A DNA stretch of 64,000 bases from Meghimatium bilineatum. Taxonomy: Eukaryota > Mollusca > Gastropoda > Stylommatophora > Philomycidae. The stretch is from contig CM067315.1 of NCBI GenBank assembly GCA_034231615.1, positions 29,242,133 to 29,306,132 on the forward strand, read 5' to 3'. The translations under genes were made by a program, and so were the position numbers. Shown here piece after piece: positions 1 to 64,000 of this stretch; within the stretch, counting starts at the first letter, position 1, and every line of letters starts with the position of its first letter. The notes beneath the pieces were generated by a model that did no database searches, was not told where the DNA came from, and was given only the letters and a program-made list of their open reading frames with translations.

Positions 1-240
1 AAAGTTGCAAAGAAAGAGCCCAGTACAGCAACAACATCTGAGAAAGTTGCAAAAAAAGAGCTGAGTACAGCAACATCTGAGAAAGTTGCAAAAAAAGAGC
101 CGAGTACAGCAACATCTGAGAAAGTTGCAAAGAAAGAGCTTGGTACAGCAACAACAACTTCTACCAAAGATCTTGCTAACGTTGAACCATCCAAATCAAG
201 CCCGAAGAAGAAGAAAATCAAGGTCAGGGAGAGTGTTCAG
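1..240 (+). CDS. Exon with coding minisatellite (13-14 residue units)
   Basis: The frame is open from base 1 and ends GTTCAG|gtatct. Four near-identical units of 39-42 nt encode (E)KVAKKE[PL]STAT[ST]S-type repeats, followed by non-repeated SPKKKKIKVRESVQ. Unit lengths are multiples of three, so copy-number change keeps the frame. Confidence 0.8.
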
Positions 241-3200
241 GTATCTGTCAATCTTATGATATAGACTTTCTATTATATATTAAATGAGTGATTGCACATT
301 AGAGAATTGCTATTAGCACATAATATTGTAAGATTGTACAGTGGAATTCCTTTATAACAATGTGGTCTGGCAAAATTTGTATGTAATAACTAAAAAGTGC
401 TATTATAGTTATATAGTACAGTTATATAGTACAGTTATATAGTACAGTTATATAGTACAGTTATATAGTACAGTTATATATAATTTAAAAATCAGCCAAA
501 ACTGAATGTGTCGTGCCATTGGCACAAATAAAAATGAAGGCTCTGCTCTCTGGACTAAACCCTGCTGGAAATCTAGTAGAACTATTGTCCTGCTACAAGA
601 GAGATCCAGTGGGAGTCTGAGAATGTACGCTGAAGATGAAGAAGATAAAATAAACTAATTGGGGATTTTGAAGTGTTGTAAAATATGGAAATCTGTTATA
701 AATGTATGCTCTATAAAGGGATTTCACTGTATGCGCTATAAAGATATTTCACTGTATGCGCTATAAAAGGATTTCTGTATGTGTATGAGACAAGGGATGA
801 GTAAAAATGATAGGAAAATTGAAGGAATCTAATAATAGTAGTGAATGATATCAGAAATTCTGGTATGTTAACAATATCTGTATGTTATATTTGTTAACAT
901 TATTTATGCAATGTATTTGTTAAAAAAATGAGATAGTTTCAAAAAGTTCCTGGAATAGTCAACTAGTGTTTGATGAATAAAAGAAGTTATGAAGATTAAA
1001 GTTGATAATAACTTTAATGAAAGGACATGGCAGAAGAGAAGATACAGATGTCTGTTTGTGAGTTTTGCTAGTTGCATCCTCAGAGTTGAAAATGTCCAGC
1101 AATATACAAATATCAAATTCTCTGTTTTTCTCAAGTCACCCTCAGAGACACCAACATTGCTTAATAAGCTTATGGTGATACTCCAATGAAAAAAATCGCT
1201 AGTGATTTTTGTGGTACAAACAATTCCGTGAAGGTCATCACACAGTTGGATTATGCTAATTACAGTGCGCCAACACATATATCCCTATTAATAAAGCAGA
1301 ACCTCACAAAGTATATTACCTTGGAATAGCCTCTATCTCCTGACCCTGTTCCGGCTAATTTTGATTAGTTACCTCTACTGAAAAGACAACAATTCAAGTA
1401 TGAAGTTGACATTATCACTAATGCAACAAGACAGCTGAGAGAGGTGTTAAAGAATGGGTTCCCATGATTGTTTCCAGCAGATGTATGCACGTTGACAAAA
1501 GTTTGTTGCAGAAAGAAATGATTTTCAAATAAATGTAGTATATATAATTCTGTTGTTACTTATTTCTATATGATCCATTAATTCTTGGAACTTGTTGAAG
1601 CTACTTCATATATATGCTTATGTGCTGTATTTGTTACCAATATTTACACAATTTATTTGTCAGCAATATATACACTTTGCATTTGTTAACAATATTTATA
1701 CATATTTGATTTTGGTAGATTATCTCATGTACAGTGTCTAAATTTCAAATTATAATCCCATTAACTTGACACACAGCTCACATAGAAAATCATTGTATTT
1801 ATTACAGTTTATAGTAATCTATCTAGACAATTTGGAGATATCAAATGACATGATGGCCTAAAAAAATAACCATAATGGAGGTGATGATTCTATGACAATG
1901 AAAAGGAGGTAGGCCACAAAGAAGATGGATTCAAGATATAAAAAATCGCCTCAACATGACACTCACAGAAGCAGAAAGATTTACTCAAGATCGGGCAGGA
2001 GTTCCAAAGGGCTGTGATCACTGCTACATGCTGTCCATGATATGCTTCCTGGTGGTGATGAGTGGAGAGTAAACTTGTGACAGCTGAAATGACATGCTTA
2101 CACAGAATTCTACGAATATCGCTAAGAGAGTGAGGCATGAGGACATTAAACAAAGAACCAGCACCACTCAATCTTGGAATATGATAAAAGACAACAGATA
2201 AAATGGTTTGCACACATCAGCAGACTACCATCACACAACATATGCTGCACAGATACAGTGAAGGCAGACCATGAAAACGATGGACCACCAAAATAAAAGA
2301 GATGACAAATTTCACAATATACGTGGCACACATGAGGGCCATCTCCAGAAAAAAAATTCCGCCCCTGATGCTGGGAGGCAACAAAGGGTTTAGCGGATAG
2401 ATGGATGGATGGATTGATTGAATAATTAGATAGATGAATAATCTATAAGTTATAAAATAGGAGCATATCAGAATGTGTATGTATGGTGTTCCTCTAGTGT
2501 TATTTAATACATTAAAATGTTTAATTGTTTCATCAATCAATTCTCATTGAAATCCCTAATGCTATATTAATATATTCTAGCAGGAGGAAACATTGGAGAA
2601 AGCCACTGACATTCAGATTAGACTGACAGAGAAGTCAGATGTTGCTGCCAAAAAATCTAATGAAATTAAAACTACAGATGTCAGTTCTAAAGGTGATTGG
2701 AGAGCATGTGATATGTGGATGCACTTCTTCTGAGTTTGCTTGCATATTCCTGTCAGTTGGTAGAAATTGCCTGGAGAATTTAATGTGGTGTGTCATGGTA
2801 TACAGATTGGCTGCAATATCTGCACCTTTCAACCAGACACATCTGACTTAGCATGGTTTTAAAAAAAAAAATTTTGACCTCTGGATGTTGTATCCAGCCC
2901 CATGTCTAACTCTCCTTAGTCATATCTTTTTCTTCTGTGCTTGTTCTCAAATTCCTGTAGATTAGCAGGATGTAGTTCATAGAACAAAATTGGATGTGTC
3001 ATGGTTTGCAACTTAGCTGTGATATCTGCACCTATCTGACTTCAGCATTTCTTCTGAGTCACTTTGACCCTCTGTGATGGGGCAATCAGCTTCATTGCTA
3101 CAACCTTCTTTGTTGATTCCTGTGACATACATGCATGTCTCTATTCTCTGCTTTCATTTCGGTTCCAGAAACACACAGATCATCTCTTACAAAGTACATA

Positions 3201-6200
3201 AAATTATTTTGTATTGTGTATTTTTTAGCATTTATTGTGTGTCGGACTGGCGGTGTGGTACAATGAGTGTCTGTGGTGGCCAAAGTACTGGGTTCAAATT
3301 CCTCCACAGGCAATTGTGCATCCATGCCATTCAGAAAACAATGGCAAACTACTGAACAATATTTAGAAAATCACCACAGATAAAATGATTTTGATGGCTA
3401 CATCCTGAATGGGATATGCTACCAGTTTGTTTTTTTCTCAGACTCTTCCTGGATATCTCATAGCAGGCCATACCAAATTTTCATCAGAGTGTAGTTCAGA
3501 GAACAGATGCAATGTGTCACCACTGTGTTATATGTGCCAATGTCCAGAAACATCTGACTTTGTCAGTGCATGACAGATCACATTGTTACTATTCATTGCT
3601 GCCCTATTGAGTCCTGATGATACACAAGTGACTATTATGTGAATGTTCTTGAAAAGACTTCTAGAAGTTCAGAACATGAAGTTAGATTTTACCAAATAAT
3701 GTTTCAATCAATCATGTGCCATGCAGAATAGCTTAAGAGATCATGTTTCTACACAACTGTCTTTCTCCTATGTTGTTAATAAGCTCATTTAGGGACATTC
3801 TCTCATGCCACAGTGATAACCCATCCAGCAATTTCTCTCTTTGTCTTCCTTTTCTTTTTCTCCCTACGTCTTTCTGGTGGTTATGAAATTTTCAAGTTTT
3901 GACCTACTCATATAATGTCTTTTAAAAATCTTGGCTGTCAGTATAAATAATATATAAATAACAAAATTGTCCAAAATGTTCCTATATTTTAGTCATAATT
4001 TATTAAGCAATTTATTTTTCAATTCAGCTACGAGTCTGGAGCCTTCACATGCTCCTTCATCTGAGCAACAGCAGGATAGCCCAGTTGCTGCTGGTCAACC
4101 TCCAGTTGGGATAACTTTTGATGAAATTGGAGGTGAGATATTTAACAGTTCTTGCTTTCATACAATTTTTTTTCCAGCCATATCGTGCCCACTACAGAAC
4201 TATTTGTGTAGCATGATGAGTTTTACATTTGGTAACAGATTGATCAAGTCAATAAGAAGCCACAAACACCAACACAAGATGACTATCACATTATGAACAG
4301 AACAGAACAAGTTATAATTCTACGTCTCAGAACAGGACACAACCGACTCCGCAAGTCACATGTACACAAAGTTCAAGATTGGCAACACAGCCATGTGTAC
4401 ATGTGGACAGGCAGCACAGAGTGTCAAACATATTCTTCAAGAGAGTTCTGAGCATGAAACGCTGAGACAGACATATTGGCCAGATGAAACAATACTGGAA
4501 TCAAAGCTCTATGGGACACTGTATGAACTACAAAAGACAGTGAGTTTTATTAAGGAGACAGAATTACAGATATAGACATGTTTCAAGTGAACGAAAGATG
4601 AAGAAGAAGAACATTTGGTAACTTTAACCCACTCATTTCCAGCTCTGCGGCATCATGATACAGAATGAGCCTGTGATGGCCAAAGTACCAGGTTCGAATC
4701 TCGCCACAGGCCTTTGTGCATCCAGACTGTTCAGAAAGCAATGACAAACTGCTGAATGTATCTATATTACCTCAAAAATCCCTACAGCCAAAAAATTCTG
4801 GGTTGATGGCTATATCCTGAATATGATTTGATACCAATTTATTGTTCATCCATCGAAGTCGGCAGTGATCATTCAGCCCAACTGGGATGATGATGTCTGC
4901 GGTGCGCCCGACTGTAACAGATGAGTCCTATGTGTGCTTGGAATTCTCTACCACACTCTGGTGGTACTGTGAGCAGCTCTTGCCTTTCTTCTAGCGTGTT
5001 TTTGTTGCACAGCATGATGTCTGTGGTTCTCTGCGGCTGCTGCACCACTCTTGATTCTGAGACACCAGTCAGATCTGTCTTGTGCATGATTCTCCCATGA
5101 ATCTGATCTGTGTCTATTGTGAAGTGAGTCATTGATGTCTTGAGAGCGTTTAAAAAATAATTTTTGTCCTCCGGGCCTTCAGGGCTAGTCTGAGTTCTTC
5201 TCCATAGAACAACTATTGTGGTGGAGTATGATCTTTCATGTGTCCTGCCCAGCATGTCTGAGCTTTTTGTTGATACATTGTGTATATGCTTACAGACTTT
5301 GATTTCAATAGTTGAGTTATGACTAGCGTAGAATTTTGTTTACAGTGTGGAGAAGTTGCTACCAATTTATTAACCCACTGTTGACCAGGATCATGTTACG
5401 CAATCTGTCACTGTTGACTGCATGCAATATTCATCACATCTTGCAATCTCAACTTAGGATACCCATGAGAATTCGAGAAATATGTCATCAAACTAGATGT
5501 AAGATGAAAACTAGTGGCCCATTCATTTCTCTGTTTCAATATGAAAAGCAACCATGTACGGCTTAAAGAAGTATTTTTAAATGGAATTTACTCCCTTGTT
5601 AGTGGCAAGAAACATGGTTACAAAAACTGCAGCCTTGGTTATTCGACAAAAAAAATTAGATGTGCCTATCAGAAAGTTTTTGATGGAATTTCAGGTGTTT
5701 TCATCAGAAAATCATAAGAAGGATGTTTACAAACATTTTGATAACATTGCAGTTGAAATTGGCTGCAAAAATATCACATAATTTTTTTTTTAAATGTGTT
5801 ACTTTTATGTAGACCTAGAAGTTATCAAATCGGCTGATTTCAATTTACGTTTTTAGTAGTTGTTTTTGCTGTAAAATGCTATAAATGTTTGTGTTGGAGA
5901 AAAAATATTTTATCTTTGGGACCATTTACAGCCATATGGTGATGACATGCAGAAATATTTCATCAGTTTTACGCTGAATTTTATCCTTCATCCTCTTACA
6001 TGTATAAATATGAAGAAACTAGATTGTTATAAATATTATGAAGTTATAACATTTTTAGTACTCCCTAGAAATCAATGGTATTTGGAAAACTGCAAGGCTT
6101 TTTTTGGAATTGTCGTCAGTGAGTTCACAAATTGTAAAGTATCAACTACCGGTAATAAAATTAGGACAGACTCAGATATTCAGATGCCTATGTTTTGCCA

Positions 6201-7046
6201 GTGCCTGAAACGAGAACAAGAATAGCAACACATTTGCCTTCCAATTATGCTGTGAGAGGCGACTAAGGAGGTTTTTGAGTTGACTTTTCTAATCCCTATA
6301 TGATCAAAATTACCAGAAATCCACGCTGAAGTCTGATGTCACACTTAAAATATGCAGATACCACAGCTAAGCTGTAAAAGATGGCACAAAGCACTCAGTT
6401 CTCTTAACTACATCCTGCCAGTCTGCAGCAGTTTGAGAACGAACAAAGTGGATATTCAGACATAAACAAACTTTACAAAAATATTTTTTGTATGCATTTA
6501 CCATTGCATTTACCATTTTTAAAAAAAGGCAGCTTCCATGATTATATCCATATAGCCCAGCTCAAATATTTTTTCTTCTGCGTTCGTTCTCAAACTCCTG
6601 CAGATTAGCAGGATGTAGTCTGGAGAACGGAATGCGTTGTGTCATGGTTTACAGCATTGCTGCCATATCTGCACCTTTCGGCCTGACAAATCCGACCCAG
6701 CATGGCTTTGGGTCACTGACCCTATATGGGATGGGGCAGCCAACTCCATCCCATAACCTCCTTAGTCACCCTTTACGACATGCATGGAAGGTAAACAGTC
6801 TTGCTATTCTTTGCTCCCCTTTCGGGCCCGGCAACACACGGGCGAAATATTATTTAATCTTTTGATTGATAATCTTAAATAGATCTTTCTTGCTTGTACA
6901 TGATCTCACATTATGTCATGTTTTTGCTCTTGAAATGTCACATTTCTTTTAAGTTGTTATGATAGCAATTTTATGTTTTCTTCTCAGATTCTTGGCGAGA
7001 AGCAACACCAAAAAGCAAGAAGAAAAAATCCAGACGAGACAACTAG
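1..7046 (+). CDS. Lysine-rich protein, 3' four exons, 5' partial; possibly metadherin/LYRIC-like
   Basis: Exons are 1-240, 2581-2692, 4028-4132 and 6988-7046 (TAG). Joined phases (0, 1, 1) and GT/AG sites agree, giving 171 residues. The first exon has a 13-residue repeat (EKVAKKELSTATS type) and the basic run SPKKKKIKVR. The second is charged and Lys-rich. The third is Pro/Gln-rich and ends PVGITFDEIG. The last encodes DSWREATPKSKKKKSRRDN. A lone Trp followed by PK and a KKKK-RR tail is how vertebrate metadherin (MTDH/LYRIC, an ER and nuclear scaffold) ends, in SWESPK...KKKK.RRET. The rest is too low in complexity to decide, and another Lys-rich ER or nuclear scaffold is possible. No enzymatic motif is visible. 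Confidence 0.75.
411..484 (+). repeat. 13-bp minisatellite
   Basis: The unit AGTACAGTTATAT is repeated about 5-6 times in the first intron of the Lys-rich gene. A 25-bp triplet, GCGCTATAAAG.ATTTCACTG, follows at 700-780. Confidence 0.85.
500..655 (+). mobile_element. Long-tailed SINE subfamily copy
   Basis: It reads from a CATTGGCACAAATAAAA head through GGAAATCTAGTAG and CTACAAGAGAGATCCAGTGG to GAATGTACGCTGAAG. Other copies of the subfamily are at 18040-18190, 54895-55025, 55930-56145, 63350-63475 and, reversed, about 58980-59120. Confidence 0.6.
1880..2300 (+). mobile_element. LINE C-terminal remnants
   Basis: The plus strand encodes RWIQDIKNRLNMTLTEAERF followed by TQDRAG at about 1905-2000. 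A second piece, RQQIKWFAHISRLPSHN, lies at about 2200-2240. Both are LINE C-terminal signatures. They are out of order, so two elements are involved. Confidence 0.6.
2581..2692 (+). CDS. Internal exon of the Lys-rich gene
   Basis: Acceptor atattctag and donor gtgatt bound 112 nt in phase 0, encoding QEETLEKATDIQIRLTEKSD, then VAAKKSNEIKTTDVSSK. A copy of the main SINE family begins just downstream at about 2.72 kb. Confidence 0.75.
2725..3135 (-). mobile_element. Two tandem, degraded main-SINE copies
   Basis: The segments 2725-2870 and 2920-3135 both carry the family landmarks on the minus strand: TGACACACC..., CTGCTAATCTACAGG and GAACTACATCCTGC. A third partial copy lies at about 3440-3620. 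All are in an intron of the Lys-rich gene. Confidence 0.6.
3243..3432 (+). mobile_element. tRNA-derived SINE with RTE/BovB-like 3' tail
   Basis: The head has a B-box-like GGGTTCAAATTCC. The body reads AATGGCAAACTACTGAAC...TTAGAAAATCACCACAG, close to the RTE/BovB 3'-end motif AATGGCAAACCACTCC...AAGAAAATC. It ends in GATGGCTACATCCTGAATGG. Copies recur at 4650-4855, 35320-35485 and 52665-52865, all in plus orientation. Confidence 0.6.
4028..4132 (+). CDS. Internal exon of the Lys-rich gene
   Basis: Acceptor tcaattcag and donor gtgaga bound 105 nt, in phase 1 and out phase 1. It encodes TSLEPSHAPSSEQQQDSPVA, then AGQPPVGITFDEIG. Its PPVGITFDEIG end is less degenerate than the rest and would be the best probe for homologues. 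Confidence 0.75.
4310..4580 (+). mobile_element. LINE RNase H-type C-terminus with CxC...H...
   Basis: The plus strand encodes TKFKIGNTAMCTCGQAAQSV, then KHILQESSEHETLRQTYWPD and KLYGTLYELQKTVSFI, the zinc-binding CxCG...H tail of RNase H-bearing LINEs. Related tails lie at 11540-12045, 34740-35035 and 36860-37140, all minus. Confidence 0.7.
4650..4855 (+). mobile_element. tRNA-derived SINE with RTE-like tail, second copy
   Basis: It has the B box GGTTCGAATCTC and the body GTTCAGAAAGCAATGACAAA followed by GGTTGATGGCTATATCCTG. This copy keeps the best match to a Pol III B box (GGTTCGANTC). Confidence 0.65.
4869..5260 (-). mobile_element. LINE C-terminus with Cys-ending IGL motif
   Basis: An open 128-residue minus frame encodes MTHFTIDTDQIHGRIMHK, EERQELLTVPPECGREFQ and AHIGLICYSRAHRR. 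The C.REF.A.IGL..H.R.H end is typical of LINE ORF2 C-termini. A related plus-strand piece at 15945-16235 keeps CDRQFQARIGLIT in broken frames. Confidence 0.6.
5336..5781 (+). other. Unrecognised decayed coding-like stretch
   Basis: Overlapping short plus frames, e.g. 5581-5781 with FLMEFQVFSSENHKKDVYKH then FDNIAVEIGCKNIT, look protein-like but are broken by stops and shifts. It may be a transposon or retrocopy remnant in the last intron of the Lys-rich gene. No family was recognised. Confidence 0.25.
6230..6480 (+). mobile_element. Main SINE-like family, plus orientation
   Basis: The head GTGAGAGGCGACTAAGGAGG and the core AACTACATCCTGCCAG are present, with tail GTTTGAGAACGAACAAAG. The opposite-orientation copy at 6565 follows within 100 bp, so the pair could fold as an inverted repeat in the primary transcript. 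Confidence 0.65.
6565..6850 (-). mobile_element. Main SINE-like family, near full-length copy
   Basis: Read on the minus strand, the element starts near the TGTTGCCGGGCCCGAAAGGG head and runs through GTCGTAAAGGGTGACTAAGG, the conserved GACTACATCCTGC core, and a GAGTTTGAGAACGAACGCAG tail ending in (GAA)n. It is about 285 bp. The family is the most abundant in the window, with about 30 copies. No protein-coding capacity is visible. SINE status is inferred from length, copy number and tail. Confidence 0.75.
6988..7046 (+). CDS. Terminal exon of the Lys-rich gene, basic C-terminus
   Basis: Acceptor tttcttctcag leads into DSWREATPKSKKKKSRRDN and a TAG stop at 7044-7046. The KSKKKKSRR cluster could serve as a nuclear localisation signal. 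The downstream stretch to about 7560 is probably 3' UTR, with an ATTAAA at 7553-7558 as the best polyadenylation candidate. Confidence 0.75.
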
Positions 7047-7463
7047 TCAAGAGTTGCCATACAAATTTTGATGTGAGACAACTAGTCATAGTTGCCATAA
7101 AAACTTTGAAATTAATGCCAGTTCAGATGCAGCATTCCTTCCACATTGTACTCACTATTTCTTTGTGGTATAAATGTGAAACATGATATAGTATATTATA
7201 TCGACAGTTTACTTTGTGAATGTATGCAAGCTTGATGTTGTGAAACCAGTAGGTTTTTTTAAAAATTAAGCAGTGATCTGGGTTGTGAAGTAGTTGAAAA
7301 TGTTGCATGGTTGGTGTTGCAATGTTGTGTCAAGAAATTGTTGATCTCATCCTTATTTTGTTCCTCTGCCAACCCATTGTAAATACAATTCTTATAATGT
7401 AGACATGAATGTCATTCACAGGTTATCTATTTTATTCTTGATTTTATTATTCCCTCTTAACAG

Positions 7464-7506
7464 CTCGTTGAAGAAACTATTCCCAATCTTAACCAAGACA
7501 TTACAG
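7464..7506 (+). CDS. Possible 43-nt cassette exon
   Basis: A good acceptor (ccctcttaacag) and donor (ACAG|gtgaca) bound an open segment reading LVEETIPNLNQDIT, in phase 0 and out phase 1. It lies after the stop of the Lys-rich gene, so it would belong to an alternative transcript or a separate gene. Its end phase fits the candidate exon at 22738. Such spacing can arise by chance in 64 kb. Confidence 0.2.
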
Positions 7507-7830
7507 GTGACATCATTACAAATATGTATACAGTAAAACTTGTCTTAAGTTCTATTAAACATAAATTTGTCTTCTTCTCATTCACAGTTTAATATGACCA
7601 CACAGCAAGTGTTTTGTCATGAAAGTATGTTCAATAGGCTGGTTAAATGATACCATGGTTGCTGGTGTGCCTCTCTGCTTGGTATCTCTGATTTCAGCAC
7701 CTGTGCTTGCTTAGGCAGAACTTGGGTCCTACTCGATATTAGGGATGGCCTGATAAATCTTTGTTTGCAGCCTCTGTTAGCTGTGCTAAGCCACATCTCC
7801 ACTTCAAGGAGTTGGCCTCAAAGTGGAAAA

Positions 7831-8984
7831 TTTGTGTTAGGTTCTGTCCAACAATTAGGGCCAATAATCGTGTTTTTTTTATGCACCTATTAAATTGTAA
7901 ATTGTTTTCATTTGAAACATTTTTCTAAAATATGAAGGGGAAAAAAATTATATCAGTACTTTTGGGGGGGGGGGGGGGGGGGTTGGGAATGGACATAGTT
8001 AAGCAGTGTGGGTCTCTGAATTATTTACTGTTGTTAGCAGGGGAGAGAGTGGAGGTGGGGGCTGTTTTAAAAATGGACACAATTGTTGATGTAATTGAAG
8101 GACAGTCCCTTCACCTGAAATATTTTCCATCCCGTGATAGTTAAATGTTCAATGACACACTTTGATTAACCTGCAGTGACCTAGCTAAAAATATCGCGTA
8201 TGTCCTCTGATAGCGCTGATTTTCCCAACTTCTGGTTTTTCTGCACGTTTGGTTTTTTTTTGGCACGTTTTTATTTATTGAGTTATTGATTTCAAATTCG
8301 CAGACAATACAGGTAAATGAATATGCTGGATATGATTTGGAGGTGTTATTTGCTTGTGTGTGTCAGTGTTATGTTGTGTACAACCAAAATTGATAATGTG
8401 GACAAACGCACACAAAGAACTTACCGCATCAAGGTCATGCATAGACCTAGTTATAGAAAGCATGACTCCTGAAATTCCTCGTCGTAAATGACATCAATTA
8501 CATCACTATTAAATATTATAAACATCTCTCTTAAACACCATACATTGATCTACAGTAACTGAAACACTAAAGCTTTAAAGTTTGTCCGTTCTGAATCATA
8601 ATCCGTGAAGAAATAGCAAAAAATGGCGGCACGAAGATAGGCCTACTTGAAAACATGATCACTCTAGCACACACTATAAGTGCATGATGGGAGCTAAACA
8701 TGGACGATTGTTGTCCATGACTTGTCGATGTAGACATTTGTCGACAGACAATTTTTATTGCTTCAAATGGCTACAGGTTAAGTGGAAACCCAGTTTTAGC
8801 TTGACATTTTCAGCCCTTTGAAGTTTCACTTAAGGCAGGTTTTACTATAGCATATCAGTGTCTGTGAACATCTGGGACTGTTATCATAGTCGCAATGTTT
8901 GAATCATTCATTAAAGTGAAATCATGCACATGGTACATTAAACTATGAGTGATAATGCTGTCACTTTGAATACAAGTTATTTAT
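7831..8984. other. Intergenic stretch with no gene seen
   Basis: It holds a G18 run at about 7965-7982 and a YY1-like AAAATGGCGGC at 8620-8630. No exon or repeat family was recognised. Confidence 0.5.
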
Positions 8985-9650
8985 AAATGTGATGTATTGC
9001 TACAAGTTATTGTGATAAAGTAATATATAGGTTTGTGTGGTAAAGTAATATTTAGGTTTGTGTGATAAAGTAAGATTTGTATAATAGAAGTTATTGTGAT
9101 AAGCAATATATAATACATAGGTTTATGTAACACTAGAAATTAATTTGATAAAGCGATACATGGGTTTGTGTAATACTAGATGTTATTGTGATAAAGTAAT
9201 AGATGTGTAATACTAGAAACTATTGTGATAAAATAATAGATAGGTTTGTGTAATACTAGAAATTGTCAAGATAAAGATAGATTTGTGTAATGGCTATTGT
9301 GATACAATAATGCATAGGTTTGTATAATACTAGAAGCTATTGTGATAAAATAATACATAGTTTTGTGTAATAATTATTATGAAAAAGTAATACATAGGTT
9401 TGTGTAATAATTATTGTGATAAAGTAATACATAAGTTTGTGTAATAATTATTGTGATAAATTAATACATAGGTTTGTGTAATACTAGAAGTCAGTGTGAT
9501 AGTGTAATACATAATTTTGTGTAATACTAGAAGTAGTGATATAGTAATACATAATTTTATGTAATGCTAGAAGTCAGGATAAGGCAATATATAGTTTTGT
9601 GTAGTACAAGAAGTTGTGAAAAAGTAATGAGATTTTGTGATAAATTAATA
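8985..9650 (+). repeat. Degenerate tandem array, about 45-bp period
   Basis: Units carry TTTGTGTAATACTAGAAG, TTATTGTGATAAAGTAATA and CATAG with many indels. About 14 units. It is AT-rich and old. Confidence 0.75.
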
Positions 9651-10319
9651 TATAACAGTTTTATTTAAAATCAATAAATAGGTTTGTACGAATTTTAGTG
9701 ATATAGAAGTTTACGCACAGTTCACATACTTCTAGATCTGTCTGTGATATAGAAATTCATACAAAGTTCACATGCACTTAAAACTTCTAGATATGTCTGT
9801 CTGGTGATACTTGTATGAAGCAGACTATCTTAACCCTTTAGCTTCGTCTTGCATGTTTACTCATTCCTCCTTTTGACTACTAAAGAAGATTTTGCTCTTT
9901 TTTAAATTTTGCTTTTTATCTCCTGATTACTAAAATATATTTCACTCTGAAATCAAGTACAAGTGAACGTCAAACATCCCATCCATATGGTATGTGTTTT
10001 TTTATGTCAATAGATGTAAATGTGTTTTCTGGTGTGGTAGCTCTTATTTTTTGTAAGACAACAAAAGGAATCAGTACATGGAGAGAATAGAGAAATAATT
10101 TATCACAGTTGGGTTTGCTTACTGAGAACAGTGTTGGAGTTAAAGGGTTAATACAGTGTTCTAGTGTATTTGCTGGAGTGAATATATATATATATATATG
10201 TATGTATCAAACTGTCATTATATATCAGAGGTCTTTAGGATTTTAAGAACTACTTAAAAGAGCAGGGAGAGTGTGTGTTCATATTACATGTCAATCATTT
10301 AAAAATCTATGTTCTGTCC

Positions 10320-10520
10320 AGATACCTTTACATTCTTATGAAACTATCCATGTATATTTAAGACAGTTGATTTAGTGTGAGATTTCATGAAACTGTCCAT
10401 GTTAATTTAAGACAGTTGATTTAGTGTGAGATTTCATGACAGTGTAAATTTAAGATGTTGACATAATTTGTGGTTTCAAACTGCCCATGTTTATTTAAGA
10501 CAGCTGGTGCAATGTATGCA
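10320..10520 (+). repeat. Tandem array, about 55-bp period, 3-4 units
   Basis: Units share GAAACTGTCCATGTTAATTT, AAGACAGTTGATTTAGTGTG and AGATTTCATG. It follows an (AT)n run at 10182-10199. Confidence 0.7.
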
Positions 10521-11539
10521 CTGTGTGACTATATTTACGAAGGTTGTCATAATGTATGCTGATATTCCTTATCCTGTTTTGTTCCCCCATTTCCATTTAT
10601 CTTTTTTCCTTTCTAATTATTCAGAACATATTTATCACAACTTTTGAAGATGTGCGTCCCGTGATAGTTTTGTGAGAATTTGTCCCTTGTACATAGATAA
10701 TGTATGCTGCAACAATTTTTCAATTGAATGAAAGGGAGACTGCGATAAAACTGACGAATGAATCTTGATAAAGACCTACTGGTTGGAAACTATAGCTTTA
10801 AGTGATAATCCCTATGGAACTCTGAAAAATCCACTATGTAGACAAGACATCACTGAAACGACTGCAGTACACTCTGGGCATCCCCATAGTAGTCTGTCAT
10901 TTTAATTCGATGGTAAGCTGACAGTTTTGTTAGTCTTCCTCATTTGGCCCCTTAATCCTCCCCGTCTACGTTCTTCCCGCACAATTCAAAACTATTGAAG
11001 TGGATTACCAGTTCTCGTCAGTGCTCTGTTTCTTCAGTTCTAATGTACTCAATCAACCATGTAGACATTTTTAGATGTGAAGATGAACTGAAGCGTGACA
11101 AATTGGAAGTGAACCCTAAATGTTAATAGAAGTAATAAATAGTAAAACTCTATTACCAATTTGCAAAAACACAAAATGTGAAATAATATAGTTGTACAAG
11201 TCACAACAGAGTTAATTGATGTTTATACCAAAAGACTTTTACCAAATCAAGAACGAAATACTGACACACCTTATAATGTAAAAAAAAAATTGTTGATGTC
11301 TTGATGGTAATTTGATGTTATTCATCCATCACAAGTAATGCATCAGACTTCTAGATCTGTCTGTTTGTGATTTAGAAATTCATACAAAGTACACATGATT
11401 TTTGTTACATCCATCTTATGAAAATAGAGGTATGACCTTGTGTATAAGTTCATACGTGACTGATAAGCCCTTGATGTTCCTAAAGTAGTGACTGATAAGT
11501 CTTATGATGGCCCTAAAGTAGTGACTGATAAGTCTTATG

Positions 11540-12045
11540 ATGGCCCTAGAGTAGTCTTCTTCTTGTTCGCAGTTTGACATGTCTACACACCGCAAGTCCT
11601 GTTTTCTTAATAAACGCTGCTGTATTTTAAAGCTCCTCAGTGCTCCCATACAGCTTTATGTGGATATCCATCTCTGTGAGACAGTGTTCTTCCCTTAACT
11701 GGTTTAGTGTATTGCAGGATATGTTCAGTGGTCTGTGCTGCCTGCCCACAAGGGCACAGTGGTGATGGGACCAATCTTAGTCTATTTAAGTGGCTGTTTA
11801 ATCTGCTGTGTCCTGTTCTGAGGCGGAAGATAATAACCTGCTCTGCTCTGTCGAGATAGTGGTAATTGTCTTTTGGGTGGTCGACTTTCCTGATGGCTTT
11901 GTTGATGGTCTTCTTTTCTTGGTAGGTAATTTCTTGGTCTTTTTGTTCCTGTGTTGCTCCATCCTTTGCCAGTCTGTCTGCCTCTTCATTTCCTTGTATG
12001 CCACAGTGGGAACCCTACAGTAGTGACTGATAAGCCTCATGGTGG
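11540..12045 (-). mobile_element. LINE RNase H C-terminus with CxC...H tail
   Basis: The minus strand encodes IQGNEEADRLAK (RNase H active-site motif), AIRKVDHPKDNYHYLDRAEQ, RLRTGHSRLNSHLNRLRLVP and CPCGQAAQTTEHILQYT in shifting frames. It is flanked on the left by three short GACTGATAAGTCTTATGATG direct repeats. Confidence 0.65.
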
Positions 12046-12379
12046 CCCTAATGGTCCTAGGTCAATTTGCGCATGGGTTGTTAACTTTCAATGATGTTTG
12101 ATCTGACCTTCATTTTCTAATTAGTCTCCGCTGTTGAGCTAGTGCATTTCTCCTTTTCTCACCACAATGATATCATGATTTGATACCAAAGTTGGGACTG
12201 GAGGTACAATAAAAATAAATCCTGTTCCATCCTGGCGACTTATTGGTAAAACAGCCTTTATTTTAGCTGCATATAAATAGTCTCTCTGCAATCCTTAACA
12301 GATAAAACATGCAGTGGCGAGTTTCATGTTATACTTAAGTTTTGAAGAGTAACAAAAACATAAACAATTGATGCACAAT

Positions 12380-12446
12380 CAGAAAATATCATAGAGCTCA
12401 AATTATCATAGAGCTCAAATATCATAGAGCTCAAATATCATAGCTC
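12380..12446 (+). repeat. Short tandem array, 16-19 bp
   Basis: The unit CATAGAGCTCAAATAT is repeated four times with small indels. Confidence 0.75.
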
Positions 12447-12999
12447 ATTCAAGGGTCACCAATGAAATTTATTGTTAGTTCATGTTTGAAGGAATAGACA
12501 TAAACTACAAGTTATCATCAGCACACAACAGATAATATTATACATTTATGGAATTAAATATTTCTTTAACAGTTCCATACAGCAAAGGAAATGATATCTT
12601 TAAATGTAGAAAGCTCCTTTCAGGGCAGCATTTTATGTTGTTGTTTTCCTAAATGGCCAACGTGTATTGAAGACTTTCTTTTGGGAACTCTATTCTCAGG
12701 GTATTTTACTCATCTATTGTTGTGTATATAAATGATTTCTGGTATTGTACAAGAGTTGTCATGCTGTACCTGAGTGCCATGATGTTCTACCAGAGGTCCA
12801 TGCTGTAACCAGTGTACCAGAGTCATGATGCACCAACGTCATATGTTGCTTATGGAAGGCATACTTGCAGTCTTCACAATATGATCATCTCACAATTGAT
12901 ACTTCAGTACATTTCTCATTTTGTAATCATTGTCAAACAGTACTTAGAAATTTCTGTTGCAAAATTATACTTTATGGTGATGATTGAGTAATCCCTTTA

Positions 13000-13595
13000 G
13001 ATTTGAGCATGTAGCTTTTGACAGCCCATAGCCTTTCTGACAAAAACACATGGCCTCATCAATAAACAAAGTGATGTTCTCCTCATCAGTAACCAAAGTG
13101 ATGCTCTCCTCATCAGTAACCAAAGTGACGCTTGTATAAGGTTTGTTGTCTCAAATGTATAGTTGTGTTGGTGGTGGTTATCAATGCATGAGTAGTTTTC
13201 GAAAGGAAGGCATTCCACCAGCAGTGTCCCAGGATCATCACATCCTGTCATTGTAGCATATAATTCTGTGTCAACTAGTTGATCATTCTTCTGTCAGATC
13301 TACTGACTCATCTGCAGTGATGGTGCACCTAGCATTCCCTGTCACCTAAGAGTCTGCCACAAAAGGACAAAGTTGTAATGTCCACTAGCCTGCATCTCTT
13401 CATCACCATGGGGACAATTAGCAGACCAAATTAAGACATTCAGACAAGCCATGCAGTGACAATAAAGAGAGGTGACAAGTTGTCTGCCTATTCCCTTACT
13501 TTTCTTAGTCACATCCTACGACCTGCCGGAAAGAAGACAGTGGAGCTATTTTTTGCACTCTGAGCTAGAAGTCCAGGTCACTGTTGCCACAAGGT
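13000..13595. mobile_element. Unclassified interspersed repeat family, copy with short tandem core
   Basis: It is homologous to 57760-58215 and 60640-61345 through GGAAGGCATTCCACCAGCAG, GCAGTGATGGTGCACCTAGC, ATTCCCTGTCACC and CCACAAAAGGACAAAG. It contains a (CTCATCAGTAACCAAAGTGA)-type duplication at 13050-13135. Confidence 0.5.
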
Positions 13596-13611
13596 CGCTG
13601 AATAGATTCCA

Positions 13612-13955
13612 AATCTGTAACAATCACTATAAATAAACTGTTACAACGACATTATGTAACAATCACTATAAATAAGCTGTTACGAAGACATTATGTAACA
13701 ATCACTATAAATAAGCTGTTACGAAGACATGTAACAATCACTATAAATAAGCTGTTATGAAGACATGTAACAATCACTATAAATAAGCTGTTATGAAGAC
13801 ATGTAACAATCACTATAAATAAGCTGTTACGAAGACATGTAACAATCACTATAAATAAGCTGTTATGAAGACATGTAACAATCACTATAAATAAGCTGTT
13901 ATGAAGACATGTAACAATCACTATAAATAAGCTGTTACGAAGACATTATGTAACG
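13612..13955 (+). repeat. 36-bp minisatellite, about 10 copies
   Basis: The unit starts GTAACAATCACTATAAATAA and ends GCTGTTACGAAGACAT, with a C/T variant at the GTTAYGAAG site. Because 36 is a multiple of three, the minus strand stays open in repeated IVTCLHNSLF units. This is a repeat artefact, not a gene. Confidence 0.9.
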
Positions 13956-14539
13956 ACTTTTATAGGATGAGAGTGTTCTGATGCACAACGGTTCCTTACA
14001 AATAAGCTATGTTCTATGTTTTTATTATAAATATATATATATATATATACACGAACATGCATGCACAGTCCAGTAATTTATATATTATACATAATTCTTT
14101 ATAAACCACCTTCATTTGGCACACTTGCAAGGGCATCTTAATTCAATTCTATGCTGATCTACAGAAATCCTCAGAGCACAGGGAGATAAGATTAGCAGCA
14201 TTGTTGCTAGTTTTCATGCTAAGTTCGATAATGTCTCCTGCTGTGTTAGGAATGTTTCATATTTCAAAAATAAAATAATACTCCAGAAGTTGGCATTTCT
14301 GAACTTACTAAGACACACACATAAAATGTTTGCTTCTTCGTGACTAGATGCTGTTATAAATGTCAATACAAAAAGTCCCATTTTTAAAAAAAAATGTACA
14401 CCTTATGGTAGAAATTTTGATCTACATGCTTTGAGTGAACATATGCAAGGTACAGTGCTGATCAAACAAGCAAGTAAGAGAAGACAACAAGCAGTAATAT
14501 GTTCCTAAAACAATAAGAAGAAAATGATGGATTTATATC

Positions 14540-14765
14540 TACATGTACTTAAAATTAATGAAAACAGACTGCCACTACAAGCATTAAAATGAGTACCAGA
14601 TGGCAAAAGAAAAAGACCAAGAGAGAGACTCTTCACAGAACAACCATCATAGAGGATATGACTATGGGTCTCAACAACATGCAAGAATTACAAACAGTAG
14701 CATCACATCGCTCAAATGGAGAGCTCTGGTTTCTGTCCATTGCACTGTTAAAAAAAAAAGGAAAG
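14540..14765 (+). mobile_element. LINE C-terminal remnant
   Basis: Plus frames give LPLQALKWVPDGKRKRPRER and [19 protein letters not shown]-like residues. It is homologous to 50560-50790 at about 85% by eye, including GTATCACACCGCTCAAA. Confidence 0.6.
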
Positions 14766-14794
14766 TAACCCATAGCATTTGTTAATGCTGTAGG

Positions 14795-15012
14795 GGTGTG
14801 AGATGTTAGCGATCTCACATTTCAGAGGCTCTGCAAATGAGGGCGGTAGCCATCTCCTCTCCCTCGCAGTCTTTACTTTCCGGATTAATCCGGTACCCAT
14901 TTAAGGCTGGGTCTACCCGGGAGCCGTTGCGATCTGAAAAACATTTCCGCCTCAACTGGGAAATGAACCCAGGATCACTCATATGCGAAGCCAGTGCGCT
15001 AACCCGGCCCCC
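14795..15012 (-). mobile_element. tRNA-derived SINE, intact A and B boxes
   Basis: The minus strand opens GGGGGCCGGGTTAGCGCACT and has the B box TGGGTTCATTTCCCAG about 40 bp on. Then come CCCGGGTAGACCCAGCC and AATGGGTACCGGATTAATCC. It is unusually GC-rich and little decayed, suggesting recent insertion. Confidence 0.6.
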
Positions 15013-15064
15013 ATTGCACTGTATTTGGCACTGAATGAACATAGATAGAGTGCAGATCTACAGT

Positions 15065-15235
15065 CTTTGAGCAGATATCTACAAGCTTTGAGCAAATATC
15101 TACAAGCTTTGAGCATATCTACAAGCTTTGAGTATATCTACAAGCATTGAGCGAATATCTACAAGCTTTGAGTATATCTACAAGCATTGAGCGAATATCT
15201 ACAAGCTTTGAGTATATCTACAAGCTTTGAGTTGA
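15065..15235 (+). repeat. Tandem array, 18-21 bp
   Basis: The unit ATCTACAAGCTTTGAGYAAA, with shorter ATCTACAAGCTTTGAGTAT variants, occurs about 9 times. Long and short units alternate in the middle, suggesting higher-order duplication. Confidence 0.85.
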
Positions 15236-15939
15236 GCTTCAAAGTGTGTGTGTGTTCATCCATCACAATGGTAATGACCATTTGTTACATCCACTCTTGA
15301 AAATTCAGTTAGAATTATGTCCTTGATTATGAGTTTGTAAATGGCTAATAAGACCTATTCAAGCTGCAAATGTCCTTGGACAGTTTGGACATGGAATGAC
15401 CACTGTAGAAAGATTTTGTTCTATTCATGACTTTCTAGCTACTCTGCTATTGAACTGCTGTGCATTTCTCATCTTTTCACAAGATGATGTGCCCTTTTTT
15501 GACTGTAGGGCTACAGCTCTTAAAGATGTAGAACAGAAAGAGATAGCTAAATCTCCCATTTAGTTAAGAGACATTACATCTTGTGACTGGTGTTTTATTT
15601 GTTTATTGGATTGATATGTAATGTGTTCATTATTGTACCCAGCAGGTGCATTTTATACATACAAATATATATATATATTAATATATATCACCTTTTATGT
15701 GCTCAAAATAATTTGTATTGATGCAACATTTGGTGGAGGAAAACTGTTTGCACTATATGTAACTATTAAGCTGAACATTGTTTCCTTTGATATTATGCCT
15801 GGAAATTGAAATATTATCCACTTGTTGTTCTATATGTTACATTGTATTTTCTTATGTATATTTGTATGCTGAAAGAGTCAAATGTGAGACGGGTGGTTAT
15901 TTAATACAGTAAAATCCCATTATAAAAACTTGGTCCAGG

Positions 15940-16240
15940 CTGATGAAATATGTATGCAGACACAGATTCATGGGAGTATCTTGCACAAGACAGATCCAAC
16001 TGGTGTCGCAGAATCAAGAGTGGTGCAGCAGCTGCAAAGAACCTCAGACATTATGCTGTGCAACAAAAATGAGTGAAGAAAGAAAATGGCTGCTCAGTGT
16101 CTCACAGACTCCTCCACCCACACAGGCTCAGAGTGTGATAGACAATTCCAGGCACGCATAGGACTCATTACTCTTAGTCATAGTTGGGCACACGTCATCC
16201 CAGTTGAGCTGAATGGTCATCGTTGACTTGGACAGATGAA
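15940..16240 (+). mobile_element. LINE C-terminus, IGL lineage, broken frame
   Basis: Plus-strand frames give LAQDRSNWCRRIKSGAAAA, then KNLRHYAVQQK and FQARIGLI. It corresponds to the 4869-5260 element in opposite orientation. The adjacent 16240-16370 carries a CACCTGATGAGAAGTGTG motif on the minus strand. Confidence 0.55.
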
Positions 16241-16369
16241 CAACATTACAACATTGAAGAAGACATGTCACTACAAATAATTTTAAAAAAGTAGCATCAT
16301 ATGTTAGATCAGTCTTTTGTGTCGTTTTCACACTTCTCATCAGGTGGATGAGTGTAAACAGAACCATTT

Positions 16370-17270
16370 AATCTGTGTTACCACAGCCCCTTTATTTCTA
16401 GTGTGTTGGTTTATCCCTTAATTTCTGGTGATTTATCTCTGCGATTAGCAGAATTTAGTCCGAAGAATAGAATGCTTTGTATCATAGTTTTATTGCTTGA
16501 CTAATATCTGTACATTTTGGTTTAACACACTGGACTATAGTCGCCCGTGCCTCCATACCTCTTTGAACAAAATTATCGCGATTGTAAACAAATGTTATTC
16601 ACCTGGTTAACCGAGGAAATGAAAGTAGACCCATGATGAATGTAATAGGACGAAAAGACGAATGTTATATGAACAAGTAGTTTGATTATAAAATAACGGT
16701 GGATAATCTAGGCCTAGTAAGCGGCAATCTATCCTGATCATATGATATGGGAATCAATGATAATAGATTGAATGTATCAGAAATTTTCATTGAAATTCTA
16801 GGCCTAGTCGATAATGTTAATTCACAATTTATCTCAGATATCACATATACACCAACAAAACTTGCATCATTATATTCAGTAACCATTCCTTTATTTCCAC
16901 ACACAAACATTATACACACAGCTTTAAAAACAAACAAGTTATTGCATTTTCCAAATACCCTCCATAAATAGAGCATACGGGCAAAAAGAGAATGCAGTGG
17001 CAAGTGAAAATTGCTCAATTTTCATGCAGAGTGGTGACGGTTAAGCAGCTGTTTAGGCTGGAATACATCCTGATATAACCAGACTGACTCTTGTCTGGTT
17101 GATACAAAATAAGTTATGGAAATCAAACACCACTTTGTACTGTATACATTTTTCTCCTAATTTTTAAAACATTGTTTTATAAAGATTAAACTAATTTAAA
17201 ATATCATGTTTATTCAGACAATCAGTATGCAAGATAGGGGTGGGAGAGGTGTGAAATTGAAAATAGTGTG
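16370..17270. other. Intergenic stretch, mostly unique
   Basis: A worn main-SINE piece lies at 16440-16530. Two CTAGGCCTAG-type motifs lie at about 16710 and 16800. Nothing coding was recognised. Confidence 0.45.
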
Positions 17271-17274
17271 TCTA

Positions 17275-17660
17275 TGCCATTTATTGGTTGTCCATGACAA
17301 GTGATGATTGACCATTTCTTACATCCACTGATTGAAATTAAAGTTATAGTTATGCCCATGTCTGTGAGTTCGTAGGTGGATAAATAAGCTATATGCTAGC
17401 GCCCCCCTCCCCTCAAAGAAACTTGGACAAATCAAGCATGTCATTTTGTTGTGAAGATATGTTATCTAGTCATGTTGTGTAGTACCATGGTTGCTGGTGC
17501 GTCTCTTCGCCTGGTGTCTCCGACTTCAACACCTATGTTTGCTTGTTGGCAGGACTGGTTCTGCTCGATGTCGGAGATGGCCCGACCAATCTTAGTGTCC
17601 AAACTTTGTTGACTGGACTAGGCCCCATCTCCACTTCAGGGAGTTGGCCTTTACTTTAGA
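17275..17660. mobile_element. Unclassified composite interspersed repeat
   Basis: The left half, with GTCCATGACAAGTGATGATT, CATTTCTTACATCCACT and GTTCGTAGGTGGATAAATA, recurs at 11380-11480, 15250-15480 and 46735-46890. The right half, with GGTTGCTGGTGCGTCTCTTC and CCCCATCTCCACTTCAGGGA, recurs at 7645-7830 and 60235-60490. Here they are contiguous, which suggests one element of about 380 bp. Confidence 0.55.
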
Positions 17661-18914
17661 TTGCATTTGATCTTGTCTTTCTAGCAAATTCTAGTTGTTG
17701 CATTTCTTTTTTTTTTCAAGATTCTACACCTTTTTATTTGATTGCAGAATGAAATGTATCTGTTTGTGCAGCATCTTTCTAAATATCATGGTTTATGCCA
17801 GAGCCTGCCTGTACTCTGAATAATATATCTATTATAAAGATACCAGATGTGCACATTGGATGCAGATGTCAAATTAGGTGTTTACCCTCTCACATACTGC
17901 AGAGATATGGCCAAATTTGTTTTTCCTTGTGCGGGGCATGTTTGATAATGAATATCTGTCAGCATAAAAGTACCGTCAAGTACAAATATAAAAAATGATC
18001 AGGTCTTCCATTCAGTAAATCTGTTTGAAGAAACAACACACATGCCAAAGTTGGGTGTGTCTAGCTATTGGCACAAATATAACACCAACACATTGCATTT
18101 CTGTTCTGTGGACTACATCATGCTTGAAATTTTGTTGGAACAACCTACTAAAAGAGAGATCTGATTGGAGTTTAGAGTATTAACATAAAAATTAATTTAA
18201 AAAATCACACAGAAACTCACACCTACATTGTTGCTTTCTACTCTGTTCCCATCAATGGGCGAAATTTGAGGCATTTAGCAATTCATGGCCAGTAGTTGGT
18301 ATTATTCCTTGACTAATATCAAGTTCTAAGCAGAGGTGAATAACATAGTACAGATTTTCCTTATTCATACGGATTTTGGGCCCCCCCAAAAAAAGACCCC
18401 ACATGGTTATTTTTTTAAAAAATAAGGTCATCATTTGGTATTGCATCTTCGGTAATTACTACTAATGTGGATGTTTTGCACATGTTGAACATATTGATGC
18501 CCAAAAAAACACACATAAATTGTGGTTGGGGGGGGGGGTGCTAAATGCGGATGTGTTTTATTGAAATACAGAAATAAATTGTTAAAAATACAGATTTATG
18601 GAAAAATAAATTGGTGGTTATGAAGTAACCTTTTGGAGTTTGCAGGCCAAATTGAGTACTTTACATATGGAAGGAGGCCAACACACTAGCATTCTGTTTC
18701 AATGGAAGTACCAAATGAATACATAGTGAATAATTAAATATGTGTTACAAATACTTACCACTACAAATAAAAAGATGATAAAAACAATTATAATTAAATG
18801 AATAATGATGAAAACGGTTAAGTTTCAATCTATGATCTTCACCTGAGCAAACATGTATAAAACAACAAATAATATATGAAAAATTTATAATATAAATATC
18901 TTTTTAATAGCATA
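17661..18914. other. Intergenic stretch
   Basis: A long-tailed SINE copy lies at 18040-18190 and G- and C-runs at 18380 and 18529. A 67-codon plus frame at 17795 has no support as a gene. Confidence 0.45.
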
Positions 18915-19100
18915 AATAAACATTCTATGTGGTGGCCTTGTGACGGACAAAAGAATCATGACATTGTTGACAGACTATAAACAGTCTATGTGGTGGCCTT
19001 TTACGGACAAAAGGATTGTGACATATTGTTGACAGACTATAAACAGTCTATGTGGTGGCCTTTTACGGACAAAAGGATTGTGACATATTGTTGACTGACT
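18915..19100 (+). repeat. 63-bp tandem repeat, 3 copies
   Basis: The unit contains TCTATGTGGTGGCCTTTTAC, GGACAAAAGGATTGTGAC and ATATTGTTGACAGACTATAA. Copies 2 and 3 are almost identical; copy 1 is shorter and diverged. Confidence 0.85.
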
Positions 19101-19858
19101 TAATTTTTATTTTAATGTTTCAAAAATAATAAAAAATTTCAGTACTGTTCTGTTTTTTTAAAATGTATTATATGTTTATTCAGAAGATTGTAGATTGAAA
19201 CTGTTTTTATCCTTATCCATATTATTATAATTGTTTTTATTAGTAGTGGTAGGTATTTGTAACACATATTTACTTATTCCTTATAATCACCGTGGTATTT
19301 GTGTTACTATGGCCTGTATCTAATTGTTGTATCTTCTCTAACTTTTTGGTAATTATATATCTGAAGTACCCAGTTGCATTATGTGTGGTCAGGGATCAGT
19401 ACTTTAGCATTTGTAGATTTGTTCCGCAGGCTGTATTCTACTGATCCATACTCTATATTTGTTTATAATATAACTAATGACTGCATTATATTTATTCTGA
19501 TATATATATTATAACTATACTTATATGTTTATAGACTTGTTCTGGTCTTTGATATGTGAAACTTGATAACAAATAATTGTATTATTTTGCCTAATGTTCT
19601 TTTTAAAAATTTTCTCAAAAGTTTTTAATCTGTGAAATATTTAAACACATTCATCTTAAAGGTATGGTAGGTAGGTCTATGGCAGCAACCTGCCGTAGGG
19701 GATGAAGTTAAGTTTTCATGTGCTGAACCGCAACAACTATTAGGTGGGGTAGCCACTTCACTTCCTTGCTATGTTTACCTTCCCAACCTCATGCGTCTGA
19801 TTCCCATTTACAGCTTGGCCAACTTATTTTTACACATTTAAGATATATTGTAACATGA

Positions 19859-20149
19859 TTAAGTAACTGCGGTTGCTGATCCAACAGTCCATGAGCTCAT
19901 GCTCTTTGGCCTGACAGATGAGAAGTCTACAACGACGTTGCAGAAGAAATGAGGGGAGAAAGTGTGTCCACTCTGGAAAGATACAAAGTACTCACAGCCA
20001 GCAGTTATCTGGGATGTTGAGCTTACACAAATTAAACCCTCCTTAGGATGATAAAACGTGAGTGCTACCTTACAAGCAAAGTAAAGTGGATTCCCTTGCT
20101 TCACCACACTGCTAACTTGTTCAAATAAAGGAAATTTAAAATCCCACAA
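19859..20149 (-). other. Unrecognised 96-codon minus-strand frame
   Basis: It encodes FPLFEQVSSVVKQGNPLYFA, TFYHPKEGLICVSSTSQITA and GCEYFVSFQSGHTF, with balanced composition unlike neighbouring noncoding DNA. It has no clear splice sites, and a tRNA-SINE-related segment follows at 19660-19815. It could be a terminal exon, a retrocopy or chance. Confidence 0.25.
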
Positions 20150-20214
20150 AAAAAAGTGGAAATTAACCTTTTAAAAAGGTACAAATTGCTTTCTAACAGA
20201 GGTGTATCTACCAT

Positions 20215-20312
20215 CCTGTTTTAGTGTATCTAAATCCCTGCTTTAGTGTATCTACAGCCATACTTAGTGTTACTAAAACCCTAATTTAGTGTACCTACAT
20301 CCCTGCTTTAGA
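20215..20312 (+). repeat. 22-bp tandem repeat, 5 copies
   Basis: The unit TTTAGTGTATCTAAATCCCT plus GC is repeated with substitutions. Confidence 0.75.
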
Positions 20313-20511
20313 TCATTGATAGACTTGCTAGTTAAGCACTTACAGAAATACCTCCAGTAAGTATTGTGTTGTGTTGCTGGTTTCTAATAAAGAATCAATC
20401 AAGGAGAAGAAATATCTGTGACTATTCCCTCAAGTGTGTAACTGATGCAGTTAACAAGTTGCAGCTACTGACACACCTGAAATGAGTTGTTAATTCACCC
20501 AACAAACTAGC

Positions 20512-21020
20512 TCAACTGACACAATAACAAGAAGTCATGTAGCAACTGACACAATAACAAGAAGTCATGTAGCAACTGACACAATAACAAGAAGTCATGT
20601 AGCAACTGACACAATCACAAGAAGTCATGTAGCAACTATCTGACACAATAACAAGAAGTCATGTAGCAACTATCTGACACAATAACAAGAAGTCATGTAG
20701 CAACTATCTGACACAATAACAAGAAGTCATGTAGCAACTGACACAATAACAAGAAGTCATGTAGCAACTATCTGACACAATAACAAGAAGTCATGTAGCA
20801 ACTATCTGACACAATAACAAGAAGTCACGTGGCAACAATCTGACACAATAACAAGAAGTCACGTGGCAACAATCTGACACAATAACAAAAAGTCATGTAG
20901 CAACTATCTGACACAATAAGAAGTCATGTAGCAACTATCTGACACAATAAGAAGTCATGTGGCAACTATCTGCCACATAGCAAGAAGTCATGTGGCAACT
21001 ACCTGCCACATAGAAAGAAA
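20512..21020 (+). repeat. 30/34-bp minisatellite, about 16 copies
   Basis: The 30-bp unit CAACTGACACAATAACAAGA plus AGTCATGTAG alternates with a 34-bp form carrying an extra ATCT. Diverged units (CACGTGG, TGCCACATAG) sit at the right edge. Confidence 0.9.
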
Positions 21021-21039
21021 TCATTCTTCTTATGCAAAT

Positions 21040-21600
21040 TTATTTATCACATTTGGACATCTTTGTGTCCATCTTTCCTGTTCTTTTTTGGCAGCACATT
21101 TTCTCTATGCCTCTTGAGATTTGATGCTGCTCAACAAATGAATGAAGGTACCTTGATGTTGCTGCATCACAATGTGCAATTCTGAGTGATAGATTCCCAG
21201 GAGGTGACATTTACTTTTAAATTTTTTATATACACCTGAGAAAGTACCTCAAACATTTTTTCTGTCCATTATCCTGTTTCTTGCCTTCAAGGAGTTCATC
21301 ACACAACAGCTGTTTTTGTCCAGCATGTACTCAAGATGTCTGGCCCATCTCACTTGGACCTTATTCAGCATTTAATAATACTTGGGATATTGTCTCTATT
21401 GTGGACTTCAGTATCAGGTACTTTATCCTGAGAAGTCTGTGGATACAGCTCATATGGGAGTTATTTAACACTCTACCATGTCTACTGTACGCTGTCCAGG
21501 TAGCAGACATATCACGGCAGTGTGAAAAATGGTACTATAGACTTAGTTTTGTAGCAAGGTTGATGCCCTTCTGTTCTCAAATGTCATGAAGTCTACTGAA
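21040..21600 (-). mobile_element. LINE C-terminal remnant
   Basis: The minus strand reads NKVQVRWARHLEYMLD, then KSKCHLLGIYHSELHIV and KCAAKKEQERW. These correspond to the Q.RWxGH...P and LK..C..L.I...E segments of LINE C-termini. It is interrupted by stops. Confidence 0.4.
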
Positions 21601-22004
21601 TGCAGCCCAGTGTCATGTAGTAGTATGTGTATGTTGTTTTGTAACTACCTGTACCTATAATATACTGATTATGTCACATTCTTATGTCAAAGAATCATTG
21701 ACAGTGATTGAAGTGTTACCCAGCATGAAGAATGATGTAGTACCGGTATGTTAATCTTGCCAAACTTACATTCCAAACACAGGGAAGTTGTAGTCAAGCT
21801 TTCCTACTCCACAGAGAATACAAATTTGAAGGGGATTTTTAAAAATTGATTTTGTTACCAAACTTAATCTTCAACACTAAAAGACAGTTATCATAAGAAG
21901 AAACCAGAATATGACAACACGCAGTCAGATTTTTGTTCCTCATACACTGCTTGCACCCAATAATCTTATACATGACAATCATGTTCCTAGGCATTATTTA
22001 TACA

Positions 22005-22155
22005 CTCAAATTCCATTATAACTTTGTCTAAACCAATGACATATTTATATAACAGAAATTTGCCAGCAATATACAGTATAAACATTACAGAATAAATATA
22101 ATTGGGGATTTTGTTATAACCGTATACAGTAGAAAGGGATTCATCTGTATATTTT
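22005..22155. mobile_element. MITE-like short repeat
   Basis: It opens CAAATTCCATTATAACTTTG and closes ATACAGTAGAAAGGGATTCA, so its ends read CAGTxGAATxCCxTTATAAC outward. Similar ends occur at 310-405 with 660-800, 15895-15960, 24045-24265, 26545-26600 and 26880-27000. Such termini resemble pogo/Tigger-type miniature elements. Confidence 0.35.
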
Positions 22156-22277
22156 AGGTATTGTCACCAAATATTCTCCAACCCTTGATGTCTGCCAAAT
22201 ATTCTCCAACCCTTGATGCCAGCCAAATCCATAATAGGCTGAAATTAATCATTCAGGGGTCTGGTCTCACATGCATC

Positions 22278-22735
22278 AATCAATCAATAAACCCATAACC
22301 CTTCAGGGTCGTAGGGGTACCACATTGGATGCTTCAGCACACAGAGTCCTCCAGCGAATTCTATCCTCAGCGATGCGGATGAGTGTGAAAATATCTAGCC
22401 CTGTCCATTCCTTGATGTCTGTCCATGTCTTTATTTGCCCTCCTCTGCTTCTTCCACCCTCGACAGTTCCCTGCAGTATTGTTTTTGACAAGGAATCGTG
22501 CCTGCATACATGCCCGAACCATGCTAGTTTTCGTCGTTTCACTATTGAAAGCAATGGCTCCTGGACACCTGCACACATCTCTACTTTATTTCTTACGTAC
22601 ACATTGGTCTTATGTTCCCTATAGGAAATTCGTAGAATTCTTCTGTAGCATTTATACTCGAAAGCCTGTAATCTTCTCTCCATGTCCGCAGTGTGTCCAA
22701 CTCTCACATGCTTATTCATTTATGTATGATGCCAC
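22278..22735 (-). mobile_element. LINE RT C-terminus, 5'-truncated, with (ATTG)n tail
   Basis: A 138-residue frame encodes ERRLQAFEYKCYRRILRIS, LSIVKRRKLAWFGHVCRHD and WTGLDIFTLIRIAEDRIRW, the standard C-terminus of RTE/CR1-like elements. It ends in a (TTGA)n-type tail at 22278. The upstream CESWT is one base out of frame. Related, more decayed copies in the same orientation are at 26600-26880, 35055-35270 and 52283-52660. Confidence 0.8.
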
Positions 22736-22737
22736 AG

Positions 22738-22926
22738 GATCTACTACAATGGACATATGGTATCTAATGCCTTCTGAACATGACACTGGACGAGGTTGGA
22801 CAGATTGTACAGAAAAGAGTGGTTTACAGAGTGGTAGTGATGGCAGTGTTCTGCAAAGGACAAGTCACATAGATTATGATGATGATGTCACAAGTCAGAA
22901 CAAGGACAGTCTAGAAGTTTGCAGTG
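22738..22926 (+). CDS. Candidate exon of an unrecognised plus-strand gene
   Basis: Acceptor gatgccacag and donor gtaaat bound 189 nt, in phase 1 and out phase 1, open throughout. It encodes an acidic stretch including MDIWYLMPSEHDTGRGWTDC, GLQSGSDGSVLQRT and HIDYDDDVTSQNKD. It joins in phase to 23856-23926. About 40 bp of it (22817-22857) recurs at about 59248-59288, so it may instead be a LINE or other repeat fragment. No family recognised. Confidence 0.35.
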
Positions 22927-22959
22927 GTAAATTCTGTCTCACATATTGATCTACTAGTG

Positions 22960-23445
22960 GTGTTGGCCTTTTGCATCCTTACATATGGTCAGGACCAGTG
23001 TAAAAATTACATATCGACCACGAAGCCCTACAATTGCAGCCTCTCTTGTGGCTGATTTTCGATCCACAGGTGTGAGAACAAAAATACATCAAAATTATGT
23101 CTTTCTTCTGTGTCGCTTATGACTTCTCCTTCAGAGCCCCCTCGGCCAATTGAATGCATTGCCGCAGCACAATACATCATGATGTAGAATCATCAGCCAG
23201 TTCTTCACAAGAATTTGGGTTGATTATGAAATCGTTCAAAGCTGTTTTTCAGATGTCCTTATATCTCAGTTTTAGTATGCCCTTTTCCCAGGGTCGAGTA
23301 GAAGGATGGTATCTTATCTCACTGCACAACTTCCATGTTAGTAACCTTGTCCTGCCACCTGATATTCAATATACATTTTGCAGAGACAACACATCTACTG
23401 GTATCTTTTCAAATAATACTGGTTCATACCTGTCAATCACTTTCT
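22960..23445 (-). mobile_element. LINE C-terminal remnant
   Basis: The minus strand encodes GILKLRYKDI, a stop, then KTALNDFIINPNSCEELADD, matching the LRYKD..K..L..F.I....WE..A.DR pattern of LINE C-termini. It sits in the intron between the two candidate exons at 22738 and 23856. Confidence 0.55.
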
Positions 23446-23855
23446 TCCACTTTAATGTTTTATCATTTTTTCATAAGACTAAATGACTAAACAATCATTT
23501 TCTAACATAAACAGCTTATGGTTAGCTTGTGGCTGCGTGTCAATTATGTAAACATCATGTATAGCTTGTGAGAGAATACGTCGATCAAGTATCTACCACC
23601 ATACATTGTTATTCTACATTTTCTGTTGTGTCATTTGATTATCAATAAAATATATATATCACCTTTGTTGCGGACTAGTAGCCGTGATGATTGCATTAAA
23701 TAGTAATGTGATGCAGGGTTATTTAACCTGAAGTCAATTTGTTTCTGGTCACCAAATATTGTACTAATTGTCATATAGCATTTGTTTATGTACATGATGT
23801 GTGCGGGTGTAAAGTCATTGAAAAACTTTGAATTCTCGTTATTGATTGTTAACAG

Positions 23856-23926
23856 ATCATTTCACTCCAGGTGAACCCTTTTGTGCTCAGTCCTCCCTAT
23901 CAGATGATGAAGTGTATGAATATTGA
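23856..23926 (+). CDS. Candidate terminal exon, acidic C-terminus
   Basis: Acceptor ttgttaacag is followed by a phase-1 continuation encoding HFTPGEPFCAQSSLSDDEVY, then EY and TGA. A joined Asp is created from the preceding donor. The SDDEVYEY end resembles the acidic, tyrosine-bearing tails of many eukaryotic proteins but is not diagnostic. Confidence 0.35.
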
Positions 23927-24329
23927 TGGCTCTAGTGTCTAGCTGGTGACCAAGCTTCTCATTTTGTCACACCGGTGTCCAGTTATAGTAGTTCCACATA
24001 TAATACAGCATTCCTCAATTCTTGTTAAACTCATAAGAATATGGTATTGTCAAATACTATTATAACAACTTGTTCCAGACCAACAAAATATATATGTAAT
24101 ATAATAAATGTGCTTTATACAGTAGTTAGAATAAAAATAATTGATCATTTTAAAGTGTTGTTGAATAGGGAAATTTGATAGAATAGGAATAAAAATAATT
24201 GATTTTGAAGTGTTGTTAAATAGGGAAATTTGATAGAACAGGATGCTCTGTAGAAGGATTCCACGGTATATTCTGCTCGTGTGGCACAGAGGCCCAGATT
24301 TCAGTCTTGGGAGAGAATAGGACCACTTG

Positions 24330-24535
24330 CTTTTCATGTGTCATAAAAGATGAATAAAGAGGTTGTGTGATAGACTGACAGCACAAACATACGGAACAAA
24401 GAAACCTAGGAAATGAATTGGACACACTCTAAGGGAGGCAGCAAAACTATTACATGACAGGAAGTGACATGGAACCAACCCACAGGGAAGACATAGATAA
24501 AACGTGAAGAAGAGAGTCATTGAAAGTTCTCACAT
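24330..24535 (+). mobile_element. LINE C-terminal remnant
   Basis: The plus strand encodes a broken IGHTLREAAKLLHDRK...GTNPQGRHR. This matches WIGHTLRK...ALTWNPQGKRKRGRP of LINE C-termini. Confidence 0.5.
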
Positions 24536-25284
24536 ATTGACATCACATGAATGAGTTAATTAATCCGTAAGGGTACAACATTGGATGCTTATCGAATATC
24601 AAAACTAACTTGACATGCACATCATAAGAGGTGACTAAGGAGATATTAGGGGCGAAGACTTCCATCCACTAAAGGGTCATGAGGTAATCCAGAAGTCATA
24701 GAGCCAAGTAATAAAAAGATATGTACTTTAACAAGCTAAACATTTTATGAAATACATTTTATAAATTATTAAAAATATAAATTTTTAATTTTTGTCTATA
24801 TACAGGGATTCAAAAAAAAAAGGTTACTGTCAGAAATGTTAGTACAGTGATTTATGGGGCTCGCCTCAGATACACAACTTGGTCAAATTAGCTTATGATT
24901 CAAAATCTTATCATCCACATTGTATTGTGGTTGTTGAGTGTATTAGTGTAGCCTTAGAGTTCAGCTATAGTTGAGAAGCTCCTGCCCTTCATCAGTTCAT
25001 CAAAATTTGAGTTAATGTGGACTGTGTGTTGAAAATATTGATGTGAACTTGACAAGATGTGTTTTGAAGATAATCATTATGTCATTTTACTGCCACATGT
25101 CCAGACTTGACACACTCATTAAATATATATACACACTGATATATCCGATGATTAAAATAATATGTTTATTTTATGAAGTTTTTTTTTGTCTGTGCATATT
25201 AAATAAAAGTATAGCATTAACATAATTGTTTGTGAATTTGTGAAGGATTAATTTGAATGATTGACAAAGCATTTCATTATAGAA

Positions 25285-25515
25285 GATCTATATGTACAAT
25301 TCTCAGACATCAACAGAATACATCACCAATCTCTTGAATGGATACCTACAGGCAAAAGAGCTAGGGGTAGACCAAAAGAGAAACTCAGAAAAACAGTACT
25401 TAGAGAAAGTAAAAACAACCAATATTCAAGAACTGCACAGAATAGCTTTGAACAGACAGAATTGGAGAGATCTGACCTCTGCGCTAACTTCATTGCTAAA
25501 GGAAAATGAACGAAT
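25285..25515 (+). mobile_element. LINE C-terminus, one frameshift
   Basis: Plus frames give SLEWIPTGKRARGRPKEKLR, then (shifted) TTNIQELHRIALNRQNWRDL and TSALTSLLKENE. It is recent enough that only one frameshift separates the two halves. Confidence 0.65.
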
Positions 25516-25559
25516 GAATATGTACAATATCACCCAAAAGACAAGACTTTAGTTCCAGG

Positions 25560-26145
25560 TGCAAAGATTAGGTCCACTGTTTTCTTTCCTGAGAGGTAGT
25601 AGGTGATTAAACAAAGTTGGGGAATATGCTGATAACCTAACACCTATGCGGAAAAACAACATCATTGTCACTGTATGTCTTGTTACTTTTGTCTTCTATA
25701 AAATGATCTCCATGGATGATATGTCTTCTATAAAATGATCTCCATGGATGATAAAGAGATGCACACCAGACGGTATTGCACCTTTGTTTTTTTGTGGCAA
25801 ACTAGGAGATGGGGAATTCTAGATGTACCATCACTTCAGGTGGTTCTGACAGAATAATGAGAAGATAGTTGGCCCAGAAGTGTATATTGCTCTTCTAGCA
25901 GGTCATAACGATCCTAGGATACTGCCGCACTAAAATGCCCTCCATTGATGACTAAACATGCATTAATTAAAGCGCCCTCACTACCCCAAATACAACCATG
26001 CTTGAGACAACAAACATACGAGTTCAAGTGTTGCCTCAGTTACTCAGCTGAGATGGGTCCTATAATTTTGTCCAAAATATTATGTGCTGTCATGAGCTTT
26101 TACCTCACAGCTAAAAGGATTATTTAATTAAAGTCATACGGTATG
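25560..26145. mobile_element. Unclassified interspersed repeat, about 590 bp, copy 1
   Basis: It is collinear with 32590-33120. Shared blocks include TTTTCTTTCC, TCACTGTATGTCTTG, CCATGGATGATA, GCACCTTTGT and GAGATGGGTCCTATAATTTTG, ending GCTAAAAGGATTATTTAATTA. No coding potential or tRNA promoter was recognised. Confidence 0.55.
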
Positions 26146-26154
26146 TATTTATTC

Positions 26155-26425
26155 TGCGTTTGTTCTCGAACTCTTGCAGATTATTAGGATGTGGTCCAGA
26201 GAGCAGAATTTATTGTGTTATGGTTTATAGCTTAGCTGCGATATCTGCACCTTTTGATCTCACATCTGACTTCTGCATGGCTTCTAGGACACTTTGACCC
26301 TATGTGGAATAGGACAGCCAATTTCACCCCATAATCTCAGTAGTAATTTCCTACAATATGCATGGAAGGTGCATGTTACCATCATTTGTTCTCCTATTGG
26401 GTCGCAACAACACATGGGCGATCAT
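26155..26425 (-). mobile_element. Main SINE-like family copy
   Basis: The landmarks TTCTGCGTTTGTTCTCGAAC, GATGTGGTCCAGAG and GCATGGAAGGTGCATGTTAC appear in order on the plus strand. About 15% diverged by eye. Confidence 0.65.
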
Positions 26426-26599
26426 ATATACAATGTCAAATACATTTTAATTTATGGTCCTTATACCAGAGAGAGAATGTCATACCCAACCAAGAAAGAA
26501 CATCCAATACAGAAACAGAAATCATACAAAGATGATAGCTATATGTCATTATAAAGAATTGGTTCGGACTGACAAAATATTTGTCATAACAGAATTTCA

Positions 26600-26880
26600 G
26601 TAACCATCCATTCATAAACCATCAGGGTCTTTGTGGTACTACATTGGATGCATCAACAGTCCCCAAGCGATTTCTGTCCTCAGCGATGCAGATAAGTGTG
26701 GAAAAATCTTGACCTGTCCAGTCTTTGATATTGTCTACCCATGATTTTCTTTGGCCTTTTTTTTTATATGATTTTGTTCTCAGCTTCCACTACTCTACCC
26801 TACATGATCGTTTTTGACAGAATCATGTCAGCATACATGTCTAAACCATATTTTTGTCATTTTTCACTATAAACAATTAC
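26600..26880 (-). mobile_element. LINE C-terminal fragment, same lineage as 22278-22735
   Basis: It shares CATCAGGGTCTTTGTGGTAC, CACATTGGATGCATCAAC-type sequence, CGATTTCTGTCCTCAGCGAT and TTTTTGACAGAATCATGTC with the 22.3 kb copy. Several stops disrupt the frame. Confidence 0.6.
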
Positions 26881-27034
26881 ATTAATTGAGATATATTATT
26901 TTTTAGAATAAAAATAATCAAGTACCGGTATATTGAAAATGATTGTTAGAGAAATTTGTTAAAACTGTATATTCTCTGAGAGGGGAACTCTACTGTAATT
27001 ATTGATTATGAGCCAATATCACTGCCCTCTGGGT

Positions 27035-27775
27035 AACCTTATAAGAGATCAATCTTCCTATAAGAGATCAATCTTCCTATAAGAGATCAATCTTCCTATA
27101 AATCTTCCTATAAATCTTCCTATAAGAAATCAATCTTCCTATAAGAGATCAATCTTCCTATAAGAGATAAATCTTCCTATAAGAGATCAATCTTCCTATA
27201 AATCTTCCTATAAGAGATCAATCTTCCTATAAGAGATCAATCTTCCTATAAATCTTCCTATAAGAGATCAATCTTCCTATAAATCTTCCTATAAGAGATC
27301 AATCTTCCTATAAATCTTCCTATAAGAAATCAATCTACCTATAAGAGATCAATCTTCCTATAAGAGATCAATCTTCCTATAAGAGATAAATCTTCCTATA
27401 AGAGATCAATCTTCCTATAAGAGATCAATCTTCCTATAAATCTTCCTATAAGAGATCAATCTTCCTATAAATCTTCCTATAAGAGATTAATCTTCCTATA
27501 AATCTTCCTATAAGAAATCAATCTACCTATAAGAGATCAATCTTCCTATAAGAGATCAATCTTCCTATAAGAGATAAATCTTCCTATAAGAGATCAATCT
27601 TCCTATAAATCTTCCTATAAGAGATCAATCTTCCTATAAATCTTCCTATAAGAAATCAATCTACCTATAAGAGATCAATCTTCCTATAAGAAATCAATCT
27701 ACCTATAAGAGATCAATCTTCCTATAAATCTTCCTATAAGAGATCAATCTTCCTATAAGAGATCGATCTTCCTAA
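27035..27775 (+). repeat. Composite 19/11-bp array
   Basis: A 19-bp unit, AATCTTCCTATAAGAGATC, is mixed with an 11-bp truncated unit, AATCTTCCTAT. Larger blocks recur, marked by rare variants such as AATCTACC and AGATAAATC, so the array has a higher-order repeat of roughly 150-170 bp. Confidence 0.9.
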
Positions 27776-27904
27776 GCAAATATGCAAAGTGTATGCATAC
27801 TGGTAAAGTTATGGTTCCCGTAGCTTGCAGGTTACAAATATTCCCCATTCTGCCCATTCCTATCATATTGTACTGAATACCATATTCTCCCAATCATATT
27901 GGGA

Positions 27905-28432
27905 AAACAGTTGAGCAGAAATCATACACAAAGATTATATTTACACAGAAATCATACAAAAAGATTATAGTTGTACAGAAATCATACGAACAGAAATCAT
28001 ACAAAAGATGATAGTTGCACAGAAACCATACACAAAGATTATAGTTGAACAGAAATCATACAAAAATATTTTAGTTGCACAGAAATCATACAAAAAGATT
28101 ATAGTTGCACAGAAATCTTACACAAAGATTATAGTTGCACAGAAATCATACACAAAGATTATAGTTGCACAGAAATCATACAAAAAGATTATAGTTGCAC
28201 AGAAATCATACAAAAATATTATAGTTGCACAGAAATCATACAAAAAGATTATAGTTGCACAGAAATCATACAAAAAGATTATAGTTGCACAGAAATCATA
28301 CAAGATTATAGTTGCACAGAAATCATACAAAAGATGATAGTTGCACAGAAATCATACACAAAGATTATAGTTGCACATAAATCATACACAAAGATTATAG
28401 TTGCACAGAAATCATACAAAAAATGATTATAG
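27905..28432 (+). repeat. 30-bp minisatellite, about 17 copies
   Basis: The unit starts TAGTTGCACAGAAATCATAC and ends AAAAAGATTA. A single related stretch, ACAGAAATCATACAAAGATG, occurs at 26514-26535, a possible seed. The 30-bp period keeps frames open (IIVAQKSYKK units), which is not evidence of a gene. Confidence 0.9.
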
Positions 28433-28439
28433 TTATGGT

Positions 28440-29159
28440 CACTTCTTTATTTCTGCAACTGAATAATAGATGGAGTTTACAGACTGGAAGATCAATTGTA
28501 ATGAAACAATTCATTGTCAAAAGATGACGTGTCGACTCATACAGGTGATCATGTTTTAACTTTTAGTTGTTTGTGCCATTTATGAAACCAGTTATTGAAA
28601 TGTTTCTATGCCATGATGTTGAACTATCCACTATTTTATCTCTGTGGCTTCAAGATCTAGCAAATTTGCTATTGTTAAAATGATGTGTGTTTTCATTCCT
28701 TCATAAAATGCTCACAAAATGTGCAATTCGACTTTCTGACATACAGACCAGATGCACACCAGAGGTAAATGCAAATATAAAAATGCAAATTTAAAACGGA
28801 TTTGCTGATAAATGCAAATTAAACGAGAGAATGCATAAGAAAATCCTTTTTAAACTTGCACGTATCAGCAGATCCCGGAAGGACTCTAAACTAAATGAAC
28901 ACTTTCACAATGAGGATACGAGAGTGGAAGGAGGCAGAATATGGAATAGCCCACAGCGTGAGCACAGCCCTCAGCGATAAACTTACGGGGTGGTTAAGGA
29001 GTAGGTACTTTGTATTCTGGATGCTAACCGCTGAACATAGACTTGTCCGTTTAGAGGGGTATTAAAGTATATGTGGAAACATTCTGCTCGCTCTGATAAA
29101 TTGCATCATTACTCAAAAAATATGTCTGCCGCTGTAACAATGAAACATGAAGATCTCCA
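28440..29159. other. Unique intergenic spacer between two minisatellites
   Basis: No exon, SINE or LINE signature was recognised. The 28780-29060 part is less AT-rich and mildly CpG-containing. Confidence 0.45.
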
Positions 29160-30376
29160 TCTTTCAAGACATAACACAATACTGGCTACCCATGTAACTA
29201 TTGAACTTCAAGACATTGCACATTACTGGCCACCCATGTAACTATTGAACTTCAAGACATAGCATGTTACTGGCCACCCATGTAACTATTGAACTTCAAG
29301 ACATAGTATGTTACTGGCCACCCATGTAACTATTGAACTTCAAGACATTGCACATTACTGGCCACCCATGTAACTATTGAACTTCAAGACATAGTATGTT
29401 ACTGGCCACCCATGTAACTATTGAACTTCAAGACATAGTATGTTACTGGCCACCCATGTAACTATTGAACTTCAAGACATAACATGTTACTGGCCACCCA
29501 TGTAACTATTGAACTTCAAGACATAGCATGTTACTGGCCACCCATGTAACTATTGAACTTCAAGACATAACACAATACTGGCCACCCATGTAACTATTGA
29601 ACTTCAAGACATTGCACATTACTGGCCACCCATGTAACTATTGAACTTCAAGACATTGCACATTACTGGCCACCCATGTAACTATTGAACTTCAAGACAT
29701 AGCATGTTACTGGCCACCCATGTAACTATTGAACTTCAAGACATAGCATGTTACTGGCCACCCATGTAACTATTGAACTTCAAGACAACACATTACTGGC
29801 CACCAATGTAACTATTGAACTTCAAGACATTGCACATTACTGGCCACCCATGTAACTATTGAACTTCAAGACATAGCATGTTACTGGCCACCCATGTAAC
29901 TATTGAACTTCAAGACAACACATTACTGGCCACCCATGTAACTATTGAACTTCAAGACATAGCATGTTACTGGCCACCCATGTAACTATTGAACTTCAAG
30001 ACATTGCACATTACTGGCCACCCATGTAACTATTGAACTTCAAGACATTGCACATTACTGGCCACCCATGTAACTATTGAACTTCAAGACATTGCACATT
30101 ACTGGCCACCCATGTAACTATTGAACTTCAAGACATAGCATGTTACTGGCCACCAATGTAACTATTGAACTTCAAGACAGTATGTTACTGGCCACCCATG
30201 TAACTATTGAACTTCAAGACATAGCATGTTACTGGCCACCCATGTAACTATTGAACTTCAAGACATAGCATGTTACTGGCCACCCATGTAACTATTGAAC
30301 TTCAAGACTATGTTACTGGCCACCCGTGTAACTATTGAACTTCAAGACATAGCATGTTACTGGCCACTCATGTAAC
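29160..30376 (+). repeat. 44-bp minisatellite, about 27 copies, two alternating unit types
   Basis: Every unit has TACTGGCCACCCATGTAACT then ATTGAACTTCAAGACA. The remaining 8 bp is TTGCACAT, TAGCATGT or TAACACAA, with short forms ACACAT. Type order is patchy, with type runs of 1 to 3. Confidence 0.92.
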
Positions 30377-30689
30377 CCATATGAATCAAACTGGACAATA
30401 TACTTCATGAATACATCCATGCATTATAATGACATCCCCATGTAAAATCAGAAAATAATTCATTTATCAGCTAACACACATAATTTTTTATTACTAACAC
30501 AGAATCATTGAAAGAGTTGAATTTAATTTTGAAGAGCTAGTAATACGTCCAATCATACTCGTCAGTACAATGTGGATGGTTAGTGTTCATACCACCTAGT
30601 TCGATAAATTGGGTCTGCGGCAAACTCACTCTCAACTCTGCTACATCACCAACTATTGAAAGAGGAAAGAGTTACACCCCTCTTTTTCT

Positions 30690-30960
30690 TCTGCATTTGT
30701 TCTCAAACTGCTGCAGATTGGCAGTTTGTAATCCGGAGAACAAAATACATTGTGTCATGGTTTACAGCTTGGCTGATATCTGCACCTTTCAGCCTGACAT
30801 ATGTAACTTCAGTATGGCTTCTGAGTCACTTGACCCTCTATGGGATGGGACAATCAATTCTACTTTAGTCACCTTAGTCGTCCTTTAATGACATGCACGG
30901 CATGTAACTATTTTTTTGCTGTTTTTGTTTTTCCCAGACTCCACCAACACACAGGCAGTT
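30690..30960 (-). mobile_element. Main SINE-like family copy
   Basis: It carries TTCTGCATTTGTTCTCAAAC, GGAGAACAAAATACATTGTG and GACATGCACGGCATGTAAC. Just upstream, at 30550-30620, is an AGTACAATGTGGATGG...GTTCATACCAC segment that recurs at 54375-54425 and may be a short tRNA-like repeat. Confidence 0.6.
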
Positions 30961-31194
30961 AAACCCTCTCAATGGGTATGTCCATGTTCTGCAGTGAGTA
31001 TCCTGAAAAGCAACAAGAAGTGTCTGTAAACCAGGGAACTACAGGAACCATCTGTACACATTTGATTATCATGTTCTATGAGTCTTAGCACCTATAGCCT
31101 TACTCAGAGTGAATAACATCTTTTGTGTCCAAAAAGACAAATAATATCACAGTTGAGTTACCATGACACAAGACATTCCATTTTTTGGCCTCAT

Positions 31195-32345
31195 TTTCAG
31201 AAGACTGATGTATCTGGCCATTGTGCAAATAAAACAGCGACACAGCTCATTTCCATTCTCTGGACTGCATGCTGCTAGAACTATAATAAGAACATTGTCC
31301 TGCTACAAGAGAGATCAAGTGGGAGTTTGAGAATTTCCAGATACAAGAGAGATCAAGCGGGAGTTTGAGAATGTCCAGCTACAAGAGAGATCAAGCGGGA
31401 GTTTGAGAATTTCCTGCTACAAGAGAGATCAAGTGGGAGTTTGAGAATTTCCAGCTACAAGAGAGATCAAGCGGGAGTTTGAGAATGTCCAGCTACAAGA
31501 GAGATCAAGCGGGAGTTTGAGAATGTCCAGCTACAAGAGAGATCAAGTGGGAGTTTGAGAATGTCCAGCTACAAGAGAGATCAAGCGGGAGTTTGAGAAT
31601 GTCCAGCTACAAGAGAGATCAAGTGGGAGTTTGAGAATGTCCAGCTACAAGAGAGATCAAGCGGGAGTTTGAGAATGTCCAGTTACAAGAGAGATCAAGC
31701 GGGAGTTTGAGAATGTCCAGCTACAAGAGAGATCAAGCGGGAGTTTGAGAATGTCCAGCTACAAGAGAGATCAAGCGGGAGTTTGAGAATGTCCAGTTAC
31801 AAGAGAGATCAAGTGGGAGTTTGAGAATGTCCAGCTACAAGAGAGATCAAGCGGGAGTTTGAGAATGTCCAGTTACAAGAGAGATCAAGCGGGAGTTTGA
31901 GAATGTCCAGCTACAAGAGAGATCAAGCGGGAGTTTGAGAATGTCCAGCTACAAGAGAGATCAAGCGGGAGTTTGAGAATGTCCAGCTACAAGAGAGATC
32001 AAGCGGGAGTTTGAGAATGTCCAGCTACAAGAGAGATCAAGCGGGAGTTTGAGAATGTCCAGTTACAAGAGAGATCAAGCGGGAGTTTGAGAATGTCCAG
32101 CTACAAGAGAGATCAAGCGGGAGTTTGAGAATGTCCAGCTACAAGAGAGATCAAGCGGGAGTTTGAGAATGTCCAGCTACAAGAGAGATCAAGCGGGAGT
32201 TTGAGAATGTCCAGCTACAAGAGAGATCAAGCGGGAGTTTGAGAATGTCCAGTTACAAGAGAGATCAAGCGGGAGTTTGAGAATGTCCAGCTACAAGAGA
32301 GATCAAGCGGGAGTTTGAGAATAAACACTGAAGAAGCAGAAATAA
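31195..32345 (+). mobile_element. Long-tailed SINE copy expanded internally into a 38-bp minisatellite
   Basis: The SINE head (31195-31301) reads CTCTGGACTGCATGCTGC as in other copies. The normal continuation CTACAAGAGAGATC...GAGAAT is repeated about 27 times, and the SINE tail AAACACTGAAGAAGCAG resumes after 32318. The repeat unit is exactly the SINE segment plus GTCCAG. Confidence 0.85.
31302..32318 (+). repeat. 38-bp minisatellite, about 27 copies
   Basis: The unit starts CTACAAGAGAGATCAAGCGG and ends GAGTTTGAGAATGTCCAG. Units differ mainly at AAGYGGG and CAGYTAC, in runs that suggest stepwise local duplication. Confidence 0.9.
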
Positions 32346-32449
32346 TTGATGAAGAGTTTATTATTTCTGTCATTTTACAGAGAACTCACAAGTTGACAGC
32401 TTGATCAATCACTATGCAACAGCCAGCCTCTAGCAGAGTTGACAGCTAG

Positions 32450-33120
32450 ATCAATCACTATGCAACAGCCAGCCTCGAGCAGATGATGTGTATGTACAGT
32501 AAGACTCTTGTGGAAGTCCTACAGACTATCATCTGTACAATTATTTTGTGAACCCCTCTGAGTCTCCCATGTAGCAACCTCATCTCTGAGGGGGCCTGGA
32601 CGTCTAGTTCAGTGTGTGAAGAATAGGGCCACCGTCTTCTTTCCAGGGATATTCTAGGAACTGCTACGGAAATTTTGAGATAAACTGACAACCTGTGAAA
32701 AATTCATTATCACTGCATGTCTTGTCTGAATTTCTTACTTTTGTCTTTTGATGGTTCACATGGATGATGGATAGATCATTGCACTTTTATAAATTTTTGG
32801 GAGACTCCTAGGTGGTGGAAAATGTTGGGCATGCTATCACTGCAGATGGGTCAACATATCTGACAGATGTATATGCTGCACCATAGTAGGACGCGATTAT
32901 CCTGTGACACTAGTGCACTGGGAATGCCTCTATTTTGTGATTAAGCATGCATCCATAAATTCCCTCCCCTCCCCCTTAACACAATCATGCCTTTGAGACA
33001 GCAATCCTAACACATTTAAGCTTCACTTCAATCATTCAAATGAGGAGATCCTATGCTTTTGTCAGAAAAGCTATGGACTATTAAGAGCTAACTGCTCCAA
33101 ACTAAAGGGATTACTTCATT
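32450..33120. mobile_element. Unclassified interspersed repeat, copy 2
   Basis: It aligns in order with 25560-26145, with about 75% identity by eye and a longer left part (32450-32590). It ends ACTAAAGGGATTACTTCATTA. Confidence 0.55.
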
Positions 33121-33369
33121 ATCATCCTCATCCCATCTGAATTTCAAGCTTATCAATACACTAAAAGTTGCAGTCTTCTTTGTATGAAATGCAGCACTCA
33201 CACCTCTCCTAGATTTTTGCAAAAAACAAAAAGGATACCAGAGCCTTATTGATTGTAATTCCTGAACAAACAGGAAGAACAAAAAGGAATAAACTAATAG
33301 ATGAAGGCACTCTTAATATTTTTTTGCATGTTACATCTGGTAGCTTCCAAATACCTCGATCTCTTTTAC

Positions 33370-34690
33370 ATGACTTCTGTGTTCTTTCTCAAACTGCAGA
33401 TTACCAAGATGTACTCCATAGAATGGAATGTGTTGTGTCATGGTTTACATGATTGCTGCGATATCTGTGCCTTTTAGCCTGACACATCCAACTTCAGCAT
33501 GGTTCTTGGTCACTTTGACCCATTATGGGATAAGACAGCCAACTCCACCCCATAATTCCCTTAATTGCCTCTTACATCATACATGGAAGGTAAACAGTGT
33601 TGTCCTTATTTATCCTCTCTCAGGCCCCGGCAACACACTGCATCAATATGACTTACTTCTATTTTCTCCCGGAACATGCTTGTGAAACAAACTTCTCATT
33701 CAGCCTCACATGTATCTTGTCCTTTGTGACTCCTTCAATTGCAGTACGAATGCATTATCAACAGTTATGGTATTCATGAGATGTCTGAATAACATGACAA
33801 ACTTGTCAAGCCAGTTGTTTTTTTTTTACTGGTCACTTCTCGGAATGAAATGCGATGACGAAACTTTCTCAGAATATTGGTTAGGGGTGGTCCATAAATT
33901 ACATCTACAATTTTTTACCTCCTTCTTCCCTGTCGACAATTTTTAAGAATTCAGGAATCCATCCCTGCTTTTATATGTTCAACGATTATAAAACCCATCC
34001 CACACCCTCCCAAACAAAAATTATTATACTTTGTGTAAACAGACTACATGTAAAAACTACATGATTCGTTTCACATTTTTAGAAAACTGTTTCAAATTCA
34101 AATAATTTATGTTTTTAAAATGTAGTTGATATCAACTTTTCAACTTCTGTTTTTGACAACCCCTCCTACCTCTATCAACAACTGGCATACTTTTTCAGAC
34201 ACCCCACCTTCATTGATAAAGTCATTGATAGCAGCCCCATTTCAGTGACTCACAGTAACATACAATAAATAACCATTCAATTTTTTTAAATTTCATTTGT
34301 ATCAGCTCTGGCTTGTTCCATTCACACTTGTTTTTGCTTGGAAAAACTGAAACAAAATAAATTGGGGACATTAATTATATAATGCTATATTTGAGAAATA
34401 GGAAAACACAAGCACATAGTATTATTTTATTTTTTTCTGTGTTGTTTTCTTATATTTCTGCAGATTAGCAGGTTGCAGTCTTGAGAGCGGAATGTGCTGT
34501 GTCATGGTTTACAGCTTGGCTGTGATACCTGCACCTTTCAGAGAGCAACTTCAGCATGGCTTCTGGGTCATTTTGATCCTATACAGGATGGGTCAGCCAA
34601 CTTCAACTCAAAACTTCCTGTCGCCTCTTATGACAAGCATGGAAAATAAACAGTGTTGCTATTCTTTGCTCCCTTTTCAGGCCCGGCACA
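33370..34690 (-). mobile_element. Two main-SINE copies flanking a MITE-like segment
   Basis: SINE copies lie at 33370-33640 and 34435-34690. Between them, at 33886-34300, sits a segment opening TTAGGGGTGGTCCATAAATT and closing with a roughly inverted ATACAATAAATAACCATT. That opening resembles a widespread invertebrate repeat with a GGTCCATAAATTACGT terminus. The SINE calls are firm; the middle element is tentative. Confidence 0.5.
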
Positions 34691-34739
34691 AGCAGTGATA
34701 ACATAGGGTACGGAAGTTTCAGGAATCATTTTTTTCTTC

Positions 34740-35035
34740 TGCATGCAGGATTATTTTGGTCTTGCTAGATCTTCAGGACAGTTGACAGGACGAAGCTCCC
34801 AGTCTTCACTAGGTCATAGTGGCTGCCCCAAAGTTTTTAACCTCAGTTCGGTCCTGTGTGGTCATATTTTCCTTGAAGTTCTCTGAAATCTGGCCAGTCT
34901 TGTGGTACGTGTTCAGGTGTCTGTATTTCTGCTCCACATAGACATTCGTTTGCCTGGGCCACCTTGATATGGTACAGGCGGACAGTTCTAAGTTAAAAGA
35001 TAATGATCTATTGTTGCCTATGCTGTTAGTGTATC
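34740..35035 (-). mobile_element. LINE RNase H-type C-terminal tail
   Basis: The minus strand reads CLCGAEIQTPEHV, then DFRELQGKYDH and KLWGSHYDLVKT. It matches the CxCG...EH...KLWGS..DL pattern. Confidence 0.55.
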
Positions 35036-35054
35036 CTTTTTATTTTTATATATA

Positions 35055-35270
35055 TAATAATAATAAACCCATAACCCATCAGGGAAGTAGGGTGTCACAA
35101 TGGGCCCTTTGGTGAAGAAAGATCTCCATGCATCTATTCTCTACCATCCAGATGAGTTTGGAAACTTTACACCCTGTCCATTCTTTAATATTATCCAACC
35201 ATGTCTTTTATGACCACCTCGTCTTTTTACACCCTCCACTGTACCTTTGGTCTGTATTTTTTTAAAGGGG
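35055..35270 (-). mobile_element. LINE C-terminal fragment, same lineage
   Basis: It starts with AATAATAAACCCATAACCCA, equivalent to the 3' tail of the 22.3 kb copy, and keeps CCCTGTCCATTCTTTAATAT. It is heavily diverged. Confidence 0.5.
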
Positions 35271-35319
35271 ATCTCTAAAAGACCACATCCGACCAGATAT
35301 GTTGATGTCCGGTTCTTTG

Positions 35320-35485
35320 ATAGAAATGGTACTGAGTTTGAATCCCACTACAGGCAATTATCCATCTAGACCGTTCAGAAAGCAATGACAAACTACTGAA
35401 TGCAAATACTGCTAAGAAAATCACTACAGCCAAAAAATGCTAGGTTGATGGTTACATTCTGACTGAGATATTCTACCAATTTTCA
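35320..35485 (+). mobile_element. tRNA-derived SINE with RTE-like tail, third copy
   Basis: It has GAGTTTGAATCCCACTACAG, then GAAAGCAATGACAAACTAC and AAGAAAATCACTACAGCC. It directly follows the LINE fragment at 35055-35270. Confidence 0.55.
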
Positions 35486-35599
35486 AAATCACTAAATGCC
35501 CACAGCAAAACAAGAAAAATGGACGTTCAAATCAAAAGGTATTTAATACGAGTGAAACAGGACACTTGACTCTTAGAATATAACAATGCCTATGTCTTT

Positions 35600-36165
35600 T
35601 CAGTTCCCCAAGAGCAGAGCAGAAGAATAGCTGCACTATTATCTGCCATGCATATTGTAAACTCAGGATATTTTAGAGTTGGTGTTGGCTCTTCCATCCC
35701 ACAGAAACCAAAAGAAACCAAAAGCCATACTGAATGTGCCAGGCCAAAAGTAAGACTATATTGCAGTCAAGCTGTAAGCCATGACATAAAATAGTATGTT
35801 TTCTGGATTACATCCTGCCAAAAAGCAGGGGTTTAAGAACGAACACAGAAGATATAATATGCCATAAATAGATTTAGTTAGATAGGTAGTTATTCCTCTA
35901 GGGTAAAAGACGGCACATATCGCAGATGTCATAGATTTACATGTCTCTCATAAATAGATTTGGACACAGTAAATTGAACTGAAAATACATAAAGAAAGCC
36001 ACCAAAGACAGATGTGTTGGGCCATTGACACAAATAAAACGGCGAACAACATATTTCCATTTTCTGGACTACGTCCTGCTGGAAATCTAGTAAGACCATT
36101 GTCTTGCTACAAGAGAGATCCAGTGGGAGCTGGGGAATTAACGGTGAAGAAGACATAGAGGAAAA
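35600..36165 (+). mobile_element. Main SINE (35600-35860) and its longer-tailed subfamily (36005-36165)
   Basis: The first copy has GTTTAAGAACGAACACAGAAG at its end. The second belongs to a subfamily in which CCTGCTGGAAATCTAGTAAG, CCATTGTCTTGCTACAAGAG and AGATCCAGTGGGAG are inserted between the shared core and tail. Both subfamilies share the GACTACRTCCTGC core and the (GAA)n end. Confidence 0.6.
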
Positions 36166-36859
36166 CAACAAAGATTATCAGAATCAATCAAATAATCCCT
36201 TAAATATTCCCCCAATGAAGTACAGGCCACAGACAAGGATTTTTTCATTTCTTTCTACCCTTGGATATGCTTTCTGCCTCATCCCACATGACTCCTATAT
36301 CTTTTAAATATTTCAGTCTTGCCTCTCTATGCATTCATAGGATTTTCATTTCCTTTTTACCTGCAGGTTCCATGCCATTGTTCTTCTAACCATATTTTTA
36401 CTGATTTTCTGAGCGTGTACCCATGCAAGCCATAAGAACATGAGAATACGAACAATTAATTCAAATTACATGCATCATCATCATGTGCTAGCTGATGCAG
36501 GCAGTCATGACCTCTATCTCCAGCATCTTGTATCATAATCATTGTTAACTGTTTGCGATGACACGATGTTAAACTATCTAATAATTACTTACCATTCTCT
36601 GCCTCTCTTTCCTTCAATCTTGCCTACTGTAGCTCTGTTCTCGTACAAATTTTAACTAAACACCCCCTAAGTCACAGAAAAGCCAACCCCAGAGAAGAAA
36701 ACTGTCTGGGTCGTGTCAACGCACCCTGAACCAACAAAGGTTATCTTGGACACACAAAAGTAGTGGAAAACCTCTCCAATAAAAAATAACGCTAGAGAAT
36801 CATCCATCTGGAATTTCTTTCTCTTTTACATTCATTCTCAAACTTATTCTTCTGCGTTC
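36166..36859. other. Intergenic stretch downstream of HBS1
   Basis: No exon or clear repeat family was recognised. A CATCATCATCATGTGCTAGC cluster lies at 36474-36495. Confidence 0.4.
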
Positions 36860-37140
36860 AGCATCTGTGGTCACATTAGATTGTCAGTTCTATCATGAGA
36901 CTGAAGGCCACTGTCTTCTCCAGGTCAGAACGGCTGCCCCATAGCTTTTGCCTCAAATCTGCATCCTCTGGCCAAACTCACCATCTCTGCTCTTTGTATG
37001 TTGGACAGTCCTGAAGTATGTGTTCAGTGGTTTGGATTCCATCCACATGGGCATTAATCTGCGTATAAGATCCTCAGTCAGTAAAGGTGGCTTAACAGTA
37101 TGTAGTAGACTGTTCTAAGGTGCAAAATAGTGGGGTCAGT
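36860..37140 (-). mobile_element. LINE RNase H-type C-terminal tail
   Basis: The minus strand reads TTEHILQDCPTYKEQRW, then VWPEDADLRQKLWGSRSD and LEKTVAF. It is the closest relative of the 4310 and 34740 tails. Confidence 0.6.
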
Positions 37141-37144
37141 TGGC

Positions 37145-37330
37145 TTCAAACTTCTGCAGATTAGCAGGATGTTGTCCGGAGAACTGAATGTGATTGTGTC
37201 ATGATTTACACTTAGCTGTGATATGAGCGCATTCTGGTCCAACACACCCAATTTCAGTTTGGCTCCTGTGTCACATCGACCCTCTGTGGGATAGAACAGG
37301 AAACTTCAACCCCAAAACCTCCTTCATTGT
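37145..37330 (-). mobile_element. Main SINE-like family, partial
   Basis: It has the landmarks GCAGATTAGCAGGATGTTGT and GTGTCATGATTTACACTTAG. It abuts the LINE fragment at 37330-37780. Confidence 0.55.
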
Positions 37331-37780
37331 CAACAATTATTGTCCCTGCAATGAAGATTGGCTGCGACAGCTTTCTCTTCTTTTGGTGGTGCTTTCTGCT
37401 TGACTGTAACTTATCCATCTCATAATGTTTTCCTCCCACTTGTATCTCTTCCTGCCTCTTTCTCACCTGCCCTCTATTATCAAGTAAGGTCTTCAACAAG
37501 GTGTGATATCTTTTAATATGTCCAAAATAGTTTATTTGTTTGACTGCTATTTCCTTTAAATAGTTCTTTTTTCATATTTAGTGTATTTTGAACCTCTGTG
37601 TTTTATTTTCTTTCCATGAAGTTCTTTCTATTCTTCAATATACCCACATCTCTTTCAATGGCATAAATTCTGTCTTCTGGTTGTTTGTTCATTATCCATA
37701 CTTCTCAGCCATACATTAAAATGTAGAATAGATGTTGGATTTTATAATTACTAGTTTTAGTTAGTTATTTGTTTAGATTG
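37330..37780 (-). mobile_element. LINE RT remnant
   Basis: The minus strand reads MYG, EVWIMNKQPEDRIYAIERD and VGILKNRKNFMERK, corresponding to LLYGSEVWT......R.AFE...RR. Many stops show old age. Confidence 0.45.
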
Positions 37781-38079
37781 TAATATTTTCATGTCATTGA
37801 AAGTACTCCATTAATCTTGAGCCCTGACATTCCTCATTTTCAGAAGACGTGTCTAAATACTATATAAGCATCGAGGATTTATTATTAAAGAAAAATCTAT
37901 TCAGTTCAAATCCTATTTGCTGCATTATGATTTTTCTTTATTAATTAATCTTCGATTCTTCTATACTATATTATATTATTTATTTATCCATGTCACAAAT
38001 GTGAAGCAACCTTGTTTATTTACGTGTTATTTACATTTACAAGTAGGCCTAATTGGTCGTTGTAGCACTGATGTCTTTT

Positions 38080-38365
38080 GGATAGTACTGATGTTAAAAT
38101 GTTTGTGGTTCTCAAGGAATTTACATACCTGTGCAATGTATGTGTGTTTGTGTGTTGCTGTCTATATGTTGATTGACCAGTCCATATTCATAGTATTTTG
38201 GGAATATGCATGTTGAAAGTCTTGACTAAAATCACATCTTTTTTTTTGGAAATGGTGTGGTCGAAGACGGAGAACGTGTTGACTCAAGTTGCGAGGCAAG
38301 TATGTGCCATCTGGGTGGACTTGGTTCAAATCCTGTTAGCTGAATTTTGATTTTTCTTTAATAAA
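38080..38365 (+). mobile_element. Unclassified tRNA-like repeat, copy 1
   Basis: It shares TGACCAGTCCATATTCATAG, AGTCTTGACTAAAATCACATC, TTGCGAGGCAAG and a B-box-like CTTGGTTCAAATCCTGTT with 43540-43775. It ends about 40 bp beyond the HBS1 stop, so it probably lies in the 3' UTR. Confidence 0.55.
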
Positions 38366-38405
38366 TATTAATTACACACCATAGCTGCTAACTTGCTTGA
38401 TACAG

Positions 38406-38568
38406 TTAAGTCAAAGTTTGTACCTCTTCAACAAGCCCAGCCGCAATGGTGTGACCTCCGCTCCGCAACATAAACCTTCCCAGATCTTTGAACTCTGTAT
38501 ACAATTCCAGACAAGTAGACCTCTCCAGCTCAATCTCAACAACAGCACTCGTGTTTTTGACCAGGCAT
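38406..38568 (-). CDS. HBS1L: HBS1 terminal coding exon
   Basis: This 163-nt exon encodes [18 protein letters not shown], then [20 protein letters not shown] and [12 protein letters not shown], ending in TAA. GRFMLR..G.TIAAG is the conserved C-terminal strand of eEF1A-class domain III. The acceptor is ctgttgacag. Confidence 0.97.
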
Positions 38569-41500
38569 CTGTCAACAGAGAAATATTTCATAGGACTCAT
38601 CACATGATTGAATACTTTTTCTATTTTTTCTGCATTCATTCTCAAACTTCTGCATATTAGCAGGATGTAGTCCAGAGAATGGAATATGCTGTATTATGGT
38701 TTACAGATTGTTAGCGATATCTGCATCTTATGGCCAGATACATCTGACTTCAGCGTGGCTGCAGATTATTTTGACACTCTGTGGCATGGATAGCCAACAC
38801 CACCACCAAAAACTTCCTTAGTTACTTCTTACAATATGCATGGCATGAAGCAGTGTTATTATTCATTGCTCCAATTTCAGGACCCGCAAGACACAATCAA
38901 TTATTGAACTCAAATATTATGTCCTACAACATTCTAATTCTCAAGTTCTACAACATTCTAATTCTTGTCTTGCAAAATTATAATTCTTATGTCTTACAAC
39001 ATTCTAATTCTTATGTCTTACAATATTCTAATTATGTCTTACAAAATTCTAATTCTTATATCTTTGTTTGTGATTAGGAACAAGTGTCACAGCACTGGGG
39101 GCATTCCCATATATGCTCTGTTTGCCGTTCCGTCAACCATCTACAAGTGTATAAGCTCAGTGTCCCAGTCAGTTGCTGAACACGCATTCTTCTGATCTTT
39201 CCGGAGAGGGAGCACTTTCTCCCATCGTCTCTAGTCACTCCCATTTCTACCATTATCTGAATATGTACACTGTCTTGTTCGACTTCCTCCTCGTCTTCTC
39301 ATAGGGTATCCATGACTGCTCTAATCAATTCAATCCTGTCTCTTCTTATCTCGGTGCCGTTCTCCAAGGCTTTACCAGACAACACATCAGCACTTTCGTT
39401 TCCCCTGACCCCAGCATGACCTGGACAGTAGATCTATGTAATGCTCTGCGTGTTGTTGAGAAGAGTGACCCATTCAGTTCAGACCCTTTTCTATCTTGTG
39501 CAGCATACTTTGAGAGTCCGATAGAATCAGAGTCTGTTGGTGGTTGTGTCGCCAGCAAAATGAGAGCTGCTGTCACCGCTTCTATTTCCATTCTCATACT
39601 CGATGTTGTAGGGGGTACTCAGCTGACCATCTCAGCTAATTTTGGTAGGCCACGAAACCTCAACCATACCTGTTTGTTTCTTGTGTTACTGAGCCGTCTG
39701 TTTAAATTATCATAACGTGTGGCTTCAAGTTATGTTATGTTATGTTCCTCCAGGGCCATAGGCGGCGCATAGGGCAGAAACCATAGCCTTCCATTTCTGT
39801 CTTTGTGTTGCCAGGTCTTTCAATTGTTGCGTGTTGTTTAGGTACATTGATATGCCTTCTCTATTAATGGTTCTTCGTAGAGTTTCTCTAGTCTCCCTCT
39901 TCTTCTTACTCCAGGTGGCACCCAATATAGTGACTGCTGGGGAATTCTTAGGCTGTTCATTCTGAGAACATGGCCGATGTAAGTCCAACGCCTTTGTCTA
40001 ATGAAGGAAGATATATAGGTTTGTTTGCTTTCCTCTCTTATAGTAGTGTTAGATTTAAAGTCACTCCACTTAACATTCAGAATGGTACGTAGGCATTTGT
40101 TTTCAAAGGAGTCGAGTCTTTTATCTGTGGCTTTTGTGGCGTTCCAACTTTCGCACCCATATGATAGAATAGGGATGATGTTGGAGTTAAACAACTTGAG
40201 TTTTGTGGTGTTTCTTAGTGTGTTTGATGTCCAGATGTTGCGTAGTTTATTGAAAGCACCTGCTGCAAGGGCAATACGATGTAAAATTTCTTTTGATGAG
40301 TCTCCATCCAATGCTAGAATGGTGCCTAAATATGTAAAATTGTTGACTTTTAATAATGGTTCATTTTGAATTTCTATGTTGTCGTTGGATTTCGTAAAAT
40401 CTAGTATATGAGTTTTTGATGTGTTGATTTTCAACCCTATCTGATTTGAGTAGTGTTGGAGATTGTCAAGCTTAGATTGAGCATCTGTGTGGTTTGCGCT
40501 CAAAAGGGCCAGGTCATCTGCGTAGTCAAGATCTTCGAGAACGGTATTATTAATCCATTTTATTCCTGTCAGCTCATTTTCAGTGCTCTTTCTCATGACC
40601 CAATCAATATTTCAATATATACTGTGGCTTCAAGTGCTGCTTTATAAGTTCTTGGATCATTCCTTCTGTTGTTGGCAGCCCAGTTGCGGCACTCTCTTCC
40701 CATCTGTATCACAACTGTTGTCAATAACTTTCTCCCTTTGCCAAATATCACCCATTCACAGCCTCTTCCCACTTCCTCCAGTTTACAAACTCTGAGTAGG
40801 GTATCTTCTGCTTCTGCCATCCAGGACCTTCATCTCTTGATACATCTTCCTTTTGTGTTGTCAAGAGATTGGTGTAAGAGGTGATGATCATTATTGGCGA
40901 ACAATGTCTTAATATATTCTAATTCTCATGTCTTACATTATTAGCGAACAATGTCTTAATATGTTCTAATTCTCATGTCTTACATTATTGGTGAACAATG
41001 TCTTAATATATTCTAATTCTCATGTCTTACATTATTATATTTCTCATGTATTGCAATATTCTAATTCCTATCTTCTACAATCACCCATTTACTCTCATTT
41101 GATCACAAAAATAATAGTAAAACTATGACCTTCCGTGCATGTTGTAGCAGTCAACTAAAGATTATACAGAAAGTCAAAATTATATAATAATATTGGATGT
41201 CAGGCCAGAAGTAGAAGCTATCGCAGTCAATCTGTAAATAATTATGTACCACATTCTATTATCCAAACTACATACTGCTAATTAACAGATCTTTGAGAAT
41301 GAAAGTAGAACAAAAGGACATTCTGTCACAATTTTCATATGAGAAGTTATGACACAAAGGGAATGAAAGTTGTGATGGTATGAGAATGTAAGAAGTGAAA
41401 GCATGAGAATGTAAGCTGTGACATGAGAATGTAAGCTGTGACATGAGAATGTAAGCTGTGACATGAGAATGTAAGCTGTGACATGAGAATGTAAGCTGTG

Positions 41501-44500
41501 ACATGAGAATGTAAGCTGTGACAGCATGAGAATATAAGCTGTGACGATATGAGAATGTGAGATGTGACAGTATGAGAATGTAAGAAGTGACATTATGAGA
41601 TGTGACAGTATGAGAATGTAAGAAGTGACATTATGAGATGTGACAGTATGAGAATGTAAGAAGTGACATTATGAGAATGTAAGCTGTGACAATATGAGAA
41701 TTTAAGTTGTGACAGTATGAGAATGTAAGAAGTGACATTATGAGATGTGACAGTGTGAGAATGTAAGAAGTGACATTATGAGATGTGACAGTGTGAGAAT
41801 GTAAGAAGTGACATTATGAGATGTGACAGAATGAGAATATAAGCTGTGACAATATGAGAATTTAAGCTGTGACAGTATGAGAATGTAAGAAGTGACATTA
41901 TGAGATGTGACAGAATGAGAATATAAGCTGTGACAATATGAGAATTTAAGCTGTGACAGTGTGAGAATGTAAGAAGTGACAGTATGAGAATTTAAACTGT
42001 CACAATATGAGAATTTAAGCTGTGACAGCATGAGAATTTAAACTGTGACAGTATGGGAATGTAAGGGTATGAGAACAAAAGCAGTAACAAAAAATAAGAA
42101 GTTATAACACCAATGATAATGTATTATTCTCAATGATTACTAATATAACTAATAAATAGTAAACATACCAAATGTAAAATACTTTCAATGTAAAAATAAC
42201 ACACACAAAACAAAAGAACAAGGACTTTTTTCACATAACAGTTCAATAAGATCCTTTATCAAGAAACAGCCATGAACCAGAAATAAACACAAACTCAATA
42301 AATACAATGGAATGGTCTTACTTCTGCATCCAATTGCATTTTAAGAGAAAAGGCGCAATTATATTTAGCTATAAGCAATAATGGTTCTCGATTGAATTTT
42401 ACATGCAAGTGTACCATGGATAGACAAAAATCAAACGCTACAAGAAAATGTGTTATGAGAACCAAACCTGATTAAGTTAATGTTTCTCGTCAATGATGCT
42501 AACTGTACAGACATATACAAACATATAAAAAATCGTACATGTGTAGGAGCACACAAAGATGTATACATATAATATGGAGATGTATACGTGTATGTGCATA
42601 TATATAGAGGTTGATGACCTCTGTTGTTAACAGAACTACTGATTGTGGAAGATTTTGTCAACAAATTAATTCTCTCTCTGAGTAGAATTTTGAAATTCCA
42701 TTAGTAAATGTTGGGTCATAGGTACGTAAGATTTTATGTTTTAAAAAGGGAGGGGGGTGGGATATCATGTATAATTCCCTCTTTTTTATGAGAAATGTAA
42801 TGCCCCTTTTTTTAAAAATCTTTAATGGTGTGGGGGTGAGGGGTTAATCTACCCTTTGGCTAAATTTATAGTATTAAAAATCAAAAAGTTATGTTCTGAT
42901 TGGTGGGGGAATGTGTTTTGAACACACCAACCAACACACCCCCCCCCCCCCACCACAGACATGAGTTTATGTCGATCAATGCCGCTGCATCTGTTTTTTT
43001 CACAACTGAGTTACTTGTGTGTGGTTCAACTTATTTAAAAATTTGTTCAGCAGATGTATCCTGCTCTAAATGGATAATTCTGATTATCAATCTCAGTTCT
43101 TTCCCAAGCTAAATTAGTTTACTATTTCTGTGTAATGAGCTTACCTTGGCTTGCTCTTGATGACCTCACCAGTTGCTCTATTCAACTGTGTTAATAATCG
43201 TTTGATTACAGCTGGTTCATTGATAGATTGATAATGAAAGACTACCTAAGGAGAAGGAGAAAAGTCAAGAAATTAGAAAATGATTTCAACCTTCCAATAA
43301 TCTCAAAGCAGTAATAATCTCAAAATAATATAATAAAAAAAGCATCAAGAATTTATTGGTATAGAAAAAAATTATAAGGCAGCAAATAGGATTTGAACCA
43401 GCCTTTCAGATAGCCCATATTCGCCTTGCAGCTTGTCAATAAATTTTCCATATTCTACCTTTAAAAGGTGCCATTTTAGCCAAGACTTCCCAACATGTTT
43501 TTCTCATGCTACTATGAATATAGACTGATCTGTCGACACACAGACAACATCAACACATACACTCTACACGTATGTAAATTTCTTGATCAACCGGTCCGAA
43601 TTCATAGTGATTTGAGAGAGAGAAATTGAAGTCTTGACTAAAATTGCATCTTTTTTTAGGGATGCTATTGGTCAAATATTTAAAAACTTGTTGACCTCAA
43701 TTGCAAGGCAAATAGGCAAACTATTAACGGACCTGGTTCAAATCCCATTTGCCGCAAGTAATCTCAGAAGTGTTTTAAAAACCAGACAGAATAAAAGAGA
43801 GAAAACTGAAAGGTATGGCAAAAAATAGACTAAGAGAAATACAGAAAATGTAAGGTACAGAGTAGGCCAAAAGAAATAGAGAAAACTGTAAGGCATATAA
43901 AAGATGAACAGCAAATGACAAATTATTTTCTATATTCAGATTGAATAGAAAACATACTTGGGCCAAAAGCAAACCATGTGAAGATCTCCTTGGCGTAGTA
44001 TTTAAGTTGCTCACTTTGTACTCAAGAGGTCATGCTTATGCTGTCTGGTTTATAAAGTGCATTTTTTCAGAGATCCCTGGGGACTATCGCTTGAAGATAC
44101 AGAGTTCCATGCTATTAGTGGTAATCGGTAGATGGTGTGCCACTTCATTGAAAGTGATGGAGTACATACCTGAGCACAATGAAGCCAATTCTCTATGCCT
44201 TTTGAGCATGAAACCATGGGCCACTGATTAAGACACAACCAAACAATCAGCCAGCCAGATAATCATCACGCCAACCAATAAACCAACCAGATGACCAACA
44301 AACAAACCAGTCAGCCAGATGATCAACAAACCAACCAGCCAGCCAGATGACCAACAAACTAACCAGCAAGCCAGATGACCAACAAACCAAATGACCAGAT
44401 GACATCAAACCAGCCAGCCAACTAACAAATCAACCAGGACCAACAAGCCAACCAGCCAGACAGATGACCATCAAACTGGCCAGCCAACCAACCAAAAAGA

Positions 44501-47500
44501 AAGATGACCAAAAAGCCAACCAACATACCAACACCAACCAGCCAGATGACCAACAAACCAGCCAGCCAGATGACCAATAAGCCAACCAACAAAAATAGTG
44601 TCTTTTGCAGGATGTAGTTCAGAGAAAGGAATGTGCTCTGTCATGGTTTATAGTTTGTCTGTGACATCTCCACATTTCCACCTGACACATCTAACTTCAG
44701 CATGACTTCAGAAAATAATACTCACGTGGAAGACAGGTAATGAAGTCCTACTGAATGACGACTAAAACACTACACACTATCACTAACGGATGTAAATATG
44801 GTACATATAACAAAACAAAACACAGAATATAATCTACAAATGACAATACACAGGAAAAAGTCGACGTTTCGGACCAATAGGCATTTTTCAAGATACAGAC
44901 ATAACATACTAACATAAAAAAACCACAAGTAGAAATGAATGCGTATCCGAGTGAAATGTGGTAGTAAGATAGATACCGGAAGCATACAAACAGGATGTAC
45001 ACAAAGACGATAATACAGGTGGAACGAGAGGAACAAAACGATGACGTAACAGAGACCAATACGACCGAGAACTAAGCGAAAGAGTGGTCAGAATTGAGTC
45101 CAAATGGCTTGATGGTACCCAACTCGAAAATGAGACAATTTTCGAGGGCGTACCTAGATCTATCATCGGTGGTATAGGATCTGATGGCAGTGACCTGAAT
45201 GTCAAGGACACCACGGTAGCCATCGCTGTTGAAGTGATTGGCCACAGGAGTGGGTGTTCTGTGTTTGATAGCATGCAAGTGGTTACAGAAGCGGTCGCTC
45301 AGTCTAAGGTCGCTCAGTCATGACTTCAGATAACATTGACCATCTTTAAGATGTGTCTACCAACTCCACCCTCACAAATCTCCTTAGTCACCTATTACAA
45401 CATGCATGAAGGGTGACAGTATCACTATTATTTGCACCCCTTTCAGACCTTGGCACACATGTTGTAACACAGTGACTTGAAATGCATGTCATAAGAGGTT
45501 GCTAAGTTGGGTTTGATATAAGGTTGGCTTCTTCATTCTCCAAAATGTCAGTGACCTGAAAATGATGTACTGAAGTCAGATGTGTAGGCTGAAAGGTGTA
45601 GATATCACAGCCACGCTGTATACCATTACACAATACAATCTGTTCTGCTGACTATATTCTGCTAACTGGCAGGAGTTTGAGAACAAATACAGAAGAAGAA
45701 AATTGTTGACAATCAGAGACTGGTATCTCATGTTAAGAATTATATTCTTCTTTCCAATGCCACAAGTTTTCACTCTTGGGAAGCACATGCCAGTTTGTAA
45801 AATCTGTATGTTCTCTGTAGTTGGGATAGACTTCTGTATAGGGGTGTTTTGTATAGATGGATAAGGTGGGAGAAGTTCTTTCTAGTTTGATGTAGTTGGT
45901 ATAGACTTTCATATGTTTTGTTGTTTGTTTGAGAACCCCAGGAACAGTAAGCGATTAGCTCTTACTTGCTATGTGCAGTGGGGTGGTTTTTCTGAGCTTC
46001 CTTTCGTACCCAGGAGACTTCAGACTTAGTGCAATGCCTATTGAAGGAGCCTTCTACTCAGAAGGAGTCTATAATTGTATAGATGCCATACTACAAAGCT
46101 TCCATAAGAGAGCCTCAATATAACAGCATGTCATCTAGTAAGATTTTCTGTTGCATGGGTGGTTTGTCTAGTGGGCCATTGGTGAGACCCACAGAAGCAA
46201 CTTCATGCGTAGACTTCCACATAAAATGTTTCCTATAGATGTAAAGGGGACAGAGGTTCTTGTCTAGCTTGATATAGTTGGGATAGACTTCCATATACAG
46301 TATTTCAGATACATGGTGAAGTTCTGTCTAGTTTAATGTAACCATAAACACTAAGACGTGCTATATCTCACCTTTGGTAATTTGATAACATCAAGTGACA
46401 GGACTAAATCACAACCACAGAAGTGCTGCATTGGGAGAAATTACCATTAATAATGAGAATACTCAATATTAGACAACTAAGATGGCTGAGGTATAAGCAA
46501 AGAATGAACAACATCTTTATCCTACATCAGATATTGTTCGGATAACCTTCGCAAGCGAAAAGAGTTAGAGGCAGACCACTCCTGAGATATAAAGATATAT
46601 GCAAAGCATCAATGACAGATTTTTAAAATTCAACTACAATAGTTGGGAAAATGCTGCTGAAGACAGAGGTGCATAAAGATTAGCATTACACAAGGGTGCA
46701 GAAACTTTTGAAACACTTCAAGGGGCAAAATTGTTGTTTGTCCATCACAAGTGATGATGACCATTTCTTACATCCACTTTTGAGTAGTTACATTATATTC
46801 TTGACTATGAGTTCATTGATAGCTAATACGCCTTATTCTGGCTACAAATGTCCTTGGTCAGTTTGGACATGAGATGATCACTGTAGAGGGGCAAGTTCAT
46901 CCAATCTTCTTTATAATTATTTCGTAGTTTCAGCTTTGCAGTTTCCAAAAACAGATGTGCTGGGCTGGAAGGTGAAAAATAATGCAGCTCCGCTGTGAAA
47001 CCTTCAGTGCAATGTACCTGAAATTCCTCTGTGGAAGTACACAAACGTTTGTGTTGGTTATTAGAAAGCGAAGACAGAAGACAATCTCATTCCAGTATGT
47101 TGACAATGAGACACAATATTAGGGACCAAAACCCGAAATAAAGGAATGACGAAAACGGATGTGCTGGACCTCGGACGTCCAAACCACAGAGTGACCAACC
47201 GAGGTGCAAATAACACAGTTCTACTGTGTAACCTGCAGCACAACGTACTTCATGCTCCCCAGCAGAAATCACACAATATATTTGTTGTGGTTATATGAGA
47301 GCGAACGCTGAAGAAGGGAAGAAGAAGACACAATATTTGCAGCCTGCTTCACTATGGCCAACAGCTGAGCTGAAGCTAATCTATGAGGCAACTACCATTT
47401 CTAAAAAAAAGTAGTAATGCTTCTCCCTCTGACAACAGACCTTATGATCTAGTATAACTACAAACAAAAACATGGGAGAAAAAAAAAATAATCAAGGTCA

Positions 47501-50500
47501 AGATAAGACTTACTGGAAACCCTTTAGTAATTGGTACATCAATATTAAAGATGGCAATCTTCGCCTTGAACTTTGTGACACTTTTGGCAGGAAACAATGG
47601 GTCACATAGGCAGCTTCCTGAGGAAAGAAAGTGTACATAAAAACGGGATGTGATTTGCGAAATAACTTCATTTTGAAATTTCTTGCTTTACATTTTAAGC
47701 ATGAGGGTTGTTATGTGTATGTGCCTATAAAAGTTGGGGGAGGGGGAAAGAAAGCATCTACTGTTTTAATGTTTTAATTTAATCACCATTGTCACAGTCT
47801 TGTCTTGTCAGTCATTAGGGCAATCTTGACATAATTACATAATTTTTATAATCCCTCGCCAACTTTGATGATTCCAGACCAGTCCCTGGTAAGTAGCAAA
47901 AGAACAATCCTATCAACTCATTTATTCTTCTTCTTCTTCTACGTTCGTTCTCAAACTCCTGCAGATTAGCAGGATGTAGTTCGGAGAACGGAATGCGTTG
48001 TGTCATGGTTTACAGCATTGCTGCGATATCTGCGCCTTTTGCCTGATACACCCGACTTCAGCATGGTTTTGGGTCACTGACCCTATATGGGATGGGACAG
48101 CCAAATCCATCCCATAACCTCCTAAGTCACCTTTTACAACATGCGTGGAAGGTAAACAGTGTTGCTATTCTTTGTTCCCCTTTTGGGCCCCGGCAACATA
48201 CGGACGACCAATTTATGTCTTACCATTTTTGTCTGCCCCAGTTTAAATTACTTGGCACTGTTCCTTTCATAATGGTTTTTGCAAGACCTGGAGTTCTGGT
48301 AATACATATATAATCACTATCAGGTGCACTGTTGCTGATCTGTATAGGCGATGATGGATTTTCACAGCTCTATTACCAGTATCTTGTATCAAGATCCTTG
48401 TTATGCCTCCATGTCAGACGAGTTAATATTTCCTAACGTTGTCGCCCTCGATCTCTCTTGCCGTACAGTATTTTTGTCTTCTAACTTCCCGACTGGTTTA
48501 CAGGGGAGCTGCATTATTTGCGCTGTCCAGCACAGCACAACCGACTTCGGTATGACTAAAACCTTATGACGTTTATCATTTTTCTATATGACAGCATGTC
48601 CAGAATTTTAATTCTACTTAACCAAAAAGATCGTGGTTTAAAAGACTTGAATACCAGAACTGTGACCTCCACTATTTTTTATGTTTTAAAGCTATGATAT
48701 AACCAAATGGATGGACCTTTCAAGTTGAAAGGAGCTACCTCACCATAAGAGATACATTTCATTCAGTTAATTAATTTTACTTACAAATCAACAAACACAA
48801 ATTTATCAATTCTGGCTTTAGTTACCAATGTTGACATTAGCCATGTCTGCCCCGCTCAGAGTGAGATTGATATGGTCTCCTGCAAATGCAACATTTGCCA
48901 GCTGATCATCAATAAACAGATCTGGTGGAAACATTCAGAATAAAAAGTTGATCATCAATAAACAGATCTGGTGGAAATATTAAGAATAAAAATGGAAAGC
49001 AGTGTTGTCAAGTTAGGACAGCTGTACTTTTGATGATTTCATATAACAATAAAAGTTTTTAGTGGAGCGCTTCGTACATCTAGAATGCCAGCCTCAGATT
49101 CCTGAGGTCTCGGGTTCAATCCACATTTGGGAGAAAGATTTTTATCATTCGGAGGTGCAATAAAAAATTCTTCCTGTACACGTCGCGGCGACAGCTTTGG
49201 CAAAAGCAGCCTTTATTCCCACAGCCGTAACAACCTCCCTTCACTTCTTAACAGGAAAACACGCAGTAATGAAAGAATAAAATCTTTGGGACAAGGGGAA
49301 TAAGGACTACCACCACATTCATAGTTTACAATCATTTCTTTATGACTGTAAAGCATGAACAGTATATGCTTACTTATTCAATCCCTGGAGTTGCAAACTT
49401 TCACTCATCTTCCATGTGTTAGGTGGTGATAGATGCAGGTCTTCTTCAGCTGTGTTGTATCTGTATAAAGGATGTTAGTAATGGAGAGGTTTGGTGGTAA
49501 CAGCTGTTTGACACCCAAAACAGTCCATACAGAAGAAATTAGGTCTAAGACCTAGGGACATGAATTAGGTCTAAGACCTAGGGACACGAAGGGTGGTAAT
49601 GGAATAGTCTTTCTACATGAGGAATAGCTCGCTGGCTGTGTAGTGCCTAGTCGGAGAAAAGACACACAATGGGTGACCTAAGCAAACTATCAGCTCATCT
49701 CATGACATGTACACCTTCTGAGTGGAAGGCTCCTGCAATAGACATTGCACTAAGCCGAAAGTTTAAGCCTCCTGAGTATGAAAGAAAGCTCAGAGAAACC
49801 TCCCCACTGCACATTGGAAATAAGAGCTAATCATTCCTGGGGTTTGCAAAGAAGGAGCCATAAACTAATGTAGAATAGAAATAGAATTTTAAAAACTCCC
49901 AATTTTAGTCTATTTATGATTTGTTTAAATGTTAATATTTTCCTGTCATTGAAAACACTTTTAGCCATTCCTATTCTCCTCTTAGCTTCTGTTTCATATC
50001 TACCATCATTTGTGATTACACTGCCAAGATATTGGTAATGATCTACTTGTTTCAACCTATATACTTACTTTTAATGTTGGCTGTAATGCCAGCAGGCATT
50101 ATAAGAACCTTATCCCCAGGTTGTACATAGCCTGAACCCACACGGCCAGCCACATTAAAACCTGTTCCCAGTCCTTTAAACACATCAGAAACATTTAAAC
50201 GAAAAGGTTTGTCTATTGGTCTTGAAGGAGGTTTGAGGTTGTCTGAAGGAAAACAAAACAATATTTTTTTTTTAAACTCAAAATATTGACTAAAAATGTA
50301 TGCTGATCGTAAATAATGTATATTTAATTGTTTATACAGTTCACAAGTAGAAAGTCTGTGAGTCTTACCTGTGGAGGGAACAACACAACAAACCATCATG
50401 TATAAGGTCTGTGAGTCATACCAGTGGAGGGAGTAAAAAAACATTAATACTGCATTGAAAAGTATTCCTCCCCATTACTCCTGTAGTTTACTTTCAGGAG

Positions 50501-53500
50501 GAAATAATTTATCGATAAGCACACACAAAAAACACACTCATTTTCTACACCATTTTTTACCAGAAATAGACACTACAAGCAGTAGAATGGGTACCAGATG
50601 GAAAAATGAAAAAAAGAAAACCAAGAGAAACTCTTCATAGAATAATCATCAAAAATGTATGACTATAGGTCTTAACAACATGCAAGAATTACACACAGTA
50701 GTATCACACCGCTCAAAATGGAGAGCACTGGTTTCTGCCCAATGCACCATATTCATTGCCGAAGGAACACAGATGGACATATAGGTAAAATCATGAAATA
50801 ATTTATGTTCGGAGAATAATAGAAATGAGAGCGATCATAGGAGAGAGAAGAAAGTGTCCACAACTAATGAATGAATGGGACATTAAGTGTCTCTTAGATG
50901 ATGACTTGAGAACTTAAGGGAATGTCTCCAGTGCCATGACATTGGTTTTTAAACAATAAAAAATAGCTAATTAAGTAGAAACTAATAAGAACAAATTTAG
51001 AATGACTCAAATAGAACAAGGCATACAAGATTTTATGAAGCTGTTTTTCTTATGAAATGTTTTCACTAATTCGGATCACATGCCAAAAATTCAACTTAGA
51101 ATTATTGTGATTAGAGGGATGCAAAAGGTATCACATTGCTCTCTGCGGACCCAGGGTTCGCAGATAACCAAGATCCCAAAAGTAGCTCCTCGTGGTGCAC
51201 CTTGGCTAAAACTTTTGGGGATCATGTCCGTGAATGTGGAGGTAGCATATGGAAAGAGATTTGCCTGCAAAAAGACAGGCAAAATCTCTGACAACTCTGC
51301 ACCAACACATGCAGAAGCACTGTCCATACACAGTGAAGCGAGTCAGTTTGGCAGGGGCATTAGAGGGGTGGCCAATGCAGATGTTACGAAGTGCGAAGAT
51401 GTTATGAGAAATATAAAGAATTAGTGTATCAGTCACCATAAGAATAACAAAATGAGTACACACTGAGAGGGAAGTACAGCGCTAGATGGCAGCATCACGT
51501 GCAAAGAGAACGGAAAAAGTTTCAAGGAAATCGGAACTAAAGTATTGTTTGCTCGAGACAAGCTTCTAGTTATCAGTGATCCCAGCCCAGACCCAACTCT
51601 ACTGCCGCATCTTTTCTATATCGGAATCATGCTTGCGGAGAGAAAAAGTTAAGCACCCAATAGGCACAGCTGTCCAAGGTGACAAACACTGTTCAGCTCT
51701 AGAACAAAATGCTAGTCCCTGACGCTCCTAAATATGTGTATTGACTCGGACTTGGACGAGTGGTTCACAACGTTGGTGAACAAGACTTCGGCTAAGAGGG
51801 CACGGGCACAATACATCTAATTACACGAGACAAGTTCACTGGCGGCGGAACATCTTGTGCAGGATAGATGTGAGGGACAAGCCATCTCGTCGTGGAGTCA
51901 GTACACATTCGCTGCCTGGCTACAGACACAGGCTAGGGTAGCCCACCCAAAATGTCAAGGCATGCCGAAATCGGCTGTGATGGGCCTACAAGGCACATAA
52001 CGGTGGCACAATGTAACTACACTCCTGGTGGAAATCACACGAATATCAGTTCTGATTGCAATGGAGCAAACGCAAAACAAATAAACATTGTGATTGGACA
52101 AAATACTTCAGTAATTTTACAATCTCTTTTGGTGAAGACTTTCTTAACAACTCTCCCATCATCTTTTAGGAAGTCGAGTTATAATATGGAAACTATTTAT
52201 TCATCTTTTCAAAAGAAGTGCCAAAGACTAAGAGTTAAGCCAAGACACCCAGCATGTGTATACTCTAGTCATTATAAATCTATCTATCTATCAATAAACC
52301 CGCAATCTGATAGAGTCGTAGAGGTACCACATTGGATGCTTCAACAAACAGAGTCCTCCAGCGATTTATTATATCTTCAGCGATACAGATGAATGAAAAA
52401 TCTTGTACTGTCCATTCCTTGATGTCGTCTGTCCATGTCTTTATTTTCCCTCCTCTGCTTCTTCCCTTCGACGGTTCCCTGCAGTATTATTTTTGACAAG
52501 GAGTCATGTCTGCATACTTGTCCAAACCATGTTAAATTTTCTTTGTTTCACTATTGAAAGAAATGGTTTTTGTACACCAGCATACTATTTTATTTCTTAT
52601 GTAAAATTTGTCATATGCTCTCTATAGGAAATTAGTAGAAATCGTCTGTAATTTGTCATTATAAATATGGACCAGTAGATCAAGACACTCTGGCTATGCA
52701 AGGTGAGGCACCGGGTTCATATCTTGACGCAGGCAAATGTGCATCCAGACCATTCTGAAAGCAATGGCAAACTACTGAACATATTTACAATGCCTAGAAA
52801 ATTAATAACGTCACAAAAATGATGCTGGGACTGATGGCTACATCCTGAATAGGATATGCTACTAACTTTATTTTTGACACAGACAGTAGCACACATATTG
52901 TACATGTATGCACATTTCTCGAGGATCATAGCACACATATTGTACATGTATGCACATTTCTCGAGGATCGTAGCACACATATTGTACATGTATGCACATT
53001 TCTCGAGGATCGTAGCACACATATTGTACATGTATGTACATTTCTCGAGGATCGTAGCACACATATTGTACATGTATGCACATTTCTCGAGGATCGTAGC
53101 ACACATATTGTACATGTATGCACATTTCTTAGGATCGTAGCACACATATTGTACATGTATGCACATTTCTCGAGGATCGTTGCACACATATTGTACATGT
53201 ATGCACATTTCTCGAGGATCGTAGTACACATATTGTACATGTATGCACATTTCTCGAGGATCGTAGCACACATATTGTACATGTATGCACATTTCTCGAG
53301 GATCGTAGCACACATATTGTACATGTATGCACATTTCTCTAGGATCGTAGCACACATATTGTACATGTATGCACATTTCTCGAGGATCGTAGCACACATA
53401 TTGTACATGTATGCACATTTCTCGAGGATCGTAGCACACATATTGTACATGTATGCACATTTCTCGAGGATCGTAGCACACATATTGTACATGTATGCAC

Positions 53501-56500
53501 ATTTCTCAAGGATCCCAAACACTTAACGAGCACAGACAAATTGTAATAACTCACAATCACAAAGACCACAAGCAAATTAGATTAATTAGTCTAAAATTTA
53601 CCAATCTGTTGAACAAGAGTAATTGCTGGTGTGTACCAGGAGACAAGCTTAGGTTCTGTGGGTTGTTGAGTCAAGTTCTCGCCACTCAAGCCACTACAGG
53701 GCACAAAATAGAAATCTGATTCCTTGAACCCTGCTTGTCTGGTTAGGAACTGACCAATCTTTTTCACAATCAGCTGGTATCTGTCCTCGCTCCAGTCTAC
53801 TGTATCCATCTTGTTAACTGCAACAATAACTTGACCAACACCTATAAGAAAGCAAGATTTAATATATCTTAGTGGAGAGATAACAGGCACTTAATGGATT
53901 CTGTAAAAAGACCTAGAAAATCTGGATTTTCCAGTCTTCTTCTTCTGCATTTGTTCTGAAACTCCTGCAGATCAGCAGGCTGTAGTGCAGAGAATGCATT
54001 GTCATGGTTTACAGCTAAGCTGTGATATCTGCGTCTTTCGACCTGTCACACATAACTTCAACATGGCTTGTGTCACTTTGACCCTATATGAGATGAGACA
54101 AGAATAATCATTCATCTCCTTCCAGCAATTTGTGTTTTCATGCATATTTCAAAGTGATCACGCCCAGTACCGTCCTCTTCTCATCATTTGTTAAGCTGTG
54201 TTTTTTCATGAAGACATTTTGATAGAAACATCAACTTTGTGTATGTTTTCTCTTGTTCTTCCAGTATTTCACAAAACTTTGTTAATAATAATAATTGAAG
54301 TGCATCCTGCACAAGACACTGTTATTCAAATATTGATGAATTTTTTGGCATCTCTAATGCATCCAATCGTATCTCCAGTACAACGTGGATGGTCAGTGTT
54401 CAAACCACAAAACTTTATTAGTGTCTTCAATTTTTGTCTTTTGGATCATAGTTTTGTTACAGATTTACAAATTATTTACTTCAAAATATGACAACGAGCT
54501 TGATTTTAAACCCACAAAATCATGAAAACAAGACAAATGTCTTAATCACTTTGTTAAGTTGTCCCATCATGTGACTTCACCATTCTCGGCAGCTGACCAC
54601 ACATCTAGATACTGATGTTACTGCATGCAGCGTGATATTTTTTCTTTGATGGCATCCTCTTTTCCTCTCATTCTTGCCTTCAGGAAGTGGACATCTGTCA
54701 CCCAATCAATATTACTATAGTTAACTGCAAAACGTCACATAATTTTTTACCACGATTGGCATTGAGATGAGATTGGTGACCAGAGTGCAATTCTTGGGGC
54801 AATACTTATAAACATATTGCAACAAACAGCTAGGCTCCTAGCGATATTCCTACAAATGTTCACCATTCAGCAGAATTGGGAAAACACTGAATGTATTAGT
54901 CATAACTGTTGAAGTTGGACTATGACGCAAATAAAAATGTGACACAACGCATCTCCATTTTCTAGACTATATCCTACTGGAAATCTAGAAAGACCATTAT
55001 CCTGTTATAAGAGAGATCCAGCTTAAAAAATACGAAACGTCTCCCTGCCACCGGATTTTTTTTTGAAAATTTGCGTTATTGATGGAAACTGTTTTGAAAA
55101 TGTGATAATTTTTTGGTTGTTAGAGATATTTAAATTATATTTGCACATATAAATAAAGAATTGAATTATGCATATATTGGTGTAATTTATGTACATGTGT
55201 GTGTGATACCAGACGTATGAGAAAGTGGTAAAGACGTTTTTCACAAAAAACATATATTTTATAACAAATAAAGAGGAAATAAATAAGTAACAAAAATAAC
55301 TTACCTTACATATCGAATTCCTTGGCAACACTGTAAACTAAATCACGCAAATCTGTTGTATTTATGTTCTTTCACTGCAAAATTATCAAAATATAGCTGG
55401 GGGAACTGTATAAAACTTGTAGATTTGCAGTAAAATAGTTCTTTGAGCTTAGGCCTAGAATTATTTTTTCTGCCACTTCAAAATATTCGATATCAAACGT
55501 ACAAGTCCCCAAACCAACACGGCATTCTGTAAAACTAAATAACCTAATAATTCATGATTCAAGCCACGATTCAATGTTATTTTATTTGAAATACGATGAA
55601 ATAAAAGTCTATAAAACCGATCCACCATCATGGCATCGTACCGGTGTGCAGATGTGGTCAGATTAATTGCTCTTAAACTTTTACGAATAGCTAGCCATTC
55701 TCAAAAACGATCATGTCGGAAGTGGTGGATGTACCGGCTTCGATTGCGCATGTCCCCAGCTAAGTGCACAGACTGTGGTACGTGTAAATCTCACGATATT
55801 CTCGTTAGGTGGGACGGGCCGGCAACGGCGCGTGCCGCCATTTTGTTTCTCGGCGGCCGGGGTTGATATAGGCTTGGTGAAGGTTAAAGTGACCCAACCT
55901 GCCAAACTGAAGTCATATTTGTTGGGCCACAAGGCACAGATATTGCAGCTAAGATGTAAACTACAAAACAAATTCTGTTCTCTTGACTGTGTCAAAGACT
56001 GATGTGTCAGACCATTGGTGTAAATAAAATGGGGACATAACTCATGTCCATTCTCTGGACTACATCCTGTTGGAAATCCAGTAGAACGATTCTCCTAATA
56101 CAAGAGAGAACCAGCGGGAGTTAGAGAATAAATGCTCAAGAAGAAATTCTCTGCACATTGGTTATTGATTATGAACCAATGTTACTGCACTCTGTGCAAC
56201 CCCATAGTCTGTCAAACACATTTAACGGATGTCGAAGTATATGAATGTTGATAATTCCATCCTGCAAGCCATAAGGAACCTGAGAATTGTCACAAAAGAA
56301 AACAAGCAATATATTGAAGAAAATAATATAATAAAGATATGCAAAATATATGATAAACTTGACATACCTAAAGATCTGGCAAGAAGAGCATGTTCTCTGG
56401 TCTGCCCTCCTGCATCAAAGCCAGTCTCAAATTCACCTTTAGTTGCATTGATTACAAGAATAGCCACATCTGCCTGAGAAGCACCTGGGAAGTAAATGAA

Positions 56501-59500
56501 AACTTATCAACTTACACTCTTTATAAACAATCTCATACCATGACTATGCTACCAATGTCAAATGTGGACAATAACAATAAAAGTCAAAAGAAAATTTATT
56601 ACAACAAAAATGACTTGTCTACTTAGAATTCTCAGAGTAACAATAAGAGACGGAATCAGAAATGAAAACATCAGAAGACTAACAAACACAATAACTATTC
56701 TGGATTACATCAGAAGACAACCAATTAAGTGGTTTTTACATGCTTCCAGACTACCATCAGATAGTGCCCCTCAAAAAGTATTGCTATATAGACACAATGG
56801 ATACAAAGCCGAGGCAAATCACGCAAAATTTACAAAGCTTACAAAAATAAAAGAGTCAACAAAAACAAATATATATGAAGCACAAAAAAGAGTTTCCAGA
56901 GAACTCTTCTACCCCTGACTCTGCAAGGCACAAAGGGTATAAAGTGAAAAGAAAGCAGAAAGAACTCTTTATAAATGTATTCCATCAAGTGCAGCTGAAC
57001 AGAATACAACCACAGCACACTTCATGGTGGCAGGTGTGCACTCATCCTTACATAACTGTTGACCACCACTTTTTTAAATGTCCAACACTGGATGATAGAA
57101 AAAAGCTTCTCTATCCAGGGTCAAATAAATGAAAGACTATATGGAACAAAACAACAGATCAAAAACATATTCATATATTCCACAATGGCATAGAATCAAA
57201 TGGAATGAGCCCATGAACCAGTGGATTAGCAACCAATCATAAATGTATTATATCACAATATCATTACAACACACTGCAAGTTTACTTGTAGAAGTCCAGG
57301 ACATACCCAAACTGTTGCCTCAGGTTGGTTCATCAATGTCTTGGCTACTCCTTTCCTCCTTAACCTGCAACTACTCCTACCATTATTAATTTTTCCATGA
57401 TTTTATATATCTTTATATAATCAAACTTAAAGAACTGAACAAACTCCAGCGGAGGACAAATTAAGGAAACGGATAGGACATATATTAAGAAGATCAATGG
57501 AAAAAAATTGAAAGGCAGGCATTGTTCTGTAACCCAAATGGTAAGGAGGAATGCCAAAAAAATGTGGATGATAGAGTTAGATTCTGCTACACAAAGGTTG
57601 GGTAAGCCATGGTGGAAGGAGCTGGGGAAAAAAGTTAAAAAAATGATGATGATGGAAATAATTATAATCAGTGAGCTGGTAGCACGTGGCCTTTCTGACA
57701 ACGGCATAGGTCCTCCTCAGTTGAGTAACTAAGATGACCTCAAACACTGTCTGAAAGGTGTGGTTGTGCTGGGGGAAAGGAGGGGGGGGGGTTATGGATG
57801 CATGTTTAGTCCCTGAAGGAAAGCATCCCAGTGTGACGGTGTACCAGTATCATTATGTCATACCAGGAATGCTGCCTATACCTCTGCATTCCTGGCCAAA
57901 TTCTTCTTTCATCCAATCTGTCTGTTGAACCATCTACAGTGATGGCACACCTAGCATTCCCTGCCACCTAGGAGTCAGCCACAAAAGGACAAAGATACAA
58001 TGTTTGCTGGCCAGGATCCCTCCGTTAACCATGGGACCAAACAACAGAAGATAATTGTAAGAAATCAAGGAAAGACATGCAGCAACAATTACTTTTTCCA
58101 CAGGAGACAGGCTGTCAGTCCATCCCCCAACTTTAGTCACCCCTTTTCCATAGTCACCTCCTGTGACACGTGTGGAAAGAACACATTGGCCCTATTCTGT
58201 GCATCCTGAACTAGCTAAAATTTGCCACACAGGCAAAAAGCTAACAATAGGATAATATGGAAGAGGCTTGTTCAGGAACTATGCTTTCTGGAATCTAAAA
58301 GGTATATAGAATAGAAATATGAGCCTCGTGTACCTGTTATCATGTTAGGAATAAAATCCTTATGTCCTGGAGCATCAAGCAAGGTAACAACTCTCTTCTC
58401 TGTTTCAAATCTTGTCTGTGCTACATCCATGGTGACCCCTCTTGACCTGTGACATCAAATCAAACGATAGAGCTTACATTCAACTTGTCTAAACAAGATA
58501 CATAAAAAAGCATCACCTGACGTAGTAAATCAAATTATGTGCCGCCTCTGCAGAAAAGTTAGGCTGTTATAAATCCCTAACACTTTGCGCCTCTTGCAGT
58601 AGTGGTAGGTAGAGGTAGATCCCATGGCAGCAACTTGCCATTGGGAATTAAGATAATTATTCATGTAATAATCCACAGCAACTATTAGGTGGGATTGCAC
58701 ATTCTCTTCCATGCTATCTTTACCTTTCCCAACTATGCGGCAGGTACCCAATTACAGCTGGGTCTCCTGGAGAATGGGTAGTGTCAGGTGAGAAATCATG
58801 ACCCTGTTTTTTTTTTCAGGACGTGGTTTTGAACCTGGTATTCTGTAACCTGGTGATAGTAAGAAAGCTCTCTATCAACTATGCTACTGCGCCAGGGTGG
58901 TACACACTTACAAACTGTAATCTTTATTTATGTAATCTTTTTCAACTTTTTTTCTAGTATTCGTTCTTAAAACATTTGTTCTCCCACTGAATCTCTCTTG
59001 CAGCAGGACAATGGTCAAACTAGATTGCCAGCTTAAGATGTAGTCCAGAGAATGGAGATGAATTATGTAACAGTTTTATTTGTTCCAATAGCCCAACACA
59101 TCTGACTTCAGTAATATTTGTCTATCTCTGTTTCTCTACCACTGAATCTTTGCTTCTTACCTAAAACCTTCCACATTTTCTTTCAGTAAGATCCTCAACT
59201 GCAAATGAAAATGACAGAATTAGTGCAGCTTGCCCAGAAACCAATAGGCTTACAGAGTGGCAGTGATGAAAAGGTTCTGCAAAGGACTTATAACAAGAGA
59301 ATATTGTAATAATATTGTATCAGACAAGACCAGGTGTTATCTCACCTGAAAGGAACTCACAGGTAGAAAAAAAATAATATCTGTAAAGTCATAGTAAGTG
59401 TGTACTTGCTGCATGATGTGGCAACAGGTGTGGAATGGATGTTCCCCCGTAGATTGCTTGACTTCCTTTCAGGCAGTAATAACACTTGAAAGAGGAAGTG

Positions 59501-62500
59501 GTACCCAATTGCTATTGAATCTGAGACGCGGGTATTAGTTATTGAGAATTCCATGGAAGGTGATACGATTCCATATACTGATCCTTCCCCTGGAAATCAG
59601 AACATGACTTTTAGCACTAGGAATGTGGCCAAACAGCGTATAAAACCCCTCTCATAACAATTTTTTTACAAAAAGGTCATTGAATTTCTCATGAGAAAGA
59701 GAATTTCACACAAAAAGATCATTGAATTTCTCATGAGCGGTAATTTCACACAAAAAAGGTAATTTAATTTCTCATGAGAGGCAATTTCACACAAAAAAGG
59801 TAATTGAATTTCTCATGAGAGAGGGAACTTCACACAAAATCAGAAAAACACTTTTATTATTGAAATATTTTATTAAAACCCTCTCCTTACTGAAAACATA
59901 TATATGGCCTTGGTATAGATGATGCTGCTGCTGTTATGTTATTCAAGGAACAGTAATGTGCTCAGGTAACCCTGAACATATATTTCACTAGAACTAAGAG
60001 TTACCTTTCTTCCTCTGTTTCATCAAGCACCCAAGCAAACGCAAAGGAACTCTTGCCTAATTTCTTAGACTCTTGTTCATATTTGTGCATGGTTTTCTTG
60101 TTGACAGTTCCTAGCTGGTACAACACATGTCCCATCAATGTGCTCTTCCCAGCATCCACATGTCCTAAATACAGAATATATCAAGATGGATCAAAATATT
60201 GAAAGTTTATGATAATTTATTTTGGGAAGACGTTATCTAGTGTTGCCAGTGTGCCTCTCGGCCTGGTATCTCCGAATTCAGCACCAGTGATTGCTTGGGC
60301 AGAGCTGTGGTGCTACTCAATGTCAGGGATGGCATGACCAACCTTATTTTTATTACCATATTCCTAGATTTACCTGTTGAATTTCAGTTTTGCGCAGTAA
60401 GTACATATTACCAATCTTATTTTCCAGACTTTGTGTTGGCTGGACTAAGCCCCATCTCCACTTCAAGGGGTTGGCCTAAAAGGGGTTTATGATGATCCAA
60501 TACTAGGGTATATGATGATGATGTTATCCCTTTTAGCTGTGAGCAGGTCCGCTCTTGACAGCATATAACCTTGCTGATAATAATGTTAACATTAACTTTT
60601 GTATAACGTTAAAATTAACTTTTGTTGTCTCAGAGATATGATTGTGTTAGAGGAGTTTATGGTTGCATGTTTAATTCCTGGAGGGAGGCATTCAAGTGTG
60701 GTAGTATCTCAGGATTGTCACTTTCTACCAGGTGCATATCGCATACTTCTGGGCTAAGTATTTTGTCATTCTTCTGTTAGATTAATTGACCCATTTGCAG
60801 TGACAGTAAATCTTTCATTCCCTGCCACCTTGCTGTGACAGTAAATCTTTCATTCCCTGCCACCAAATCTGTCATTCCCTGCCACCTTGCAGTGACGGTA
60901 AATCTTTCATTCCCTGCCACCTTGGAGTGACAGTAAATCTTTCATTCCCTGCCACCTTGCAGTGACAGTAAATCTTTCATTCCCTGCCACCTTGCAGTGA
61001 CAGTAAATCTTTCATTCCCTGCCACCTTGGAGTGACAGTAAATCTTTCATTCCCTGCCACCTTGGAGTGACAGTAAATCTTTCATTCCCTGCCACCTTGG
61101 AGTGACAGTAAATCTTTCATTCCCTGCCACCTTGGAGTGACAGTAAATCTTTCATTCCCTGCCACCTTGGAGTGACAGTAAATCTTTCATTCCCTGCCAC
61201 CTTGGTGTGACAGTAAATCTTTCATTCCCTGCCACCTTGGTGTGACAGTAAATCTTTCATTCCCTGCCACCTTGGAGTCTGCCACGAAATGACAAAAACG
61301 CAATGTCTTCCATCCTTGCATCTCTTCATTATCCATGAGGATTATTTGATAGAATACAAAAGTAAGAAATTGAGACACTCATTTAACCCATGAAGTGCAA
61401 ACAAAAGAACATACAACATCAAACATAGTTAGTCTCTGGATCATCATCATTGCACTCCGGACAAGTCCATAGGTGCTCAGATTTCTCCTTGAGTGTATCC
61501 GCCATTACACGTTGACTGATGGTCCCAGTACGTCGTTGATTGACCATCATTCTTTCTCGCCCACGAAACCGCTCCTTTCTAGCGACACCACATTTCAAAC
61601 CAAGCTCCCTTATTAAAGTCATGGAACAAGAGTCATCGTCACTTGTATAGTCATTTTTCGTGCGTTTTCCCATAAGGCATTCAAAATGTCTGCCCGATAC
61701 ATCGCTCAACCAACAGCTGTCGTAGCAGCGTGGGCAGCCAACATACCCGCTCTCTCATTACCCTGTACTCCCTCATGCCCCAGCACAAAAATAAAAAGTC
61801 ACTCTACGCACGCACATGCGAATTATTCACTGCATCCAGCTACTGTTCCCGAATGTACCTCGCCTGAACTTTCACAATCATGCTCATGGAAACATACATA
61901 TCACAGTAAAGATGAATGTTGAAGGGATTTTCACTAAAAGAAAAGCCTCCATATATAGTCATATCATCAACTAAAAGTGTAATGTAGCAAGATTTATTTG
62001 TCTGTTAGGTCACTGGTAAGACATACAAAACCACCCGCATACAGAGTGACACAACAATGTGATACTGGTACCTACCTATAACAACCAAATTTAGCAATTC
62101 TTTATCCCCGTGACGTTTTGAATACTCTGTTATCACATCCAATTTGGAACTCTTTGATCTAGTTATTTCAGAATATGCAAGTCAATAGTCATGTTGTCTT
62201 GATAATTTCATTCATCATAAACACACTGTCACAACAAAAAAATTAAAAAAAACAATTTACTAAAACCATAGTCACAAAACTATTGCTTATATTATACAAT
62301 ATATAATAAACATAGTTACAAAACTATTGTTTACATTATACAATTTATCATAAACACAGTCACAATACAAAACTATTGTTCACATTATACGATTTATCAT
62401 AAACACAGTCACAATACAAAACTATTGTTCACATTATACGATTTATCATAAACACAGTCACAATACAAAACTATTGTTTACATTATACGATTTATCATAA

Positions 62501-64000
62501 ACACAGTCACAATACAAAACTATTGTTCACATTATACAATTTATCATAAATTTAAACAGTCACAAAACTATTGTTCACATTATACAATTTATAAAATGTA
62601 TAATAAAGACCCAAAAAGGAGGGGGGCAAAGAAAAGCAACACTATTTACCTTCCTTGCATATCACAATACAATGTGACTAAGGACATTTTTGGGGTTTAT
62701 TTTGCTGCCCCATCCCATATATGCTCAGTGACCCAGAAACCATAATGAAATTGGATGTGTCCGGCCAGAGGCAAAAATATCATAGCTAAGATGTCAAACA
62801 TGACAAAACAAATTCTGCTCTCTGGAATTAGTTAGTTTGTTCCTTTCATGCCGCAGGTGGCACATGTGGCAGAGTTTTTTATTCTCCATGTGTTGCGGTC
62901 CGCTGCCTACAGTTTTAGTTCTTGTATGGTCTTGCAGCCTATTATTTTCGCTTCTTTAAGTATGGTGTTCTTTAGGGTTGCTTTAGGCCTTTCTCATTCT
63001 CTGGACTATATCCTGCAAATCTGCAGGAGTTCAAATGAACACAGAAGAAGACAATTTATCATAAACAAAATTATTTTGTTACAACACAAAATTATTGATT
63101 ATATTGGAAAGGCTAAATGGTGTAGAAGAATAGCTTCGTTTTATTTAAATGTTCCAGTTCACCTAGACAAGAAATGTTAGCTCACAAATGGGGATACTGA
63201 GCCGACTCAGATTAGGGGAAATAGGTTGATGAACTTCTGGGAAACTGAAGTCTGTCAAAGAGAAACAAACCAAATTACTCCTTAGCATGTCCTTATGTAC
63301 ATAGATAATTAAAACACTTAAATATATGAGTTACCACCAGCAAATTCAGACATGTCGAGCCATTGGTGCAAATAAAATAGTGACACAACGTACTTCCTTT
63401 CTCTGGACTACATCCTGCTGGAAATCTAGCAGGATCACTGTCCTGCTACAAGAGAGTTGGAGTTTGAAAATGAACGGAAATAAAATTAATTAAAGGCATC
63501 AAACTAGATTTTTTATCATTATTTGTTTGAATGGATAACATCTCATTCGACTCCTGATTTTTTTCAATAATTCTCAAAGTTTCCCTTAATACAATGACTT
63601 ACTTAGATTTTGGTGTGGCAGCAATAGGTTTCATGGAATCAACTGAAGATTGGATAGTCTCTTTGTCTCCTTCGAGACCCATGAATTCCACAGCATTTCG
63701 TAAGTTTGAATTTATAGCAGTTGTTGCAGTTGCTTCTTCTGGGGCTAATACTGTCTTTGACGTGGACGAACTATCTATGTTTATCTGACTGGTATCTGCC
63801 AATGGCACAGAAGTTTTCTTTGAATCCTTGGCTACAGCAGATAAAATAGCGGCATCATTTAGAGTCTTTAATTTCAAAGATTTCTTTGAACTGGCTGGGG
63901 AGGATGGTGGTGTTGGTTTTTGAACTTCATCTGTTAGGAAACCAACTGTAACCTTGGTTGCTGACTTAGCAGGTGTGACATATGCAGGAGTCCCTGGGAT
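38406..64000 (-). CDS. HBS1L: HBS1-like translational GTPase, 11 exons, 5' partial
   Basis: HBS1 is the eEF1A/eRF3-family GTPase that partners Pelota/Dom34 to rescue stalled cytoplasmic ribosomes. The exons, 5' to 3', are 64000-63603, 62158-62076, 60164-60005, 58446-58334, 56484-56368, 53841-53602, 50242-50069, 48921-48826, 47617-47514, 43245-43145 and 38568-38406. They total 1749 nt: 582 residues plus a TAA stop. Every visible intron is GT...AG and every phase joins. Numbering from base 64000, motifs are GHVDAGKST (161-169), RGVTMD (216-221), DAPGH (238-242), NKMD (300-303) and SGLSG (340-344), followed by EF-Tu-like domains II and III. Family proteins are about 680 residues, so roughly 100 N-terminal residues (Pelota-side domain) lie outside the window. 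Domain order and the absence of a PAM2-type region separate it from eRF3; [16 protein letters not shown] before the P-loop and [12 protein letters not shown] after it are HBS1-like. AATAAA-type signals for this strand lie near 37937-37983. Confidence 0.96.
38625..38895 (-). mobile_element. Main SINE-like family copy next to the HBS1 terminal exon
   Basis: It starts about 55 bp upstream of the terminal-exon acceptor and carries the core GCAGGATGTAGTCCAGAGAA. The insertion leaves the acceptor and its polypyrimidine tract intact. Confidence 0.6.
38925..39068 (+). repeat. Minisatellite, left part, interrupted by LINEs
   Basis: Units of about 24 bp read CTAATTCTTATGTCTTACAA with CATT. The same motif resumes at 40905-41065 on the far side of two LINE fragments. 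Confidence 0.8.
39090..39715 (-). mobile_element. LINE RNase H domain fragment
   Basis: The minus strand encodes [19 protein letters not shown], the E-containing motif of a LINE-type RNase H. Further on is [14 protein letters not shown] where the active-site GHxGxxGNExAD motif is expected, frameshifted or decayed. It abuts but is separate from the RT fragment. Confidence 0.6.
39738..40620 (-). mobile_element. LINE reverse transcriptase C-terminal half, one frameshift
   Basis: The minus strand encodes [10 protein letters not shown] (the catalytic Y-x-D-D of RT), [48 protein letters not shown] and [12 protein letters not shown], about 250 residues open. A frameshift near 39905 moves the last 70 residues to another frame ending CAAYGPGGT and TAA, followed by (CATAA)n. 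This is the most intact LINE piece here. It is 5'-truncated and cannot be autonomous. Confidence 0.85.
40905..41065 (+). repeat. Minisatellite, right part, about 48-bp units
   Basis: Three units carry AACAATGTCTTAATATATTC, TAATTCTCATGTCTTACATT and ATTRGYG. The TAATTCTCATGTCTTACA core equals that of 38925-39068. Confidence 0.8.
41345..42062 (+). repeat. 19/23-bp compound minisatellite
   Basis: GAGAATGTAAGCTGTGACAT and relatives (AAGAAGTGACATTATGAGAT, GACAGTATGAGAATG) alternate in blocks for about 700 bp. The left end is a homogeneous 20-bp run; the middle has a higher-order unit of about 50-55 bp. It follows a SINE whose tail reads TTTGAGAATGAAAGTAG. Confidence 0.88.
42066..43140. other. HBS1 intron stretch
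   Basis: 42700-42900 has GGTACGTAAGATTTTATGTT and GGGAGGGGGGTGGGATATCA, reminiscent of a dispersed TACGTA/GGGAGGGGG repeat. A C12 run lies at 42941-42952. Otherwise no feature was seen. Confidence 0.4.
43145..43245 (-). CDS. HBS1L: HBS1 exon, domain III
   Basis: This 101-nt exon, in phase 0 and out phase 2, encodes [20 protein letters not shown], then [13 protein letters not shown]. It aligns with [28 protein letters not shown]. The acceptor is ctccttag and the donor gtaagc. The intron that follows is about 4.6 kb and holds the 38.9-41.1 kb LINE cluster and the 41.4-42.1 kb minisatellite. Confidence 0.96.
43540..43775 (+). mobile_element. Unclassified tRNA-like repeat, copy 2
   Basis: It is homologous to 38080-38365 in order and orientation: CAACCGGTCCGAATTCATAG, AGTCTTGACTAAAATTGCATC, TTGCAAGGCAAATAG, CTGGTTCAAATCCCATTTGC. 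A reversed partial piece with AGGATTTGAACCAGCC lies at 43385-43450. Confidence 0.55.
44245..44590 (+). repeat. Degenerate array, CCAGCCAGATGACCAACAAA type
   Basis: Purine- and C-rich, with units of about 24-30 bp based on CAACCAGCCAGATGACCAAC. Strand asymmetry is marked: G is scarce and T almost absent on the plus strand. Confidence 0.8.
44605..45465 (-). mobile_element. Main SINE copy interrupted by a Penelope-like insertion
   Basis: SINE sequence runs 44605-44712 and resumes at 45319-45465. The 12-bp CATGACTTCAGA at 44701-44712 is repeated exactly at 45319-45330. Removing 44713-45330 restores the usual SINE order. Confidence 0.8.
44713..45318 (-). mobile_element. Penelope-like retroelement 3' fragment, 606 bp
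   Basis: The minus strand at 45278-45072 encodes a segment with [13 protein letters not shown], then [18 protein letters not shown] and a stop. VxxHF...(L/I)xxLGT(L/I)xPxGLN is the usual end of Penelope-type RT/GIY-YIG proteins. Downstream on the same strand is TTGAAAAATGCCTATTGG, then TCCGAAACGTCGAC, resembling the hammerhead-like motif of such elements. The 12-bp duplication proves a retrotransposition-type insertion. It is heavily 5'-truncated. Confidence 0.65.
45480..45700 (+). mobile_element. Main SINE-like family copy, plus orientation
   Basis: The head GTCATAAGAGGTTGCTAAG and the tail GGAGTTTGAGAACAAATACA GAAGAAG are visible, with the intervening GTCAGATGTG...ATATCACAG core. Confidence 0.6.
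45930..46335. repeat. Left arm of a dispersed inverted pair
   Basis: GAACCCCAGGAACAGTAAGC, CTTTCGTACCCAGGAGACTT and GCAATGCCTATTGAAGG appear in reverse complement at 49490-49850. The arms are about 350-400 bp, about 3.2 kb apart, and contain HBS1 exons 47514 and 48826 between them. Confidence 0.55.
46430..46710 (+). mobile_element. LINE C-terminal remnant
   Basis: Plus frames give [38 protein letters not shown] and [14 protein letters not shown]-type residues. It matches the RGRPxLRYKD.CK..L..F.....WE....DR pattern. Confidence 0.6.
46950..47335 (+). mobile_element. Two divergent SINE copies in tandem
   Basis: The segments 46950-47080 and 47150-47335 share GGATGTGCTGG, a CAGC...TGTGTAACCTGCAGYRCAA core, and GAAAGCGAAG/GAGCGAACGCTGAAG ends. 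They are related to the main family but their core differs, so they are a distinct subfamily. Confidence 0.5.
47514..47617 (-). CDS. HBS1L: HBS1 exon, start of domain III
   Basis: This 104-nt exon encodes [19 protein letters not shown], then [15 protein letters not shown], ending in phase 0. It aligns with the family segment [32 protein letters not shown]. The acceptor is tttcctcag and the donor gtaagt. Confidence 0.97.
47930..48205 (-). mobile_element. Main SINE-like family, best-preserved copy
   Basis: This is about 90% identical by eye to the 6565-6850 copy over its full length, with a (TTC)n start on the plus strand. It gives the cleanest view of both ends of the family. Confidence 0.75.
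48206..48825. other. HBS1 intron stretch, mostly unique
   Basis: A 72-codon plus frame at 48351-48569 has no recognised similarity. No repeat family was identified. Confidence 0.4.
48826..48921 (-). CDS. HBS1L: HBS1 exon, domain II, with duplicated acceptor
   Basis: This 96-nt exon encodes [19 protein letters not shown], then [12 protein letters not shown]. The acceptor tttccaccag gives a phase-1 join producing Asn at residue 429. A 46-bp tandem duplicate of the exon start and acceptor lies immediately upstream (48949-48994). Using that second acceptor would add 46 nt and break the frame, so the proximal acceptor is the functional choice. Confidence 0.95.
49065..49285 (+). mobile_element. 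Second tRNA-derived SINE family
   Basis: An A-box-like TAGTGGAGCGCTTCGTAC and a B-box-like CGGGTTCAATCC are spaced as in a tRNA promoter. The body GCAATAAAAAATTCTTCCTG, GCAGCCTTTATTC and AACACGCAGTAATG recurs without the head at 12195-12335. It sits in an HBS1 intron. Confidence 0.6.
49490..49850. repeat. Right arm of a dispersed inverted pair
   Basis: It carries AAGGCTCCTGCAATAGACAT, GCACTAAGCCGAAAG and ATCATTCCTGGGGTTTGC, the reverse complement of the 45930-46335 arm. A 25-bp direct duplication with TTAGGTCTAAGACCTAGGGA lies at 49537-49588. Confidence 0.55.
49890..50060 (-). mobile_element. LINE RT fragment against an HBS1 exon
   Basis: The minus strand encodes [20 protein letters not shown], then [20 protein letters not shown], the thumb-region VxxYxYLGxxIxxDG signature. 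Its upper end lies within about 10 bp of the donor of exon 50069-50242. Confidence 0.7.
50069..50242 (-). CDS. HBS1L: HBS1 exon, beta-barrel domain II
   Basis: This 174-nt exon encodes [20 protein letters not shown], then [20 protein letters not shown] and [17 protein letters not shown]. It matches the family KPPxRxIDKPFRLCVSDVFK block and the GYxQxGD turn of domain II. The acceptor is tttccttcag and the donor gtaagt. Confidence 0.97.
50560..50790 (+). mobile_element. LINE C-terminal remnant, sister of 14540
   Basis: It reads [11 protein letters not shown] and [20 protein letters not shown] in shifting frames, the usual ...W.PDGKRKRGRP...H.R.W......C end. It lies in an HBS1 intron, opposite in strand to the gene. 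Confidence 0.6.
51080..51424 (+). other. Unrecognised 114-codon plus-strand frame in a GC-richer intron block
   Basis: It encodes a basic polypeptide including [20 protein letters not shown] and [20 protein letters not shown]. No family was recognised. The surrounding 51080-52030 block has more CpG than average for the window and includes GCGCTAGATGGCAGCATCAC (51480-51499), which resembles a CTCF-type core. Confidence 0.25.
52283..52660 (-). mobile_element. LINE C-terminal fragment, same lineage, (ATCT)n tail
   Basis: It begins at an (ATCT)n repeat, then CAATAAACCCGCAATCTG, GGTACCACATTGGATGCTTC and CAAGGAGTCATGTCTGC. It lies about 90% along the 22.3 kb copy with frame disruptions. Confidence 0.65.
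52665..52865 (+). mobile_element. tRNA-derived SINE with RTE-like tail, fourth copy
   Basis: It has CGGGTTCATATCTTGACGC, GAAAGCAATGGCAAACTAC and GATGGCTACATCCTGAATAG. Its 3' end lies about 15 bp from the first unit of the 42-bp minisatellite. Confidence 0.55.
52880..53517 (+). repeat. 42-bp minisatellite, about 15 copies
   Basis: The unit reads ACACATATTGTACATGTATG, CACATTTCTCGAGGATCGTA and GC. It contains palindromes TGTACA and CTCGAG. As 42 is a multiple of three, long frames are open on both strands (up to 261 codons). These are artefacts. It lies in the intron between HBS1 exons 50242 and 53602. Confidence 0.92.
53602..53841 (-). CDS. HBS1L: HBS1 exon with G4 (NKMD) and G5 motifs
   Basis: This 240-nt exon encodes [16 protein letters not shown], later [20 protein letters not shown], and ends VQQI plus a split Asp. 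NKMD gives guanine specificity and SGLSG is the G5 loop. It closes the G domain and enters the linker to domain II. It lies just left of the 42-bp minisatellite's intron neighbourhood. Confidence 0.97.
53935..54105 (-). mobile_element. Main SINE-like family, partial, beside the NKMD exon
   Basis: It carries CTTCTTCTGCATTTGTTCTG and CAGCAGGCTGTAGTGCAGAG on the plus strand and lies about 95 bp upstream of the exon acceptor. Confidence 0.55.
54106..55669. other. HBS1 intron stretch
   Basis: It holds a short repeat with GTACAACGTGGATGGTCAGT (54378-54425, related to 30550) and a long-tailed SINE at 54895-55025. The rest, up to the CpG-rich block, is AT-rich unique sequence. Confidence 0.4.
55670..55862. 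promoter_or_regulatory. CpG-rich promoter-like segment inside an HBS1 intron
   Basis: Against AT-rich flanks this stretch is dense in CpG. It holds an ETS-like CGGAAGTG (55708-55715), an NRF1-like TTGCGCATG (55743-55751), and a YY1-like GCCGCCATTTTG near 55835. These three motifs typify broad housekeeping promoters of animals. A plus-strand ATG at 55630 opens a 78-codon frame with no recognised product. It could start an internal HBS1 transcript, an antisense RNA, or be a retroposed promoter. Confidence 0.4.
56368..56484 (-). CDS. HBS1L: HBS1 exon, core of G domain
   Basis: This 117-nt exon encodes [19 protein letters not shown], then [18 protein letters not shown] with a split Gly at the donor. 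It aligns with the family segment AAQADVAVLVVDASRGEFE...GGQTREH. The acceptor is acttcccag and the donor gtatgt. Confidence 0.97.
56600..56935 (+). mobile_element. LINE C-terminal remnant in HBS1 intron
   Basis: An open plus frame encodes [40 protein letters not shown] and SRELFYP. RN..IR...N...I...I.RQ.IKWF.H..R.P is a LINE RT C-terminal signature. Confidence 0.65.
57440..57725 (+). mobile_element. LINE C-terminal remnant in HBS1 intron
   Basis: Plus frames give [16 protein letters not shown], then a broken WNPNGKRR-like stretch and [13 protein letters not shown]. It matches the RWIGH.LRR....R.AL.WNP.GKRR.GRP pattern. Confidence 0.5.
57760..58215. mobile_element. Same unclassified family, undisturbed copy
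   Basis: It has GGAAAGCATCCCAGTGTG, AGTGATGGCACACCTAGC, ATTCCCTGCCACCTAGG and GGAAAGAACACATTGGCCC. This copy has no internal tandem expansion and gives the ancestral order. Confidence 0.5.
58334..58446 (-). CDS. HBS1L: HBS1 exon with G2 and G3 motifs
   Basis: This 113-nt exon encodes [18 protein letters not shown], then [19 protein letters not shown]. Thr219 is the switch I threonine and DAPGH the switch II (G3) motif with the catalytic histidine at 242. Both switch regions are unbroken. The acceptor is tgtcacag and the donor gtacac. Confidence 0.97.
58600..58905 (-). mobile_element. Third tRNA-derived SINE family
   Basis: The minus strand begins GGCGCAGTAGCATAGTTGAT (A box) and has CCAGGTTCAAAACCACG (B box). 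The body includes AGCTGTAATTGGGTACCTGC and a conserved GCAACTTGCCATTGGG/GCAACCTGCCGTAGGG motif shared with 19660-19815. A related head with GGGTTAGCGCACTGGC and GGGTTCATTTCCC lies at 14795-15010, also minus. Confidence 0.6.
59665..59840 (+). repeat. Tandem array, about 38-40 bp, 4-5 copies
   Basis: Units carry AATTGAATTTCTCATGAGAG and GCAATTTCACACAAAAAAGG. It lies in the intron before HBS1 exon 58446. Confidence 0.85.
60005..60164 (-). CDS. HBS1L: HBS1 exon with G1 P-loop
   Basis: This 160-nt exon begins with the rest of the split glycine and encodes [18 protein letters not shown], then [17 protein letters not shown], and ends [10 protein letters not shown] plus a split Arg. GHVDAGKST is the P-loop (G1) that binds GTP phosphates. 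The donor is gtaact and the acceptor tatttag. Confidence 0.97.
60560..61345. mobile_element. Same unclassified family, expanded into a 35-bp array
   Basis: Flanks match 57760-58215: GGAGGGAGGCATTCAAGTGT on the left, GCCACGAAATGACAAAAACG on the right. Between them the GTGACAGTAAATC...CCTGCCACCTTGG segment, present once elsewhere, is amplified (60785-61278). Confidence 0.65.
60785..61278 (+). repeat. 35-bp minisatellite, about 13 copies
   Basis: The unit starts CTTGGAGTGACAGTAAATCT and ends TTCATTCCCTGCCAC, with one truncated unit near 60865. Variant positions are GGAGTG, GCAGTG and GGTGTG. Confidence 0.9.
61419..61800 (-). mobile_element. LINE RNase H C-terminus
   Basis: The minus strand encodes [17 protein letters not shown] (RNase H end), then [18 protein letters not shown] and [15 protein letters not shown] before a stop. 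NQRRTGT and CPEC...DDPE mark a LINE lineage distinct from the CxCG-tail lineage. It is frameshifted near 61690. Confidence 0.65.
62076..62158 (-). CDS. HBS1L: HBS1 exon leading into the P-loop
   Basis: Acceptor aactag and donor gtaggt bound an 83-nt exon in phase 2 and out phase 1. It encodes [20 protein letters not shown] followed by LLNLVVIG. It corresponds to the family segment [23 protein letters not shown]. The glycine that opens the P-loop is split across the next intron. Confidence 0.95.
62225..62602 (+). repeat. 49-bp minisatellite, about 6-7 copies
   Basis: The unit reads AAACTATTGTTCACATTATA, CGATTTATCATAAACACAGT and CACAATAC. The edge units are truncated and diverged. It lies upstream of HBS1 exon 62158. 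Confidence 0.9.
62640..63055 (+). mobile_element. Main SINE copy interrupted by a LINE tail
   Basis: SINE sequence at 62640-62826 breaks after TCTCTGGA and resumes with TCTCTGGACTATATCC at about 62998. The 8-bp TCTCTGGA at both junctions is the likely target duplication. The tail is GGAGTTCAAATGAACACAGAAG. Confidence 0.65.
62827..62997 (-). mobile_element. LINE 3' end nested in a SINE
   Basis: The minus strand encodes [18 protein letters not shown], then [15 protein letters not shown], a short Cys pair and TAA. It ends in an ACTAACTAA microsatellite tail. The layout matches the C-terminus of the 39.7-40.6 kb LINE, so both belong to one lineage with short 3' repeats. Confidence 0.6.
63603..64000 (-). 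CDS. HBS1L: HBS1 exon: Ser/Thr/Pro-rich linker before the GTPase domain, partial at window edge
   Basis: The frame is open from base 64000 down to a donor AA|gtaagtcat (phase 2), giving 132 codons. The product is low-complexity and probably disordered, rich in Ser, Thr, Ala and Lys. It ends in ATPKSK, which corresponds to the ATPKRR-type sequence just before the G domain in animal HBS1. The acceptor lies beyond the window. This linker diverges fast in the family, so assignment rests on its phase-correct join to the next exon. Confidence 0.88.

Follow-up and report, generated by a model that had tools for sequence, protein, structure and literature searches.

Squamate reptiles carry SINE-derived satellites (sSats), described as arrays in which part of a SINE is repeated in tandem, the unit being shorter than the element and the array being flanked by the SINE ends; they run from few to very many units, their loci number up to thousands, a single unit dominating in snakes, and their longer arrays are more homogeneous (PMC10702118). 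The satellite PcH-sat of the limpet Patella caerulea includes a large segment of Nin-SINE (PMC11121367). Human minisatellites derived from transposable elements contain parts of SINEs in tandem, some regions being hotspots, and for 6,817 of 7,276 such human repeats neither a flanking direct repeat nor an incomplete end is reported to account for the start (PMC3389668); Alu-derived minisatellites are attributed to Jurka and Gentles 2006, as cited in the same paper. The beginnings of minisatellites are largely unexplained where direct repeats do not flank them (PMC3389668). In the family described here a single segment is found in hundreds of array copies and about ten thousand single copies, with diagnostic bases in the hosts, and this makes birth, growth and transfer of arrays separable.

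The locus that we describe lies in a 64-kb window (the whole stretch of DNA that was analysed), and the following features were assigned to it:

31199..31295, forward strand: degraded head of the host SINE-like element (local alignment to consensus positions 5-102, 84% identity)
31284..31305, forward strand: relic inverted repeat TAGTAGGAC-CATT-GTCCTGCTA with a degraded left arm (consensus RNA fold, sequence)
31296..32321, forward strand: minisatellite, 27 x 38 bp, unit TGTCCAGCTACAAGAGAGATCAAGCGGGAGTTTGAGAA (TRF, unit table, wraparound alignment)
31866..32245, forward strand: two consecutive 5-unit blocks with the same variant order (unit table, lag-5 test)
32322..32340, forward strand: host tail with degraded GAA repeats at its end (score 14 in local alignment to the tail consensus of 21 letters)

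The 38-bp minisatellite comprises 27 full units at 97% matches (TRF: period 38, 27.0 copies, score 1942 at 31296-32322; wraparound alignment: n=27.0), and its unit comes from the 3' part of the element consensus, as the initial annotation had proposed in reading the array as about 27 copies of the 3' part of a SINE. Its placing of the SINE head on the left and the normal tail on the right also held, as the head touches unit 1 with a gap of 0 (nhmmer match at 31199-31293, E=9.4e-15), the repeat unit starts inside the CATT loop of the inverted repeat, and the tail picks up again at 32322 (TAAACACTGAAGAAGCAG...). No target-site duplication of this copy was found (best match score 7, below 9). The window holds 13 head-like matches, of which the copy at 31199 is the sole one followed by an array among the tail alignments listed; ARAGORN found no tRNA in the window, and Rfam no family at gathering score. 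Three short-tailed related copies, at 6606-6696, 38658-38755 and 47967-48062, have the middle of the unit missing, two of them reading TCCTGCTA-AT-CTGCAGGAG, and the arms that remain could form a small hairpin. Directly after the host element stands a 46-bp tandem pair (32391-32483) with three weak relatives (77-80%), which are consecutive at C17:16050904-16051204.

Cut at 38 bp, the units fall into eight haplotypes and 16 of the 27 are identical. Each of the two blocks consists of a CAGTTAC unit and then four canonical units, the same variant series running through units 16-20 and 21-25. Whole-unit identity at lag 5 is 0.64, shuffles giving 0.36 (p=0.0014 for the highest z among lags 1-13), and unit changes grow sparser in the 3' direction (rho -0.44, p=0.02). 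The 5-unit period marks late block duplications at the 3' side of the array, and the proposal that the unit variants trace the order of duplication is supported in so far as they record these blocks. All 27 units carry A at unit position 22 (GATCAAG), which also occurs in several single copies, from a search that favoured A at this position. The consensus letter T at unit position 6 is left only in units 1 and 4, so the A at that position probably arose and spread within this array. The pattern at the locus fits growth in place.

TRF arrays make up 15.3% of the window (9,818 bp), among them 44 bp x 27.8 at 29163-30376, 42 bp x 15 at 52886-53514 and 23 bp x 30 at 41361-42065, and this genome may favour minisatellite growth in general. 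As products of the fetched elements these other arrays were rejected: of the 20 other TRF rows a single one, the 44-bp array at 29163, matches any fetched locus, and that locus is L001, the window's own flank. Elsewhere in the genome, a COX1-like stretch with five in-frame TGA (C2:121989805-121990428) is perhaps a nuclear copy of mitochondrial DNA.

The element itself is SINE-like and about 155 bp long. We built its consensus from copies other than the window's (34 out of 36, L006 and L008 not fitting the unit pattern), and it carries the segment once, with a (GAA)n end, and not several units, a state that the initial annotation had named as speaking against its reading. Target-site matches scoring 9 or more flank 20 of 35 single copies vs. 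1.5% of mismatched flanks, and 9 of 46 array hosts vs. 0.3%; the family thus has the target-site duplications (in its single copies) and the (GAA)n 3' tail of a SINE. A LINE 3' end, as a partner LINE would share with the SINE, was considered as the source of odd prefixes (GCGATTTTCC and others) and rejected for the four candidate loci sampled (L124-L127), which are further SINE copies in which the SINE head precedes the tail. The copies in L124 and L125 are embedded in a larger repeat. L124:957-1286 holds a 110-residue open stretch which we take to resemble the cysteine-rich C terminus of a LINE protein.

Across the 1.61 Gb genome (32 contigs), the 38-bp joint has 1,924 matches at up to three mismatches, and exact joints number 4,227 when lengths between 3 and 13 letters are admitted; the controls gave 0 in both cases, and the reversed pattern used for the 38-bp joint thereby rules out a chance origin of the joint pattern. 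We estimate about 440 array-ending elements vs. at least 9,422 single-unit copies, i.e. arrays in roughly one in twenty element copies, an approximate figure as the mismatch limits differ between searches. The 40-bp joint accounts for 353 array-end matches, and all 16 that were fetched are arrays, seven of them dimers by eye (L128, L132, L137-L140 and L142). For the 41-bp joint, 29 of 40 rows are array ends by prefix, the other 11 being single-copy-like or ambiguous. For the 38-bp joint, the prefix is present in 46 of the 100 listed matches (of 204), and 44 of these 46 fetched loci are arrays (L092 and L103 are not; L110, counted among the 44, has 1.89 units), which extrapolates to about 60 of the 38-bp ends over all 204 matches. 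The claim that other SINE copies carry the segment once therefore stands for most of the family and fails for the hundreds that carry arrays, and the reading of the window's array as a singular event has to be given up, as the same unit and a few joints recur in hundreds of other copies.

Parsing of 60 loci gave 56 with at least 1.9 units, four of which extend past the fetched stretch. The head precedes the array in 50 of the 52 loci with flank, mostly directly and at most 16 bases off among the rows listed, and the tail follows it in 48 of the 54 with enough sequence. L043 (21 units) has neither head nor tail, L099 has no head, and L050:1484-1536 consists of 1.4 units within an AT-rich simple repeat, again without head or tail, as if a fragment of an array had been inserted there. 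Arrays at loci without SINE flanks, the sign that had been set against growth from inside a SINE, thus appear, if weakly: both flanks are absent in two loci and the head in a third. Unit number is continuous across arrays, from 2 to about 35. A 39-bp-unit array of about 93 units by coordinates lies at C3:9409195-9412816, with a head at the L123 edge and a tail at the L122 edge.

Together with 25 short loci, the parsed arrays make 81 that could be classed by joint: 42 have 38-bp joints only, 19 have 40-bp only, 5 have 41-bp only and 15 are mixed. These three lengths recur, and no others were found among the matches listed, all of which are on C1. The 38-bp joint reads GAGAATGTCC, the 40-bp joint GAGAATG-TGTCC and the 41-bp joint GAGAA-CATTGTCC, with a variant GAGAATG-TTGTCC. 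Direct switches between TGTGTCC and CATTGTCC occur within L144, L149, L151 and L152, the joint order being 40, 40, 41, 41, 41, 41 in both L144 and L149, and such switches between joint types are expected if arrays recombine. L136 contains the intermediate joints CATTG, TGTTG, TATG and TGTG, and L117 contains two TTG joints; joint length can therefore change inside an array by mutation, without exchange.

The breakpoints lie in or beside predicted hairpins. With RNA parameters, the 3' region of the consensus is predicted to form two of them (z=-2.79), first TAGTAGGAC-CATT-GTCCTGCTA with a 9-bp stem, then CAGCG...CGCTG. Units of 40 and 41 bp begin in the CATT loop or at its edge, the 38-bp joint fits the same point if a 2-bp TG overlap is allowed, and all units end at GAGAA or GAGAATG, inside the second hairpin. 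By inspection the 40- and 41-bp joints have no microhomology, and an isolated 40-bp unit folds no better than shuffles (z=-0.66). The position of the breakpoints suggests that the predicted hairpins may take part in the duplication.

The units are younger in appearance than their hosts. Outside CpG sites, 19 incidental single copies diverge by 0.115 in the head and 0.102 in the unit, a baseline unit/head ratio of 0.89 (CI 0.60-1.27). Among the 59 array loci that have a head, medians are 0.107 for head divergence and 0.029 for unit divergence within the array, and the latter is below twice the head value in 58 of the 59. The search for these loci used similarity to the last unit and the joint and so lowers unit divergence, and since the search favours clean last units the age argument rests on the first unit and on the window, whose array was not found by similarity. 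First units of 18 small arrays carry 15 changes unshared with the last unit, where 46 are expected if they were as old as the head (P about 1e-7); the 18 include L123, which is misplaced there as one edge of the 39-bp-unit array on C3, and leaving it out lowers the expectation to about 42 (calculated by hand) without changing the conclusion. At the window the units differ by 2%, the host head by 12% outside CpG sites. Because the units differ less than the host heads, most duplications probably came after insertion, provided that the units were not reset by gene conversion among themselves. When copies with equally clean tails are compared, the age gap does not show: head divergence is 0.107 in 51 array hosts vs. 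0.092 in 29 single copies, which is not a significant difference (p=0.10). Units also carry marks of their own locus: mean unit distance is 0.031 within a locus vs. 0.060 between loci, non-CpG changes are fixed in 33 of 68 array consensuses, a derived change is common to first and last unit in 7 of 21 small arrays, which is what local birth would predict, and host-private changes are common to the units of L138 (GATGCAG), L139 (GAGCC) and L147 (GAGTATG).

The base that follows the 40-bp breakpoint is variable among copies, being G (CATGG vs. CATTG) in 7 of 37 singles, 2 of 22 incidental copies and 13 of 59 array hosts, and a 40- or 41-bp duplication born locally in a G host must carry G. It does so in none of the six G hosts that have a head and a 40/41 joint, where the joint carries T. 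Five of the six read ATGGTCC, and L105 reads AATGATCC, not CATGGTCC; L073 and L105 mix 38 and 40 joints, which leaves L120, L133, L140 and L145 as the cleanest four. The 41-bp version of the comparison comprises one locus, L145, and a genome count of two matches. Genome-wide, exact G joints number one at 40 bp and two at 41 bp, and exact T arrays of the same strings at least five and at least three on the first 85 Mb of C1 alone. A 40-bp joint could also arise from a local 38-bp joint by gain of TG, an alternative source of T joints in G hosts; G hosts should then concentrate among arrays without 40/41 joints, which they do not: they make up 7 of 39 of these vs. 6 of 20 with such joints. The heads of array hosts do not cluster apart from single copies (nearest-head test, p=0.79; 55 hosts, 55 single copies), nor do they cluster by joint class (p=0.32), and the idea of a composite subfamily was dropped on the former. 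Divergence does not fall toward the array (0.128 at head positions 75-102 vs. about 0.10 elsewhere), so there is no sign of flank co-conversion, which was likewise set aside.

The explanation that we place first, with confidence short of even, is that few founding duplications were followed by growth in place and by exchange between old element copies. The segment from the CATT-hairpin loop to the second predicted hairpin near the 3' end would have been duplicated into 38-, 40- or 41-bp units only a few times, at hairpin-prone breakpoints; arrays would then have lengthened by block duplication, through slippage or unequal exchange, and may have reached other copies that already existed, by way of ectopic recombination or of circles derived from arrays. 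The window's array would be one such locus, grown to 27 units, its last steps being the 5-unit block duplications at the 3' side. Some recurring joints mismatch their host copy, and for this reason the arrays may have spread between copies; direct transfer between loci was not observed, and the shared changes in 7 of 21 small arrays, the flat divergence of the heads and the intermediate joints in L136 and L117 count against spread. Those same intermediates, together with breakpoints clustered in or beside predicted hairpin loops, the private changes of L138, L139 and L147, the lower unit distance within loci and the changes fixed in 33 of 68 consensuses, are what one would see if the inter-hairpin segment were simply a duplication hotspot, each array having its own origin without exchange between loci. 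We regard such independent local births as a close rival, a serious possibility that we rank second: they leave the absence of the host's own base at the 40/41 joint in all six G hosts to be explained, with G hosts equally frequent elsewhere, as well as the one and two exact G joints in the genome and the direct switches of joint type in L144, L149, L151 and L152. The initial annotation's growth from inside a local copy thus remains likely at the window, where the 38-bp joint makes the diagnostic base uninformative, and becomes doubtful for the 40- and 41-bp joints.

A source element with at least two units could instead have been copied, its array arriving with the insertion. The same joints at many loci, the target-site matches around array hosts and the dimers among the fetched 40-bp-joint loci agree with such composite retroposition, which we nevertheless judge improbable, given that the heads of array hosts are unclustered, that unit numbers are continuous from 2 to 35, and that first units are too similar for the age of their heads, a comparison that gene conversion in dimers could weaken. 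Template jumping by the reverse transcriptase at insertion, for which RNA structure at the 3' end would be the guide, would suit a unit that lies in the 3' end and has a predicted hairpin at each breakpoint; it predicts units as old as the head, which those observed are not (the window's 2% against 12%), and it seems to us more improbable still. An assembly artefact or collapsed repeats hardly come into question: no sign in their favour was found, and arrays of 2-35 units with individual variants stand at many loci of a 32-contig genome. The founding-and-exchange explanation can be pushed to an infectious minisatellite, its units born a few times at hairpin loops and entering old SINE copies as landing pads without retroposition until about one copy in twenty was colonised, and in this strong form we consider it rather unlikely, though well ahead of composite retroposition. 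If transfer is true, the colonisation of a transposon family by a tandem repeat need not depend on the transposon's own mobility.

The arrays described here have the features of a SINE-derived satellite or minisatellite, i.e. a unit taken from a dispersed element, flanks of that element and several loci with varying unit number, and compare most directly with the sSats: in both, part of a SINE stands in tandem between SINE ends at many loci. Units of the sSats are about 70-290 nt and derive from Squam families, those of the present arrays are 38-41 bp and derive from another element, and the portions of the sSats account consulted contain neither a comparison of joints with their hosts nor hairpin-bounded breakpoints (PMC10702118). 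PcH-sat is pericentromeric on five chromosome pairs, in contrast to the short arrays in dispersed copies found here (PMC11121367). The human case is alike in that parts of SINEs are repeated in tandem, and differs in that the majority of the 6,817 repeats have two units, against regular arrays here that reach about 35 units and in which three joint lengths recur (PMC3389668). SINE-derived satellites are therefore a known kind and, set against the literature outside subscription journals, the new part is the recurrence of joints that are bounded by predicted hairpins and foreign to their hosts.
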